Source: Ligula intestinalis (taxonomy: Eukaryota > Platyhelminthes > Cestoda > Diphyllobothriidea > Diphyllobothriidae). From it: DNA of 64,000 bases. Shown here one piece after another: positions 1-64,000 of this stretch (positions within the stretch are counted from its first letter, which is position 1; each line of letters opens with the position of its first letter). The position numbers and the translations under genes were made by a program. The notes below the pieces were generated by a model, which ran no database searches, was not told the origin of the DNA, and saw nothing but the letters and a program-made list of their open reading frames with translations. The stretch lies in NCBI GenBank assembly GCA_036362985.1, contig JAYGXS010000003.1, forward strand, positions 51,333,294 through 51,397,293, read 5' to 3'.

Positions 1-1839
1 GCCAGCAAGTCCACTATCGGTGCTGTCCTCTCGCAAACCGGCACTGACGGAGCCGAGCACCCCATCTGCTTCGCCAGTACAACCCTCTTCGGCACTGAGC
101 GGAACTACTACGTTTACCGCAGAGAGCTCCTCGCGGTCGTGACCTTCATCCGCCAATTCAGACACTTACTAATCGGTAAGGGATTCATCCTGCGCACCGA
201 TCACCAAGCCTTTAAATGGCTGGATTCATTTAAAGACCCAACAAAGCAATTTGCCCACTGGCAAGAGTTTTGCAAGACTTCCACTACAAATGTGTACACC
301 ACCCCGGCCACCTTCACAGTAATGCAGACGCCCTCTCTCGATTACCCAACGCCCCCGAACTCGATGACACACCCCCCGAATCCGTTAATGCCTTGGTAAC
401 TTCTGAACCAAACCGACTTAAATGGTCATCTGCCGAACGCTCCGACTTCGACACCTCCATCATTTACCGCCATTTAGCCGAGGGCCGGTCGAAACCGCGA
501 GAACAGGAAATGCGCGGTTCCAGCGCAAATGCACGCCTCCTTCTAAACAATTGGCCACACATTCTGATACAAGATGACATACTCTTTCATCGCGACCCCG
601 ATTCCCTTCGACTACGCCCCGTCGTCCCCAGTTGCCTCGTTGACCCTGTACTCACCCACATCCACTCAGATCTAGGGCACAGTGGAAAACGACAAACCGA
701 GTCAGCTATTCTTTCTCGCTTCTGGCGGCCACAGCTCAGGTCATCCATCGTATGATTCTGCCAAAGCTGCCCCATTTGTGCCTCACACAAATCTCCCAAT
801 CCTACCCCAAGAGCCCCGATGCAACCTATGACGACCGGTTACCCGGGAGAACGTGTTGGTCTGGACATCGTGGTTCCCTTAACCATCTCCTTTTGAGTAT
901 ACATATACATTCTCCTCCTGGTCGATTGCTTCACCAAATGGGTAGTAGCTGTACCCTTGAATAACCAAAAGGTCTCCTCCGTGGCCAATGCGGTCACCCG
1001 CACATAGATCAGCCGTTAGGGCGCACCCACTTCCTTCCATTTGGACTGCGGCAGCAATTTCGACTCCTTACTCTTCAAGGACGTTTTTCAACTCCTCGAC
1101 GTTCACAAGACCCGCACCACGCCATACCACCCCGAAAGCAATGGCCTCATTGAACGGACTAACCGCAAAATTCACAACCTCCTCCTCGCCTTCTCCTATG
1201 GCAACCACCCCCGCGATTGGGACGTTCAACTTCCGCTATGCTTACATGCCTACCGCGGCTCCACCCACTCATCGACCGGCTTCACACCCCATTACCTGTG
1301 GACTGGTCGAGAACTCCGACTCCCATCCGACCTCCGCTTTCCCCTTCCCGCACCCGACCACATCACGCTCCACTCTTACGCTGCTTGACTCCGGAAGACC
1401 ATCCGTGACACTCAAAATATCACCCGTCGCACACTCGGCACTGCCGCCCAACACCAAAAGGAGGTCTTCGACCGACGTCGCTCCGGTACCCCCTTCCAGG
1501 TCGGCGACCCGGTCTTGTACCACCGCTGCTCCCCTTCCCCTGACACCCCCACCAAGTTTCAATACTCATGGGTCGGCCCTTTCACGGTGATAGCCACCAA
1601 ATCCCCTACCACATTCCTCCTCTGTGAGACCGCACATCCCTCCCGCCATCCCTTCACCGCCCATTTCGACAAACTCAACCGATATCACGGGCCTCTCCCT
1701 CCATGTCCCCCAGAAACATCCGTTCAATTAACCGTAGTCCCTCCCGACCAGGTTCCCCCGTAGCCCTAGAAGTTACTATAGCCTCCCCCATTGTCGACAC
1801 CAGCACTGAGGACAGTGCTAACCCTTAGGAGGGGGGCCG
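1..1839 (+). pseudogene. Ty3/gypsy retrotransposon pol remnant (RNase H, integrase)
   Basis: This is the 3' half of a gypsy-type pol gene, cut by the left window edge. Frame 1 (1-300) reads RNase H: IGAVLSQ, the acidic motif RELLAVV, and RTDHQAFKWL; the first catalytic Asp would lie just outside the window. A one-base frameshift near 268 moves the frame to HHPGHLHSNADALSRLP (to 755). The integrase HHCC finger follows (HIHSDLGHSG near 655, CQSCPIC near 760). The integrase core is split over frames: VGLDIVV near 860, LDCGSNFDS near 1041 and HPESNGLIERTNR near 1130 supply the D, D and E positions. A C-terminal GPY/F-like WVGPFTVI lies near 1575. Stops and frameshifts at about 755, 893, 1007, 1017 and 1388 show the copy is dead. 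Confidence 0.93.
1822..1839 (+). other. polypurine tract of the gypsy element
   Basis: A purine-rich AGGAGGGGGG run sits immediately before the TGTAGCGACCCC that starts the LTR. This is the expected primer site for plus-strand DNA synthesis in LTR retrotransposons. Confidence 0.8.
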
Positions 1840-2890
1840 TGTAGCGACCCCACCTGAAACATGTGTTTTTTCGGACTAACCCCCACTCAATTCAACTTTT
1901 CAGGACTCGACGTGCGGTTGGTGCCTTCGACGACTCCGCTAAGTCTACTCCAATTTCGCCCTTATCAATCATTTTGGTGTGTTAATCCACCATATCTCCC
2001 TTCTCTACGTTATATACTTTTCAGAGGGAGTATTTTAGTCATACATTTTGTTAAATATTTCTACATCGCTTTCTGTTACGCATCTATTTCTGATACACTC
2101 CAGTTTTACCGATAAACAGTTCTACCACTACCACCAATTTCTAACGTAATTAATTCCCGAGGCATGTCTGGTGGTTTTGACGGTTCAGAGTTTGTCCGTT
2201 TGTTCAACGGGGCACATGAAGTTACAGCCCTTTTTCAGAATACTCTCCCATTAGCGGGTGTACGAACTGAACCCTCCTCCACCGCGGATTCGCCCTATCC
2301 TATTGATCACCCGTCGACCAACCCTTTTTCGATCTCATATCGACCCGTTACCGTCCATTCTACTCCGGCCAATAACCAACTTGTGGACTATCCCTTCGAT
2401 CCCCCGCCCCAGTCAGCTCGGCCGCTACATCATTTCATCAGAAAATGAATGTTGAGCTTTGTGCGTGGAAGATGAGCGAAGACTGGAGCTATTCGACCAC
2501 CTTTGCCTGAGGCCTATCCTTCCAGTGAGGTCGACCCTCAGCGCAATTCTTTCCTCACTACAAACAATCTGGGGCGCTTAAAGTTATCACGGTGTGCTAA
2601 AAGCCATGGCTTGGAGGGTTAACAACAGCCGAGATTTCCCGGACAGCTCATTCAGTTCAGTGTGTCTTGTTGTGTGGAGTGGCTGACTGGCGGACTGGGA
2701 GTCAGGCTGCAATGGCTCCTTCTCAGTCTAGTCTTTACGATACTCAAGCGTACGTCGGAGCATACCTAGCAAGGTGTGCCATTCGAAAGCGTATTGGAGT
2801 GTTGGCCACGCCTGCGCCCTCTCCCATATCGGGTCTTCTCGAATTATGCTTTGACACCATATACAGGCGTGGGAGCGGTGAGAGATTGAG
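1840..2890 (+). mobile_element. 3' LTR of the gypsy element (start clear, end unresolved)
   Basis: The LTR starts with TGTAGCGACCCC directly after the polypurine tract. A TATA-like GTTATATACTTTTC lies near 2009, where an LTR promoter could be. No second LTR copy is in the window, so the 3' end cannot be placed; the given end is only an outer bound. The stretch holds no convincing coding sequence. Confidence 0.5.
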
Positions 2891-3940
2891 GTAGATCTTG
2901 CAACTCTATTTTATTAGAGTCAAGCTTGAGTCGTTGCGTTTGCTTTGAGCATGCTGAAGATCAGACATAGTCGAAAGCGACAGTCGAACTGTCGTGTATA
3001 CGAAAACGCCTACGACAGTACGAATAAAAAGGAATTCATGTTAAAGGTGAAAATCAATTTTGAGAAATAAAAATATAAATCGTATGCTACAAATTATAAG
3101 CTGATGTATATACTTAAGTCAGTCTTTTGGAACAAACCATCTGTGTGAGCTTTTAATGTACTTATTTTTAATATTGTTTTCCGTAAGTAGAGATGAGAGC
3201 GGTTGTACACTGAATCTTTTCACCAGCTGTGAGCGAACCGATACAAGCATACTCACAAATATAATGATCGGTTAGTGTGATCGTGATGAGCAAAGATATT
3301 GATCAGGCGTCTTTCTTCTCCCTCGCCTTATTAAGCCCGATAGCAGGAAAGGCTAAGACATGCAGAGGCGAGTGGGACGCAGGAGATAATGAATCCAAAT
3401 AGCTCGTCTACACGAACCACATCCAACCTGGTTCGCGCGCGCACGGTACTATGTCTTTGGGAAAAAGGATGCGGAGGGCTCCGGTCCGCACTGAATAGGA
3501 TGGCCACATTTAGGAGAGGATATTGCAGTCTGAATCCTCACCCTAAAAGGACACCGTGTCATCACGTCAGTTGGCAGTCTTTTAAGCCACTACTTTCAAC
3601 ACGTCCTGGCATATCCAAAACACGTCATGGCGCAACTGAGGTGCCGTGACGAAGCATCGCAGGAACAGTGGCTTGTCGCTGCTACCTGTGGGAGGAAAAG
3701 TGTATTCTCTACAGGGGTAGTGGAGAATAAGTTGGTAGCTGGACGAGCGTGAGTCTGGGGGCGAGGACCGGTATCCGAAGTGTGAGAACGCGGCGGTTAT
3801 CACAGCGTCTACACCAGAAGGTGAGTGGCCAGACCGGACCGGGGTAGGCAAACACTGGTGTGTACGCACGTGCTAGCGACCGTGAAAGGCAAGCGTTGCG
3901 CGCGCAGATTACAGTTATAGGAGTTACTCTGCTAAACTTC
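2890..3940. other. no recognised gene
   Basis: AT-rich DNA to about 3200, then a GC-richer stretch (3400-3900). No conserved protein motif, splice-flanked exon or repeat seen elsewhere in the window was recognised. Confidence 0.4.
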
Positions 3941-4490
3941 CTAAATCAGACGTTAAGACTTTTAAATAGGAATCACAGGTAGGCTTGCCTTTAGACCCAT
4001 ACTCATTAACTACTTCTACCTTTTTCAGTAGCCGGAATTTCCTCTTTTTCGTTAAATTCCGCCAATATATAAGTCAAATTTCTATTAATAGGCATCAGTC
4101 TTCTGAGCAACGGGAGTTCATATTGATAGAGTTGATGATATTCAACCCAGTTAAATAATTATAAGTGTCTTTAAATTAATCTTAGTTGATCACCTTCAAA
4201 ACATCAAATATTAGTTTACACTCGTTAACCAAGAGTTCAATGTGTAAACACCAATTCCCGAAGACCGTTGGGCGGAGGAATAGATATTTAGGCGGCTCTA
4301 CGAGACAGTTTTGCCTAATCACTTTTTGGATGAAGCAGTTTATGGTGATCTGTATCAGTAAGTGGGAACGTAAAGGTGCATATCGTGCAGCTTCATCTCA
4401 AGGCATTTCAGTCACGACAGCATGTCGGCTTTTGAACGAGCTTCTTTCTGCCCACCTGCAATAAGTATACTCTGTAAAAATGGCTACTTA
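3940..4490 (+). repeat. old interspersed repeat, copy 1 (pairs with 6230-6800)
   Basis: About 550 bp align with 6230-6800 in the same orientation. Shared anchors include CTATTAATAGGCATCAGT, TTGATAGAGTTG and GGCAGTTTT-like segments in the same order. Divergence is high, so the copies are old. No coding capacity was recognised. A LINE or DNA-transposon origin cannot be told from the sequence. Confidence 0.7.
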
Positions 4491-4729
4491 AGTAGTGTGC
4501 ATTGTTCTCATCAATTTCCGACGCCCTAATTAATAAAATATCTTTTATGGAAAATATGCACCCAGATATTCTTCCTTGTACTCATTTTATAAAAAAGTAC
4601 GTTTCCTTCTTATTTCCGGCTTGGAGAAATGCTAGCTTTCGGTTTTAAGGGAACCATTTATCAGCATCGGCTAAGGTTACAATAATGATTATCTTGTAGC
4701 CAATTCCCAAGCCATTTCAGTCACGAAGA

Positions 4730-5250
4730 ATACAATTTAAAGAAGGCGTAATTTGCTACCAAACGATTGCAAGTAAAAATTTGATCGTGCATGTTTGCCG
4801 TAAAATATATTTGAATTTATAAATGCAGTCAAATGCATGCTGAAAATTATGCTACTTAAGTAGCTATTTTTGCAGTACATCCTTTTTTAGCAGCCAGAGT
4901 GAAGCTCGTTAAAAGTCCGGCAGCCTATCATGACTGAAATGACTTGAAAATAGGCTACACGATAAATAGTATTATAATATTACTCAATGCTAATTAGCGA
5001 GTGGGTATTAATCTTGCGCAATTGTCGGCAGCCGTACTGTAAGCATCATACAGGCACTCGGAAGCAGGCAGTTTCAAAGGCCAGGATTTTGCCGTGGCTG
5101 AAATATCTGAGGATTATGGAGGGAGATTATTACTCTTACGACCTACTTGAGTAATTTTTTCATATCGAAATCAGATTCTAAAATTTCAGTCGATATTTAA
5201 TGAGATAGGAAATCTACTGTGTATCGAACCAAAGATTCCTCGATAGAATA
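4730..5250 (+). repeat. old interspersed repeat, related to 29540-29830
   Basis: Blocks such as AGCTATTTTTGCAGTACAT near 4861 match AGTAATTTTTGCAGAGTAT near 29658, and GATTCTAAAATTTCAGTCGA near 5172 matches GCATTCTAAAATATCGGTTGA near 29764, in the same order and orientation. It is probably an extension of the repeat at 3940-4490. No ORF was recognised. Confidence 0.55.
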
Positions 5251-5599
5251 AATAGGATACACTTCTCTGGGAACATTAGATTTAAATTGCATTTTCAGCG
5301 CCTGATGTTTTAAGGCCAACATACCCACAGAAATCCTACTCCAGACGCCTGCTGCAATACCGCGCACCAATGGCAGAGTGGTTCTCAGCCAATCGCAGTT
5401 ATCAAAACCGGCCAATCAAATGCTAGGCTGACGCAGACATGTCCTAGCCCACATGTTCAGGTGACACCTGCACGCCTGCTCTGACGATGGCGGACATACG
5501 GCCTCGTCCGACGGCCAACTTTACCTAACCGATTATCTTTGCTTCCTGTGCTGATCGTTCATCACCGAATGTCGATTTTCCTGATCTAAACCGGCAAAA

Positions 5600-5800
5600 A
5601 AACGAGTCCGTGGCTGAATTGTTAGACCATTTGATTTCTCATCAACTAGTCGCGTGTTCGAACCTTGGATGATGCACCACATGTGGTTGGGTATGACTGA
5701 CTGATGATGGCTACTGAGCCATAAATGGTCATTCCAGCCTCTCTTGTTTTTGCCGGCCATGTTCACAATGCTCCCTGTATTGGCGAACATCATCTGCTGG
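5600..5800 (+). mobile_element. tRNA-derived SINE carrying a hammerhead-type tail
   Basis: The head resembles a tRNA: an A-box-like GTGGCTGAATTGTTAG at about 5610-5625 and a B box GTGTTCGAACC at 5654-5664, the internal promoter of RNA polymerase III genes. The tail contains a hammerhead ribozyme-like motif (5695-5739). This layout (Pol III promoter plus hammerhead) is known from the schistosome Sm-alpha repeats. The element ends near a GCCGGCCATGTTCAC segment shared loosely with other copies. Confidence 0.8.
5695..5739 (+). ncRNA. degenerate hammerhead ribozyme motif in SINE
   Basis: The core CTGATGA is intact at 5701-5707. Stem II TGGCT/AGCCA is intact. The second core box reads TAAA instead of GAAA, and the base pair next to the core in stem I is lost. 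Cleavage activity is therefore unlikely. Confidence 0.6.
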
Positions 5801-6229
5801 TCTGTTCGGAAATTAGCCTGAAGGTTGCAGTGGCTAGGGTATGCATAGGACTTAAACTGCCGTGACGTGATTAAGATCAGTCTTTATGGACACATGAAAG
5901 GTAGCTTTCATTTTCATTGCATTGAGTTTGCGGCCACTATATACCTTTTCTTCACACGAAACTATGAGACGTGTCTGTTTTAATTGATAGCCGGTAGTTA
6001 CTTCTAAAGAATAGGTGAAAACACTTAACTATAAGTGTTCTTAATGATCGGAATAAAGTTAATCCTCAATTACGAGGGTGTGCTCAAAAACGGGAATTAT
6101 TTATTTAAGTTTCTATTCTTTTAAGGGAGCATCTCAAAAGCACTAAGTCCCTTCAACGTTCTGTACATTAGATGATATGAAATTTGCCTCAACGGGTTTT
6201 TCACGCTTCGAAAATTTTTTGATTTTCTT

Positions 6230-6800
6230 CTAAAGTAAAGCTGTTAAATGGGTGGGACTGTCTTCAGAGGTCCTATTTGCTTTCTAAGTATAATAATTAA
6301 CTACTTTTAAATTTTCGGTAGCCTGAGTTTCTCTTTTTTACGTCAAATTTCGCCAATATAAGGTCGAATTTCCATTAATAGGCATCAGTTGCCTGAGCAG
6401 CAGGAGTTTATGTTGATAGAGTTGGTATATTTAGCCCATTAAAACAATTAAAAGTGGCTTTAAGTTAATATTATTTGATCAATTTCAACAGAATTAAATA
6501 TTTATTTACGCTCGTTATCTCCCGTTAAGCATTAAATGTTTAACCACCACTTTCGAGGGAATAAATATTGAGGTGGCCCTACAAGGCAGTTTTATCGTTA
6601 AATGATTCCAGCGATTTTTGCCAACCTCTTATACCTTTTGAAAATGCTCGCCCTTTCGGGTTTTTTATTCGCGCTATATTGATTGGTGCTTTGTGGGAAC
6701 GAAGCAAGTATTATGACAGCCTGACCAGTATGTATACCGAAACCTCAACAAGCACTACTGGCGGCTGTTTAGAAATTAAGTAACCACTGTCACATTCCAT
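6230..6800 (+). repeat. old interspersed repeat, copy 2 (pairs with 3940-4490)
   Basis: See the first copy. Shared anchors include CCATTAATAGGCATCAGT near 6371 and GTTGATAGAGTTGG near 6411, in the same order and orientation as in copy 1. Confidence 0.7.
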
Positions 6801-6945
6801 TTAGGAAAATCTATGAACAATCTGTCAGGGCTCGTGAATGAGACCCAAGGCAGTGCGGGACGAGTAAATCCCGTTAGCGATCGATTAACGTTCATCAATG
6901 AGTGTCAATATCTTCCTAACTAAAAACAAGCAAGACAACGAGCTC

Positions 6946-6975
6946 GTGGTTCAATGGTTAGATACGCTATATAGA
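6946..6975 (+). mobile_element. possible SINE head remnant
   Basis: GAGCTCGTGGTTCAATGGTTAG resembles the A-box side of the SINE head found on the minus strand at 14500-14520. No B box follows. Weak call. Confidence 0.3.
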
Positions 6976-6979
6976 TACG

Positions 6980-8840
6980 CTACATAATTTCAGAGGCTTT
7001 CCAACGTTCTACTGCGACAGAATGCAGTTGACATCTGGAAACATTTAAATTTGTGCATCAAGCGATTTTCTTTTGTTGACAAGAAATATCAGATGCAAGA
7101 CTAGGGATAAGCATGAGTATTTCATACTCTACCGGGAGCATACTGTTATAACAGAGGCCCAGGCCGAGATATTACCGCGCAATGCGTCGCCAAGTTGTTG
7201 TAACGGAGCCCAGGCCAAAATATTCGCCGTCTAGTTACGCCTCATGTGACCCCCCAAAGAGAGAACACAACAGGAAGTGTGCAGAAGCGGAAGTCTTTGA
7301 GTGTTCTATGTCAAACAAATTTAGGGAAACAAACGTATGTCAACGATGTCCCTTGAGCCAATAAGATTCTCTCCTGAGGTAGTGACCAATCCCATTGGCT
7401 GTTGGCTCCGCGAGTGAATGTAGCTAGAAATTCAAATTATCGATTGATTGTCTAGCTCGAAGTTTTAGCTCGCGCATAAGCCGATCGATAGCCTATTGTG
7501 GACGCGGCTACGGTTTGCAAACTACTGCTTGCGAAGGCCGTTGTTAGGCCACCATAATACATACGAACGCCGGCAGCTGTTTGGTTCGGCTGCTACTAAC
7601 ATGAGCACCATTTCAGACAGCTTACATAAAACAGAAACCTAGTAATCCTCCTTGGTTCTAATGTATCCCCGCCATCCCAGAAAATTATAAAACTCTGTCA
7701 TCAACGTCCCCAACATATAAACGATTTACCTTCTCTCGCCAGTGAAATTGCGTATATCATATGACGTTATGAATTACAAGGGTCTGATATCTTTAAACTG
7801 GACTTTAGCAAAGAGGATGATGAGGAAGAAGAAGAAGAAAAGAGGGACCGTGAGCTCACGAATGACAGCCTTGATCAAGCAGCCATCTTGCATCCGCGTG
7901 TGCGCGCCCGTCCGTATGCCGCGAGCTCAGATTTGACCATGCCGCCAGACACAGACGGATAAATTCAAGCCCAAGAGACCTGTATACAATAAACTTATAT
8001 CAAGCAAAAGGCTTAAAGCATACCACTTGATCTACATTCGACTGACTATAATGTCTTCCCAAATTAATATTGGTATTTGGCATCGAGAACAGTTTAAAAC
8101 CTTCGCCCAAATCAAATGGAACTTTTCTGGTAAATTCTGTAGTGTCTAGGTTCGTTCTCACTTGAACTATGGGCACACAAGAAGAAGAACAATGCTCGGA
8201 AAGGGCGCAGAAAGTCTTTGGGGAGAATAACAATAGAACGACAAAATTAGTGATGATTCTAAAACGCACATCTTATCCGACAAGATGAAGTGTCCTAACG
8301 TATTTCCTTGGGGTTCCCGTAAGCGAACGGGCAATTTTATTCTGCTTTGTGAAATATTGTAAGAGATTATTATTTTCCTCTTGCTATTGTCGGGAAAGAA
8401 TTCCGCAAACTGACAATCAATAATTGAGACCTGCAAAGTTCCTTCTCTTATAAGGATACCATTGGTATGCTCCCTTGGCATGTGCAACGTACGTGGACCA
8501 ATGAATTGATGCACAACTTATCAGATGTCTTCATCGTCTATTTCAGACGCCTACGGCAGTGCCTGTTTCAAGGTGAAATCGCGAACACTGCTTGCATGTC
8601 ATAATTACACGTGTTGCAAGCAATTTATTGACATTTAACAACTACTGAAATTGTTTAAGTAAGTCTAAACTATATTAAGGAATAAATCGGTTGAAACAAC
8701 TGTCAACCCTCTGATTGGAATTTATGTGGGGGTGGCAGTAGGTTCTTAGTGTGAATCGTTTTTAAACAAAAGAAAAAGGATAACTTGTGAAAATATAAGT
8801 TTGACTGAGCCTTAAATGATAAATGTTAAGGAATAAGTAA
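6980..8840. other. no recognised gene
   Basis: No conserved protein motif, repeat seen elsewhere in this window or RNA gene was recognised. Short ORFs on both strands (for example minus 8167-8514) look like chance. Confidence 0.4.
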
Positions 8841-8841
8841 G

Positions 8842-9430
8842 ATGCAGCAACACTTAAAGTCTACGTTAGTTAACTTCCCTCATCAGCACTTGAAAACTGT
8901 CCAGATATATCGAGGTTTGCTACCAAGGCTACACAGTGAGACATTAAAATACCTTCGGCAGAATGAAGATATCCTCATAATGAGGCCAGATATGGGAACC
9001 AGAGTTGTTAAAATGGACAAAACAGATGACATTGGGAAGGTTCAATCCATTCTGTCGGACAACGCAAAGTTTAGAATGACAGCAAAAGCAAAGGAAGGTT
9101 GGGGGTCAATTTCGATGACAGCAAGCCAGATTACCGCGTAATTATCATGCCAATACCAACAAGGATGACTGAGTCGGGGCAGTTAATGACACAGATGCCG
9201 ACTGTCAAGTCCTCATCTCATCAAATATGACCCTGAGCGACGATCATGTGAGCTGCAAATTGTAGTATGCATGTGGTCATGTGGCTGATACTGCATGCCT
9301 TGTGTGTCTTTCACCCTTTTGCGTGATTGTCTCGGATGATGAGTTCGAGTGAGAACCCGAGACGTCAGGCCAATGAACTGTTTGCTCCCACAATTGCACC
9401 CTCTCTTTTTAAGGAGGGCATGGTTGGTCT
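8842..9430 (+). mobile_element. Penelope-like element, internally deleted
   Basis: The ORF 8842-9141 carries the N-terminal part of a PLE reverse transcriptase: ILIMRPDMGTRVVKMDKTDD, then IGKVQSILSDNAKF, matching the family pattern of a conserved RPDKG..VV.MD block followed by ILSD..KF. At about 9110 the sequence jumps to the far C-terminal segment (RVIIMPIPT, which corresponds to GRAIITPTS in other copies here) and on to the PLE 3' end with its hammerhead-like motif at 9331-9370. The catalytic RT core and the GIY-YIG endonuclease are missing, so this is a deletion derivative. Confidence 0.75.
9331..9370 (+). ncRNA. degenerate PLE hammerhead-like motif
   Basis: The order matches other PLE ends here: CGGATGA (for CTGATGA), one unpaired T, GAGTTC, loop, GAACCC, GAGAC (for GAAAC), GTC, AGG. 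One core base and the second box are changed, so activity is doubtful. Confidence 0.5.
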
Positions 9431-12400
9431 ATCTTGCCTACCAGATGAAACGGAGTATTTGAAACCCCGGTTCCTTCAGCGCTTGTCGCTAGCTTTTTAC
9501 TGACTACTGTTCACTTCTATGACGACATGACCATTCAGGTATCGGGTCAATAACTCCAGAAACTATGGTATTTGTAGGGTCAGGGCAACGCCTTAGGTCT
9601 TCCCTCGGTTGTTTCTTCTATGTGCGGAAATCCCAGAAATGTGTTAGATAGGTTTAAGCCTCGAAAAGATAAGTGGTGTTCACCGGGTAAAGTTTATTTG
9701 GGGTGAGACGTAGTCAAGGTCATTACTCGGAACGTCAGACTCCGGTGAACGCTCCTTCTTTTTGCGTACCACGAGAAAATCAGATTTACACTAATAATGA
9801 TGAGATTTAGGCTTATCTGGTTGGTTGTATGGTAGCTGCGATGAGCAGATGTTAAAAGACTTAGGAATTATCATTTGAGTCTGTTCCATCTCCATACCTG
9901 ATTTCGCGACATTTTCAGGCGTGGTTTTTGTACAGTCTCATATTTTCTAGGAGCAGACACAAAATTCAGCTTTGTTTCGTTTTCAAGCAATATATAATTA
10001 GAAGAAATGGGGAATAAATAAATAATAAATTTGAAAAGCAATCATTTTGACGTATTCTACCCGTCTGACGAAAAATCACGCTCCTGCAAAGCACACATCC
10101 AGTTGGTGCGTTCTGGATGTGTTTTAGAAGTAGAAGTGATTCTAAACACGCCTGAGGTCTTTTGTGACAGACTTGGCTGGCCTGGATCGCCTTTCACACA
10201 ACACTTTATGGCGCTGAGGAGGTCAAATGCACAGTCTCACAGTAATTGCATTTGAAACTTCAAGCCTACTCTTACTGGCTTGAATACTTTAACCTCCACA
10301 GCTCCACAGCCAGACGGTGCAGAGACGGTGGCTTGCGCGTGGCTTAGTTTTAAGTGGTAGTAAACTTGCGCTGAATTTACCGCGCAAATCTTCAAATGGA
10401 CTGATCTTTCTGTCAAACACTTTCCTTTTTCTTCTTCATACTCGTTCTCGTGTTTGCTTCTTACCCCTCGTCTGCCGCCATACCAGAGTATATTAAGCAT
10501 CTCAGCGCTCAGTGAACCTCGATAACCCAAACTGACATCGAGATAGATGCGCCCGAACATCTGGTTTCTTTCCGACTGGCTTGTCATCAATACTTGAGGC
10601 TTCTGATCAGTGTTACTTGCCTGACGTAGAAACATCTTTGCGCTTATTCTGCGGCCCAGCCTCTGCTAGGCTTCAAGCCCACTGCAATCTGTAAGATGCT
10701 CGGCATCTTTCTTCAACGAGCCATACGCCAAAGTCATTTGCCTTGCCAAGGTCATTGACCTTGCAGTTCGACCTATTGCAAAATGCGCACAACCACATGC
10801 TTATTTAAATCTCTCCCTCGCTCTCTGCCTCAGCACAAACTACCACCCTAGAGGGCGACTTGAGCTCTGTGCATGATTAAGCCCCTCTCTTAGATGTTGT
10901 TTTCGGTCTTCTCCTGTTACTCCCGTTTTGGCTTGATGATTGGGGTGCTCTGAGAACATTCATTGCTTGACCGCCACAGACTTGCCTTAACTTATTAAAC
11001 TTTCGGTCATTGAATCTAAAAGGACTGATTATTTTACAGTGCAGTAAGGAAAATGTACCATGCTGAAAAGTCTATGAAGTCCTGTCTTACACCACAGGCC
11101 ACTATATACACTTTTGTCTTCAACTGACATTGGTATGTAAAACAAAACGCAGCACCGCAGATGATATTGTTCCAGTTATTCACTCGGTTAACAGGAACTC
11201 AAGCAAAGGTTTTCGTGTATGGACGCATTGCATGCTTTTATTTCTGGCCGACGAGAACGGTTCTTTAAGAAAACCACTGCGTACAGTTCCATAGGTTGCT
11301 GTTGGAGTCCGCATTTTCAAACCACAGTCGATTAACAAGCGAGACGATCTCCCGGTGCCATTTTCTATGCTGAGAGGAGAGTGCTGATGACTGTCAATTC
11401 TGGTACCAGCGATGCCGATGAAATCATTACCATTAACGATACACGTGCGGACTGATAAGCAATAATCACATCTTGTGCGAACCTCCCGCAGCGGTGGTTT
11501 CAAAAACTGCAATTTTTAGTTCGTATGAGAGGGCATGGAACCTACGCCCTATAAATACTGCACCCTTTGTGCTCCACTAACCTTAGCTGCAACTGTTCCA
11601 GATAATGGCTTCCGGGGAGAAGTCGAAATGTCAGGCCAGTGATCGCAGTTCCTTCGTCGGTTGAATTGTTTCTTAACTAACAGAATGGGTATCTTTCCTT
11701 TATCCAAGTTATTCACGCATTCAAGCCTAATAACATTCTGCATCCCTATAACTGGCATTAGTTGAGAACCTATCCGATATCCTCGCCTTTGACTTATTCA
11801 CAGCGATAGTTTGTGGTCGCCAAGGGTAAATTACGTGCCATGTACAATGCTGCTGTTCTGGTAGTTGTTGTTTTTGATGACGTTGATCGTGATAGTGCTG
11901 AAAAGGAAGGGAATGAAAAGGAAAAGGAGCACGAGGACAAGGAGCAAGGGAAAAAATGAAGATGATAATGGTCATGTAGATTTTTTTCTGTCCTCAACAT
12001 CCCTCGTTCATTCCTCTCAGTAGTGGTAAATGTGGTTTTCAATGCAATACCCAGAAATCCTTTAGCGTCTTTACAGACTGCAATTATGCCCGATCAATTT
12101 ACGCTTGATAAATTCCCTCTTTGTACTACTCTGTTCTCTGCTCTCTTCTCATCCCTTCATGCTGCATCCCTTTTTATGAGTATTGTCAAAATTTTACATG
12201 ATATTCTCCAATTTTATTCTCACTTTATTTAACGAATGGATATAACGCACTCTTCATACTGCTAGTCTTCCCCTTATTGTCTATTTCTTGTGAGTTTGCT
12301 ATTGTTATTGAGAAAAATGTATCCGAATCCCAAGACACACAATCGCACACGTTCGATGATGAGTTTGTTACTGGTTCGTTTCCTATAATGACCGTAGTTT

Positions 12401-12825
12401 TCGAAGTTCAGGTCCTTAGCTGGTCGTAGTTTGCTACATGCATCTTATGCGTTCCCAGTTTGATCTAACCGCTACAAAGTAACTTCTTGCAATCCCGTAC
12501 AAATTTCAGTCCATCGTTTCTAACCCCATCGTTAGTAACCCTATACCTACCACGAACTTCGTCCTGGCTGCAAACCGAAAGGTGAAAACTGATGTTTAAA
12601 TTTTGTTTTCTTACTAGTAGTATAATCTTTTCGCTTGTTCTTCAAATATTGCATTTTAAGGTCATTGGCGCCTGGCCTCGGAAAGCAAACATGTGTCCGA
12701 TGCTGTGCTATGTAGTTGTATGAAAAATCAATGCATTCCCTACTGAGAAAATTTTGGCTCACTTTAACTTACCAGGACGCGCCAAGTCGTGGCCTGGAAA
12801 GTTACCCACTGACAGGACCTCTTGG
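9430..12825. other. no recognised gene
   Basis: About 3.4 kb without a recognised gene or repeat. The longest ORF, minus 10237-10635 (132 codons), has no motif I know and no splice signals that would support it as an exon. Confidence 0.4.
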
Positions 12826-12918
12826 CAATAAAAGCGAAAATGCGAGTCCCAGGAAGAAAGGGAGAAGAATGTGCGATTGGTTAGACAAGAATTTTATTCA
12901 CCTGTTGTTTCGAAGCCC
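12825..12918 (-). mobile_element. PLE 3'-end fragment, left piece
   Basis: GAGTCCCAGGAAG, then AGAATTTTATTCACCTG, then GTTTCGAA is the reverse of the PLE 3' terminal segment seen at 30405, 41840 and 45874. The fragment stops at a solo LTR and resumes at 13338 with the matching remainder. Confidence 0.7.
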
Positions 12919-13337
12919 TATCGAGGGGCGTTAAGGCTATTCAGATTAACCTTAACAGTTGCGATCTTCCAGGCTCAGTTCCTTAGGAGATGAGCGAGAA
13001 GTCTTGGGAAGGCCAGATTAGTAGAATTAGTGTAATCTGTACAGACGGAAAGGACAATAGTTAGACCAAAGTCTTGACTGCCGGAGCGCACGTCCAGCCG
13101 CGACGCGGGCTAGGTCAGGAGTGATGTTTGGGGGCAGAAATTCGAGCACCCACCGCTTGCTGCAGCCTTGAAGGTCATTGGTTAGACAGCGCGAAGTTAC
13201 GCTCCGGCGTGTACGCAGCTGGACTGGGCGTGTTAGTAGGTCGCGCCAGACGGCGTGCGGACAGTCAGCGTGACTGGAGCCTTGGTGTGATAATTCAGTG
13301 ATCACGGGTTGCCACGGTGGCGCCAACGCCCACTACA
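12919..13337 (-). mobile_element. solo-LTR-like element, copy 1
   Basis: Minus-strand element of 419 bp beginning TGTAGTGG and ending CGATA. It has three other copies here. It interrupts a PLE 3' end, and its flanks read GCCC and GTCC, a 4-bp target duplication with one difference. A shared internal block near the 3' end contains GGAAGATCGC and GTTAAGGTTAA. No coding capacity. A solo LTR of a Ty3/gypsy-type element fits the TG start and 4-bp duplication, but the TA end is unusual. Confidence 0.7.
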
Positions 13338-13460
13338 GTCCGTCGCGGATTCTTTATCAGAGAAATTAGCATAAACAGTAGCAGAAACGGGTACTTCACG
13401 CACAGGGAGTTTCAGTATTTAAAGGATACGGTCGCTATGGTGCTGCACACTTAAGAAAAA
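13338..13460 (-). mobile_element. PLE 3'-end fragment, right piece
   Basis: CGCGGATTCTTTATCAGAG and CAGTAGCAGAAACGGG continue the PLE terminal sequence broken at 12918, as judged against the copies at 16700 and 30471. Confidence 0.65.
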
Positions 13461-13734
13461 CTAAAGACTCCCCCTCATCGGGGATAGCTGCCCGCTTGTG
13501 GACTAATTCCTTGATGACCGGCGTGTGTTGTGACCTGTTGAATTTTCAGCACGTGTGGTGGAGTTGGACGTGGTGATTGCTCAGCCATCTGGTTTAGCCT
13601 AACGGGGATATGATGAGGAGATGGACGCCAGGTCGTGTGTGTCAAACACAAATCGTTCTTTTAACTTTAAAACTCAGATCCATCTTCAGGAGCCTTGGTT
13701 GAGTCTTGCCGGCAGGAGTTTCCTTGGTAGTGGC

Positions 13735-13800
13735 GGAACAAAACTCCACATTTCCAGGTTTTTCGACAGTGATTCGGGCTCGATTAGAGCTCGATTTGAG
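13735..13800 (+). repeat. direct repeat, left flank of telomere-like tract
   Basis: GGAACAAAACTCC through CTCGATTTGAG matches 14104-14166 (GGAATAAAACTCC through GTCGATTTG) in the same orientation, with about 80 percent identity by eye. Confidence 0.8.
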
Positions 13801-13805
13801 CACGA

Positions 13806-13998
13806 TTAGGGTGAGGGTAAGGGTTAGGTGTAGGGTTGTGGTTAGGGTCAGATCTTAGGGTTAGGGTGAGGGGTTAGGTTTAGGGTAACTTTTAGGGTTA
13901 GAGTTAGCTTCAGGGTTAAGGTTAGGGTAAAAGTTAGGGTTAGGGCTAGTGTAAGCGTTAAAATAAGGGTTAGGGTAAGGGTTAGTTTTAGGTTCACT
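13806..13998 (+). repeat. degenerate interstitial telomere-like (TTAGGG)n tract
   Basis: Roughly 190 bp built of TTAGGG units and close variants (GTAGGG, TGAGGG, TTAGGT and longer spacers). TTAGGG is the telomere repeat of most animals including flatworms. The strong degeneration indicates an old internal tract, not an active chromosome end. Confidence 0.88.
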
Positions 13999-14103
13999 TT
14001 GAGATACTGATATCTCATGTAAAAAGCCCGAAGTTTCTGCTTAATATTACAAATATCTTCAAAAAATCCATTATGACTGGGTTTTGGGCAAAGGAAATTT
14101 TTC

Positions 14104-14166
14104 GGAATAAAACTCCTTATTCCAAGTTTGTCGACAGCGATTCGTGCTCGATTCGAGGTCGATTTG
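14104..14166 (+). repeat. direct repeat, right flank of telomere-like tract
   Basis: Second copy of the repeat at 13735-13800. Together they bracket the telomere-like tract. Confidence 0.8.
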
Positions 14167-14350
14167 TTTTTCCGCCTTTTTTCGATTTACGCGCCCAACG
14201 CCGTTGGCCTATAGCCACCATTTAAAATTATTTCAACAAAATTTTACGACATTTTTCTTATATTCGCAAAATCCTTTTTTGGTAAATCAGGTTTATGAAC
14301 TTAAAAAAACCTCACGTTTACCGTACGAAAACATAACCTACGTCTTGTTG

Positions 14351-14360
14351 NNNNNNNNNN
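14351..14360. other. assembly gap (10 N)
   Basis: Ten N characters directly left of the SINE at 14361. The true length of the gap is unknown, and sequence continuity across it is not assured. Confidence 1.
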
Positions 14361-14525
14361 AGACATGGGACACTAGAACGGCCATTTCTGCCTTATTAGG
14401 CGTCATCGGCTAGTGATACTCAACCCCAGTGTGGCCGCTGAAATTGCTGCTTCAACGCGTTTTGAACTCGCAATCTCTCTGGTCAGGGCGAACGTCCTAA
14501 CCGTTGAATTACGAGCTCGCGGTCT
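14361..14525 (-). mobile_element. tRNA-derived SINE with hammerhead ribozyme
   Basis: On the minus strand the head carries an A-box region (GAGCTCGTAATTCAACGG, 14501-14518) and a B-box region (GCGAGTTCAAA, 14461-14471), about 40 bp apart as in tRNA genes. The tail holds the best-paired SINE hammerhead of the window (14371-14416). It lies next to the assembly gap, so the 3' end may be incomplete. Confidence 0.88.
14371..14416 (-). ncRNA. hammerhead ribozyme motif in SINE
   Basis: Minus strand: stem I CACTAG pairs with CTAGTG (6 of 6). The core is CCGATGA (one change from CTGATGA). Stem II GCCT/AGGC has loop AATA. The box GAAA is intact, followed by ATGG/CCGT and T at the cleavage position. 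Stem III has no loop, so folding in cis would need an open form or a dimer. Stem I differs at two base pairs from the GACTGG/CCAGTC stem of sister copies while keeping the pairing. Confidence 0.78.
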
Positions 14526-15049
14526 TGCCAGTATTAGATCGGGGATATGCAGTACTCTGCATATAAAAAACATTGGAAAAATAATTAACAAACTAAGGCC
14601 AATTTATTTTGCTAATTGTTTGTTAAAAAATTCTTTACAGAATTCTCAAGTTCCACAGGCGTGAAAAAAACTCTAAATGAGACCAATAAATGTAAGTATA
14701 GTCGTCAGCTGAAATCGTATCCAGTGTCTAGGAGAAGAACATTTTCTCGTTAAATTTCTTTATCTGTACACATTTCAGGTATAGGATTACAATTCGTTTC
14801 AGATCGTTCTATAATTTCAGGTAGATTTTAAATCTTTCTTAAAAGCACTTACCGAAAACGTGGCTTTTCGGTTAGTAGTTCTTATGAAGATTTATAGTAT
14901 TCTTGAAACAAATCGGCTCCTCAGATCAAATTAACGAGACCAAATGTATGCTTAACTGCCACCCCCTTTTTGATTATGACTTTGCATGAGCTGACTCACT
15001 TACTGTATGCGTTGGACCACCTTTATTACTTGGGTGGGCCTTGCTCTAT

Positions 15050-15236
15050 CTCCCTATTCTGTTGAGGGCGCCAGCTAGGTATAGTAAATTCTCCAACTCA
15101 TGAATTTTACAAGAAAATCCCTGCTTCAGAAAATCAGCCCCCACTGTGTACATTAATACCTTACAGCAGTAAGAGAATGATCGTCCTTAGGATAAAAGCA
15201 TATTGCGGTTTATGGATTAATATTCATTTCAGAAGA
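15050..15236 (+). repeat. old repeat, left part (pairs with 23300-23470)
   Basis: AACTCATGAATTTTACAAGAAA through AAAGCATATTGCGGTTTATGG matches 23309-23445 in order and orientation. The repeat is interrupted here by a PLE (15237-16035) and resumes at about 16036. Confidence 0.65.
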
Positions 15237-16035
15237 TAAACTGGCGAACATACGTTTGTTTTCGATAACTTCGCGTCGGGTCGGTACATTTGTATCGTAT
15301 AAGACCGCCAAAGCCCTTGCTGTAAACAACAGTGAAGAAGCGAATATTCATCAGGGACCCATTGCAAGGGGACGCACCAAGCGAACTTCTAAGGAGGCGC
15401 CTGAATAAAACTGTAGCCAACGCCCATCCACTTTTCTCAACTACTCCCATCCTGTACGGAGGAATGAAGGACAAACTGCCAGCCCAGACCACCTCTGTTT
15501 GCATCTATTCATTCGTCTGCTCCTGTTGAGCAGAAGGTATTGGTCACACGAGCCGGTGTTTGTACAAAGGAGTACGAGAACACATTCCAGCATGGTTAGG
15601 GCAGGGCTAAAAAAGTATGAGCAGTTAGATTCTAGCGCACGCAGTGGATTCAGACCATGTCGTAGATGCCAGACAAGCCTTCCGAGTGATCTACGACGTG
15701 CCCTCAAACTATTCAAAATTCCTTCGACAGCGTCTGTTGGCTACGGCAGAAGCAGCCGACCAGTCCTGTGCACCCAAGAGAACTTCGTAACGGTGCCGCA
15801 GTTGCCATGACCGAAAGTCGTCAATCCAACAGCCTGCAGCTTATCACCTATCTCGGCCACCAGACCTTCCCAAAGCTGATCAGAATTTTGACCCCGTTTA
15901 GCCCCCCCCTCCACCTCTCTAGGCAACCGCACTATTGTTTTCTACCAACCTGCATAGTTTATTTAGTTAGTTACGATATAAATGTACAGGTCAGACGAGA
16001 ATTTATCAAAAATAAACCTATATTCGCCAATGTAT
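15237..16035 (+). mobile_element. Penelope-like element, subfamily B (GIY-YIG end and 3' UTR)
   Basis: The coding part (about 15290-15810, broken by frameshifts and stops) reads TSVCIYSFVCSC, then a GIY-YIG-like stretch (IGHTSRCLYKGVREHIPAWL), then AFRVIYDVPSNYSKFLRQRL, and ends LCTQENFVTVPQLP and stop. This is the C-terminal endonuclease part of a PLE, of a different subfamily from the copies at 20, 32 and 43 kb. About 200 bp of 3' UTR follow. The outermost 55 bp at both ends are inverted copies of each other (15241-15300 and 15970-16030). The same structure occurs at 23886-24184. Confidence 0.75.
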
Positions 16036-16425
16036 TTTTTGACCTTTTCAATAGGAATTTTTGCAAATTTAAAATGTTACTTTGTTTAGAAATACTGATT
16101 TTTTAAAGTGCAAAAAATCCCGAAAAAGTTAAAGTTTTATATCCAGAGAAAGCCTTTCATGCGAAGAGCAGCTTGAATAAAGCAGGACAGGTAGAATTAT
16201 ATTTGAAGTCTTTCTGTGGGTTTTTGGGAGATACATTGCTCCATATTACGCACGATATAAAGCACTGCAGTTATAAAATAGCCCAAAGTTCGAGGATCTA
16301 TTCTAACATGTTTTCACGCGAAGTGTTTGTTGTTTCTTCCGTGTATACATTGCGTCATATACGTTGGGCTAAGGCAACCAAGATTTCGCTTGAGTGTACC
16401 GATTGAGATCTCACAGGAATAAACT
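16036..16425 (+). repeat. old repeat, right part (pairs with 23480-23850)
   Basis: TTGAATAAAGCAGGACAGGTAG-type sequence, GTTGTTTCTTCCGTGTATACAT and CTAAGGCAACCAAGATTTC match 23580-23850 in order. The copy at 23.3-23.85 kb lacks the PLE and so shows the empty arrangement. Confidence 0.65.
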
Positions 16426-16659
16426 ATTTTATACGCACACGTGTGGACATGCTGATCAGGTGCAATTGTAGTGGTCGCTTCTGCCCGACGCCCTCCTTAC
16501 TCTTGACGCCACAGGCGAGGTCACTAAGAACAGTTTTCAGTGTGCCTTGGGCCAGACGCATTGACGCATGACCCACTAACAGGCCTACACCGGTGCGTAA
16601 CCTCGCGCGGTCCATCCAATGGCCTTCAAGGCTGCATAAGACAGAGACACTTAACAGTG

Positions 16660-16766
16660 AGAAGAAGAAGATTCGATCGCTGGGACAATATTTTATTCGC
16701 CTGACGTTTCAATTTCTGTGACGGATTCGTCCTCAGAGACACGCGTAGCAGAAACAGGTTCGCCCA
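16660..16766 (-). mobile_element. 107-bp PLE 3'-end insertion with 13-bp target duplication
   Basis: The insert is bounded by perfect ACACTTAACAGTG repeats at 16647-16659 and 16767-16779. It holds only the last bases of a PLE, including the hammerhead-like motif. This fits a severely 5'-truncated product of target-primed reverse transcription. Confidence 0.85.
16700..16739 (-). ncRNA. PLE hammerhead-like motif
   Basis: Minus strand: TCT, core CTGAGGA, C, GAATCC as the stem II 5' side, then a decayed 3' side (AGAAATT), box GAAAC, cleavage triplet GTC, and AGG. Both core boxes and the GTC triplet are intact; stem II is damaged. Confidence 0.6.
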
Positions 16767-17635
16767 ACACTTAACAGTGGCCACTCGAATGTCTGCTCCC
16801 AGACATCACTCCAGTTCCGACCCGACTAGGGAACAGATGCACTAGTCCATGAGTCAAACTTCCTACTTACTGCACTTCTTTCCGTTTGTACAGAATGCAC
16901 CCTTCCTACTTCTCTGGTCTTCCGAAGACTTCTTTCTCCTCTCCAAGGTAACCGGGCCTGGAAGATCGCGGCTGTTAGAGTTAAAGCTTTCTAGCCTTAA
17001 CACCACGCGATACAATCATAAAAGCACAATTTTGCGTACACTAGGAGAAAATTTCTTTCGCTACATTTATTTTTAAATATTTAGGGTGTTCGTTTACCAT
17101 GAGGTTCTGATCGTTCCTGAAATAGTGCTAAACATTTCGGGATTGTCAATATTTTCAGTCAATTGTTCATATGTGTGTTAGACGGTCCACCTAAAGGACG
17201 GATCTTCGCGCTCCATAAGTCAAGCAATCTACTCTCATCCCTGATCCCCACAGCCAGAGGCCATAAGCTTCAAGCTGAACGCGAGTCAATCAAGCACTGA
17301 TCTCAACCCCACAGTATGAGCCCGCGCCAGGAAACATTGCGATATCCCATAGCCAGGTTCCTTGGCAAAAATATGTTGGAGTAGTGCCTCGTGCGTGCAT
17401 AGAAGTGCGCCCCGTGCCTAGTCCTGGACACGCCTCATCGTCCTGTGCAAAAACGGATCTTAGGTTCCTTCACAGCAGAGGGCGGTAACATTAATTTTTT
17501 CACTAATATTCAATCTTCCAGGAGCTAACTCTCACCCATATCAATTTAGCCTGCTAAGATGCAATTCAAAAATTACTAATGAGTTACTGCAGTTCCAAGG
17601 ATGTCCTTCTTCTCAATAATTCGGATACTGGCAGA

Positions 17636-17715
17636 ATGACATTGCCGACAAACAGAGGGGAGACTGGAATTGCCATTTCTGACTTATTCTCCGTCCAATC
17701 CACCAATCACTAGAA
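17636..17715 (-). mobile_element. SINE tail fragment (hammerhead SINE family)
   Basis: GGAGACTGGAATTGCCATTTC reversed gives the box GAAATGGC and CCAGTC of the SINE hammerhead. The CTGATG core is missing and no tRNA head follows, so this is a remnant. Confidence 0.65.
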
Positions 17716-18070
17716 GAGTTTTCACTACAGAACACCGTAACTTAGCCTACCAACAAAGGTGCGAACTTATAAAGCTGGATCCCCTGTGGCTTTGTAGATT
17801 ACAGAAGGGTCTATTTTTACTGTTTAAACTTTTGAATGGCCAAACCTTTAATTCTGTCAGTACAATAAGGCAGCTCGAGCACTCTCGGCACGCCAGTCAT
17901 CGAAATGTGTTTTTATTTTTTCCTATGGCACGCACAGTTAAGTACCGGCAATTCTTTTCAGTAAACGCCATATAAATCTGGAATAAGCTGCCCAGAAGTA
18001 TTAAAACCCAGCAAAGCTATCCTATGTTTAAGAGGGCTATCACTAGTTTTCTACATTCAGGACAACTTCA
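17716..18070 (+). mobile_element. LINE remnant: C-terminal end of reverse transcriptase ORF
   Basis: YQQRCELIKLDPLWLCRLQ, then LFLLFKLLNGQTFNSV, then FFSVNAI, a stop, then IWNKLPRSIKTQQSYPMFK. This is the conserved region at the end of many LINE ORF2 proteins (rRL..LLYK.LNG, then FF..R....WN.LP, then FK). The upstream RT is absent. The clade (CR1 or L2-like) cannot be fixed from this piece. Confidence 0.7.
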
Positions 18071-18326
18071 CGAATTCTGGGCGCTGACTCGGTGGAATCT
18101 CTCTTTCACTCTGATGGCGTTCGTGGACATTGAATTCTGCCATGCTTCATGCTGAAGATAATGCTGCTGAAGCTGCGGCCTGCAATCGGCTAACCCTTCA
18201 GCGATAGCGCGCAACTTTTGCCGACAACCCTTGAAGGAAGACTAAGAACAAGGTGTTTTTGTGCTAACCCTCTCCGTCCCGAACTAATGTCTCTTAACGA
18301 TATGCAACTTTTCTCCTGCTGAGGTG

Positions 18327-18347
18327 TATATATATATATATATATAT
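18327..18347. repeat. (TA)n microsatellite
   Basis: About ten TA units. Confidence 0.95.
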
Positions 18348-18562
18348 TCCGTTTGCATCATACCTTTAAAAACAGGTTTTTTTCACTTGAAACAAACTCC
18401 CTATCTTGCCCAGTATTGACAAAACACAAAATGGAAATAAAACCAACACTGGCTGCAAAAGAGGGAGTTTGTTTTAGGTTTTTTCCTGTCTTCGAGGTTT
18501 TGGAAGGCACCCAAGACGTGCTCTACCAACTCTTTAAAATTGCCTGTTAACTGACATAATAA

Positions 18563-18965
18563 GTTCGCACATTCCTGAGTGAACATATACTCGATCAGCA
18601 GTGACAGCAAATGGTAGGTGGCGAGGCGCTGATGAACTGCGGTTCGATGAAGTGCTTATGACCCATCTGATAGACACCAGTGGTGGACCAACTGCGCCGT
18701 CTGTAAGCGCGTTTGTTTGTGTTTTCCGACCAGCTGGTGTTCAGGGTTATGCTTGGCTGATGAAGGCTAATAAGCCCGAAACAGTTCTGTATCAAGTTAC
18801 CCCCAGATGCTGTCATACCCCACATACTGCTATTATGACTTGGCCGGAATCGGCCTGGCAGGCGGTCGCCCGTTGGGGACCTCTGACCACCACATGAACT
18901 TTGTTTAGTTCGGAAGCCTATTCGATCGGTGTTCGCACATTCCTGAGTGAATATATATATATATG
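18563..18965 (+). mobile_element. retrozyme-like unit with hammerhead ribozyme
   Basis: TTCGCACATTCCTGAGTGAA occurs at about 18564-18583 and again at about 18932-18951, both followed by AT-rich TATA runs, so a unit of about 368 bp is bracketed by direct repeats. A well-formed hammerhead motif lies inside (18744-18802). The 3' end (18890-18965) recurs in reverse at 28341-28413. Non-coding hammerhead units of a few hundred bp that move as circular RNA (retrozymes) are known from plants and animals; assigning this unit to them is inference. Confidence 0.55.
18744..18802 (+). ncRNA. hammerhead ribozyme (type I), well-formed
   Basis: Core CTGATGA at 18757-18763 and box GAAA at 18778-18781. Stem II is GGCT/AGCC with loop AATA and an A-C pair at its base. 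Stem III is ACAG/CTGT with a TT loop, giving a GTA cleavage triplet ending at 18791. Stem I is CTTGG/TCAAG (five pairs, one wobble), then an internal loop, then GGGT/ACCC. All catalytic core bases are as in the family consensus. Cleavage is predicted after 18791. Confidence 0.88.
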
Positions 18966-19274
18966 CATCGGTTGACCTATTTCGCCATTAAATATAGAGA
19001 CTTAATCGATCATTAGCGCCTGACACTAGTACCGTTTTGACGGAAGTCTAATTTGGCCTTCATTTGTCGACCTTTTCAAGGACGATTCTTCGGGATTTCG
19101 ATATTTGTTGATTTTGACCAGTATGCATAGGGTCTGATCGTTCGCTGTTATGGTTTGCATATCTAATTTTCTTCATGCAGAATGGAGACAGTTTTGCGGG
19201 AACTGTTTAACTTGTTATTTCAGAATAAACCCTATCGCTCTCTCTAAAACTGATGTAGGCATATGCAGCTGGCC

Positions 19275-19764
19275 TGCAGCGGTCTTTTCTGTCCAACGCC
19301 CACCTAACTCTTGCCGTCACAGACAAGGACACTCAGAGCAAGACCTTGCGCAAATGTACTTTTCTGCCTGCATCTGACCGGACGCAAACTGGCGCGTAAG
19401 ACACTCAATACCCACGGCAGTGGGTAACTCCGTGCGGTCCAACAAATCACCATTAAGGCCGCGAGACTTAGCGAGGATTCGGCAACCCCCCCCCCCCCCC
19501 CGATGACTGACGCTAGCCTCACTTGGCATTCTGCCCCTTCCCGGGTTGACGCACCGCCGCTGCTCTCTCAAATGGCTCTCACGGTCGAACACTACGCTAA
19601 ATCGAGTCAACCCTTCTGCTAACTATATTCCTATTTATTCTGTACAGAATACAATCTTCCTACAGCTCTGGTTTCCAAAGACTTCTCTCATCCCCTAAGG
19701 AACCGGGTCTGGAAGATCGCAGCCGTTAGGGTTAAACCTTCGTTGCCTTGACGCTTTTGCGATA
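19275..19764 (+). mobile_element. solo-LTR-like element, copy 4
   Basis: Starts TGCAGCGGTC and ends TTGCGATA, flanked by a perfect 4-bp duplication GGCC (19271-19274 and 19765-19768). It is 490 bp long and contains a run of 16 C (19486-19501). It aligns with copy 3 along its length, for example ACCGGGTCTGGAAGATCGCAG near 19705. Confidence 0.8.
19486..19501. repeat. C16 homopolymer
   Basis: Sixteen C in a row inside the solo-LTR-like element. Its length is a likely sequencing uncertainty. Confidence 0.95.
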
Positions 19765-20019
19765 GGCCCATTGGTTTACAGCAAATTTGTATTTACTGCT
19801 ATGCTAACAATGATCTAAAGAAGAAACGGTTTTTACCGATGGGTGTTCAATTGCTGACTGAATTTCCAAATAGTAATTAGGCTTACCTATCTCCAGAGCC
19901 TTCAGCGTATGGAAATCATTTATATCCTTTTTGATGCGTTGGTTGCGAGTATCAACTGTGGGGCTGAAAATCAATACCGAAGTATTTACTTTGACTGCTA
20001 CAAAGGTAGATCAATTTTT

Positions 20020-20119
20020 ACCCTCTGCACAGTGGGACGGATGCTTTTGAGGAGGGCCGACCACACATTCAGATTTGACGAGGACGAAATTTTTGCGAGA
20101 GTTGACAATCGTGTGCGCC
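20020..20119 (+). mobile_element. PLE subfamily A, piece 1 (C-terminal coding)
   Basis: HTFRFDEDEIFARVDNRV matches the conserved segment after the GIY-YIG domain in the other subfamily A copies (for example HLFEFDEAQLIGRGD at 32 kb). The piece stops at the solo LTR and continues at 20522. Confidence 0.7.
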
Positions 20120-20521
20120 TATCGACAGGTGTCAAGGCTAAGAAGGTTAACCCTAACAGCTACGATTTCCAGGCCCAGGCTCCTTTAAGTGAGGAGAGAG
20201 GACGGTGGGAAAACCAGATTGATAGGCATAGTGTATCCTGCAGAAGGATATGAGAATAGATGGAAGGAGTTTTGACTGTCGGATGACCACATTCCGGCTA
20301 TCAGGATGTCAATTTCGGAGTGAAGACAGCGTCGGGAATAGCCGGATGGCCAGTGGATGCTTTGTTACAATAGCCAAACACGCGGCTGATGTCTGGACTA
20401 GCGGTATGGCGCGACCTTGAGATGGGTGAAGGCTGGCGTGCACGCAAGCGCCTTGCAGGCCAAAGGCGTCATGCTTCAGCGGCTGATCTTGGGTTCCAAG
20501 TGGCTGCTAGAGTCCACTACA
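20120..20521 (-). mobile_element. solo-LTR-like element, copy 2
   Basis: Minus strand, 402 bp, start TGTAGTGG, end CGATA, inserted in PLE coding sequence. Flanks are CGCC (20116-20119) and AGCC (20522-20525), a 4-bp duplication with one difference. The right flank restores the PLE reading AGCCGTAAGTTG. Confidence 0.75.
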
Positions 20522-20659
20522 AGCCGTAAGTTGCTTGGGTCATAATTTACGGGGTCCACAGTCTATAAGCAAGTGCAATGCCTGCCCAATCTATGTTCGG
20601 CGCTTGGACGCAGTTTGATCAAAACAATTAGTCACTTGGGAAGCGCAAGGTGAACTCGT
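20522..20659 (+). mobile_element. PLE subfamily A, piece 2
   Basis: SRKLLGS, stop, FTGSTVYKQVQ and ISHLGSA follow the PLE order SRELLESWFTGPQSINKCND..ISH.GSA, with one stop and a frameshift. The piece ends at the target site of the RTE LINE. Confidence 0.7.
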
Positions 20660-22346
20660 ACTACTTACTTGATACTTGATCCGATTAGCTCCTGTTGTTG
20701 GATGAATCGGCTTCACGAATGTCACGAATAGCGGCGGCCCATTGGCGGTGGTCAGAGGCGAGCTCTTCACAGATTTTAACCCATTGTTTGTTCCAATGTC
20801 GCAAGCCGTAAACGGCTACGAGGCCCATCCGTTCAACGTCCGACTTAACGGTGCTGAGCCATGTCTTCAGTTGACCGCCTTGTCGGTATCTCCAGTTTGC
20901 ACTACGAGAAGGGTTCACGATCAATCTGCATAGGTCCGTCGATGGTTTGCGCAGGACATGGCCAAACAATTGCAATCGGCGATGCTGGGTGTACGATGCT
21001 AGACGTGGTAGTTTGAAACATCTGCGGTATAGCTCAATATTGGAGATTCGATCCTGCCAGAAGACTCTTAAGAGGCGTCGAAGACACCAACGGTCAAAGA
21101 CTTCGAGCGATAGGATGTCTGCCTTTCTCACTGGCCATGTTTCACAGGCATATACTAATACCAGTCTGATTGCTGCTTTGTATATCAGCAGCTTAGTACG
21201 TAAACTGATGTCTGGCTAGCAGCCTAAATGCATTTCTAGCCTGCGCGCTTCGGTTCTTGATTTCGTCTTTGGCCTGTCCATTGGCTAGCATATTCGAGCC
21301 CAAATAGCGGAAGCAGCTAACTTCTTCAGTGGGTTGACCGCTGATAAACAGTGGTTGTGCTGCGCCCATATACGTAGTCAGGAGCTTCGTCTTGCGCACA
21401 TTAATTGTCAGACCAACAGTTGCAGCGAAGCCGGTGATTCGGTCTAGCGTTGGCTGTAGTGCTTGAGGAGTTTTACCGAGTACGACAATGTCATCGGCAT
21501 ATTCCAGGTCAGGTACTCTGAATTCAGAGCTGATTTCACATCCACTGTCGGCTAGAATTGACTGATGCATTACCCAGTCGATAAAGAAGTTGAACAGAAC
21601 TAGAGAAAGAGGGCACCCTTGTCAAACTCCACACGTCAGAGGGAAAGAAGTTGACTCTTCAACAAGGGTTCTTATTCGGGCTAATGTTGTGTCATAGTAA
21701 GCTTTGATTAGATTGAGCAACTTTGGTGGTAGACCGTCAGCAAGCAAGACTTGCCATAAAGCTTCTCTGTCGTTAGAATCAAAGGCGGTTTTGAAGTCGA
21801 TAAAACAGGCGGTGGTGATCGGTTGGTTTTGATGTCTGTGCTGTAGTATGCGGCGTAGAATGAAGATCTGGTCAATACATCCTCTACCTGGACGAAATCC
21901 TCCTTGGTTAGGACGAGTACGAAGATTGCGCTCAGTCGAAAATTTACGGAGAAGGATGGTCGCAAACACTTTGGTGGCTATATCTATGAGGCTGATGCCG
22001 CGGTAGTTTGAGCATAATGTCCTGTCACCGCGCTTCGGTATCGGTAAAATAATGGACAGTGACCAGTCAGTCGGGATGACTTCGGTAGTCCATATAGTCG
22101 AGTACAGTCGATTTAGTGATTCCGTCAAAGCAGGACAATTAGTTTGTAAGCTTCTGCTGGGATACCATCTTCCCCCGCTGCCTTCCGAACTTTGAATCGT
22201 TGTAATACTGATTCCACTTCAAATCTCGTAGGTGGCTCGCAGTCACTACCGTATGGAATTCCAGTTGATAGCTGCAGGTTCGCAAGCGGATCCAGTAGCT
22301 CGCTAAAGTGCTCTCGCCATCGATCGATTTTGCCCGCCATATCAGT
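20660..22346 (-). mobile_element. RTE-type LINE, 5'-truncated, inserted in the PLE
   Basis: Minus strand: RT from KIDRWREHF (22335), PIPKRGDRTLCSNYRGISLI, GFRPGRGCIDQIF, FIDFKTAFDS (catalytic Asp) and YADDIVVLG (catalytic DD) to the RTE C-terminal domain with FGHVLRKPSTD and GGQLKTWLSTVKSDVERMG, stop near 20685. The endonuclease is missing, so the element is 5'-truncated. Only a frameshift near 22125 and stops near 21625 break the frame. A short tandem 3' tail with AAGT/ACAAGT-like units lies at 20660-20684. AAGGTGAA(C/T)(T/A)CGT at 20647-20659 and 22347-22359 is the 13-bp target duplication. Confidence 0.93.
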
Positions 22347-22700
22347 AAGGTGAATACGTCTTCCAACGCAAACTCCAAAGAGCCAGATGGCCGAGCGATC
22401 ATCACGCTAACATCTAGCAACGATGACTAAAATTTAGCCGATCACGATCCGCGCTCTAGCCATCAAGCAAATGGCGCAAAAGCGAGCACCAATCTTCTAT
22501 GTGAAGAAGGCCTTCAATTGTCATAAGTATGCAGTAGCATAACGACTGTATCATATAAATACTGCAACTGCAGATGTATAACTTATCCATTTCTGCTAGG
22601 GATTCTGAGGATAAATCTGCGACGAATTCCAAAACATCAGGCTAGTAATTTTCTTGTCCCAGCGATTACGTCTGCTTGCGCTTAATTACTTCCTGGCACT
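22347..22700 (+). mobile_element. PLE subfamily A, piece 3 (C-terminus and 3' end)
   Basis: VNTSSNANSKEPDGRAIITL continues the PLE frame across the RTE insertion. It is followed by the 3' terminal segment: GCAGTAGCATAACGACTG, the hammerhead-like motif (22602-22641), and CTTGTCCCAGCGATTACGTC. Confidence 0.75.
22602..22641 (+). ncRNA. degenerate PLE hammerhead-like motif
   Basis: CTGAGGA at 22605-22611 (fits CTGANGA), decayed stem II, AAAAC for GAAAC, and ATC-AGG where other copies have GTC-AGG. Confidence 0.5.
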
Positions 22701-22785
22701 GACATTTTCGTTTGTCATAGTAGGTGGATGACAAGTCTGCTTTGAATGATACTCTCGAGCCCACATTGGTTAGTGCTATAGGCAT

Positions 22786-22870
22786 AAGGACATTGCCAGC
22801 TAAGATGAAGGAGACTGGAATTGCCATTTTTTGGCTTTTTAGCCGTCATCAACCAGCTAGCCACACCCAG
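22786..22870 (-). mobile_element. SINE tail with hammerhead motif
   Basis: Reverse strand carries the SINE tail. The hammerhead motif at 22813-22858 has core TTGATGA, stem II CGGCT/AGCCA, box AAAA (for GAAA) and stem I CTGG/CCAG. No tRNA head was seen upstream on the minus strand. Degenerate copy. Confidence 0.65.
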
Positions 22871-23299
22871 CCCTAACTGTGATATTTCTTAGTCAGGACA
22901 AAATGCACCTAATCAAAATTCCCACACAACCAGAAACTACTAACGTCATACGAAGTTCCACCTTCCTACTCGAGGCTCCCTCTTTACCGATTGTACGAGT
23001 GATGGATATTCTCTGGTCTTTGACTCCCGAAAATAAATTAGTACTCAGTTCGAAATATTCTTCAGTGTGGTACTACACAAACCTCGTATGTGCGTAGGAA
23101 AGGGCAGTCCGGCTGCGCGCCCTTTTCTGGCGGTGTGAGTTTCCACATTTCGCACAATCTGATTTCACTGAAATAAATGTATCAGCCTATACAACTGTTA
23201 ACTCCACTTTCCTGCCAGCACAGGTACTGTTTAAAAGTCCGGAAATGTGCTTTGGGGTGCGGCATGACAAGTCTTCGCGCGATTCCCGTGTGCTTTATT

Positions 23300-23850
23300 G
23301 TTACAGTAGGCGTTCTAACTCATGAAACCCAAGGATTTTTACAAGAAACTTTCTGTTACACAAACATAGCCGAAGCTGTAGCCCCCAAAGTCTTACAACA
23401 ATCAAGCAATGGTCCTTCCTCACAATAAGGCATATTGTGGTCTATGAAATAATAGCACGTTGTTCAAAAATACCAACTTTTTTTTGCAAAACGGAAAATT
23501 CCGAAATCGTGAGAATCAGGCGTACTAGGTAAACCTAAATTTTAAATGTAGGCGAAGTCTGTTCAAGCCAAAATCCAAGTGAATAAAGCAGCACAAGTAG
23601 AAATACGTTGGAAAATAATCGTTATGTAAATTTTTCGCATATATATGCTTCAATATTACGTGCAATGTAATGTATGGCCGTTACCGAACAGGCAAAAGTT
23701 TGAGTATCTATTCCAACACGGTTTCATGAGAATCGCTAGTTGTTTCTTCCATTTATACGTTGCTTGAGTTACATCAGACTAAGGCAATCAGATGTTCACT
23801 TGATTTTACCGATTGGGAGGTCAGAGGAGTAAGGTATTTCGTAAGCTCAC
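23300..23850 (+). repeat. old repeat, uninterrupted copy (pairs with 15050-16425)
   Basis: Matches both halves of the repeat that is split by the PLE at 15237-16035, so it represents the pre-insertion arrangement. No coding capacity recognised. Confidence 0.65.
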
Positions 23851-23885
23851 GCGCTGAACTGCCAGTCAGTGACTAATAAATTTAA

Positions 23886-24184
23886 TTCAGAAGATGCAGT
23901 GGCGAAATGCGTTTGCTTTAGATAAATTCTCGTCAGGCCTTTACACTTATATGGCAATTCAGTAAATAAACTATGCGTATTGGAAGAAAAATAGTACGGT
24001 TGTTAGAGAAGGGGAAAGGGGGAGATCGGGGTCAAAAGCTGATCAGTCTTAGGGGTACTGGTAGTCAGCCGAGGTAATAAGCTGCTGGCTGTTGGATTAA
24101 CGGCTTTTGTCCATGGTAATTACCATATCAAGGTAAAGGCCTGACGAGAATTTATTGAAAACAAACGTACGTTCGTCAATTCAC
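23886..24184 (-). mobile_element. PLE subfamily B 3' UTR with terminal inverted repeats
   Basis: The ends (23890-23946 and 24126-24182) are inverted copies sharing AAATTCTCGTCAGGCC and its complement. The interior, read on the minus strand, aligns with 15820-16035, the 3' UTR of subfamily B. It looks like a short foldback DNA element, but the interior ties it to the PLE. Confidence 0.65.
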
Positions 24185-24199
24185 CTTCTAAAATTTTCA

Positions 24200-25530
24200 T
24201 TTGGAATTTTCGCAAACCCAATAAATTTAGAGAGAATTGTCAGGTGCAATCATCAAGGTACTATTTAACGTATATTAAGAGAAATTTCTATCAGCCACAT
24301 TTCTTTACAATTATTTTGGGATTTCGATTATAATGAGGTTCAGCTCGTTATGAAATTATGATTGACACTTTACGATTATCACTGGATTCAGTCGATTGGC
24401 CATAAATAAAGATTATATTCTGCTTCCTTAACAAAACCTTCAAAATAAGATATTTTTTAAAGGCATTTACGCAAATAACAAGTTTTTAAACATTCTTTAT
24501 TACGCTGCTGCCCATTGAGGTCATGGGTTTAGGATCACCCAAAGATGTCAACTCATTGCCGAGAAAAATAAAAGTCCAAGACAAGTCGCGAAGAGCTTTC
24601 TGTAAAAATTTACCGCTTGAAAAAGCGCTTTAATCAGATATTTTGGCGTCGAGTATCAATGCACTTTTATCGTTTTTGAAGATTATTTCAAGGTCAAAAT
24701 TGGAAATTTTGGCTCGTTTTTTTTTATTTCCCTAAAAATTGTGGATAATTCTGCTGAAAATGAAAGAGCTCACTTTTATGTGTATACCAGAGCAGTTTTC
24801 AGTTTATTTGTTTACTTCTAGGCTCAGTTATGAGATGCAAAATGCGGAGCTGAGTGGCAGAATATCAAGGACGATTTTGTGAAAACTGATAATCTTCTGC
24901 CCGTTCCGTTACAAGTTTTATATTCACTGATTCTGCTTGATAGCTAGAAAATGTCTGGACATCTTTTGCTTACGGCTTGACGGAGAAAGTTGACGGCATG
25001 TCTGGGGGGGTTAGATATATGCTTGTTTGCGGTCGTCATTTTCAGTGGAGCTAAAACATTTACAGCCTTGTAAGTTATTACCTAATTTTATGACACAAAA
25101 CTTAGCAGCTTTGCAAAATATAATTTTTGAAGCTTCATTCGCTCTTATGTTCTCGGTAGTAATGCGCTATGTCATAATTGCACACATCTCAATTTCGTAA
25201 AAGCACAACAAAATTTTATGTTCTCGTAAAATATATAATTAGAAAGGTTTCTGGTTTTCATTAATGTTCTTTTAAAGTACAATACACAGAAACAGACGGT
25301 TTTGGTCCGCAGCATTTAATACCATAGGAAATTCCTTGGATATAAACAAGCACTGGATGTGGTCCCAGTTTACTGAAGTGAATCGAAGCTTTTTCTACTC
25401 AACAGCATTTTCCGCCTCAAGTCAACTCAACGAGCAAAATAAACAACCTAAAATGCGTGTTAAATCCCCCCCACGCAAATTTTGATCTCCACATTCCATC
25501 ACATATGCAAGCTACTGTGCATAGTCAGAA
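24200..25530. other. no recognised gene
   Basis: AT-rich DNA with no recognised gene, apart from weak similarity to the segment flanking the PLE-B inverted repeat at 24185-24230. Confidence 0.4.
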
Positions 25531-26005
25531 GAGTATTTGGCGAGCACACGATAAGTTCTCGTCGGGCCGTTACATTTATACAGGGAAGGGGTAAAGAAAA
25601 ACATGCTGGTAATTATGCTATCACGAAACGCAAATTAGTCATGGGAATAAGGAAGGAAGCGTGGGGTTGATAGTACTGAGCTGGCTGCAAGTTGATGAGG
25701 GTTTTTAGAGTCCGGAGAGGAGATGGGGGGAAGGGGGGGGGATTGAAGCGGTAGAAAGCGCGAAAAGATGCAGGTAGTTACCTAAACGTTGGCCATGCCA
25801 AGCTCGGGGCTTGCAAGAGGTTCTTCTGCGCGCACAAAACCGGCTTCCTCAACCGGATCGCGGTTGCTTCTGCTGTTGCTTGCAAACGCTGACCCAGGTT
25901 TTTTGGGCAGTTTGACGAGACCTTGTAAATTACCTTAAAGGCCTCACTGGGGTCCACACGTAGCGATACATCCTCGGCCTCTGTTTTAGCCTTGATGCAC
26001 AATTT
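25530..26005 (-). mobile_element. PLE subfamily B fragment (C-terminus and 3' UTR)
   Basis: Minus ORF 26002-25778 reads SEAFKVIYKVSSNCPKNL, then AEATAIRLRKPVLCAQK and LAWP, the C-terminal end of subfamily B (compare AFRVIYDVPSNYSKF and LCTQENF at 15.7 kb). The 3' UTR runs down to GATAAGTTCTCGTCGGGCCG near 25549, which is one arm of the terminal inverted repeat. Confidence 0.7.
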
Positions 26006-26009
26006 CCCG

Positions 26010-28340
26010 ATAAATACAAATGCTGCAGTTTTGTTCTACTGGAAAGGGTAAGGGTTTTAATATTCTCCATCTGAACTATCCGCCTGCAAAGTTCGCTTCT
26101 AATGCGTTAAAATGACAATACAGCAAAACGCAATTTGCTACATTCCGTAATGCAAAGGTGACACACCGCGGTGCAGGAGATGGTGACACGTGGGCGTGTC
26201 CGACCTTCTTTTGCCACCGTTGAATATTTCACTGAACAAACTTATCAGAAATTAACGACACCAGCTGCACACACCCAAAAGCGGAAAGATGAAAAGAAAT
26301 ACGTCAGTTAAGCCGACGACAAAATGGTCGAATTGTACGAATGTATACCTACTACTTGACGTTCTAAGAACTAAAAAAATGTTCAAATATGTTTAAAACT
26401 CATGTTAAACGGCTGTTTTCTGGCATTGTGCATAAACCGGTGGGACACCCTTCTGAGACCTCAATGCAGTGAAACTTAACAAAACTGATTCGCTATACTA
26501 CCCGACGTATTTCTTTAAATTTTGAAATATGTTTGCTTGTTTATTCTCATTAGCCCCCAGAGAGTTCACTCGCGCCCCTATGTTTCTTTTTGCAGGTACA
26601 CCTTTCCAGTCGCCTGTAAAAATCGCACTTGCTGAAAATGGCCGAGGCGGTCCGTCTCCAGACATGACGCCTCACGCGCCTGGTCGAGGCAGTCCACTCG
26701 GTGGCCACCAGCGCAAATGCTGACTCATGCCTCACGCTCCTTATCGATTCCTTGCTGGTGCCACCTGCGCATTGAAACCGGCCAATCAATGCGCCCTCTG
26801 TCACTGATTGGCTGCAAACGACAAAAATCGTCTATGAGCATGCGGGGCTAGGACGCTCAACAGCGCTCACCGACACAAATTGTAAAGAGTCAACTAGCAG
26901 CAACTGCTTACAGGGGCCCTTGTTAACTCTTTGGCTCAGTAAAATGTTAGTCCAACCTAACCAATATTTCCCGACTTGACTCGGGAAACCCTCGTGTAGT
27001 TAACGTCATAACTCCAACAAAGTTACATGCCGATCCCCGAGCAATGACCGCTAATTTGCACTCCGCAAACTTACTGTTCCGCTTTGCCTCTGTCTCTCCC
27101 TCTTCAACACAGCTCTGTTCCTGTCTCTTCCCCCCCCCCCTCCCCCACCAACACATAGCGCAATGTTCCGTTCCGTCAGGGAACGTAAATGCTCTGACAC
27201 TATACTCCCATCTCTCCCGTATTCACTTCGTTTCGGGATGGATCGCTATATCTAAGCTGAAAATCCACGGTAGGTTACGGAACGCCTGGTGACAAACTCA
27301 CAATATGGAAGACGACCGTGTAGTTTTGCCTCGGATCTCCAACAGAACCGACTACTTACTGCTGCTGTTCGGCACTTTCCTACGTGACTGAAGGGCCAAA
27401 CTGAACAGTCTTTCACCAAAGTGTTTACCGTGATTACCCCTTTTATATATTAGCTCAGTAAGTCGCTTGTCCTACAGCAAATTCAATGAATAACGAATCA
27501 GAAAAATATGTATACATGTATGCTTAAATTTTACCCAACATTAGCATGTACAGGTGATCATTGTAGAAAACTTGCCACAAGAGTAGCTGAATCAAGCGAG
27601 TTGGCAGGACGGTGGGGGGCGTGGTTGATAGCTTGTGCGCAGGTTATACATGACGGTCAGTAGGGACTAAAAAAACTCGTCATACACACACGGGGAAACA
27701 GGAGGAGAGGAGTAGTAGTAGTACGCAAACGAGGGCCAGAGTGGTGGAAAGAGGGGACTGTGCAAAAAGGAGATGGCAGGAAACCCATAAAAGTATAAAT
27801 ACATCTCTCATCTAGTGCACTCTTCTCCTCACAGTCTCCTGATCGATATACTCGAAAAAACAACTCGGAAAGTAGGGGGGAGGGATCCCACTAGTGCCAG
27901 TGTCGGTAGGAACACTGGCGCGAAGATCGAAAGGGGCGGGTGGGGGCGCGCCAATCGGGTGAGCAGCAGCTGCGGCAGCGGTGAGGAGGAGCAGGCTGAG
28001 AAAGGAGTCGGGAGAACTCGAACAGACTTAAGTCTGAGACACTCCTAGAGCGTGGGCGGCTGCCTTTTGTCCAATCTTCTCTACCGTAGGGCTTATGACC
28101 TGCATGAAAAAAAGGAGATACTGCAGCATGCCAGCGGATTCCAAACGCAATAGGGAAGGAGAGTTTGAAAGGTGGAAAGCCTTAGAGGTACTTCCCAATG
28201 GAGGATAATGCTAGAATAGCTTACATTCGATGGCGCTACTCTTATCTGACGGGAAACATTTCCTAGTAGAGGTTAATGCAGACGACAGTGGAAGTGAGCA
28301 ATGAACTCGGCCCAAATCTGAGACTCGGACATACCGGAAT
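26010..28340. other. no recognised gene; locally GC-rich
   Basis: 26540-27200 is GC-richer than its surroundings and contains CCGGCCAATCA and GATTGGCTG (CCAAT-type boxes in both orientations); GGCCAATCAA also occurs near 5412. 27600-28050 is purine-rich on the plus strand. No exon could be defined. Confidence 0.35.
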
Positions 28341-28413
28341 GATATATATATATTCACTCAGGAATGTGCGAACACCGATCGAATAGGCTTCCGAACTATA
28401 CAAAGTTCATGTG
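28341..28413 (-). repeat. copy of the retrozyme-like 3' end
   Basis: Reverse complement of 18893-18965: CATGAACTTTG, GTTCGGAAGCCTATTCGATC, GTTCGCACATTCCTGAGTGA, then a TA run. The match stops at CACATGAAC, so only the 3' end is shared. Confidence 0.75.
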
Positions 28414-28455
<42 letters not shown>

Positions 28456-28456
28456 C
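28413..28456. repeat. (AT)n palindrome
   Basis: A perfect palindrome GCTGAT(AT)nATCAGC that can fold into a hairpin. Confidence 0.95.
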
Positions 28457-28559
28457 TCTGACACAAGCTCTGTCACTTCCATGGCCTAAACCGACACCAG
28501 GTGGCGATAGGATTTCGCCCCTACCAACAACCGACAATCCCTCAACCAACACGCTGACA

Positions 28560-29540
28560 TGGCCTACATGCGCAAACTGACATAGTCCGCGTTGGCCAAT
28601 TAGCGCCCGTGTTAGATAGTTATTGATTTTTCTACCTATTCAAACTTTTATTCTTATGTACAGCGTTAATTTACCTTGCAAATGTTTGGTCTGATTAAGA
28701 GTTGCTGAAAACAATTGTTTGCCAAAAACTGACTTCTAATATTAACCATGGGAATATTTGCAGAACTTAGACAATCCAAAGAAACCAAAATCGTCGGAAA
28801 GTGTTTGGGTGTCTGGCTAACATTTGGCTGTCAAATTAGCGGAGTCTCAACAAAAGCAACAACAACAATATGAACAAAAATGCAAACACAGTGTTTCTAC
28901 CCAGACTAGGCAGGTTTGATTTTTGATAGGATGCAGTAGGACAACAAGCGTCGGAGTGGAACACACACACACAGCATGACTGACAGGACGCATGGCGTCA
29001 AGTCCTCACTGTCATCCGATACGACCAAGCATGCGGTGAATTTGGCCCCTAATGACGACGCATGAGTTCACAGAGCTGGCTCTGCTCTCTCTGTGTGTCA
29101 CGATCGAATAGATTATGCGCGTCAGACAACAGAGTGCACTACGCATGCCGGTAACTGCCATTCTAGTTTGAGTAGTTCGACTGGCATCATTAAGGCACAT
29201 TTGTGCAAGCATTTATGCTACGTAAGAAGGCATTCTTTCTAGCATCAAATAAGGCAGAAGGCAGACTTCATGCTAACAAGAGTATCGTAGTCTCTGCCAG
29301 TGAATAGGTCATATTGTATACCTATAGGTAGTGCACATTTATTGAGGAATTTCAACAGTTACAGTAGATTCTCTATCACAGTAAAGGGCAACTGAAATTC
29401 TGAAAGGCATTTTCGATTCGAACAAATTACTTCACTAGGGTTGTAAGACTGATTATCTCTCAGCCTTAGCTCAGGATATTTTAGTCACGTCAGGATTCCG
29501 GCTTTAGAATGAGCTTTCTTCTGACCGCAAACATTTGTTT
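28560..29540. other. no recognised gene
   Basis: Nothing supported. A short CA run at about 28965-28974. Confidence 0.35.
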
Positions 29541-29830
29541 CTCAAAGTAGAAAATTAAAAGAAAATGCAATCTGCAAGGAAGAATATTTTGCGCATGTGT
29601 CGATAAAATATATTCGCACTAAAAATCGATGAGAAAATGCATACTTCTTAAATAGTAATTTTTGCAGAGTATACTTTTTACAGGTTTTCAAAAGACGGCG
29701 TTCTAACGCGACTGAAGCATTCTGAGATAAACCTCAACTTAAGTAATTTGTTTGGATCCAAAAAGCATTCTAAAATATCGGTTGAAGTGTCATTAGATCT
29801 GGAATCTACTGTGTTGTTCTCGGTGTACGA
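29540..29830 (+). repeat. old interspersed repeat (pairs with 4730-5250)
   Basis: See the copy at 4730-5250; shared blocks are in the same order and orientation. Confidence 0.5.
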
Positions 29831-30404
29831 CATGAGCAAACGTTTCTAATAATGGAAAGCGTCGGGGATTTGGCTTTACAAAATCATCCTGGTGCGTGAA
29901 GATACACCAAAACAACGCGAGACAGACATTGAAGCACTTGAGAGACAGGTTCAATTGACAATAATAAATTGAATAACCAATAAAACCTGGCCTGTTGGAT
30001 TATGCAGTTTACGAAATTTGTCCTCCCATGATGCTTCGCGAATTGCTTGCTGTTTGCTGGCTCTTCTAAGCACTTTCTGCTGAAGCAGTTTTGTGCTGTC
30101 TTTGCCCATGAATCCACAGCATCTGGTCTTCTCTTGGTAACTTATCTGACGGTATTTGCAAGTCTCGCGTAGCAAACTTGCAGAATCAAACGGATCATTC
30201 TTTTGCCGTGTTGAAACAATGCGAGTCTCCCCGCTTCCGTGTTCATCGGGGGTTTGTATGCAACACGCTTCGGCAATACGTTACCGTCAGGACACCTGTA
30301 CAGAAAGCAGACCTGCGCAGAGGTCGAGGCCACACGAAGGATACACGTTTTCCATGGTCAGGCCGGTCGGAGCGCATCGCGCACAAATAAATTGCTAATA
30401 CAAG

Positions 30405-30560
30405 CGAATGTGTGAGTCCCAGGAAGTAATTGAGAAGAATATTCAGTCGCTGGGGCAACACTTCTATTCGCCTGACGTTCCGACATCCCTCGCGGATTCT
30501 TCATCAGAGGAGTCGGCAGGAAACAGTAGCAGATCTGCTTTTGTTTTTGCCCCAACGATC
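30405..30560 (-). mobile_element. PLE 3'-end fragment
   Basis: GAGTCCCAGGAAGTAATTGAG, TCGCTGGGGCAACACTTC, then ATTCGCCTGACG are the reverse of the PLE terminal segment. No coding part is attached. Confidence 0.75.
30471..30510 (-). ncRNA. PLE hammerhead-like motif
   Basis: Minus strand: CCT, core CTGATGA, A, stem II with ATCC/GGAT at its centre, GGAAC (for GAAAC), cleavage triplet GTC, then AGG. CCT pairs with AGG to form the inner part of stem I. Confidence 0.65.
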
Positions 30561-31439
30561 GAATCTTCTTATCATTATTATTCTTCTGAAAACTTGTTGC
30601 CTGTTGAACCAAGCAACGGTTTTGGATTTTACCAATGATCATCTGCCAAGAGCACTCGCAAAAAAGTATATGTACCGGGAAAGCGCGGCTGAGGCGACAT
30701 AAAGAGTAAACCTGTATTGAAAGGATTCGTACTGACAGATGGGGCGCCACATAACGTAATAGTAAAGGGGAGAGTTCTGGGATGAAAACCTGCGAAGTTG
30801 AAGTTACTCACTGGAGCATGTTTGAGATAACTGACGTTTCAGCAAGAATTCAAACCTGTTCCGGTGAGCAACTCAAGGTTCTCAAATGGTAACAGTGTTT
30901 CTATTCCCAGTGCATCTAGGACAGATTAAGCTGACGGCCAGATAATGAGGACGATTCGGCGAGTCGGAAGGTTATCAGCCTATCCTAATTTGAGCGTAGC
31001 AACTCCACACAAGGAGCAGTAATCCGGTGAAGGACCAGTTTTATTTAGCGCCCAGCAATCAGGAGTGGTCTGGGGGACCGACTCATTAGCATTCGGCGGG
31101 TTTTGTGTGACCTCATGCGTGAACTCCTTGCTGTCTCTTGGAACGGGCTGCGCCGCATATGCCCTGGATCAGATCGGTTCACGTTAGACGTTTGTCGGGC
31201 AGCGCTGGATTCCCACTAGTCCACAACTACCGCCATGCCTGTGTCTGGAGACACACCTTAGAGGCAGGCATTCACACCCAAACAGCCACTGAGTTCAATT
31301 TCAGCAGCAGTTGTTTGTCCGGTACAGCTATTCGAGTGGTGCATGAAAGAAGGAAGAGGCAGTGAGGCCGACTACAGGGAATCCATTCCCACGGCAAATC
31401 AACCCACTCTCAGCTATGTTCGAACTAACGCACCCGTGT

Positions 31440-31560
31440 TAGAAATAGTGGCGCCAATGACTCGAACACAAGTCGCTCTATGGATTTGTCCACATGCCGG
31501 GTGCGTGCTGATGGCACGCCAGTGGGCGGTAGGATAAGGGCTCTACCCAACCAGTCAGAT
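31440..31560 (-). mobile_element. possible tRNA-derived SINE
   Basis: On the minus strand CTGACTGGTTGGGTAGAGC resembles an A box and CTTGTGTTCGAGTCAT a B box, but the spacing is about 30 bp longer than usual. Weak call. Confidence 0.4.
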
Positions 31561-31729
31561 GACTCAGAAGTTCAGTCAATTTGCTAAATACTCAAGAGCA
31601 CTCACTGCTTGGTCCGATAGCAGTCCGACCCTTGACATTCTCGTGGGTTCATTTTGCCTCAAATACGCCGCTTAAATATGGCATCACACTCCTCTTCTTC
31701 CAAACTTGCTGTTGGATTTAAATTTGGGG

Positions 31730-33010
31730 ATTCAATCGAGGCGTGCGACAAGGTCCTTATAAGCTGCATCTGGAATTTTTTGGACGTGGTATCTGGATGA
31801 TACCTTCGTCGTCATCGAACGAGATCATGTGCTACCGTTCAAAGAACGTTTCAACAGCATCTTCTCGGGCATACTATTTAGGATGGATGAGGAAGAAAAC
31901 AGCCATTGGCATTTCTTGATGTCCTCGTTTGCCACAAATATTGTGGAGGCCTAAATACACGATGTGAGTACTGAAATTCAGCAGCAACCACCCAATCAGC
32001 TACGCGCAGTTGCGTAAGGACGCTTCATTGGTGTGTTGAGGCGCACTGAAGTGAATCGGAAGGCAAAGCCACCGAACTGCGAGATATTCAATGGGTAGCC
32101 AGAGAAAATGGCTACCTGCACTAATTTTTCAAGCAGTACATACGTAAACGAGACGTGCGACAAAATCGCGCCGACCCCAAATTTCTGCGAGCAATTCCGT
32201 CCGTCAAAAAACGTATCGGGGGCCGTCCACCGCCTTCTCGCGCTGTTTGGAGTTAGAGTCGCACACAGACCGAAGCGTCAGATAATGAAATCAAAAGAGC
32301 CATTGCCACAGCAAGAAAAATACGGAGTCAGCTATAGGATTTGGTGCAGCTGTGGACAAAGCAACTTCGTCGGAGAAACAGTAATGCTTCTTAAAACAAG
32401 AATTAACGAAAACATGACAGCAGTGCGAACAAATACCGTCAATTCCCAAGTCGCGGCTCATTTGACGAGATCCTGCCACTTATTCGAATTTGATGAGGCC
32501 CAACTTATCGGGAGAGGAGACACTAGTGTGAGCTACGAGTTGCTTGAATCATTATTTACGGGCCCTAAGTGTATAAACAAGTGCAATGACCAGCCCAACC
32601 CGTACTCGGTGCTGAAGCTCCGTTTGACCAAAGCAATTCGTCCTTCAGGGAGCGCACAGGGGAACGCGTCTTCCAGCAATGGTGCCAGGAAGGCAGATGG
32701 TCGAGCAATCATCACGCCCAAGTCCAACACGGATGGTGAAAGTCCAGCGGGTCAGGACTCGCACGCCAGTCATTAAGCAATTAACACACAAGCAGGCATC
32801 GATTCTTAATAGCAGGAACCGTGAATTAACATAAGTGTGCAGTAGCATAGTGACTGTGGCCTGTGAATACTGCGCCTTCTTGTGTATGATGTACCTGCTT
32901 CTGCTACTGTCGCTGATGATGGATCTGCGACGGCATTCGAAAAGTCAGACGAATTAAGTTCTTGTCATAGCGATCACATCTGCTTGTTATTCTTAATTAC
33001 TTCCTGGGAT
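31730..33010 (+). mobile_element. Penelope-like element, subfamily A (RT end, GIY-YIG, 3' end)
   Basis: The most complete PLE in the window. The RT catalytic motif YLDD is at 31790-31801, followed by TFVVIERDHVLPFKERF and a stop at 31951. RT-end and linker remnants follow (SNHPISYAQ, KRDVRQNRADPK). An open frame (32108-32776) holds the GIY-YIG-type endonuclease: VSYRIWCSCGQSNFVGET, then LLKTRINENM, then SQVAAHLTRSCHLFEFDEAQ, FTGPKCINKCND and GRAIITPKSNTD. The 3' terminal segment with its hammerhead-like motif runs to about 33010. PLEs move by reverse transcription, with the GIY-YIG nuclease nicking the target. This copy lacks the RT N-terminus and is inactive. Confidence 0.88.
32910..32949 (+). 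ncRNA. PLE hammerhead-like motif
   Basis: Core CTGATGA at 32913-32919, one T, GGATCTG..GGCATTC as decayed stem II, GAAAA for GAAAC, then GTC and AGA. Both core boxes are nearly intact. Confidence 0.55.
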
Positions 33011-33239
33011 TAGCATGTTCCCTGTATTGGCAAGCTGTACTCAACACGATGCTGTTAACTGACGGAATGACTCGGCCCGTCGCAGACTATAACAGATCCT
33101 TAATTTGGTGTACTTTACAACAGTCCCACCGAGGTGTGTTCCTTGCCACTCTGCCTGTAGCCTGGCACAAGCAGTGAGGATCAAGTCGCGTGTGGCCCGT
33201 AGTAATAAGTTGTTTAACTTTAAGGGCTGCGAAAAGCTA

Positions 33240-33420
33240 CCAGACTATCAAATGATTAGTAGGAGGGGTTTGACAGAGTTCGAAAATTCAATTGACTCAT
33301 TTGGGAAAAATTCGGCGACCTCGGTGCGTTTCTAACCAATGCCAGCAAGAGTAGGCTTTAGTACAGTCAACGCTCTATTCAACTGAGCTACGAGGCCGTC
33401 AGTGGGAGCCGTGAGTTTAA
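33240..33420 (-). mobile_element. tRNA-derived SINE, second family, copy 1
   Basis: Minus strand head CCTCGTAGCTCAGTTGAATA with GAGCG is a classic A box. The tail (TGTCAAACCCCTCCTACTAAT) aligns with the copy at 33540-33700. No hammerhead core was seen in this tail. Confidence 0.65.
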
Positions 33421-33539
33421 GCACACTCAGCCTACTGCAAAGTATGAAATACACCAATACCGATACAGTAAGCTGACTGCCGAAGCATGATTTCCTAGGC
33501 AATTAATGTGGGATCAACCAGATATCTATCAGGCACACT

Positions 33540-33700
33540 TTATTAGTAGGAGAAGTTTGGCAGATTTCAAAAATTAATTTGGCCCCAGTTGTGAAGGACT
33601 TGACAGGCTCGGAAGAATTCGAACCCAGGCCAACCAGGTAAGCCTTTAGTCCAGCAAACGCCCTAGCCAAGTGAGCTTTCGAGACCCCACGCGCACGACA
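33540..33700 (-). mobile_element. tRNA-derived SINE, second family, copy 2
   Basis: Minus strand: A box AAGCTCACTTGGCTAGGGCG (within 33659-33683) and B box GGGTTCGAATTC (33614-33625) at tRNA-like spacing. Tail CTGCCAAACTTCTCCTACTA. It has the same orientation as copy 1, 300 bp away. Confidence 0.75.
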
Positions 33701-34134
33701 CTGTGAACGCCGTCGCTTGGACGGTCGAACTGTCGTTGGGTCATGCTTGTAGCGTGGGAGGCCATTTCCACGGTTAGACACACTTTGCCTTTGTTGCAAT
33801 AGTGGAGATGGTGCTCGAAACTACGAGATAGCTAGGGTGTAAGCCTAGTGTACTTCCGGAGACTGACTTGCCAGAAAGGGACGAAAGTGAACGTGTGCAT
33901 TTCAGAGGTAAATTCAAATACCAGACATAAGGCGGTTAAGGAGGGAAAAAATGAGTCAACGAGGCACTCTTTAGAGCAAAACTCAACAGAGAAAAAATAC
34001 GGGAAGTAGCAGTACCAACAAGAATCCAGGCTATTTGAGAAAAACATCAAGTAAAAGGAGAATTTTGAGAGACCGGATGGAAGGAGGGCGGCAGTGAGGA
34101 ATGAGGGAGAAGAGAGGTGGGTCGTAGAACTTAC

Positions 34135-34356
34135 ATAGTCCACGAGAAGTTGCGCACCATCGTCAATTGTCTCGCCGACTTGTGTAGCATGTCCACTAAA
34201 CCGTACACCCATCCAGGTCAAAAGCGTGACGAAAAGGAGCCAAAAGGGAACGAGGAAGAAGTTTGAGACGACGTGAAGACCAATGGCATCCAAGAAACCG
34301 GTCACAACGTAGAACACGAGTAGCATAACTGCAAGGACGCCGGGGGTTTTGATGTG
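34135..34356 (-). CDS. ATL: atlastin, exon for the membrane anchor
   Basis: Atlastin is a dynamin-related GTPase of the endoplasmic reticulum that tethers and fuses ER tubules. This 222-nt exon (74 codons, phase 0) encodes the membrane hairpin: KTPGVLAVMLLVFYVVTG, then SNFFLVPFWLLFVTLLTWMG, then VRFSGHATQVGETIDD. The pattern RTP..L...(hydrophobic), TW...RYSG....G..ID is typical of atlastins, from recalled family knowledge. Acceptor CTTCTAG lies at 34357 onward and donor GTAAGT at 34129-34134. The preceding exon ends in LE, which joins this one in frame. The following C-terminal (amphipathic helix) exon was not identified. Confidence 0.9.
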
Positions 34357-34659
34357 CTAGAAGGCATGGAGAGAGAAACGAAATGTTTTTGTGTTCTAAC
34401 AAATGAAAAAAAATTCCATCAGATTTGTAAATGTTTTAATTTGAACAGCGTTTCCACCGGGTTGGGCTTATGGCCAAAATTCTAGATACCTTGAACCGCC
34501 AGGAGCCCGTGTACGTAACTTATGGCTGAACGACAAATTGGAGGGGGTTCGAAACCTGTGATACAGCTGAAAGACTTTCACGGATGCCCACTCACCGATC
34601 GGATACGGCACGTACACACTTATCCACCGATGTTCAGACTCCCGATCGAAACTGACAAG

Positions 34660-34830
34660 ACAGTGACCGCCTGGCTCAAAAGTCAGAGCATTTGACCCCT
34701 AGCCCACAGGTTATGGGCTCGATCCTAGGGTACTGCAATACCTGAGGTTAGATATGGTTGACTGATTATGCCTAACAAATTATAAACGGCCATTCCAGTC
34801 TCCTTGTCTTTTTTGGTAATCCTGCCCATA
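34660..34830 (+). mobile_element. tRNA-derived SINE with decayed hammerhead
   Basis: Head with A-box-like CCTGGCTCAAAAGTCAGAGCA (34670-34690) and B-box-like GGGCTCGATCCTA (34715-34727). The tail has ACTGATTATGCC, TAAACGGCCATTCCAGTC (34761-34800), a decayed hammerhead that keeps the cleavage-side sequence. Confidence 0.72.
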
Positions 34831-34961
34831 ATAACCAACGATTTGCGGCTGCTGGCAGCGCTTGAGAGCGAGCTCCAAGACAGAAGAGGACGAGTGAGTT
34901 CCGTAAGGGCTCGATGGAGCGCCAATCCACCATTGCTAATACTTCAAATTAAAACCAGAAG

Positions 34962-35130
34962 GACAATGAGCCTGCGACTCAATAGGCAGAGCGTTTGACA
35001 CTCTAAACAACAAGTCCTGGGTTTGATTCCCAGCTGGCGCGACGTCTGGGGTTGGCTGACAACTGGCTGATAACGACTAATAAACCGGAAATGGTTATTC
35101 CAATCTCGCTCGTTTTTTGTTAGCAATGTT
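34962..35130 (+). mobile_element. tRNA-derived SINE with hammerhead motif
   Basis: The 72-nt head (34967-35038) is the most tRNA-like of the window: A box GCGACTCAATAGGCAGAGCG and B box GGGTTTGATTCCC at normal spacing, with no intact acceptor stem. The hammerhead-type tail is at 35064-35106. Confidence 0.85.
35064..35106 (+). ncRNA. hammerhead motif in SINE, one core change
   Basis: CTGG, core CTGATAA (for CTGATGA), stem II CGACTAATAAACCG with weakened pairing, box GAAA intact, ATGG/TTAT and CCAATC. The G-to-A change in the core should abolish or strongly reduce cleavage. Confidence 0.6.
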
Positions 35131-35554
35131 CTTCAACCGGAGGACTGTCACTTTACATCTGCGGGTCAGCAGCGAGGAATTAACAAGACTGCCAGAAGAG
35201 CATAGCTCTCAAATGACTGTCGAGGTGCACATTAGAGGGCTGGTATTCCTACTTCGCATAGCAAACTGAGGTGCCAAGTTTTTCGACTGAAAAATCACAC
35301 CTCATTGCAAAGGTCGCGTTCAGCCTTCAACTTAAGTTGCGATGCCAGTTTTGGCGTAGTACAGCGTCTTACTAGAGTACTCGCTACGGACCTTCCGATC
35401 GTCACAGGCTCCACATAACAAACACAAAAAATCCGTTTTTGCGTTGACAGTGCATCCCCGTGACAAGCACTCAGTTCCCAACGGGCCGATGGAGTTTCGA
35501 TTACACGACATCAAGTCCAGAGTAGTTGCAAATTAAGGTAAACTCTCGCCCTCG

Positions 35555-35815
35555 GGTCAGTTAGCCTCGGTGGCTGAATTATAGCCTCTTGCATTGGTAC
35601 ATAGGGGCGTGAGTTTGATACACGTTCAACTAGACTCTCGCACTCTTCCCGATTGCCTGCCGGCAGGTCCTTCGGCTGTTGACACAATAGCATAATGTAA
35701 GACGCAGTTTTGTCCCAAACAATGGGGAGCTACGAGCAAGTATGGATAAGCCCTCCGACTTAGCCACCTCTTGTGTTTATGATCTCCAACCCACAACGCA
35801 GGCTCCACTCAAACG
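35555..35815 (+). mobile_element. tRNA-derived SINE, third family
   Basis: A box CGGTGGCTGAATTATAG (35569-35585) and B box GAGTTTGATAC (35611-35621). A long non-hammerhead tail follows (CTGCCGGCAGGTCCTTCGGC near 35657). The right end is put where RTE coding sequence begins; it is approximate. Confidence 0.55.
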
Positions 35816-35992
35816 GTGTGCTGGCGGCGTGAGCTTCAGAATGTGGTCTGGCAAATGGATGAGTTCGATAAATCAGTCGGTTTATCCATAAACGCTGAGA
35901 CGAACAAGGCGCTTTCTATATGCATCCGGAAAAGGGGCCACCACCGTATGGGGCAATTTCAAATACTTCGGAGCCCGGGGCCGCTGTGGAAC
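35816..35992 (+). mobile_element. RTE-type LINE fragment (RT, after the catalytic DD)
   Basis: LQNVVWQMDEFDKSVGLSIN, then KALSI and FQIL correspond to the RT stretch after YADD in RTE elements (compare LQSVVSRLNEIAMSVGMSIN in the minus-strand copy next to it). It stops where the minus-strand RTE begins. Confidence 0.6.
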
Positions 35993-38645
35993 TTGTACTT
36001 GTACTTGTTACGGCTGTGATCATGCCTGATCTAGCCGGCCTCAAGGATGTCACGAACGGTACCTCTCCATGCGCGGCGATTGGCGGCAGCGGATCTCGAA
36101 AGCTCCACCCAGTCCCTTCTCCAGCGACGGAGGCCGAAGATAGAAGGTCCAAGAACTGCTTCCATGTCTTGACGGACGGTGTCTAGCCAGGTCTTCAGTT
36201 GCCCTCCTCTTCGACGTTTCCAGGTGGGCTGCGGTGCCGGGTCGAGGGCAGCATAGGTAAGCTCGTGGGGCGGACGACGGAGAATGTGTCCAAACCACCT
36301 CAGTCGCCTTTCTTGAATGGCCTGAGATATCCTTGGGATACGATCGCAGCGGATGCGGACTGTCTCATTTGAGATGAAGTCGCTATACTTAACTCGCAGG
36401 ATCATCCTCAGGCACTGGTGGTCGAAGACCTCCAGTTTTCGCTTATCTTCAGCGCGCACAGCCCAGCATTCACATCCATAGAGGAGGACTGACCAGATGG
36501 ATGCACGGTATACACAATTCTTCGTGGCGATGGAGATGTCACGTCGGATACAGAGGCGCTTTCGAAGGATTGAGAAAACCTAGCGAGCAGCATCGATACG
36601 GAAGACAATGTCGTCCTTGCTCTGCCCATTCGGTAGCAACCTCGCCCCGAGGTATTTAAAACTGTCTACTTCTTCAAGTTGATGACCATTAATCCTCAGG
36701 GGTGCCTTTTCCTGGTCAGGGATGCAGCTCGAGAAAAACTTCGTCTTTCCGGAATTTATGGACATGCCTACCGACATAGCGATCTCATTTAACCGCGACA
36801 CTACTGACTGTAGACCACCAAAGCTTGAGGCTAACAGCGCAATATCATCGGCGTAGTCAAAATCAGTTAGTCGGCGTCCGGGTGCAAGTTCAACACCGTC
36901 CTCTTCATGTAGGGCTTTGCCGAGAATCCAGTCAATGACGTAGTTAAACAGAATGGGCGAAAGGACGCAGCCCTGTCGGAAACCAGACCGGATATCGAAC
37001 GACTGAGAGAGATCGTAGTGGACCAGGACTCGTGCGGTGGTAGACCGATAGTAGGCCTTAATCATCGCAATGAGTTTGGTCGGCATTCCATCCAGTTCCA
37101 TTATCCGCCACAGGGACTCACGATGGATGGAATCGAATGCAGCGGCAAAGTCGAGGAAGCAAACGGCCGTCGGTTGCTGGTAGCTATGGCGGAATTCTAG
37201 AGTGCATCTCAGTGTGAATACTTGATCCGCACATCCACGCCCAGCTCGGAATCCGGCTTGGCTGGGTCGTGTCCTGGAGTCACGTACAGACTGGAAGCGC
37301 CTGAGAAGAACAACAGCGAAGATCTTTGCAGCAACATCGATAAGAGTTATGCCACGGTAGTTCTCGCATCTTTTCTTATATCCCTTCTTGTGGACAGGTA
37401 CAAGGATACCTTAGCCCCAGTCATCGGGAAAGGTCTCTTCTCGCCACGCCTGTACAATCACCTCATGGAGCCGAGGAGCCAGGGTGTCGACACAAGACTT
37501 GTAGATTTCTGCAGGAATACCGTCCTCTGCGCACGCCTTTTGTTGTGTAGCCTCTGCATTGCATCGGTAACTTCGTCTTCGGAAGGGAGGTCACATGACA
37601 CTGCGTAGGCAGAAGAGGGTTGAAACTCCGCTGTGGAGGAGAGGGAGGGTGTGATGGGTTGTTCTTCAAAGTTGAGTCGGTGCACGAAGTGTTCACGCCA
37701 GCGATCGACCTTGGCCGAGTTGTCGGCAATAAATCCTCCATCTACATCGCGAACAGAATCACAGAGTGTCGGGGGCTTACCACTAACCTGGCGTATGATT
37801 TGGTGCGATTTTCGGGTGTCACCAACATTAGAAGCCTGCTCCATAGAAGTCACCGTTTCGGACAAATACTTCTGCTGTTCATCTCTAGCCGACTTTGCTG
37901 TCAGCTTTCGAAGTTGGCGGAAGAAGGCATCGTTTCGGGGCCTGGCTCGAGTCGTCTCGGCCGATAGCTGCAGGGTTCTGCCGCTGATCCAGTCACTGCG
38001 ACGCCGCTGAATGAATCCGAGAACCTTCTCAGCTGCCCCATAGATGGATGTCTTCAGTGAAAGCCACTTTCTACTGCCCTCGTTGTCAGCCTGGGTCATA
38101 AGACGGGACTGGATTTCTGTGCTTAGAGCCTCCGTAGAGTTGGTTTGCCGGAGCTTTGCGAGATCAAGGCGTCTCGCACGTGGCAGTTTGGGCACAGATG
38201 AGAGATGAACCTTCAGGCGTGTGCGAACGAGAACATGGTCAAACCCGTGGACGTTACCAGTTTCGGCACCTCGCATCAACCTGCTATCGTGGACCCAGCT
38301 GCAAAACCGTGAACCAACTAGAATGTAATCGATCTGACTGGCGGTACGGCCATCGTTCGAATATCAAGTCAGTAGATGTTTGTGACGATGCTGAAAGCAT
38401 GTGTGGGTAACAAACAGTCGGTTCTGTTCGGCAAACTGTAGCATCCTCTCACTATTGTCCGTTCGAGAGCCAAGCCCAAAACGACCAAGAAGGTGGCTGT
38501 TTGTCAGGTCACCGGGCCCAGTCCGGCCATTCTAGTCCCCGGCAACAATTAGCAGATCTCGGCGAGAGAGTCGTTCGGCTAGCTCCTGCAGTTGCGAGTA
38601 GAAATTATCTTTCTCTTGCTGTGAGACCGATAGTATTAATATAAC
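35993..38645 (-). mobile_element. RTE-type LINE, long but 5'-truncated
   Basis: Minus strand. The end of the AP-type endonuclease is at 38640-38280 (DLLIVAGD near 38540, followed by a stop, then GSRTDNSERMLQFAEQNRLF and SQIDYILVGSRF). The linker runs to KVDRWREHF near 37690. The RT holds HKKGYKKRCENYRGITLIDV, GFRAGRGCADQVF, FLDFAAAFDS, FRQGCVLSPILFNYVIDWIL and FDYADDIALLA. The RTE C-terminal domain follows (FGHILRRPPHELTYAALD, GGQLKTWLDTVRQDME), stop near 36031. A tandem (ACAAGT) tail lies at 35993-36010. At least one frameshift (near 37520) and stops near 37410 and 38533 break the frame. Catalytic motifs of the RT are kept. Confidence 0.92.
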
Positions 38646-38649
38646 CTCA

Positions 38650-40860
38650 TCTCCCGAATCAATGCAGCCAGTGTTGATTTAACAATCCTCGGACCCGATC
38701 ACAAATCCCAGCATGTGTACTGGACATTTGTCCGGTCAGTTCTTCCGTGTGGTTGTGAATTCTGAAGACTGTATGTGGAAGATGAACAAACACTGGAGAG
38801 TATGGACAACCTATCGCCTGAGAATCATCTTTCGAGTGAAGTGAAGGACAAGCAACAGGCACTGGGATATCGCAAATAGATTTCAGGCAATCAAAGAAAC
38901 ACGACTGAGGTTTGGGTACGTGTAAACTCACGCTTCTGCCCACTTGGAGGCACTGAAAAGGTCAAATTGAAATCTGCTTCGATATAGTTTGTCAAAAAAG
39001 GGGGCAAGCCTTGAATTTCTTGGATCCAGTATTCTTCAATGGAGAAAACGAATCAAACTTTACATCTCCGGCGACGCAAGTCGTCTCTTGGGAAGAGCGC
39101 AACAGCGTTGAGGTCAGCTAAATCAGGCATGACAACAGCCCTACCAAGTGTCTGTAGAGAAATTATTAACGCCTCTCGGTCACTCAAAAAAACTTTCTTT
39201 TCTTCGGAAAGAGTAGATTCTTTTTACGAGTTTTACCGAGCGCTGCACTGTCTATTATTCGCGACCCGGCTGTGTGACACTAGAGGCACGTAGGGGTGTT
39301 TCACTGGGCAGAGGAAAGTAAGAGCCCAGGTTGACGTCAAGCTAGTTAGTCAGTTGCAGGGGGGTGAAGGATGACGCACTAAGTGAAACTAGGTTTTACA
39401 GGTTAAAAATCCATCAGGTGTGAGAGGCCAGAGGATCAGGTGAGTCTGCGTGGTCGATTCATTTGAATTGGACAGTTTTCGAGAGTGGGATGACAGTAGG
39501 TCGGACGCTAAGTATGAAGCATTTTACTAGCGCACTTATGCCCAACTGGCACGTTCCGGATCCGAAACCTGTGTCCTACCTGCTGGACGGTCTAGGCGGA
39601 GGGGGGTGGATGGAGGTTGACAGGAATAACACCTCAAGTGCAGACTGATTCTAAATGCGTGAAAGAACGCGCATGCGTAGAAAATGCACGCAGGTGGGGG
39701 GGGAGTGACGCCAATAAAAAAAATAGGTCAACCGCCATTAAGAATTTAGGCAATTTGAAGTGCCAGTCATGGGGGGGGACACACAAAAGGCAAGCGTGTA
39801 GGCGGAGACAAAAACAACTACTGCAGTTCAAAACTTAAGGCCGTAGCGGGGCAATCACTTGCGTCAAACTGGGCAAGATGGACGTGACTGGGCAGCATTT
39901 TCTTCCTGCATGAAACCATGAAGCCTGTTGTGTGGGAAAAAGAGCATTTCAATGCGCCGCCCAATGTGGAGGGGATTACGGCCTTTCAGGCAACATTACG
40001 CGCACTACTGTTAGGAACCAAAAACACAGCAAAAAAGGTTTGCTAGTCTCCTTGTCGTACTTTATAAGTACATACACTTTTCGAGAGAGAAGCAGCAAAT
40101 GATAAAGGTCCTTTGAACGAACTTGTTCCCCATAAAAGCGGAAAAAAGGGAGTTCCGGGAAGCAAATGACATTGCGACGTGATAGCTGAGACGGGCCTGA
40201 CAACCTCAAGAAGGAAACGTGCTTACTGAAGGATTACCAGTTTTGTGTCTAACGCAATATTTATTCCTGCATAATTACTACACTCTGTTAGGGTTCCAGA
40301 GAGGGCTCCAAAACGCAAACTGGTAGGCGAACACCATTCGCACGACAGTTAAATCCATTTGCAAAAATGTTCACACGCGAAATTAACGCGGCACTGTATG
40401 CGGTGGGAAACTCAAGAGGCAATATCGCTGATTGACCAGGGCATCATGGCATTTAGACCGTCGTTTTCGACTAGATCCACTGTGTGTTCGACAGCAGGAT
40501 GGCGCAGGGACGGTGACGTGCGCTGACCAAGGCGCAGTGACAGTGTCATAAATGGTCTTGTGCCAAGTTTATCACTTTCTCACTCTGTTCTAGCCCCCTG
40601 GAACTCCAACTTACCAGCGCAGAAAAAGGCGGGTTCAGCCCTTCAAATTTATGAACGCTGATCCGGTCACCAGGGTCAATCCAACACTATTTCTGAGTAG
40701 AGTAAGGGGAAAAATCTCCAGCTAAGCAAGATCATGGTAGCTTTTGACATAACGTCCCGTTATCCCCATATTCTAGGAGCTGGCGGCAGAAACCATCAAA
40801 TTACTACTGCCTCCGAAAAGTAAATACGGGATGGTACAGCGAACCATCTTCAACACGCTC
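38650..40860. other. no recognised gene
   Basis: Part of the atlastin intron. 38755-38885 shows weak similarity to 2455-2540 (ATGTGGAAGATGAACAAACA against CGTGGAAGATGAGCGAAGA). No exon or known element was recognised. Confidence 0.35.
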
Positions 40861-41400
40861 AAATCGTTCTGCGCCTGAAGTTCTGTTTCAGCAAACACCC
40901 AATCAGCTACAAACACGGTTGCAAAAGGGCGCTACATGGGTGTATTGAGTAGCACTACAGTGAACAGCAAGATAAGGTTGCCGAGTTATAATACCCTTGA
41001 CGCATGCGCAGAGCGAATAGTTACCCTAACAAAAGTGTATAGGCAAACGCAACAAAAGACTAGGCCACATCAGTCCCAATGTATCGGAGGCAACCATCGA
41101 TCGACACGCCTAAAAGCCGGCAGTACCAGTAATAATTAATCATGCCTGTTTTTTGGAGGGGGAGGGGGAGGCAGCGATTCGTCAGATGGCACCCGGTAAC
41201 ACCTTCAAGTTCGACAACGCTAAAATTCTCGCGAGAGATGACAGGCCCATTAGTCGCGGGCTGCTTGAGTCAGTCTGCAATCCATTAATCAGCGCAATGA
41301 CCTCCGACGCAACATATTCCATGCCAGGGTGTTACCTGAACAAATTTCTGGCGCAGAGAGCGCCCCGGTAAACACCACTTCCAGTGAAACAGTATAAGGG
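40860..41400 (+). mobile_element. PLE subfamily A remnant
   Basis: SKHPISYKHGCKRAL at 40890, VAEL, stop and YP near 40985, a decayed linker, then NTFKFDNAKILARDDRPISR and GLLESV at 41200-41275. The order matches the RT end, linker and post-GIY-YIG segment of other copies. The endonuclease core itself is deleted. Confidence 0.7.
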
Positions 41401-42012
41401 GGTCAAAAGGTCGAACAGGTATTGGGCCAATAATCAACTAGTGTGATTATACTGTGGTAATTAACAACTGCGATGTGGGCCAAGAGTAGTCATCGCAGCA
41501 TGAATATTCCTCTTTAATTAAAAAAATGAGCCTCTATATTAGGAGAGGCATGGGAGCGCGAACAACCGCATGAAATATGTACTACAACCCTTGTGTATCA
41601 ATTAGCTTCATCCCTATGCTGTCTCGGACGGTAACTTCGTGTGGGAACCGGAAATGCCGGGCAGACAATCCTTTTGTTCCAGCGGAAGCACCCCTCTTTC
41701 TCGATGACCTTAATCGGAGCAGATCATACTTAATTTGTTATACACGCCTGTAGAATCCTAATAGACTTATGGTTGAGGAGAAGGAGGAAAAGAAGTAACC
41801 TAGGTGTACTGACTGCATAGCAAATATGAATCCATTTGTCTGAGAAGTAGACGCGACCTCTGGGATAAGAACTTTATTCACTTGACGTTTAGAATTCCAG
41901 CTCGAACCTATTTTCAGAGGCAGCATCAGATAAGGGTAATCTGGACATGAAGAATTGCAAAAGTCATAGAATGCAATCGCTAGGCTACTGTGTACCTATG
42001 ACAATTAACGGT
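40982..42012 (+). repeat. 1-kb duplicated block, copy 1
   Basis: Nearly identical (about 98 percent in 41040-41830, counted by eye) to 46123-47151 in the same orientation. It spans PLE coding remnants, unassigned sequence, and a minus-oriented PLE 3' end. Confidence 0.9.
41840..42012 (-). mobile_element. PLE 3' end, inverted relative to the coding remnant
   Basis: Minus-oriented terminal segment with the hammerhead-like motif at 41881-41920 (core CTGAAAA, AAAC, GTC). It is head-to-head with the plus-oriented remnant on its left. Inverted terminal arrangements are known for PLEs. Confidence 0.7.
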
Positions 42013-42053
42013 TCGCCAATAGAGGAGAATATCCGAGATCCAGGAGGCAGTTT

Positions 42054-42112
42054 GGAAGAAGAAACGATCACTGGAACTGGAACCTCTTGTTTCAGTGATC
42101 GCTTCTTCTTCC
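42054..42112. repeat. 24-bp inverted repeat, 11-nt loop
   Basis: GGAAGAAGAAACGATCACTG.. at 42054-42077 is the reverse complement of 42089-42112 with two mismatches. It lies between the minus-oriented PLE end and a plus-oriented PLE piece. Confidence 0.85.
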
Positions 42113-42174
42113 GAATTAACGGTTCCCCTTTTGCTACTACGCCATAAGCGCACCACCGGGCAATCATCATCTAT

Positions 42175-42500
42175 AAAGACGCCAATGCCAACGAGCCAGG
42201 TGGCCGAGCGATCACCAAGCCAACCTTCAACAAGGGTGATGAATTTTCGGCAGATAACGGCCAACACGCCGGTCATCGAGCAATTACCGCACCGGGGGTC
42301 ATTATCGATGCAGTAGGGGCCATTAATTATCATAGGTACACAGAAGCCTAGCGATTGTTTTATATAAATACTAAAACCCGCTATGTACGCCTTGCACTTA
42401 TCTGCTGCTACTTCTAATTGTAAGTTTAAGGGTGAATCCAAACGGCAGGCGAATAAAGTTCTTGTCCCAACGATCGCGCTTACTTCTTCTCAACTAATTT
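42175..42500 (+). mobile_element. PLE C-terminus and 3' end
   Basis: NANEPGGRAITKPTFNKGD is the last conserved coding segment. It is followed by the 3' terminal segment: ATCATAGGTACACAGAAGCC, decayed hammerhead at 42411-42450, then TTCTTGTCCCAACGATCGCG. Confidence 0.75.
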
Positions 42501-43075
42501 CTGGGGCCCATATGGTCGCTTTTATTGGCATCTGGCTGTATGCCTCAATCGAGGGGGATACGGTTAAGATTGAATCTTTAGTGTTGTCAGAAAATGAATA
42601 GGCCGCGGTCCTATATACATTGGCGATCATAGTATTCGTCACTAACTGAAATAAGTTCGGGGCCGTTTTGACAGCATATTTCCTGTACATATAACAATAA
42701 TTAGACAGACAAATTATCACTTCTTCCGTACAAGATGAAAACTGAGAAACCGCTTCGCGCAAAAGCTTCATTGGCTGAGTTTCTGCAAATGAACTGGACC
42801 CTGATTACTGAGAAGACATTGGGGTATATCGTTTTAGAACGATAAACAGCTGGTCCAATTGTCCACAGTGAGTATAAAGAACTGTGGCGAATTAAATTCT
42901 TGACGGTCGGTTCCTCCCCTCTCTCGTTGCTGTTCTAAGGAGGCCCCGTAAATGCGTTTAGAGTAATGTCCCTTTTTGTCGCATTTTGTAAAATACCCCA
43001 CTTGCCAACTTGATGATTTGCGAACAAACGGCGAGAATACTCAATCAGACAAGTTAATAGATAGTATTACCGGCA
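42500..43075. other. no recognised gene
   Basis: Intron DNA with no recognised element. Confidence 0.35.
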
Positions 43076-43145
43076 AACACTAGGGAGGCTGGAATGGCCA
43101 TTTCTGGCTTATAAGCCGTCGACAGTTAGTCATTCCCAGACCCAA
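43075..43145 (-). mobile_element. SINE tail with hammerhead motif
   Basis: Reverse strand: the motif at 43087-43131 has stem II CGGCT/AGCCA with a central TATA, box GAAA and ATGGCCAT intact, but core CTGTCGA in place of CTGATGA. No clear tRNA head. Confidence 0.65.
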
Positions 43146-43339
43146 GTGGTGCCCCACTCGAGCCTCCAACCGATGTTAGCATGAATGAGGCAGTGGACGT
43201 CAGATAGATGGCAGGCACTGAAGCTACCCTCCACCCCAATTTGCCAAGCCTCCAGCACCTGCCGTCCTTTGGTGAATGAAGTACATCCAGCCTTCGCTTG
43301 TTGCTGACACAATGGCTCAGCCCCGGTGCTCAGCCAAAA

Positions 43340-43830
43340 CGATTGTACATCTAGCTAGACCACTTGAATGGATTTGCGCCCAGCAGTTGAGCCGGAAGTT
43401 GCTTCAGTCATGGTTTACGAGTACCCAGTCTAGTAACAAATACAATGACCTCTTGAGACTTGGTCTGGCCGAAGAAGTCGGCCACTCGGGGAGCACGCAG
43501 GCCAAGACACTTCCCAACAACAATTTCTGCGAGCCAGGTGGCCGAGCAATTATCATACCAACATCCCCTACGGGTGATGACATTTCAGCTGGTAACGGCC
43601 CACATGCCAGTTAGCAAGCCATTAGCCCACCAGAGTGCAACCTTGGCCGACGAAGGGGAGCAGTTAATTGTGATAGGTACACAGTAGCCTAGCGATTGCA
43701 TTTTATAAATACTGCAATCCACTGCGTACGACTTGCACTTTTCTGCTGCTGTGTCTCATTGCAAGTTTAAGGGCGAATCCAAACGTCAGGCGCAAAAAGT
43801 TATTGTCCCAACGATCGCGCATAATTCGCC
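43340..43830 (+). mobile_element. PLE subfamily A C-terminus and 3' end
   Basis: SRKLLQSWFTSTQSSNKYND, then GHSGSTQAKTLPNNNFCEPG and GRAIIIPTSPTGDD read in one frame (to the stop at 43612). The 3' terminal segment has a decayed hammerhead at 43751-43790, which keeps AAACGTCAGG. Confidence 0.8.
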
Positions 43831-44400
43831 CCAGCTACTACAGAGGTCGTAATAGACCACATATTGTCCTAATTCATATGACTCTTCTAAGGCACAATTA
43901 TTTTCTTATGAATTACGCAGGCACAATTCATGCAGGCTTCTTACAAACCCTTTGATTTTCAGCAATGCGGCGTTTAAGCCAAATATTACAAAGTTATCAT
44001 AAACGGAACACGTACTATAATAGCATTTTCATGCTATCATAGTTGCAGAAGTCATAAGGGGCAATGTCCAAACTCATCTACCATAAAATAATTTGAGTCA
44101 TGAATTCTAAAATATTATTCTTTAGATGCCGAAGTTCTTTGATCTGACAGAGATCTTAGTTATAAAGGGGCGTGCTAGGTGGAATGATCCATGATCAATG
44201 TTTTGCGAGCATATATTTAGGAAGGACGGGACAAATTACATATCAAAACTTGTAAGACAAGCCGAAAACCTTACAAAGACTTCCCATTTTAAGACAAATG
44301 TTGCAATCGGCGCGCAGTATTTATAAGTATGGAGGAGCAATTCAGATCTATTACTCCACCTCAGTATACCAACTTCAATTGAATTGTTTTTTTTTCGACT
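43830..44400. other. no recognised gene
   Basis: AT-rich intron DNA with no recognised element. Confidence 0.35.
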
Positions 44401-44690
44401 ACGTGCAACAATTTCAGTGGGAAGCCAAAACAATTACCATGGTAACACGCATACTTTTGAGAATTGTCACGCAATTATCAAGCCCGTATCCAACACGGAC
44501 AACGAAATAACGGCAAATAATGACTCGAAAGCCAACTACCAAGCTGATAATTATGATGGCCGCTATCGCGCTATCTGTGCATGTCTCACATTATTCTACG
44601 GTGACCAATAATTAAGGATCCTCAACAGAATCCGAAACGTCAGGCACATAAAATTTTGTTCCAGCGATCGCATCATTTACTCAGAATAGA
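44400..44690 (+). mobile_element. PLE C-terminus and 3' end, decayed
   Basis: HAIIKPVSNTDNEITANND continues the PLE C-terminal pattern. The terminal segment has GGAT/ATCC as the stem II remnant, GAAACGTCAGG at 44634-44644 and TTCCAGCGATCGC. Confidence 0.65.
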
Positions 44691-45239
44691 AAATATTGGT
44701 TTTAAAATTTTATACTTAGTTTCTCTTTTCGAATTACCCCCATTTCCATACTTTCGCAAGCCTGCTCATCGAACAGTTTAGCAGAAACGTTGGCACCAAT
44801 GTGCACCTTCCTTGCAGTTCCTTAAGACCATTACACTCCGACACTTTAACTTTATCGGTAATTTCAAAAGAGCCAGTCAGTTTTTCGGCAAAGTGTAGGA
44901 TAGAGCAGCTATTCATAATTCATGTAAACTTCCGGCTTGGGTAACTATACTAGGCCTGGGCAGTAATCCAGAAGAAAAAGCACGTGAGGCCCGACATCTT
45001 TGTGACCAGTTTAGGTGGAATGGCTATCCTAAGGCTTTCATAAGCCAATGCCTACGTGTTCGCCCTCCGAGGACCCGAACAGAAACAACTCCTACGATTT
45101 GGCATGCCCTGCCAAGACGGGCCGAGAACTGATTGAAGCCTAGGCATTCGATGACAACTCAGGTAACCAATGTGTTGAGCTGGCACCCACATATGTTGCC
45201 CTGCGCAGCTATCTCGAGACTCACAGCAATGGTGGTCAA

Positions 45240-45880
45240 TTGGTCCTCTTCTCACCCCCTATCCTATGACTTATAACAAACCATCTGAGTGTATTGCCTC
45301 CAGGAATTCGGGCATTTCCTTGTTGGGCAGACGCCAACGATTTGAGTTTTCTCCCATGCAACTGCGTTTCCTGTGTCCAGTGTGTGCATGAAAACCTCCG
45401 ATAGGTCATGTCATCTCCTCACCACCAACTGGTGTTCATGAATGCGGCTCTTCCGGCTTGTGCACAATAGATTGTATTACCCCTGGTACACGATATTTTA
45501 TAGACGACTTCCTTTCTGTTGAAATGGCAATCCCTGTCCTTAGGGTGTACAAGTTGAGTGCGCAGGGTAGTTGTCGGCTAGTGCGCACTTTGTATCTGCT
45601 ACTTTCCTAGTTGTCATTCGACGAGCTCGTACGCATTCTTTACATATGGGAGCGTTCGCCAGTTTGTCGGATTAGGCGCTCTAGTGGTCACAGCTATGAA
45701 AATACCCTTTTCTTTAAACTGTCGTATGCATCGACGAACAAAGTCCAGGGGGAACCCATTTTGGGAAAACAGTTTGAAAAGGTATTGCGCTTCTGTTCGG
45801 TATGACTCTTCATCCGCACGGTGTAAATACTGTTTTGCTTTAGTAGTTTTCCTTAGTTGTGATGCAGGTGCAAATGTGAG
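45240..45880 (-). mobile_element. PLE, minus strand (RT end and GIY-YIG)
   Basis: EAQYLFKLFSQNGFPLDFV, RRCIRQFKEK and NWRTLPYVKNAYELVE (45830-45617) match the RT-end linker; a GIY-YIG-like EVVYKISCTRGNTIY with QAGR follows near 45500 in another frame. Stops and frameshifts are frequent. On its 5' side it abuts a PLE 3'-end segment in the same orientation. Confidence 0.72.
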
Positions 45881-46075
45881 TCCCAGGAAGCAACTGAGGA
45901 GGAGTAGACGCGATTTCTGGGGCAAGAACTTCATTCACTTGACAATTTAGATTCATCCTTGTAGTCAGGAGCAGCACCAGATAAGAGTAAGTCGTACACA
46001 GTGAGTTGCAGTATTTATAGGATGCAATCGCTAGGCTACTGCATAGCTATGACAATTCATAGGTTCCCTTTCAAT
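45874..46075 (-). mobile_element. PLE terminal segment, same orientation as the PLE at 45240
   Basis: GAGTCCCAGGAAGCAACTGAG, GGGGCAAGAACTTCATTCAC and a decayed hammerhead (45937-45970) reversed give the PLE terminal segment. Its place upstream of PLE coding sequence in the same orientation fits the tandem terminal repeat (pLTR) layout of PLEs. Confidence 0.7.
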
Positions 46076-46122
46076 CGAGGATGACTGCCCTCTGATAAAC
46101 TAGTTGAATGATGGGCGGCATT

Positions 46123-47151
46123 CGAGTTATAATACCCTTGACGCATGCGCAGAGCGAATAGTTACCCTAACAAATGTGTATAGGCAAACGCAACAAAAGA
46201 CTAGGCCGCATCAGTCCCAATGTATCGGAGGCAACCATCGATCGACACGCCTAAAAGCCGGCAGTACCAGTAATAATTAATCATGCCTGTTTTTTGGAGG
46301 GGGAGGGGGGAGGCAGCGATTCGTCAGATGGGACCCGGTAACACCTTCAAGTTCGACAACGCTAAAATTCTCGCGAGAGATGACAGGCCCATTAGTCGCG
46401 GGCTGCTTGAGTCAGTCCGAAATCCATTAATCAGCGCAATGACCTCCGACGCAACATATTCCGTGCCAGGGTGTTACCTGAACAAATTTCTGGCGCAGAG
46501 AGCGCGCCGGTAAACACCACTTCCAGTGAAACAGTATAAGGGGGTCAAAAGGTCGAACAGGTATTGGGCCAATAATCAACTAGTGTGATTATACTGTGGT
46601 AATTAACAACTGCGATGTGGGCCAAGAGTAGTCATCGCAGCATGAATATTCCTCTTTAATTAATACATGAGCCTCTATATTAGGAGAGGCATGGGAGCGC
46701 GAACAACCGCATGAAATATGTTCTACAACCCTTGTGTATCAATTAGCTTCATCCCTATGCTGTCTCGGACGGTGAGTTCGTGTGGGAACCGGAAATGCCG
46801 GGCAGACAATCCTTTTGTTCCAGCGGAAGCACCCCTCTTTCTCGATGACCTTAATCGGAGCAGATCATACTTAATTTGTTATACACGCCTGTAGAATCCT
46901 AATGGACTTATGGTTAAGGAGAAGGAGAAAAAGAAGTAACCTAGGTGTACTGACTGCATAGCAAATATGAATCCATTTGTCTGAGAAGTAGACGCGACCT
47001 CTGGGATAAGAACTTTATTCACTTGACGTTTAGAATTCCAGCTCGAGCCCATCTTCAGAGGCAAATCAGATAAGGCTAATCTGGACATGGAGAGTTGCAG
47101 CATTTATAGGATGCAACCGCTAGGCTATTGCATACCTATAACAATTAACAG
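46123..47151 (+). repeat. 1-kb duplicated block, copy 2
   Basis: Direct copy of 40982-42012 (offset 5141 bp). Its left edge cuts off abruptly inside PLE sequence that continues leftward in copy 1. Confidence 0.9.
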
Positions 47152-47473
47152 TTACCCCTTCACCTGCCGAAATTCTAGCACCTGTTTTGAAGGTTAACGT
47201 GGTGATTGTTCGAAAACCTGGCTAACCGGCAATGGCGTTGGAAAGTGTGTTTGCCTGCGTGCTCCCTGAGGGGCTCATTGCCTTGACCAAACTAAGTCTC
47301 AGCACCGTATATGGGTTAGGGAGATCAGTGTACTTCTTAATAGGTTGGGGAGCCCGTAAAGTATGACTGAAAAAAAAACGCGGGCCTATACGATTGTCAC
47401 CTACCACGAGAATGTCGGTCTTATCGGACCTGAATGTGTGGCAGAGTCTCGTTGAATGCCGGCCATCAATCAA
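46985..47473 (-). mobile_element. PLE subfamily A, minus strand (C-terminus and 3' end)
   Basis: Minus ORF 47473-47222 reads HSTRLCHTFRSDKTDIL, then PIKKYTDLPNPYTVLRLS and SPSGSTQANTLSNA. The C-terminal tail and 3' end follow, with a hammerhead-like motif at 47022-47061 (CTGAAGA, T, GGGCTC..GAATTC, TAAAC, GTC). Confidence 0.78.
47022..47061 (-). ncRNA. PLE hammerhead-like motif
   Basis: Minus strand: CCT, core CTGAAGA, T, stem II partly paired, TAAAC for GAAAC, GTC, AAG. One box base is lost. Confidence 0.55.
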
Positions 47474-47479
47474 TTAGTT

Positions 47480-47705
47480 TACCAGAAGGCGATGAAAGGC
47501 GAGCCGTTAATTGTCATAGGTATACAGTAGCCTAGCGATTACATCCTATAAATACTGCAACTCACTGTGTACGACTTACCCTTATCTGACGCTATATCTG
47601 AAGATGAGTTCGAGCTAGAACACGAAACGTCCGACGAAAAAAGTTCTCGCCCCAACGATCCTGCCTACTTCTTCGCAGGTACTTCCTAGGGCTCGCATTT
47701 TCACT
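47480..47705 (+). mobile_element. PLE 3' end, plus strand
   Basis: TTAATTGTCATAGGTATACAG, the hammerhead-like motif (47595-47635), GCCCCAACGATC and CTTCCTAGGGCTCGC: a complete terminal segment without attached coding sequence. Confidence 0.75.
47595..47635 (+). ncRNA. PLE hammerhead-like motif, core boxes intact
   Basis: Core CTGAAGA (47598-47604), one T, stem II GAGTTC/GAACAC (one mismatch), box GAAAC, cleavage triplet GTC ending at 47631. The inner stem I pairing CCT/AGG is lost here. Confidence 0.6.
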
Positions 47706-47859
47706 TTTATCGGCGATCCATTTGTTTCTCACATTTTCCTTTCTTAACTTCACTGAACATGGGTTGAGGTGTGGTGTGTAGGGAGCCCTAGCTGACGGAG
47801 TCAGTGTACAGGGCGTAATAAATCGCATCATTTGCATAGTGCAGATGGTGACTGTTGCT

Positions 47860-48615
47860 TGCAGTCCCTAAGTGGCACCCAACGCTCAACTCGGGCTCCC
47901 CGGTGTTGGGAGCTGCTTAGCGGCCACATCTTGGTGACCACCTCAGTCGGAGAGCTAAGCAAAATGGTGGTAGCCGGTATTCTCAACTCTGTCTTTACAC
48001 CGGGCCTGGGTGGGGGAGTGGAACGGAGGGTGAGGCAGATTCATCGCAAGTCCCCGTCTATGCAACGCCCTGCTGCAGAACACATGATGGACCCCACCGA
48101 AACCGACAGTCAGACTGTCATGTGTGTCCACCCCTCTCCCCCCCCCCCACCTTTCGAGTCCTCCATTTTTTCACCCATTCCAAAAAGTCCTACGGAGAAG
48201 GCGGCCCAGGGTAGCTCGTACCGCTTTTTCACTAAGCAAAGCCCTGATCCATGATGAAGTTTGGAAGCCATCCGGGTGATAAGGCGGCCCTATTTAAGGG
48301 AAGTACTGCTTACCCTCGCCCGCGGGCTAGAATCTGTGCCCTGAACAAACGCTGTGACCACATCTCCTCTGCACGCTAACCCTGATATAGCAATATAAAA
48401 CACACGGTGGAAACAATCAATCAAGCAAACAACAAACCTCATTTCGCATGGCCCACCCCACAGGCTGCTATAGTGACTCAACTCACTCTACCAGCCTGGA
48501 ATATTCGTTCTCTTTTAGGAGCAACCGGCCGGAATGGAGAATGGCGCTAATCACTAGAGAACTGGTGCACTACAAGGTGGACATCCGATAGCCCGATAAA
48601 GAGTCAAACTTTTTA
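47860..48615 (+). mobile_element. RTE-type LINE 5' end only (5' UTR and start of endonuclease)
   Basis: The right part reads LPAWNIRSLLGATGR, a frameshift, then MALITRELVHYKVDIR: the start of the AP-type endonuclease of RTE elements (AWN.RSL...R.A...EL..YK.DI). The left part is non-coding and probably the 5' UTR; it creates a chance ORF (47832-48254). The 3' part of the LINE is absent, the opposite of the usual 5' truncation. Confidence 0.65.
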
Positions 48616-48691
48616 CAACCTGAAGTGTCATCATACTGAGTCAGAACATCGGCAAACAATCATGATCAACACAAAGCAGTTTACAACATAC

Positions 48692-48901
48692 CTCAAGGGT
48701 ATTCTTGTTAGTGTTCGACTCCTTGTAGTCTGCGAGGAGTTGAGCGATCTCCTTCTCGAGGCGCTGGATGAAGGGTTGGGAGAATTCATCACCACCCATT
48801 TTGGGAATAGTTTCAAAGAGCTTCTTGGCTGCGCGGAGGGCGTCCTGGTGTGCAGCGTCGATGAGCCTAGTGGCCACGAAAGGGCGAGATGGGCCACAAA
48901 C
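48692..48901 (-). CDS. ATL: atlastin, middle-domain exon
   Basis: A 210-nt exon (70 codons, phase 0) encoding the three-helix-bundle middle domain. It starts VCGPSRPFVATRLIDAAHQD, continues LFETIPKMGGDEFSQPFIQR and ends YKESNTNKNTLE. The KKMGG.EFS......LE.EI pattern is typical of atlastins (family knowledge). Acceptor TGTCTACAG is immediately upstream (48902-48910) and donor GTATGT is at 48686-48691. The frame joins the upstream exon ending MNE and the downstream exon starting HIKTPG without a shift. This domain docks two atlastins across opposed membranes. The exon sits in DNA otherwise made of mobile elements. Confidence 0.93.
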
Positions 48902-49729
48902 CTGTAGACATGCGCCAGGGCAGTGGGGAAAAAAAACTGGGTGAGATTAAGTTTATTGATGGAATATATCTAATTGTCAAAGACCACAGCGCTACTGCTA
49001 ACCCACATGGTAGAAGTTAGCCTTGCAACAGTTGGCCCTTTTGAGGACCTGAACCTTGCATCAGCATAAGTAATAATACCAGACATGGATGCTGTTTGGG
49101 GGCCGGAACATCGCGATAACTATGCAGACAAAAAGCCCAATCCTACGACACAGGGCGTGGTTTGCATCCACTGTTGCCGTCTTTTATACCTACACTGCAC
49201 GGACCTCTGGGTGACCACTGACTGCAGTGATAAGATGCATGCAAAATTACAACAAAATGCGGAAATTCATTTTCGAGGAAAAAGGATTGCTTAAATGGTG
49301 TTTGCATACTGATAATTAAAATGCAATGTCACTCCGACTTTGGCATGCACTTCTTTTCAGTCATTTGTCAGCACAGAATTCCTTTTCGCTGCCTTTGTAA
49401 ATTCAAAAGCATTTTAAGAGAAAAAAATGCAAAACGATTCCTTCTTGTACTCATTTTAGTAGCAGATGACATCTTCAAATCTCATACTCGTAACGAAAGA
49501 GCATATTTAGGTTTCAAAGGCTTTTTTGATTTTTATAGGGGTTTTAAGTCCGACCAGTCGTTCCCTTTGCGTTCAGTTTCAACAGACCACAAGCGCTACA
49601 GTTTGCCTTCGTTTACTCCACTAAGGACCATACCATACAGGATGTAAATCATGTTGCCTACTTCATGAAGACCATTAAAAAATGAACAGATGCGATTATT
49701 TGAATGGACAATTCGGGACTAAAAATCTT

Positions 49730-49946
49730 TAATGAAATTGGACTACGTAACGAAGATGCAAGCCAAACTACCGGACCAGACGAAATTTAAGGAAGTAGAC
49801 AAAAGAGAAGATTGCACGGATGAAGCAGAGACACAGCTGACTGACTGCATAAGAAGACTCCGCACGGGAGATTTAATAAGCGACCACGACCTCACCAGAG
49901 AGCTGTTGTGGACACAAAATTCAACTACCACCCCCGGTCTTTTTGA
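49730..49946 (+). mobile_element. PLE RT fragment, left of the Jockey nest
   Basis: KLDYVTKMQAKLPDQTKF, then IRRLRTGDLISDHDLTREL and NSTTTPGLF match the PLE segment D.......L.D..KF, R..L..G.IS, and the start of P.LYGLPK.H. Its continuation appears right of the nest (54170-54290). Confidence 0.7.
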
Positions 49947-50105
49947 GTGACTATCCACTTCCGATTGCGACCATGGAACGACAACTCCCGAGGGTTACTC
50001 GCTGTATCCTGGCGCAGCTACGCAGTGGCTACTCCATGCTCCTTCGCCAGTACCAACACCGACTCGACCCGTCCACACCCGATAGCTGTTCCGACTGCGG
50101 CGTCT
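49947..50105 (+). mobile_element. Jockey-2 LINE fragment (C-terminus), left piece
   Basis: LPRVTRCILAQLRSGYSMLL, then YQHRLDPSTPDSCSDCGV, almost the same as 59395-59500 (LPRVTRCTLVQLRSGYSMVL). Ends at the 12-bp target duplication ACTGCGGCGTCT (50094-50105). Confidence 0.88.
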
Positions 50106-53100
50106 GGTTCCCAAGCAGCAAGCCTTCACGATGGTGGAACCGACTGTACCCATCTCCGGAAGGAATCACCTCCGGACGGAACTATCTCCATATGGACCTA
50201 TCACCGGATGGACTACAGCAAAGAGCTGCACTTCCCTTACCCCTCCCCCCCCATACCAAAATTTGCCAGTATACATGTTTCTATCTCTCTATCGTTTTTT
50301 CGAGAATGGATCTTCTTCATCCGGCGAGGTTGATCCGAATCCTTCTTCTTATTGCCGGCGTCGAGCCCAATCCGGGACCTGATCAAGGATCCATCAGATG
50401 GTTCTGTTCCACCTGCGCCAAGCAGATCTATCCAAACCAAGCCTGTGTCTTGTGTGGGCCTTGCAATAACTGGCAACACTTCCGCGAAAGAGGCACTAAT
50501 TGCTCGGATCTCACTTCCATCCGTCAATACAGCGGCTCATCATACAGGTGCATAACCTGTCGTCATCCACGAAATGTGCCTGCTCACACGCCTGTACGAG
50601 TGCTACCTCCACCTGCCTCATCATCACCTCTTGCAAGTTGGCAATCAACCCAATTACCGTCATCTCTAATGTCATTGTCCACGACTTCAGCCTCGACACT
50701 ACCCTCACTGCCACCACCGCCTATGCCGCGGTCCGCCACGACTCAGGCTGCCTCACAACAACCCTCAGTACCGCCGCCGCTTATACCGCTGACCGTCCCA
50801 GACGCCTCACCACTTTCTGACCTCAAAATACTGCAGCTGAACTGTAATGGCCTTTCTGGGAAAACAGATGAGATCATTAAACTCCTCCATGATCATGAAA
50901 TCAAAATAGCGGCTCTCCAGGAGTCAAAACTGTCAGAAAAGTCGAAGGTCCCACGTTTCCCAGGCTTTGCCGCCATTGGAAAAGACAGAGCTCGTAACGC
51001 CGGTGGTGGACTGGTCACCTTGGTTCACCAAAGTATAAAATACTAGGAGCTGACCTCTGCAGCAACATCCGCGGACTCGCCGCTGGAAGAGCTCAATGTA
51101 CAAGTTACCATTGGACCGTCCAATCAGAGTGTCCATAACGCATACCTTCCTCCACAAAGCAGTTGTGATGCCAACTTCAGGCCATCAATAGCGCACATGC
51201 TAACGGGTGATTCGAAACTCATCTTGGGCGACTTCAATGCCAACGATGACTTATGGTTCTCTAGCCTTTCCTGTACTAGAGGTGCTTCAGTAGCCGAGGA
51301 GATCAACAACACCAACTTTGGGGTCTTCAACACGGATGGAACGTCCACGAGACTTCCCGTTCAAGTACTTGCGTTAGCCCTGACATTTCCATCGTAAGTT
51401 GCGACCTATTATTATCAACCTCATGGGACTATCTATGTAAACTGAGCTCTGACCATCTCCCGATAGTTATCACAATTAGCACACATGCTTCCCCGATTCG
51501 TCACGCGCGCAAGTGGTTTATGAATCTACGTAAAGCCAACTGAGAATCTCTTTGATCAAGCCCCTTTCCCTCCAAATGTCCGCCAGAGAGTATCGATTTT
51601 CAATCACATCATGCATACCGCCTCTAAGCACAACATTCCTGCGGGCAAGGTCTTTGGTCCCATCCCAGGATAACCTTCTGATGCGGCCACCTTATCAAGA
51701 GAACGTGACGTCACGCGGGCTCAAAACCCTCAACACCCGTCGTTGCCGGCCATGACCTTAGAGATCTCCCGACTGGTCAATGAACACAAGAGGACCCTAT
51801 GGCAAGAAAAGCTAGCCACTTTCTTTAGGCGCACTAACACCAGCAAGTTATGGCAAACAAACAAATCCATCAGTAGAAGAGCACCTGCTCCTTCCAGCCA
51901 GGTTATCAAATTCAATGGTATACCGATGAAGACCGACAGGGACATTGCCAACCAAATCAATGTGCAATTCACCACGGTTGCAGGCCATAAATCCTCGAAG
52001 AATTCGAGGATCGTCAAACACAGGTGGCGCAAACCTTTATTGATGCCGCTCCAATTCTCAGCTCATGATACCACAACCGCGATTAAGCGTGCTAAGAACT
52101 CTAAGGCGTTTGGACCTGCCGACATTACGATGGTACACCTAAAACACCTAGGCCCCAGAGGTGTCGAATTCTTGACACTGTTGTTTAATCTTTCTCTAGC
52201 CACGTGCCATATACCAGCTATCTGGATAATGGCCCATATCCTCCCCAGCCACAAAGCAGGTAAAGACTCCGCTGTCTCTGACAGTTACCGCCCGATCTCG
52301 CTTCTTAGCCCGGCCGTGAAAATACTTGAGCATCTCATTCTCCCCTTGCTCAATAGACATGCCAACCTCCAGGAGCACCAACACGGTTTCAGAGCTTTCC
52401 ACTCTACGACATCAGCCCTACAGCGCGTCACGGACCGCATTGCATGTGGATTCAACAAAACGAAGCCTGCAGACAGAACAGTAATGGTCGCACTCGACCT
52501 CACTAAAGCTTTTGACTCGGTTAACATTGACGCCTTGATGACATCTCTCATGGAACCGTCTCTACTGAAGGAGCTCTGCAGATGGCTGAACTGCTATCTC
52601 CGTGGCAGACAAACGCGAGTCGAATTTTCAGGCACGCTATCCAAAGCCCGCAACTCTAGGACAGGAATTCCTCAAGGTTCTGTCATTTCGCCATCGCTAT
52701 TCAACATCTATATTGCTGACCTCCCGAATCCCCCTCCCTGAAGTCGAAATAGTGTCTTACGCCGATGACATCACCCTGCTGTCCTCTCACCAGAACTTTC
52801 GCATGGCTGCCGATGCCTTAAATAACTACATCCCCAGTTTAGTCCGGCACCTAGACGATAAGTATCTGAAGCTATCCACGCCCAAGTCCTCAGTAACTCT
52901 GTTTACTCCGGACCCCAACGAACACAAGTCCCATCCTCCAATTAAAGTGGAGGGCAATGACATTTCTTTATGTCAGTATCCTAAACTCCTGGGCCTCACT
53001 CTCGACCCGACGCTGGCTCTACACCGCCATGCTGACATCCAAGCCAGCAAAGCCAAAGCCAAGCTCAACACCCTAAAAGAATTGGCAGGTTTTTCTTGGG

Positions 53101-53967
53101 GCCAGGACACTGAGACGCTAGTCACGACATACCGGGCAACAGGCAAGGCAACGACTGAGCATGCATCAGCTATCTTTGCCCCACTGTTCAGCGACACCAG
53201 CTGGGCGAAAGTCCAACGCGTTGAAAACGCTGCTCTCCGCATCGCTAAGGGCTGTGTTAACATGACCAATGTAGATCACCTCTATCAGGAAACTCAAGTC
53301 CTGCCTCCGAAAGTTCACTCTATCATGCAGGCAAAAATGTAAATTGCGTAGTCCCATAACCCAGAACATCCTGGTAATCGTCTCTTAACACGCCCTCCAC
53401 CTGCTGGACGCATGGAGCAATCTACCGTAGACGCGTACCGCACACATGCTTCGGTGTACCCTACTAATCTACCGATACCGGACCTCGTTAAGCGTATCCA
53501 CACGGAAACTGTCGAGCAAGCCATTAGCACCTATAATCCCAACAGAGTCCTCAACATTCCTCCGCCGGTCTCCGACGTCATGGCCAGAGAACGTAGGGCC
53601 AACCTGTCCAGAAACGCCAGAACCAGACTATCTCAGCTGCGTTCCGGCTTCTCCACGCTGCTGAATTCATTCAAATGCCGTCTCACCTCATGCTTCGACA
53701 ACGTCACAGACAATTGTCCTGACTGCCTCCTACCTTCCCACACAACGTGCCACCTCTTCGACTGCCCGGCCAACCCTACAGACCTCACGCCTGAGGACCT
53801 ATGGCTTCACCTAGACAAAGTCGCCGAATTCCTTCAGCTTTCTCAAAAATTGTATACCTTCATCTTTCTTCTGTATTCCTTAATCTTTATCCCTTCACCT
53901 TTCTTAAGCATTTTATACCATGTATTGCTGGCAAACTAGGTTGAGGGAGTAAGTTAGTACAACAACA
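50106..53967 (+). mobile_element. Jockey-type LINE (Jockey-1), near full length, with 2A-like motif and PHD-type finger
   Basis: A 3.86-kb element bounded by perfect 12-bp duplications (50094-50105, 53968-53979), ending in a short ACAACAACA tail. One ORF frame starts at ATG 50306 with a hydrophobic leader and the 2A-like GVEPNPGP. A Cys/His finger of PHD type follows (WFCSTC...CVLC..C..WQH...YRCITC). The AP endonuclease has LQLNCNG, LQESKL, LGDFNAND and SSDHLP. The RT has YRPISLLSPAVKILE, ALDLTKAFDSVN, GIPQGSVISPSLFN and VSYADDITLL; the C-terminus has CPDC..PSHTTCHLFDCP. Stops at 51044, 51541, 51553 and about 51670, and frameshifts near 51365, 52735 and 53340, break it. Confidence 0.95.
50306..50380 (+). 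other. N-terminal leader with 2A-like peptide
   Basis: MDLLHPARLIRILLLIAG, then VEPNPGP: 24 codons up to the Gly, with the final Pro at 50378-50380. 2A peptides make the ribosome skip the last Gly-Pro bond. The usual motif is D(V/I)ExNPGP. Here the Asp is Gly, which may weaken activity. 2A-like motifs are known near the start of ORFs of several animal non-LTR elements, where the leader can act as a signal peptide. Confidence 0.75.
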
Positions 53968-54170
53968 ACTGCGGCGTCTCGCCGCACTGCTGTCAGCATT
54001 TCTTCGCTTGCAGCTCGCGACCAGGCACCCAACTCACCCCCGTGCACCTTTGGTTCAAGCCGGCTGAGGTCGCGGCTTTTCTCCATCTCCCAACTGCACC
54101 CAATTTAGACTCCGGCGGGGACTCCTGATCCAACCAGGGCTACTAACCAATCAACCTCGAAGGCCTCCTG
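53968..54170 (+). mobile_element. Jockey-2 LINE fragment, right piece
   Basis: DCGVSPHCCQHFFACSSRPG, then TPVHLWFKPAEVAAFLHL continues the left piece after the target duplication and ends with a stop near 54127. Compare DCGTSPHDCEHLFTCGSQPG at 59500. Confidence 0.88.
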
Positions 54171-54290
54171 CCACTAGGCCCTCACATACCCGTCTGTATG
54201 GTCTACCGAAGATCCACAGGGATGGTCTGCACAGTTAGTCCGATTTTGGACATGCGCGAATCGCCGTATCGTGCGAGTGGCCCGATGACA
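54170..54290 (+). mobile_element. PLE RT fragment, right of the Jockey nest
   Basis: ATRPSHTRLYGLPKIHRDGL, then (frameshift) PILDMRESPYRAS is the PLE RT block that follows the segment left of the nest, so the Jockey-2 LINE appears to have entered a PLE. Confidence 0.7.
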
Positions 54291-54480
54291 ATTTTTCGAA
54301 AACTTGCATACGCTCGTCAACTACCCTTATAGAATATCATTATCGCAAACTTTTTCAAAAAAAACCAAACGGTACCATTCAGTAGGGAAAAAATTGACGC
54401 GATTTGCTACCGAGTGAGTAAATGAACGGGCATTTTAAGTACACTTTCTATAAAATACAGTTGAATTTATAAAATCATCG
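54285..54480 (+). repeat. old repeat, weak match to 4750 and 24150
   Basis: ACTTGCATACGCTCGTCAACT resembles the PLE-B terminal segment near 24165, and ATACAGTTGAATTTATAAA resembles 4807-4825. Diverged. Confidence 0.4.
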
Positions 54481-54921
54481 AAATGATTAATAAGTCTTTT
54501 TTACTGAGTGCAGACAGAAACATCTTGGGATTACATTTTATTATAATTAATATAACAATCCGAGTTACGTACTGCTTCCTAATCGAAAACACTTTTTTTA
54601 AGAATTTAGGAGTCCAAATGCGTTCGTCCATGCTCCCCGTAAAAAACTTAATTTCATGAGATTTGTCACTGACTGTATACTGATCTGTCTTCGCCAGGAT
54701 AGTTAAATGAGTACATTTTTCGTGAGAACCCCGGATTTGCCATGCAGTCCTGCGTAAACTGCCTGCAACCTCGTACACAGACCACATGCTCACAGAACAA
54801 CCCAGTTATCTTATACAATTATCAGGTGAAGACAAAGAAACTGGTAAGCTCATATTCCCATCTGCTCGGCCTATTGCTTATTACTCAGCTAATGACAGTT
54901 ATAGTGTAGGATATACTAATG

Positions 54922-55110
54922 CTAGCTGATTCTGGAGCAGATTGCTCCCCTATCAGACAGGAGACGTCCTCTAAACCTCAAGATGAATTAGATACTGTAG
55001 TAAACCAAAAGTTAACCTGAAAACGGCAAATGGCACCACATGACATAAAGGCATGATTAAGCTTGAACTAGGACTTGGTAAAGTTTCGTTAACCCATAAG
55101 ATGACACAGC
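54922..55110 (+). mobile_element. retroviral-type aspartic protease remnant of an LTR retrotransposon
   Basis: LADSGADCSPI (DSG at 54928-54936), and after a frameshift KGMIKLELGLGKVSLTHKM. The DSG/DTG active site, then an ANGT..I.G...L.L...... block is typical of gypsy-type proteases. Stops interrupt it, and no RT follows within reach. Confidence 0.55.
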
Positions 55111-57830
55111 CTGGTGGATAGAGTCGAGAGGGCGGAAACCAAGGCAAGCTCTCATGTGCGCCAGGCCTCAAACGTGTATTTACTCGGAATAGCATAAACC
55201 CAGATTCACCCAGAGATCAAGGGAACATGAGCCCAGCGCTGTCTTTAATCAACGTCACCTCTGAACCATTATAAGCGGCAGTAATAGTACCAGTACTAAT
55301 ACCGATCAGCTACACTGCTAGTAAACAGCAGTATAAATAGTAGTAGCAGTAGTAACAATATCAGACTCGGTCTATTTGAGTCTTTCTGGACACCTACTGA
55401 AAGTGAGTGAGGGTAGGTAGTGCAGTAGTACAAAAGCCTACGTCACCTAAGCCTAAAGTAGGTGGTGTTTCTGGTCTGTCAGTCATCATCCCTTCTCTTT
55501 GAACATATGGTGGACCTCATCAAAATCGAACTGGTCGAACTATCACCAGGATAGTCATGTCTGCAAGACAAGTCCTCCGACATGAAAACAAACCAATCTG
55601 AATGCGTATCAATGATGACGATGCCACATTTCTGGCGTTTGTAACGTCTAGGTGATATGGATTTTGCATTCGATCTCAATATACGGGCCGAACTATCGCG
55701 TCAGTTGGCAACCTGCCAAGGCACGACTGTCAGATATGTTATAGTGGGGAATGCATTTTATTAGCTTTGGGATGCAGTCCTCAGTGTCGGCCACATTCTC
55801 TCTTCCCTGCTAGTCGGCCATCCGAGCATGGCCATGCAATTTAGCTCAATCGGTAACTGGGTGAAAGCGTTTAGAATTTCAGAGCTTGTGAAAGATGTAC
55901 CGGGAGACATTAGCAAAGTGACGACGACCGGCATCCTGAAAATCCGCGGAAGGAGTTAACGGGTGGAACTTTACAGGTGCGACAAATGCTTCCGGTGAAG
56001 CTGCATGAACTAACTTTTAAGATCCGAATGGTTCACATGTCCCATAAAGCAAATTATCAAGCGAAACTGCATTTTCGAATGATCTCTACAGTAAAAATCC
56101 GATTAGCAGAGCTAATTGCTTCGTTCCTTCGACCCCGCAAGTTTGCTTTTCTAATAGCATGTTAAAACAGATGCATACTCAAAAAGTCGCATTCTTTGGG
56201 GTCTTGAATCCAGGTACAAGCTCATAAGCAGCAAAGTCTCCAATGGATAGGAATACTAGTTCGGAAAGTGTAACCAACCATTTTGTGTAGGTTTAAGAAC
56301 AAACTACTAATAAGGAGGGTTTTACATGCTACTCATAGTATCGTTCTAGCAAATGCGCACTCGAAATTTGTATAATCACTCATGGTTGCATGTAAAATTG
56401 AACTAATCACGTTTTCAGCGACCTTAACATCGAAAGCTTATATAATATACCAGAAGATCAGGCTGTGGATGACAGTTATGTCGGAAACGTCCGGAATACG
56501 GCACTTTGGTATAAAGGAGGTAATTTCCAGGGCAGTGTGCGGCGCATTCTTCACAGGAATGTGCACTCTCAAGTTCACAAACTGTAGGGGCGGGCAAGAC
56601 ATTGAAACGCACACCTTTAGCGCGAGAAATGTCAACGTTAAACAACTAAATTTAAAAAAAAAACTAAGCGCACGCGTTCAGGATCGGAGTTAATTTTGCT
56701 GGTTTAGGGTCAAGAATGTGGTCGTGCAGTTAGACGACATCCTATGCAACGTAAGGTTGCATAGTTGCTTGCATCCAAAGTGGCAGTTGTGAGCCATAGT
56801 ATGCTCTTGACCAAACGCCTAGAAGCTCACCTCTTATTCCTCATCCGAAGGTCTTGATGCAAGAAACCCTGATATGATAAACTAAGGGGAGCCCAATGTA
56901 CCTGGAGTTCTGGCTACCGAAAAGCGATCTTTTGCTGCGGGCTGCATTGAAAGAGAGGATCTCAGCCAAGGTTCCAGAGAGCACTTGGAAGAATTCAAGG
57001 ATTTACCCTGTGGGGATACAATGACTGAATCGGTGTAGGAATCCCGAAGTTGTTAGCCCAGACTGTTCTAAGTAGGTCCCACAAGGAAAACTCCCTTCGG
57101 TAACATTAGAAAACGTCAAGAATCCGACTAGGGTAGATCGAAATTACCGTTCGACCGAAGTAACGATTTCCGTAGAGAAAGCTTTAAACGTCTACGACAC
57201 TCTGAAACTCTGACAGCTTAGTCGCTAGATTAGTGGGTTTCCTCTGCTGAGTGTCAATTGGCGGTATAAATTTCGAATTCGTTGCTGGTTACCTCGGCAA
57301 GGTCAAGAGCTGGTGTGCGAATTTCGAGGACTGTCTTAAACTCTATGATCAACCAGACACCCGAAGAGGATGACAATCCCGGTGACGACTAGACTTCGCG
57401 TGTTGATAATGGTGCAATGCAGTGATTGAAAATGCAGGGGAGATTAGCTTATTCGTGGTATAACTGGGGCTCTGCCAACTTGGCACCCATCCTTCAGAAG
57501 TGAGGCAAAAAAGTACGAGTACTATGGTGGCATGCCTCATGGAAATAGACACAGATGCCTTTACCACTATTATCATCAGCATTGCAAGGTGGTTTTAGTG
57601 TGTGCATAACTAAAGGACGAGACCCAACCAAGCCAGGTTATGAAGTGAACATATATAGGCCGGCCAGATATGTGCACCGCGAAATCTCATTGAATTTCGC
57701 CAAATGGATGTTTGGCAGTTTTGTCCCATGCGAAACAAACCCCATAAAAACGCAAAATGAATAAGACGTTGTCCGCATTAGAGAACTCGGGTTCAATGAA
57801 ACCGACCGACAGACGCATGGCAGAAATTTA
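55110..57830. other. no recognised gene
   Basis: Intron DNA. A TAG/CAG-rich run lies at 55330-55360. The stretch 57240-57350 has an open frame but no motif I recognise. Confidence 0.35.
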
Positions 57831-57832
57831 AA

Positions 57833-59660
57833 TGCACAATCCATAAAGCCCCGCCCCCAGATATTTCCTTTTCTGCCGATGCCATCCTCACCGCCGTCAA
57901 GAAAAAAAGACCTTCGAAAGCCTTAGAACCAGATGGTCTGGCGCCTATCCATTTGCGCCACATCGCACCTATGGTGGCTGCCCACTTTGCTGTCCTCTTC
58001 AACCTTTCGCTGACTAATTCAATCATCCCCGATTGCTGGTGCCAGTAGATCATTATCCCTCTGCTCAAAGCGGGCAAGGACCCCAGCCTAGTGACCTCCT
58101 ATCACCCAATTGCCCTTCTCAGTCCATTGGCGAAGATCCTGGAACAGCTCATCCACCCAATTCTGAAGTCCGTGGCGGAACTGTCTTGTCATCAACATGG
58201 CTTCAGATCAGGTCGTGGGACCACAACGGCGCTTTTTTTAACTCAGTGATGCCATCCTCGAGGGCTTCAATCAACAGAAGTCCGCTTCGCGGACCGTAGC
58301 AGTCCCAGTTGACCTATCACGAGCCTTCGACTGCGTTCGCCACGATCAGCTCCTGCAGGACTTGGTCTCTTTGAACGTCCCGACTGGCCTGGTCCGATGG
58401 TTCGCGGCTTACCTCTGTGGGAGCCAAGATCGTGTCCTTTTCCGTGGCGCTCTCTTTAAGCCCCGCAAACAGACCTGCAGCGTTCCTAGAGACTCTGTAA
58501 TCAGTCCGACGCTCTTCAACATCTACAAGCGAGAGCTCCCACTCTCCGGACACCTGAAGAAGTGGTATCGTACGCGGACGATGTTACCTTCTTCTGCTGG
58601 CACCATCACATGGATCAGGCTGCGCAGCTCTGCACGGAGTTCATGCATGATGTCGAAAAATCGCGGCATCCAAGTCGTTTTTCACTGTTTTCACGCTGGA
58701 TTCGAAGGAGTTCGACCGTCACCCGGCCATTACTGTCAACGGTGCGCCCTTATCGCTCGTTCGCAAGTCCAAGCTCCTTGGCGTGCGTTTTGATCCGCTT
58801 TTCACGTTCGCGGACCATGCCAGGGAGGTCGCAGGCAAAGTGAGCCGCTGCACCAAGGTCCTCAAGGCTTTAGCAGGCACATCCTGGGGCTGTGCGAAAG
58901 AGACTTGTACGACCACATTCAAAACGCTGGCCGAGACTCACCTCACTTGCGCGGCACCAATCTGGTCTCCTAAGATCAGCTCCTCTAGCATTCGCCGCCT
59001 CCAGTCAGCACAGAACGCAACCCTCCGCACGATCACGGGTTGCTAAAAAAATTTCGCCTATCGATCATCTCCATGCAGAGGCTTCTGTACTGCCGGTCAC
59101 CCCTCACAGCACACTCCTAGGCCAGGAGTTCTGGTGGACATGTTCGCAGCCCGGCCATCCTATTCACCACTGTTGTCCCATTCCTGAGGTCATTTGCAAC
59201 GCTCGGTCGTCTATTCGAGCCCTCCAAAAGAAAGCTGTCGCCTCGTTTCTCTTGGACGTGTTCATTGATAGCTCTGCCACCAAGACAGGTATCCAGCGTC
59301 TTAACCAGGGAGCCGCTGTCGAGGAGAAACGAGGCTACCATTTCCCGGTCCTTTTGGGTGGCTATCCACCTCCGATTGCGGCCTCACAACAACATCTCCC
59401 GAGGGTCACTCGTTGTACTCTGGTTCAACTGCGCAGTGGCTACTCAATGGTCCTTCGCCGGTACCAACATCGGCTTAACCCGTCGACACCCGACTGCGGC
59501 ACCTCTCCGCATGACTGTGAGCATCTGTTCACCTGCGGCTCCCAGCCAGGCACCAAACTCACTCCCACGGACCTTTTGTTCAAGGAGATCGCTCCTTTAC
59601 GGGCCAGTGTATCACTTCAAAATACTCCAACGTACGGGCTGGCAAAATGGCTGTTTTAGT
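57833..59660 (+). mobile_element. Jockey-2 LINE, 5'-truncated
   Basis: From the pre-RT region (ILTAVKKKRPSKALEPDGLA, HLRHIAPMVAAHF) through LLKAGKDPSLVTSYHPIALL, HQHGFRSGRGTTTA, VPVDLSRAFDCV (catalytic Asp), DSVISPTLFNIY, VVSYADDVTFF and FADHAREVAGKVSRCTKVLK to the C-terminus LPRVTRCTLVQLRSGYSMVL and HDCEHLFTC, stop near 59657. Several stops and frameshifts (near 58048, 58235, 58560, 58690, 59043). The endonuclease is missing, as expected for 5' truncation. It is the same family as the fragment hosting Jockey-1. Confidence 0.9.
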
Positions 59661-59679
59661 GTCTCAAATTTATGACCGT

Positions 59680-60330
59680 TTATTTGGACACTACGGTCTG
59701 TTCATCAACACAATTCTTGGAGAAACTTAAAGGGTTAGCCTCCTGCTAAAGTTAGTCATGATAGCTTTTGACAACCAGTCAACGTGCTTGACTCGGGATT
59801 TTCGTTTTTGGCTTGTATCGTTCGTATGACTGGTAAGGCACTTGCAATGGCGAGGCATGACGGTGAAACAAATATATCTTGTTTTTTGCAGCGTAACTAT
59901 ATGCCTCCTGCCTCTGATTAACCGGTAACAGACGACTTCGCCCTCAGAGTACAAAACATGAAGCACGTTGCCCTTGGAGTCAAAAAAGTCCAACGAATGC
60001 AGTTGTTAGTATGCTCACATTTTTCCCAATAAAATTGTTGAACCTTCAGACCTAGGACTTCGTTGAACACTGTTTGTATTATAGACTGGGTAAGCGTCGA
60101 CTTTATCATATGTAGTCCTTCGACATAGTTTAGAATTCACCCACTGTAAAAAGGGTCCAATTTCACCAGTTGTTCTGACAAACCCATGACTAGCTGGCAT
60201 GGCAAAAAAGCCATTCAAGATTCCTTCTGCTACATTTCTGTCTACATTGCAGATAGCTACCTAATAAAAAAGGTATCAGACCATGGAGCTGTCAAGATCG
60301 AGCCTTATACCATGCGTAGCGAACGAATTC
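59680..60330. other. no recognised gene
   Basis: Intron DNA between the Jockey-2 LINE and the atlastin exon. Nothing recognised. Confidence 0.35.
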
Positions 60331-60334
60331 TTAC

Positions 60335-60730
60335 CTCGTTCATCTGCCGAATGTACTGCTCCTTGCAGCGGATAAGGGTTGTCAGATTGTTCGCCTCGGC
60401 CGTAGCTTGTAGAGTTGACATGGGTTCTGGAAGGGTGTCACCTTGGTAGATTTTAACGTACACCTTGAAGTACTCCATGAGGTCACGACAAGTAACTGCC
60501 TGGCCATGAATCATCTTCACATCAAGGTTGGCCGGCGACAGGAGTTGGGGCACGAAGCGCCCTAGCTGCTCCACGAACTCCGCATCAATTTCTGCAACAC
60601 GACCATCAAAATTCGGATTGGTGGACACCCGCAAGCCAGGGTGTGGCATCAGAAAGCAACGGAGACGCGAAAAACACGACATGATATGGTTTCGAAGGGA
60701 AACGTGTTCTGGATGCATTCCAGGAGTGAT
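60335..60730 (-). CDS. ATL: atlastin, exon at the end of the GTPase domain
   Basis: A 396-nt exon (132 codons, phase 0). It begins ITPGMHPEHVSLRNHIMSCF, continues CFLMPHPGLRVSTNPNFDG, then LLSPANLDVKMIHGQAVTCR, YFKVYVKIYQGDTLPEP and LQATAEANNL, and ends YIRQMNE. The block FLLPHPGL.V.TNP.FDG, then LL.P..L..K.I.G...TCR.L..Y, then LQATAEANNL is diagnostic of atlastins. Acceptor CCCCCCCTCAG is at 60731 onward and donor GTAAGA at 60329-60334. The P-loop, switch and RD-motif exons should lie to the right, beyond or between unrecognised segments. Read with the two other exons it gives a continuous 276-codon stretch. Confidence 0.94.
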
Positions 60731-61783
60731 CTGAGGGGGGGGTAGAAGGTGCGGTAATTATTGAGAATAAACTGTTCACGAGATAAAGAAAGTAGAAGTA
60801 AGTCAACGTAAATCCTCGTGTAAGTGAGGAACATGAACCAAGTGAAGTGCAGGAACTTGTATTGGTCGCAAGCATCTGAAGAAACTAGTTAACTCGCTCG
60901 CATTCAGGTATCTCAACCGACGTAATCATGATAGCAGAATTTAACTACATGCGGTCTGACATCACGGAAGTAGGGACCGGACTGAAGTCTAGCACAAAGT
61001 ATGGAGAACTCCAAGCAGACAGATAGCGGAAACTTATGGCGTCTGACGACAAAAGTCAGATGGTACTTGTCAAACTGGAAGAAATCGATACTTCCGCAGT
61101 TGAAGGCCGTTTTTTACCTGAAAAAATATAGCGTACTGTTGTTTTTTCATGGTACGGTGCCTGAAAATATGCATCAAGCTCCTAACGAAGTCAGTGGACA
61201 TTGACTGTCATTTTTAGATGCCATCAGATGTGATGACAATGTCTGGCTAAAAGTTACACATGTTTCCGATTCAGATTTTTGAGCCACAAATCAAAAGTCT
61301 TTTTATGATTTCCAGAAATAAAAGTTAACAAAAAGATAGAGAGCTCAGCTGTAATATTTGAAATGAAAAAACCAATAAATAATAAGGATGATCGGTTACT
61401 ATATTTATCCAACAAAAATCGTATTGTTGGCACAGCAGACCTGTTTGGGTCAGGAATCAGTCTGTACGTTTTCTAATTCAAAGCCACTTTGGTATGCCTA
61501 CCAGCCTTTGTGGGCTAAGCCTGTGTGAAATCGTATTACCGTCTGGAGGCGAGACTGAATAAAGATGCTTGCATATGAATGTAAACCAAACCTGTAGGAG
61601 TGACACCCACAATAGGGAATCAGCTAGGGATAAGGTGAGCAAATATTAATGCACCTTCTACAAACGATGCATCTTGCTTATCGTAATATTTCTTATCAGA
61701 AGATCACTGCATCGCAAGATAACAGAAATCGTCTCAACTGGTAGGCTTTTTGATACCGGCATCGCGTTTTGTTACAATTTTTT
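60731..61783. other. probable atlastin intron, no recognised element
   Basis: AT-rich, no recognised element or exon. Confidence 0.35.
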
Positions 61784-62279
61784 TCCCTTAAATGGCAAGG
61801 AAATGAAAACAGGCTTTTTTCGGAGCTGATTGTTCTATAACCTTTTGCCGTAAGGGTTTGCTATTCTTTTCAATAAAGTGAGCTGGATAACCACGTTTGA
61901 GAAGAGTTTCCTTGAGGTTTGCAATTTCTGCATCCAGCGTATCCATTGAGCAGATTTTGCTTGTCCTCTGGAAGAGGGTGCAAACTAAGTTACGTTTCCA
62001 TTGTAAGGGGACAAAACTTAGATAATGCAAATACTGCATTATCTAAGTTTTGTCCCCTTACAATGGAAACGTAACTTAGTTTGCACCCTCTTCCAGAGGA
62101 CAAGCAAAATCTGCTCAATGGATACGCTGGATGCAGAAATTGCAAACCTCAAGGAAACTCTTCTCAAACGTGGTTATCCAGCTCACTTTATTGAAAAGAA
62201 TAGCAAACCCTTACGGCAAAAGGTTATAGAACAATCAGCTCCGAAAAAGCCTGTTTTCATTTCCTTGCCATTTAAGGGA
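61784..62279. repeat. near-perfect 245-bp inverted repeat, 5-nt spacer
   Basis: Left arm 61784-62029, spacer 62030-62034, right arm 62035-62279. The arms appear identical except for one base in a T6/A5 homopolymer (left 6, right 5). Both arms encode the same PLE segment (see 62119-62345). Confidence 0.95.
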
Positions 62280-62345
62280 GACAACACCTTAAACACCATC
62301 ATGAGACGTTTACGCAATACAATTTTTTTGTTATATTATAGTAAA
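62119..62345 (+). mobile_element. PLE fragment, third subfamily (RT-end linker)
   Basis: MDTLDAEIANLKETLLKRGY, PAHFIEKN, then KKPVFISLPFKGD and MRRLRNT match the PLE linker (L...L..NGYP..FI, K....I.LPF.GD, ..RL...). The left palindrome arm carries the same segment on the minus strand (61790-61945). The match decays after 62330. Confidence 0.65.
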
Positions 62346-64000
62346 CTAGATTATTTCCTACCATCTTCATAACAGAGTACACAACATGATCACAGTTGTT
62401 CTAAAACCAGTCGAGACTAACGATAATGAAGAACATCACGTGAGGATGGTTTGGTGTACTTGTTTTTATGCAAAGGTTTTCAGTGTCGCTTATTTACTTC
62501 GACTAGTGCTTATATATCGATGTATTAACGCTGACTAACTTTCCTGAAGCTGTAATCTGGTTAGCGCATCATATTCTGCCTAATTTTGGTTACATTTTGG
62601 AGGCGCGTTAGATGGTCAATGTTATATAGACTGAACAGGTGATAGAAAATGATGTATCTTCGTGGAGAGTTTGCCAACTACCGTTATCGACTACAACATA
62701 ATCCGGTACAAAAAATACATGACACGAAAAGTAAAGGAAAACAGAAAACACTTAGCTAATTCGCATTGCATTTTATGGGTAAAGCAATGGAGGAAAAAAT
62801 ACCACAGAGCAAAGAATAAAGTACCTCTAGGCGTTTGTTTAAAAGAGACATGCCACCATCGCTGCCAAAAGGATAGTCGTAGGGGTAACTCCAATCTCGG
62901 ATTAGGAATTCCAGATGCTGAAAATAATAAAAGGAAACCTTTGAGAAAAACGGTTTTGTGAATACCGAAATAGCACGAGCTGGTTTCTAACTACGACTTT
63001 GATATAGTCTCTAAAGTGAGAAATATTTAGTTTTCAAATTGACCTATTTCTTGTTTTTACTTATCCTTGATTCATTTTTATTTCATTTTCTCTGAAGAAA
63101 TTTGGATTTATTACCATAACTTCGAACTGATCAACTAACAGCGCCTACAGATATTTGTGTCACGAAGTTGTGTGGATATAATTTACACTGATAGAAAGCA
63201 GGCGATCCAGGACGCTGGGCAGGCTCCGGCAGTATGGAGCAAAGAGTACCTGCTGCGAATATGCCCTAAATCCCCGTACTAGACGGGGATAAAATTGTTC
63301 CTAGTTATAAAAAGATTCCAAGTTACCTGATGAGCATTCAAGAGACAGTTTGGAAAAATGCTCAATGGTACAAGAGGGAGTTTGGAGTTACGAAATAACA
63401 AATGGTCATGGAGCGTAACTTTCATTTAATTTCCTGGAAGAACGTGCAGGGATCTTGAGTAATCCCGAGTGGCATTCTGGCCAGTGTTAGCGTTCGTAAA
63501 TGTGTGGCTGTAATTTACGTAAACCTAAGTTATTCAAAAGGCTAGGATACAAAACTAACAGTAGTTACAATATGCGACTGGCATCACTAGTGGAACAAAT
63601 GTATTGCGTAATCAAAACTCCGTAGGGAGATATTTGTAATGTGACCAATATAAGGTCCAAATTAGCAGGGCGAACTGGGGAAGAAAGGCCGAAGGAGATC
63701 GAGTTTCAAATACGGAAATTCACGAGATTTTTAGAATATAACAAACTTGGAAGAAGAACAACCAAGGTGATATGATAAAAAAACCACAGAACTTCAGACC
63801 TTCGGGGGATTCAGGTGCGGACGAAGCAAGTTGGTTTAACGCAAACCTTGATTATCCTAAGCCAAATGAAATAAACCAAATACCAACCAGAGCAGACAAT
63901 TAAATGCGTGCTGATTTAAGCATCCACTCGCGTTTACCAAGGATTTCTTCAAATCACTACCATTAAAAATACAGTGCATGCAACAAATAACCTATAAATA
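62345..64000. other. no recognised gene
   Basis: AT-rich. The plus ORF 62662-62961 (99 codons, lysine-rich) has no known motif. No atlastin GTPase exon was recognised here on the minus strand. Confidence 0.35.

Follow-up and report, generated by a model that had tools for sequence, protein, structure and literature searches.

Small retroelements which carry hammerhead ribozymes are already known, some of them in flatworms. The Sm-alpha and Sj-alpha repeats of schistosomes are described as SINE-like and tRNA-related, with a type I hammerhead, a length of several hundred nucleotides and very many copies (PMC2770079, PMC8490949). In these respects they resemble the repeats analyzed here; the accessible parts of those descriptions mention neither a palindromic loop-free stem III nor head-to-head pairs, and the likeness is one of description only. 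The non-LTR retrozymes of mussel, coral and axolotl, in the available accounts of them, also consist of tandem units of 170-400 nt with type I hammerheads. The present repeats differ from them in the possible presence of a promoter-like head in two families, A and B, and in their stem III, a palindrome of greater length (8 and 10 nt) that has no loop. Penelope-like elements (PLEs) are the third related system. According to the accessible part of one report, they form partial tandem units, and in Anolis the enzyme was seen to cut both strands and extend them, to begin reverse transcription internally, to favour AT-rich DNA and to insert without hammerhead cleavage in vitro (PMC11167929); the repeats described below appear to share these features. 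The minimal hammerheads of PLEs may cut as dimers, as may be the case here, and their role is called 'still a mystery' in the accessible part of a review (PMC7761336). The repeats possess two 3' sites about 115-125 nt apart, in contrast to the 30-40 bp 'tail' given in the accessible account of PLEs. PLEs encode a reverse transcriptase and a GIY-YIG endonuclease; a unit of 308 or 368 nt has no room for them, and the A, B and C units could be at most non-autonomous passengers of a PLE. Among the literature matches listed, there was no tapeworm SINE with a hammerhead and no SINE moved by a Penelope-like enzyme. Two features seem to be new, the persistence of a palindromic stem III without a loop in different families and the head-to-head insertions.

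The window, which is the whole 64-kb stretch of DNA analyzed, was compared with itself by BLAST. A common sequence was found at 5.7, 14.4, 17.7, 22.8, 34.8, 35.1 and 43.1 kb on mixed strands (for example 83 bp at 79.5% between 5.7 and 43.1 kb, E ~1e-15, and 173 bp at 67% between 34.8 and 5.7 kb, E ~4e-9), and the sharing of one sequence by these seven places, proposed in the preliminary description, was borne out. These copies were assigned to family A (Table 1). A further fragment of leader and head, overlooked before, was detected by nhmmer with a profile made from the seven window copies (E 1.6e-8), and part of it (6921-6962) also by the unit profile (E 1.5e-5). All seven window copies have a broken core, changed at C3, U4, A6, G8 or G12 or worse, and are fossils. 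The only intact hammerhead core of the window belongs to a different family, C, and had also been missed. Both ends of the family-C element repeat 27 nt of the unit, and (TA)n then follows; these 27-bp repeats were considered as a target site duplication (TSD) and rejected, being within the unit, with one found also at 28.3 kb.

Table 1. Repeat copies, hammerheads and related features in the 64-kb window.
Feature	Position	Strand	Details
Family-A copy with head	5575..5756	+	unit 184..363; hammerhead 5695-5739, G12 -> T (TAAA)
Family-A leader/head fragment, no hammerhead	6893..6962	+	
Family-A copy of the preliminary description	14361..14549	-	unit 183..356: leader, tRNA-like head, hammerhead
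Hammerhead fold of the 14.4 kb copy	14371..14415	-	stem I fully paired; stem II 4/5 pairs
Family-A hammerhead remnant, broken core	17645..17709	-	within-window BLAST and core check
Family-C element	18563..18957	+	395 nt (unit C 174..568); 98% identity to unit consensus
Complete family-C hammerhead	18751..18797	+	GCTTGG CTGATGA AGGCTAATAAGCCC GAA ACAGTTCTGT A TCAAGT; core intact
Family-A hammerhead remnant	22802..22856	-	TTGATGA, G12 -> A; profile match 22783-22880
Family-C 3' fragment	28347..28416	-	unit C 131..200, 97%, (TA)n on both sides
Family-A tandem dimer	34634..35117	+	unit 182..666 = 1.57 units
tRNA-like head of the dimer's second unit	34968..35041	+	Rfam tRNA 24.0 bits
Family-A copy, 5'-truncated	43070..43171	-	hammerhead 43087-43131, A6 changed (CTGTCGA)

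The copy at 14.4 kb, which had been placed at 14361..14525, is real; it lies on the minus strand and covers 14,361-14,549. It shows 65% identity to the young family-A unit consensus, and a gap of 10 N at 14,351-14,360 adjoins it and removes its 3' part. Its stem I is CACTAG/CTAGTG and pairs, in agreement with the compensatory change claimed for it, and stem II is swapped as well (GCCT/AGGC versus GGCT/AGCC), which had escaped notice. Stem-II pair 10.1-11.1 is C-A, and U4 is replaced by C (CCGATGA). The window was also scanned for hammerhead folds with a descriptor blind to family, and 20 dinucleotide shuffles of the window served as control. The top three folds were at 18,751(+), 14,371(-) and 5,695(+), with scores of 14, 12 and 11; shuffled windows never reached 14 and gave 0.05 folds per window at 12 or more and 0.2 at 11 or more. 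The scores at 43.1 and 35.1 kb (9 and 7) were at chance level, and the remaining three family-A copies were absent among the best 25 folds of the window. A chance fold was rejected on the basis of these shuffle controls along with the stem-I pairing of the family-B places described below.

Between family-A copies, homology extends beyond the hammerhead and from there back into the 5' leader, shifted by about 303-308 nt. The ribozyme therefore sits inside a repeating unit some 308 nt long, and is not the tail of a SINE, as had been supposed. The unit length of 308 nt was taken from a young tandem copy (L050). Of the family-A segments, 14 of 124 cover 320 or more unit positions; the 124 are 129 less five C-bearing segments, and an apparent tandem in L051 is a C copy that adjoins an A copy. 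In L051 (1-565), the family-C copy (to unit position 64) passes into family-A CTTTGTCGG..., possibly by a template switch. Family C forms a tandem at 369-nt spacing in L100, and unit C is 368 nt. In the window, the 34.8 and 35.1 kb copies read through as a continuous stretch (34,634-35,117); the unit profile matches 34631-34930 and then 34933-35201. Each of the two units, which are 58% identical, has a hammerhead with G8 changed, and they are most simply a single old insertion of 1.57 units arranged head-to-tail. As a separate observation, the family-A leader CCGACAAAGCAA (unit 200-211) is complementary to the post-hammerhead TTGTCTTTGTCGG (unit 43-55), with 12 pairs and one gap, and 8 of 5000 shuffles were as good; leader-to-tail similarity was also better in the inverted (179) than in the direct (168) orientation.

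At genome scale (644 Mb in 2,377 contigs), at least three families were found in place of the single one first assumed. Family-A cores of the form CTGATGA-N10..18-GAAATGGCCAT occur 2,389 times exactly in the whole genome (1,165 + 1,224), and the reversed pattern not at all. Family B, the sister of A, was first met in the random sample of stretches; its 27-nt pattern of stem II, GAAA and stem III has 19 exact places in the genome. Exact 45-nt family-C hammerheads number 566, and the controls for B and C each gave 0. The hammerhead families are real, and family C at least is young. The fetched family-A sample comprised 19 places with the G12 variant, which are a biased set, 20 randomly placed 10-kb stretches, and 60 stretches around places among the first 100 listed for the pattern, all on contig C1. 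Of these 60, the first 20 were mostly selected because their cores resembled the consensus, and two inverted pairs and one tandem pair are among them; the remaining 40 (L060-L099) follow list order.

The proposed hammerhead structure was confirmed at the level of the consensus, which keeps CTGATGA and GAAA. Among 19 copies from the window and the random stretches, each core letter is the majority letter (13 to 19 of 19), and the core is wholly intact in one; the type I core (CUGANGA, GAAA, U16.1 and position 17 not G) is present in the consensus but not in most copies. Position 17 is T in 14 and C in 4 of 18 family-A copies from the window and random stretches, and G17 is present in L002 and L004. 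All 19 family-B places were fetched; their pattern fixes stem II, GAAA, U16.1 and stem III, while any letters are allowed in stem I, CUGANGA and position 17. At least five of the six stem-I pairs are formed in 17 of the 19 and all six in 11, with the outer pair 2.6-1.6 being C-G in 11 and G-C in 5. CUGANGA is intact in 11 and lost in 8. Position 17 is A in 7, T in 7, C in 4 and G in 1, which fits the hammerhead rule 'not G'. The exactness of family C in 566 places is a consequence of the chosen pattern.

Between families A and B, five of the six stem-I pairs are replaced by other Watson-Crick pairs, and without selection on the fold this would be difficult to account for. This comparison is much stronger than the covariation within family A, which was assessed in 108 distinct copies. 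These are what is left of 112 once four belonging to B or C are taken out, and 90 of the 108 came from loci retrieved with a pattern fixing the core and stem III. Pairing-preserving changes had been expected in both stems I and II, and they were found in stem I, where 24 double changes stand against 12.5 +- 3.0 in shuffles (reached by 1 of 1000, kinship of copies not being modelled). In stem II they were at chance level (23 versus 20.0 +- 2.8; 183 of 1000). Stem III was likewise not beyond chance (4 versus 1.6; 69 of 1000), and when only the 18 copies of the window and the random stretches were used, stem I gave 4 double changes against 1.7 (58 of 1000). The covariance-model search with the Rfam hammerhead families, which had been suggested as a check, gave no match in the window at the curated gathering thresholds. 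The best score in the window was that of HH9 at a family-C copy (24.9 bits versus 52) and the best over the fetched loci was 25.8 bits against the threshold of 52; family-A hammerheads never reached E 1 in the 28 loci which hold them. HH9 (RF02275), a conserved amniote motif, is the best Rfam model for both C and B, at 21.9-25.8 bits versus 52. The family-B stem I CUGCAG/CUGCAG is the consensus stem I of HH9 (L025 2730-2803(-), 21.9 bits). Minimum free energy folds of seven sequences (six copies and the consensus) did not recover the hammerhead.

Stem III is ATGGCCAT in family A and ATACGCGTAT in family B, both perfect palindromes, and ACAGTTCTGT in family C, a near-perfect palindrome with TT at its centre. 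The stem III of Sm-alpha has a loop. The loop-free stem III and the idea of cutting as a dimer or from tandem transcripts, both put forward earlier, agree with the palindromes of A and B. A single RNA would close such a stem poorly, having no usable loop, and two RNAs could close it; dimeric cutting is therefore a probable mode. The sequences suggest that efficient cutting would need two hammerheads, from two RNAs or from two units of one RNA, paired via stem III. According to the accessible parts of the literature, the hammerheads of newt and axolotl are reported to cut as dimers (PMC6155905, PMC7229834, PMC7761336).

The heads of A and B look tRNA-like by eye, and the family-A consensus carries GGTTCGAATCT, which resembles a Pol III B box. 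The head at 35.1 kb matched the Rfam tRNA model below the gathering score of 29 (E 1.4). No tRNA match was found on A, B or C heads in the 45 fetched loci scanned, and ARAGORN identified 0 tRNAs in the window and 0 in L001-L008. The derivation of the repeats from a tRNA is thus weakly indicated, and a Pol III promoter in the heads of A and B is possible on weak grounds; it is putative and is not extended to C. A tRNA match above threshold (45.3 bits) was seen in a random stretch at L026 6912-6990(-).

The ends of the copies were compared with the cleavage site, which is at unit 32|33; C-bearing segments and ends at the edges of fetched stretches were omitted from the counts. The 3' ends of family A peak at unit 69-71 (21 of 119), about 37 nt beyond the cleavage site. 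In all, 78 of 119 lie at unit 50-79, where older copies may merely lose similarity, and 5 of 119 lie near the cleavage site at unit 30-39. The 5' ends peak at unit 180-189 (21 of 120), and only 1 of 120 is within unit 26-40. As the 5' ends avoid the cleavage site, most copied RNAs were probably uncut and reverse transcription probably began inside the unit; insertion of hammerhead-cut monomers was rejected as the main route on the same count. The apparent start of L018 at the cleavage site was due to the limit of the fetched DNA and was rejected. Of the 19 rows tabulated for family C, 11 have their end at unit 70-76 or 200, L103 and L104 among these sharing their flanks. Tails of (AT)4 or longer follow 9 of 30 family-A segments of at least 85% identity, against a background of 10 in 10,000 random 36-mers; these nine are all at least 94% identical and end at unit 71 or 173-187. 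Exact flanking repeats of at least 7 nt were found 6 times versus 1.9 expected among 98 copies, which is a weak TSD signal.

Opposite family-A segments not more than 15 bp apart were counted as pairs. Ten of them are head-to-head and none tail-to-tail, and family C gave 4 and 0 among 8 fetched loci; the two-sided sign test for 14 versus 0 is 1.2e-4. In this count, L046 and L055 of family A were fetched owing to two close cores and L101 of family C was fetched as a pair, while four of the family-A pairs come from the 40 list-order stretches. Two further head-to-head pairs, outside the count of ten, were found by profile in the random stretches L024 and L026. In 9 of the 10 family-A pairs the partners overlap in unit coordinates and are therefore not two halves of one unit-length RNA. 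In L043, L046 and L055, each partner retains its own 3' end and (AT)n. Segment ends overlap at the junctions by up to 7 nt in A and 14 nt in C, suggesting joining via short homologies.

We regard these repeats, with a confidence that is about even, as short retroelements, non-coding and non-autonomous, which make up three or more families and whose RNA is mostly inserted uncut, likely by a Penelope-like enzyme. The tRNA-like heads of A and B may act as a Pol III promoter. Reverse transcription would start at a fixed internal site, 36-42 nt or so beyond the cleavage site, or at a second site about 115-125 nt further on, and would cross the hammerhead and either stop variably or enter a second unit. 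Copies joined 5' to 5' would arise when both strands of a single target break prime cDNA synthesis. The ribozyme would act on transcripts that are multimeric or read through, and would be dispensable for insertion. A PLE would be the likeliest mobiliser, because the head-to-head pairs match the extension of both strands shown in vitro. This reading is made less certain by L054 and by the heads without tRNA matches. In L054, unit 242-291 lies inverted and contiguous beside 293-481 with one tail. LINE twin priming yields 5' inversions, and L054 looks like a classic one.

An ordinary tRNA-type SINE moved by a LINE, similar to Sm-alpha, would explain L054 directly, and such an origin is unlikely but the foremost of the alternatives. 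In that case the hammerhead would trim read-through RNA, and the pairs would arise by twin priming or nested insertion. The tRNA-like look of the A and B heads, the (AT)n tails and the short TSD-like repeats above chance are in line with it. So are the 41 of 120 5' ends at unit 280-307, which would represent the common 5' truncation, some of them possibly being loss of similarity. Sm-alpha itself is described as SINE-like with a hammerhead in the accessible sources (PMC2770079, PMC8490949). The pairs speak against it: the overlap in unit coordinates argues against twin priming of one unit-length RNA, the double 3' ends of L043, L046 and L055 are unlike twin-priming products, and nested insertion predicts tail-to-tail pairs equally often, of which there is none among 14.

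A strict metazoan non-LTR retrozyme, in which multimers are cut, a ligase closes the monomer into a circular RNA and the circle serves as template, is distinctly unlikely. The units of 308-368 nt, their head-to-tail repetition and the fit to a type I hammerhead fall within the retrozyme description of 170-400 nt tandem units. A circle would explain the copies which cross the cleavage site, and the longer-than-unit copies could be extra rounds on it. Retrozyme-like repeats are also reported in platyhelminths, among others, in the part of the source available (PMC7229834). Against a circular template, the units of a single insertion are non-identical in the two young cases at hand (L050, 96.6%; L043, 97.7%); private changes common to the tandem units, as a circle would give, are too few in these two cases to tell. 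Metazoan retrozymes are moreover said to lack promoters in the accessible part of the source (PMC7761336), and A and B may have one.

It is still less probable, and in our view very unlikely, that the palindromic stem III pairs two Pol III RNAs and that a Penelope-like enzyme copies both into one AT-rich target, extending each target strand. A satellite or other DNA-level repeat with an incidental hammerhead-like fold can practically be dismissed: the core is not intact in 7 of 7 window family-A copies and 18 of 19 window and random copies, but this is outweighed by the 566 exact complete family-C hammerheads, the stem-I covariation and the 'not G' at position 17, by the dispersed insertions with fixed 3' ends, and by the family-B set, on which this explanation was judged already refuted.

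The window region is retroelement-rich. Fragments of reverse transcriptase (PF00078) along with an integrase zinc-binding domain were found at 21622-22128(-), 36580-37101(-), 51743-52738(+) and 270-752(+). An open frame of 222 aa at 32108-32773(+) resembles by eye the GIY-YIG endonuclease of PLEs; it matched no Pfam family at 1e-3, and NCBIfam gave noise only. A segment of 497 bp at 61784-62279 matches its reverse complement at 98.6% identity and forms a large near-perfect palindrome. A direct repeat of about 1.03 kb (40982-42013 and 46123-47153) is 96.5% identical, and a cluster of related repeats surrounds it at 41.8-47.7 kb.

Taken as a system for study, this single genome has hammerhead insertions in the thousands whose ends can be read and which show a head-to-head bias; they fall into three families with different stem III sequences, each palindromic or nearly so. 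Two questions become testable now: do hammerheads work as dimers in vivo, and do such insertions come from two RNAs copied into one break? If the pairing of two RNAs through stem III proved true, two cDNAs would be joined 5' to 5', so that the dimer interface of the ribozyme would shape the insertion.
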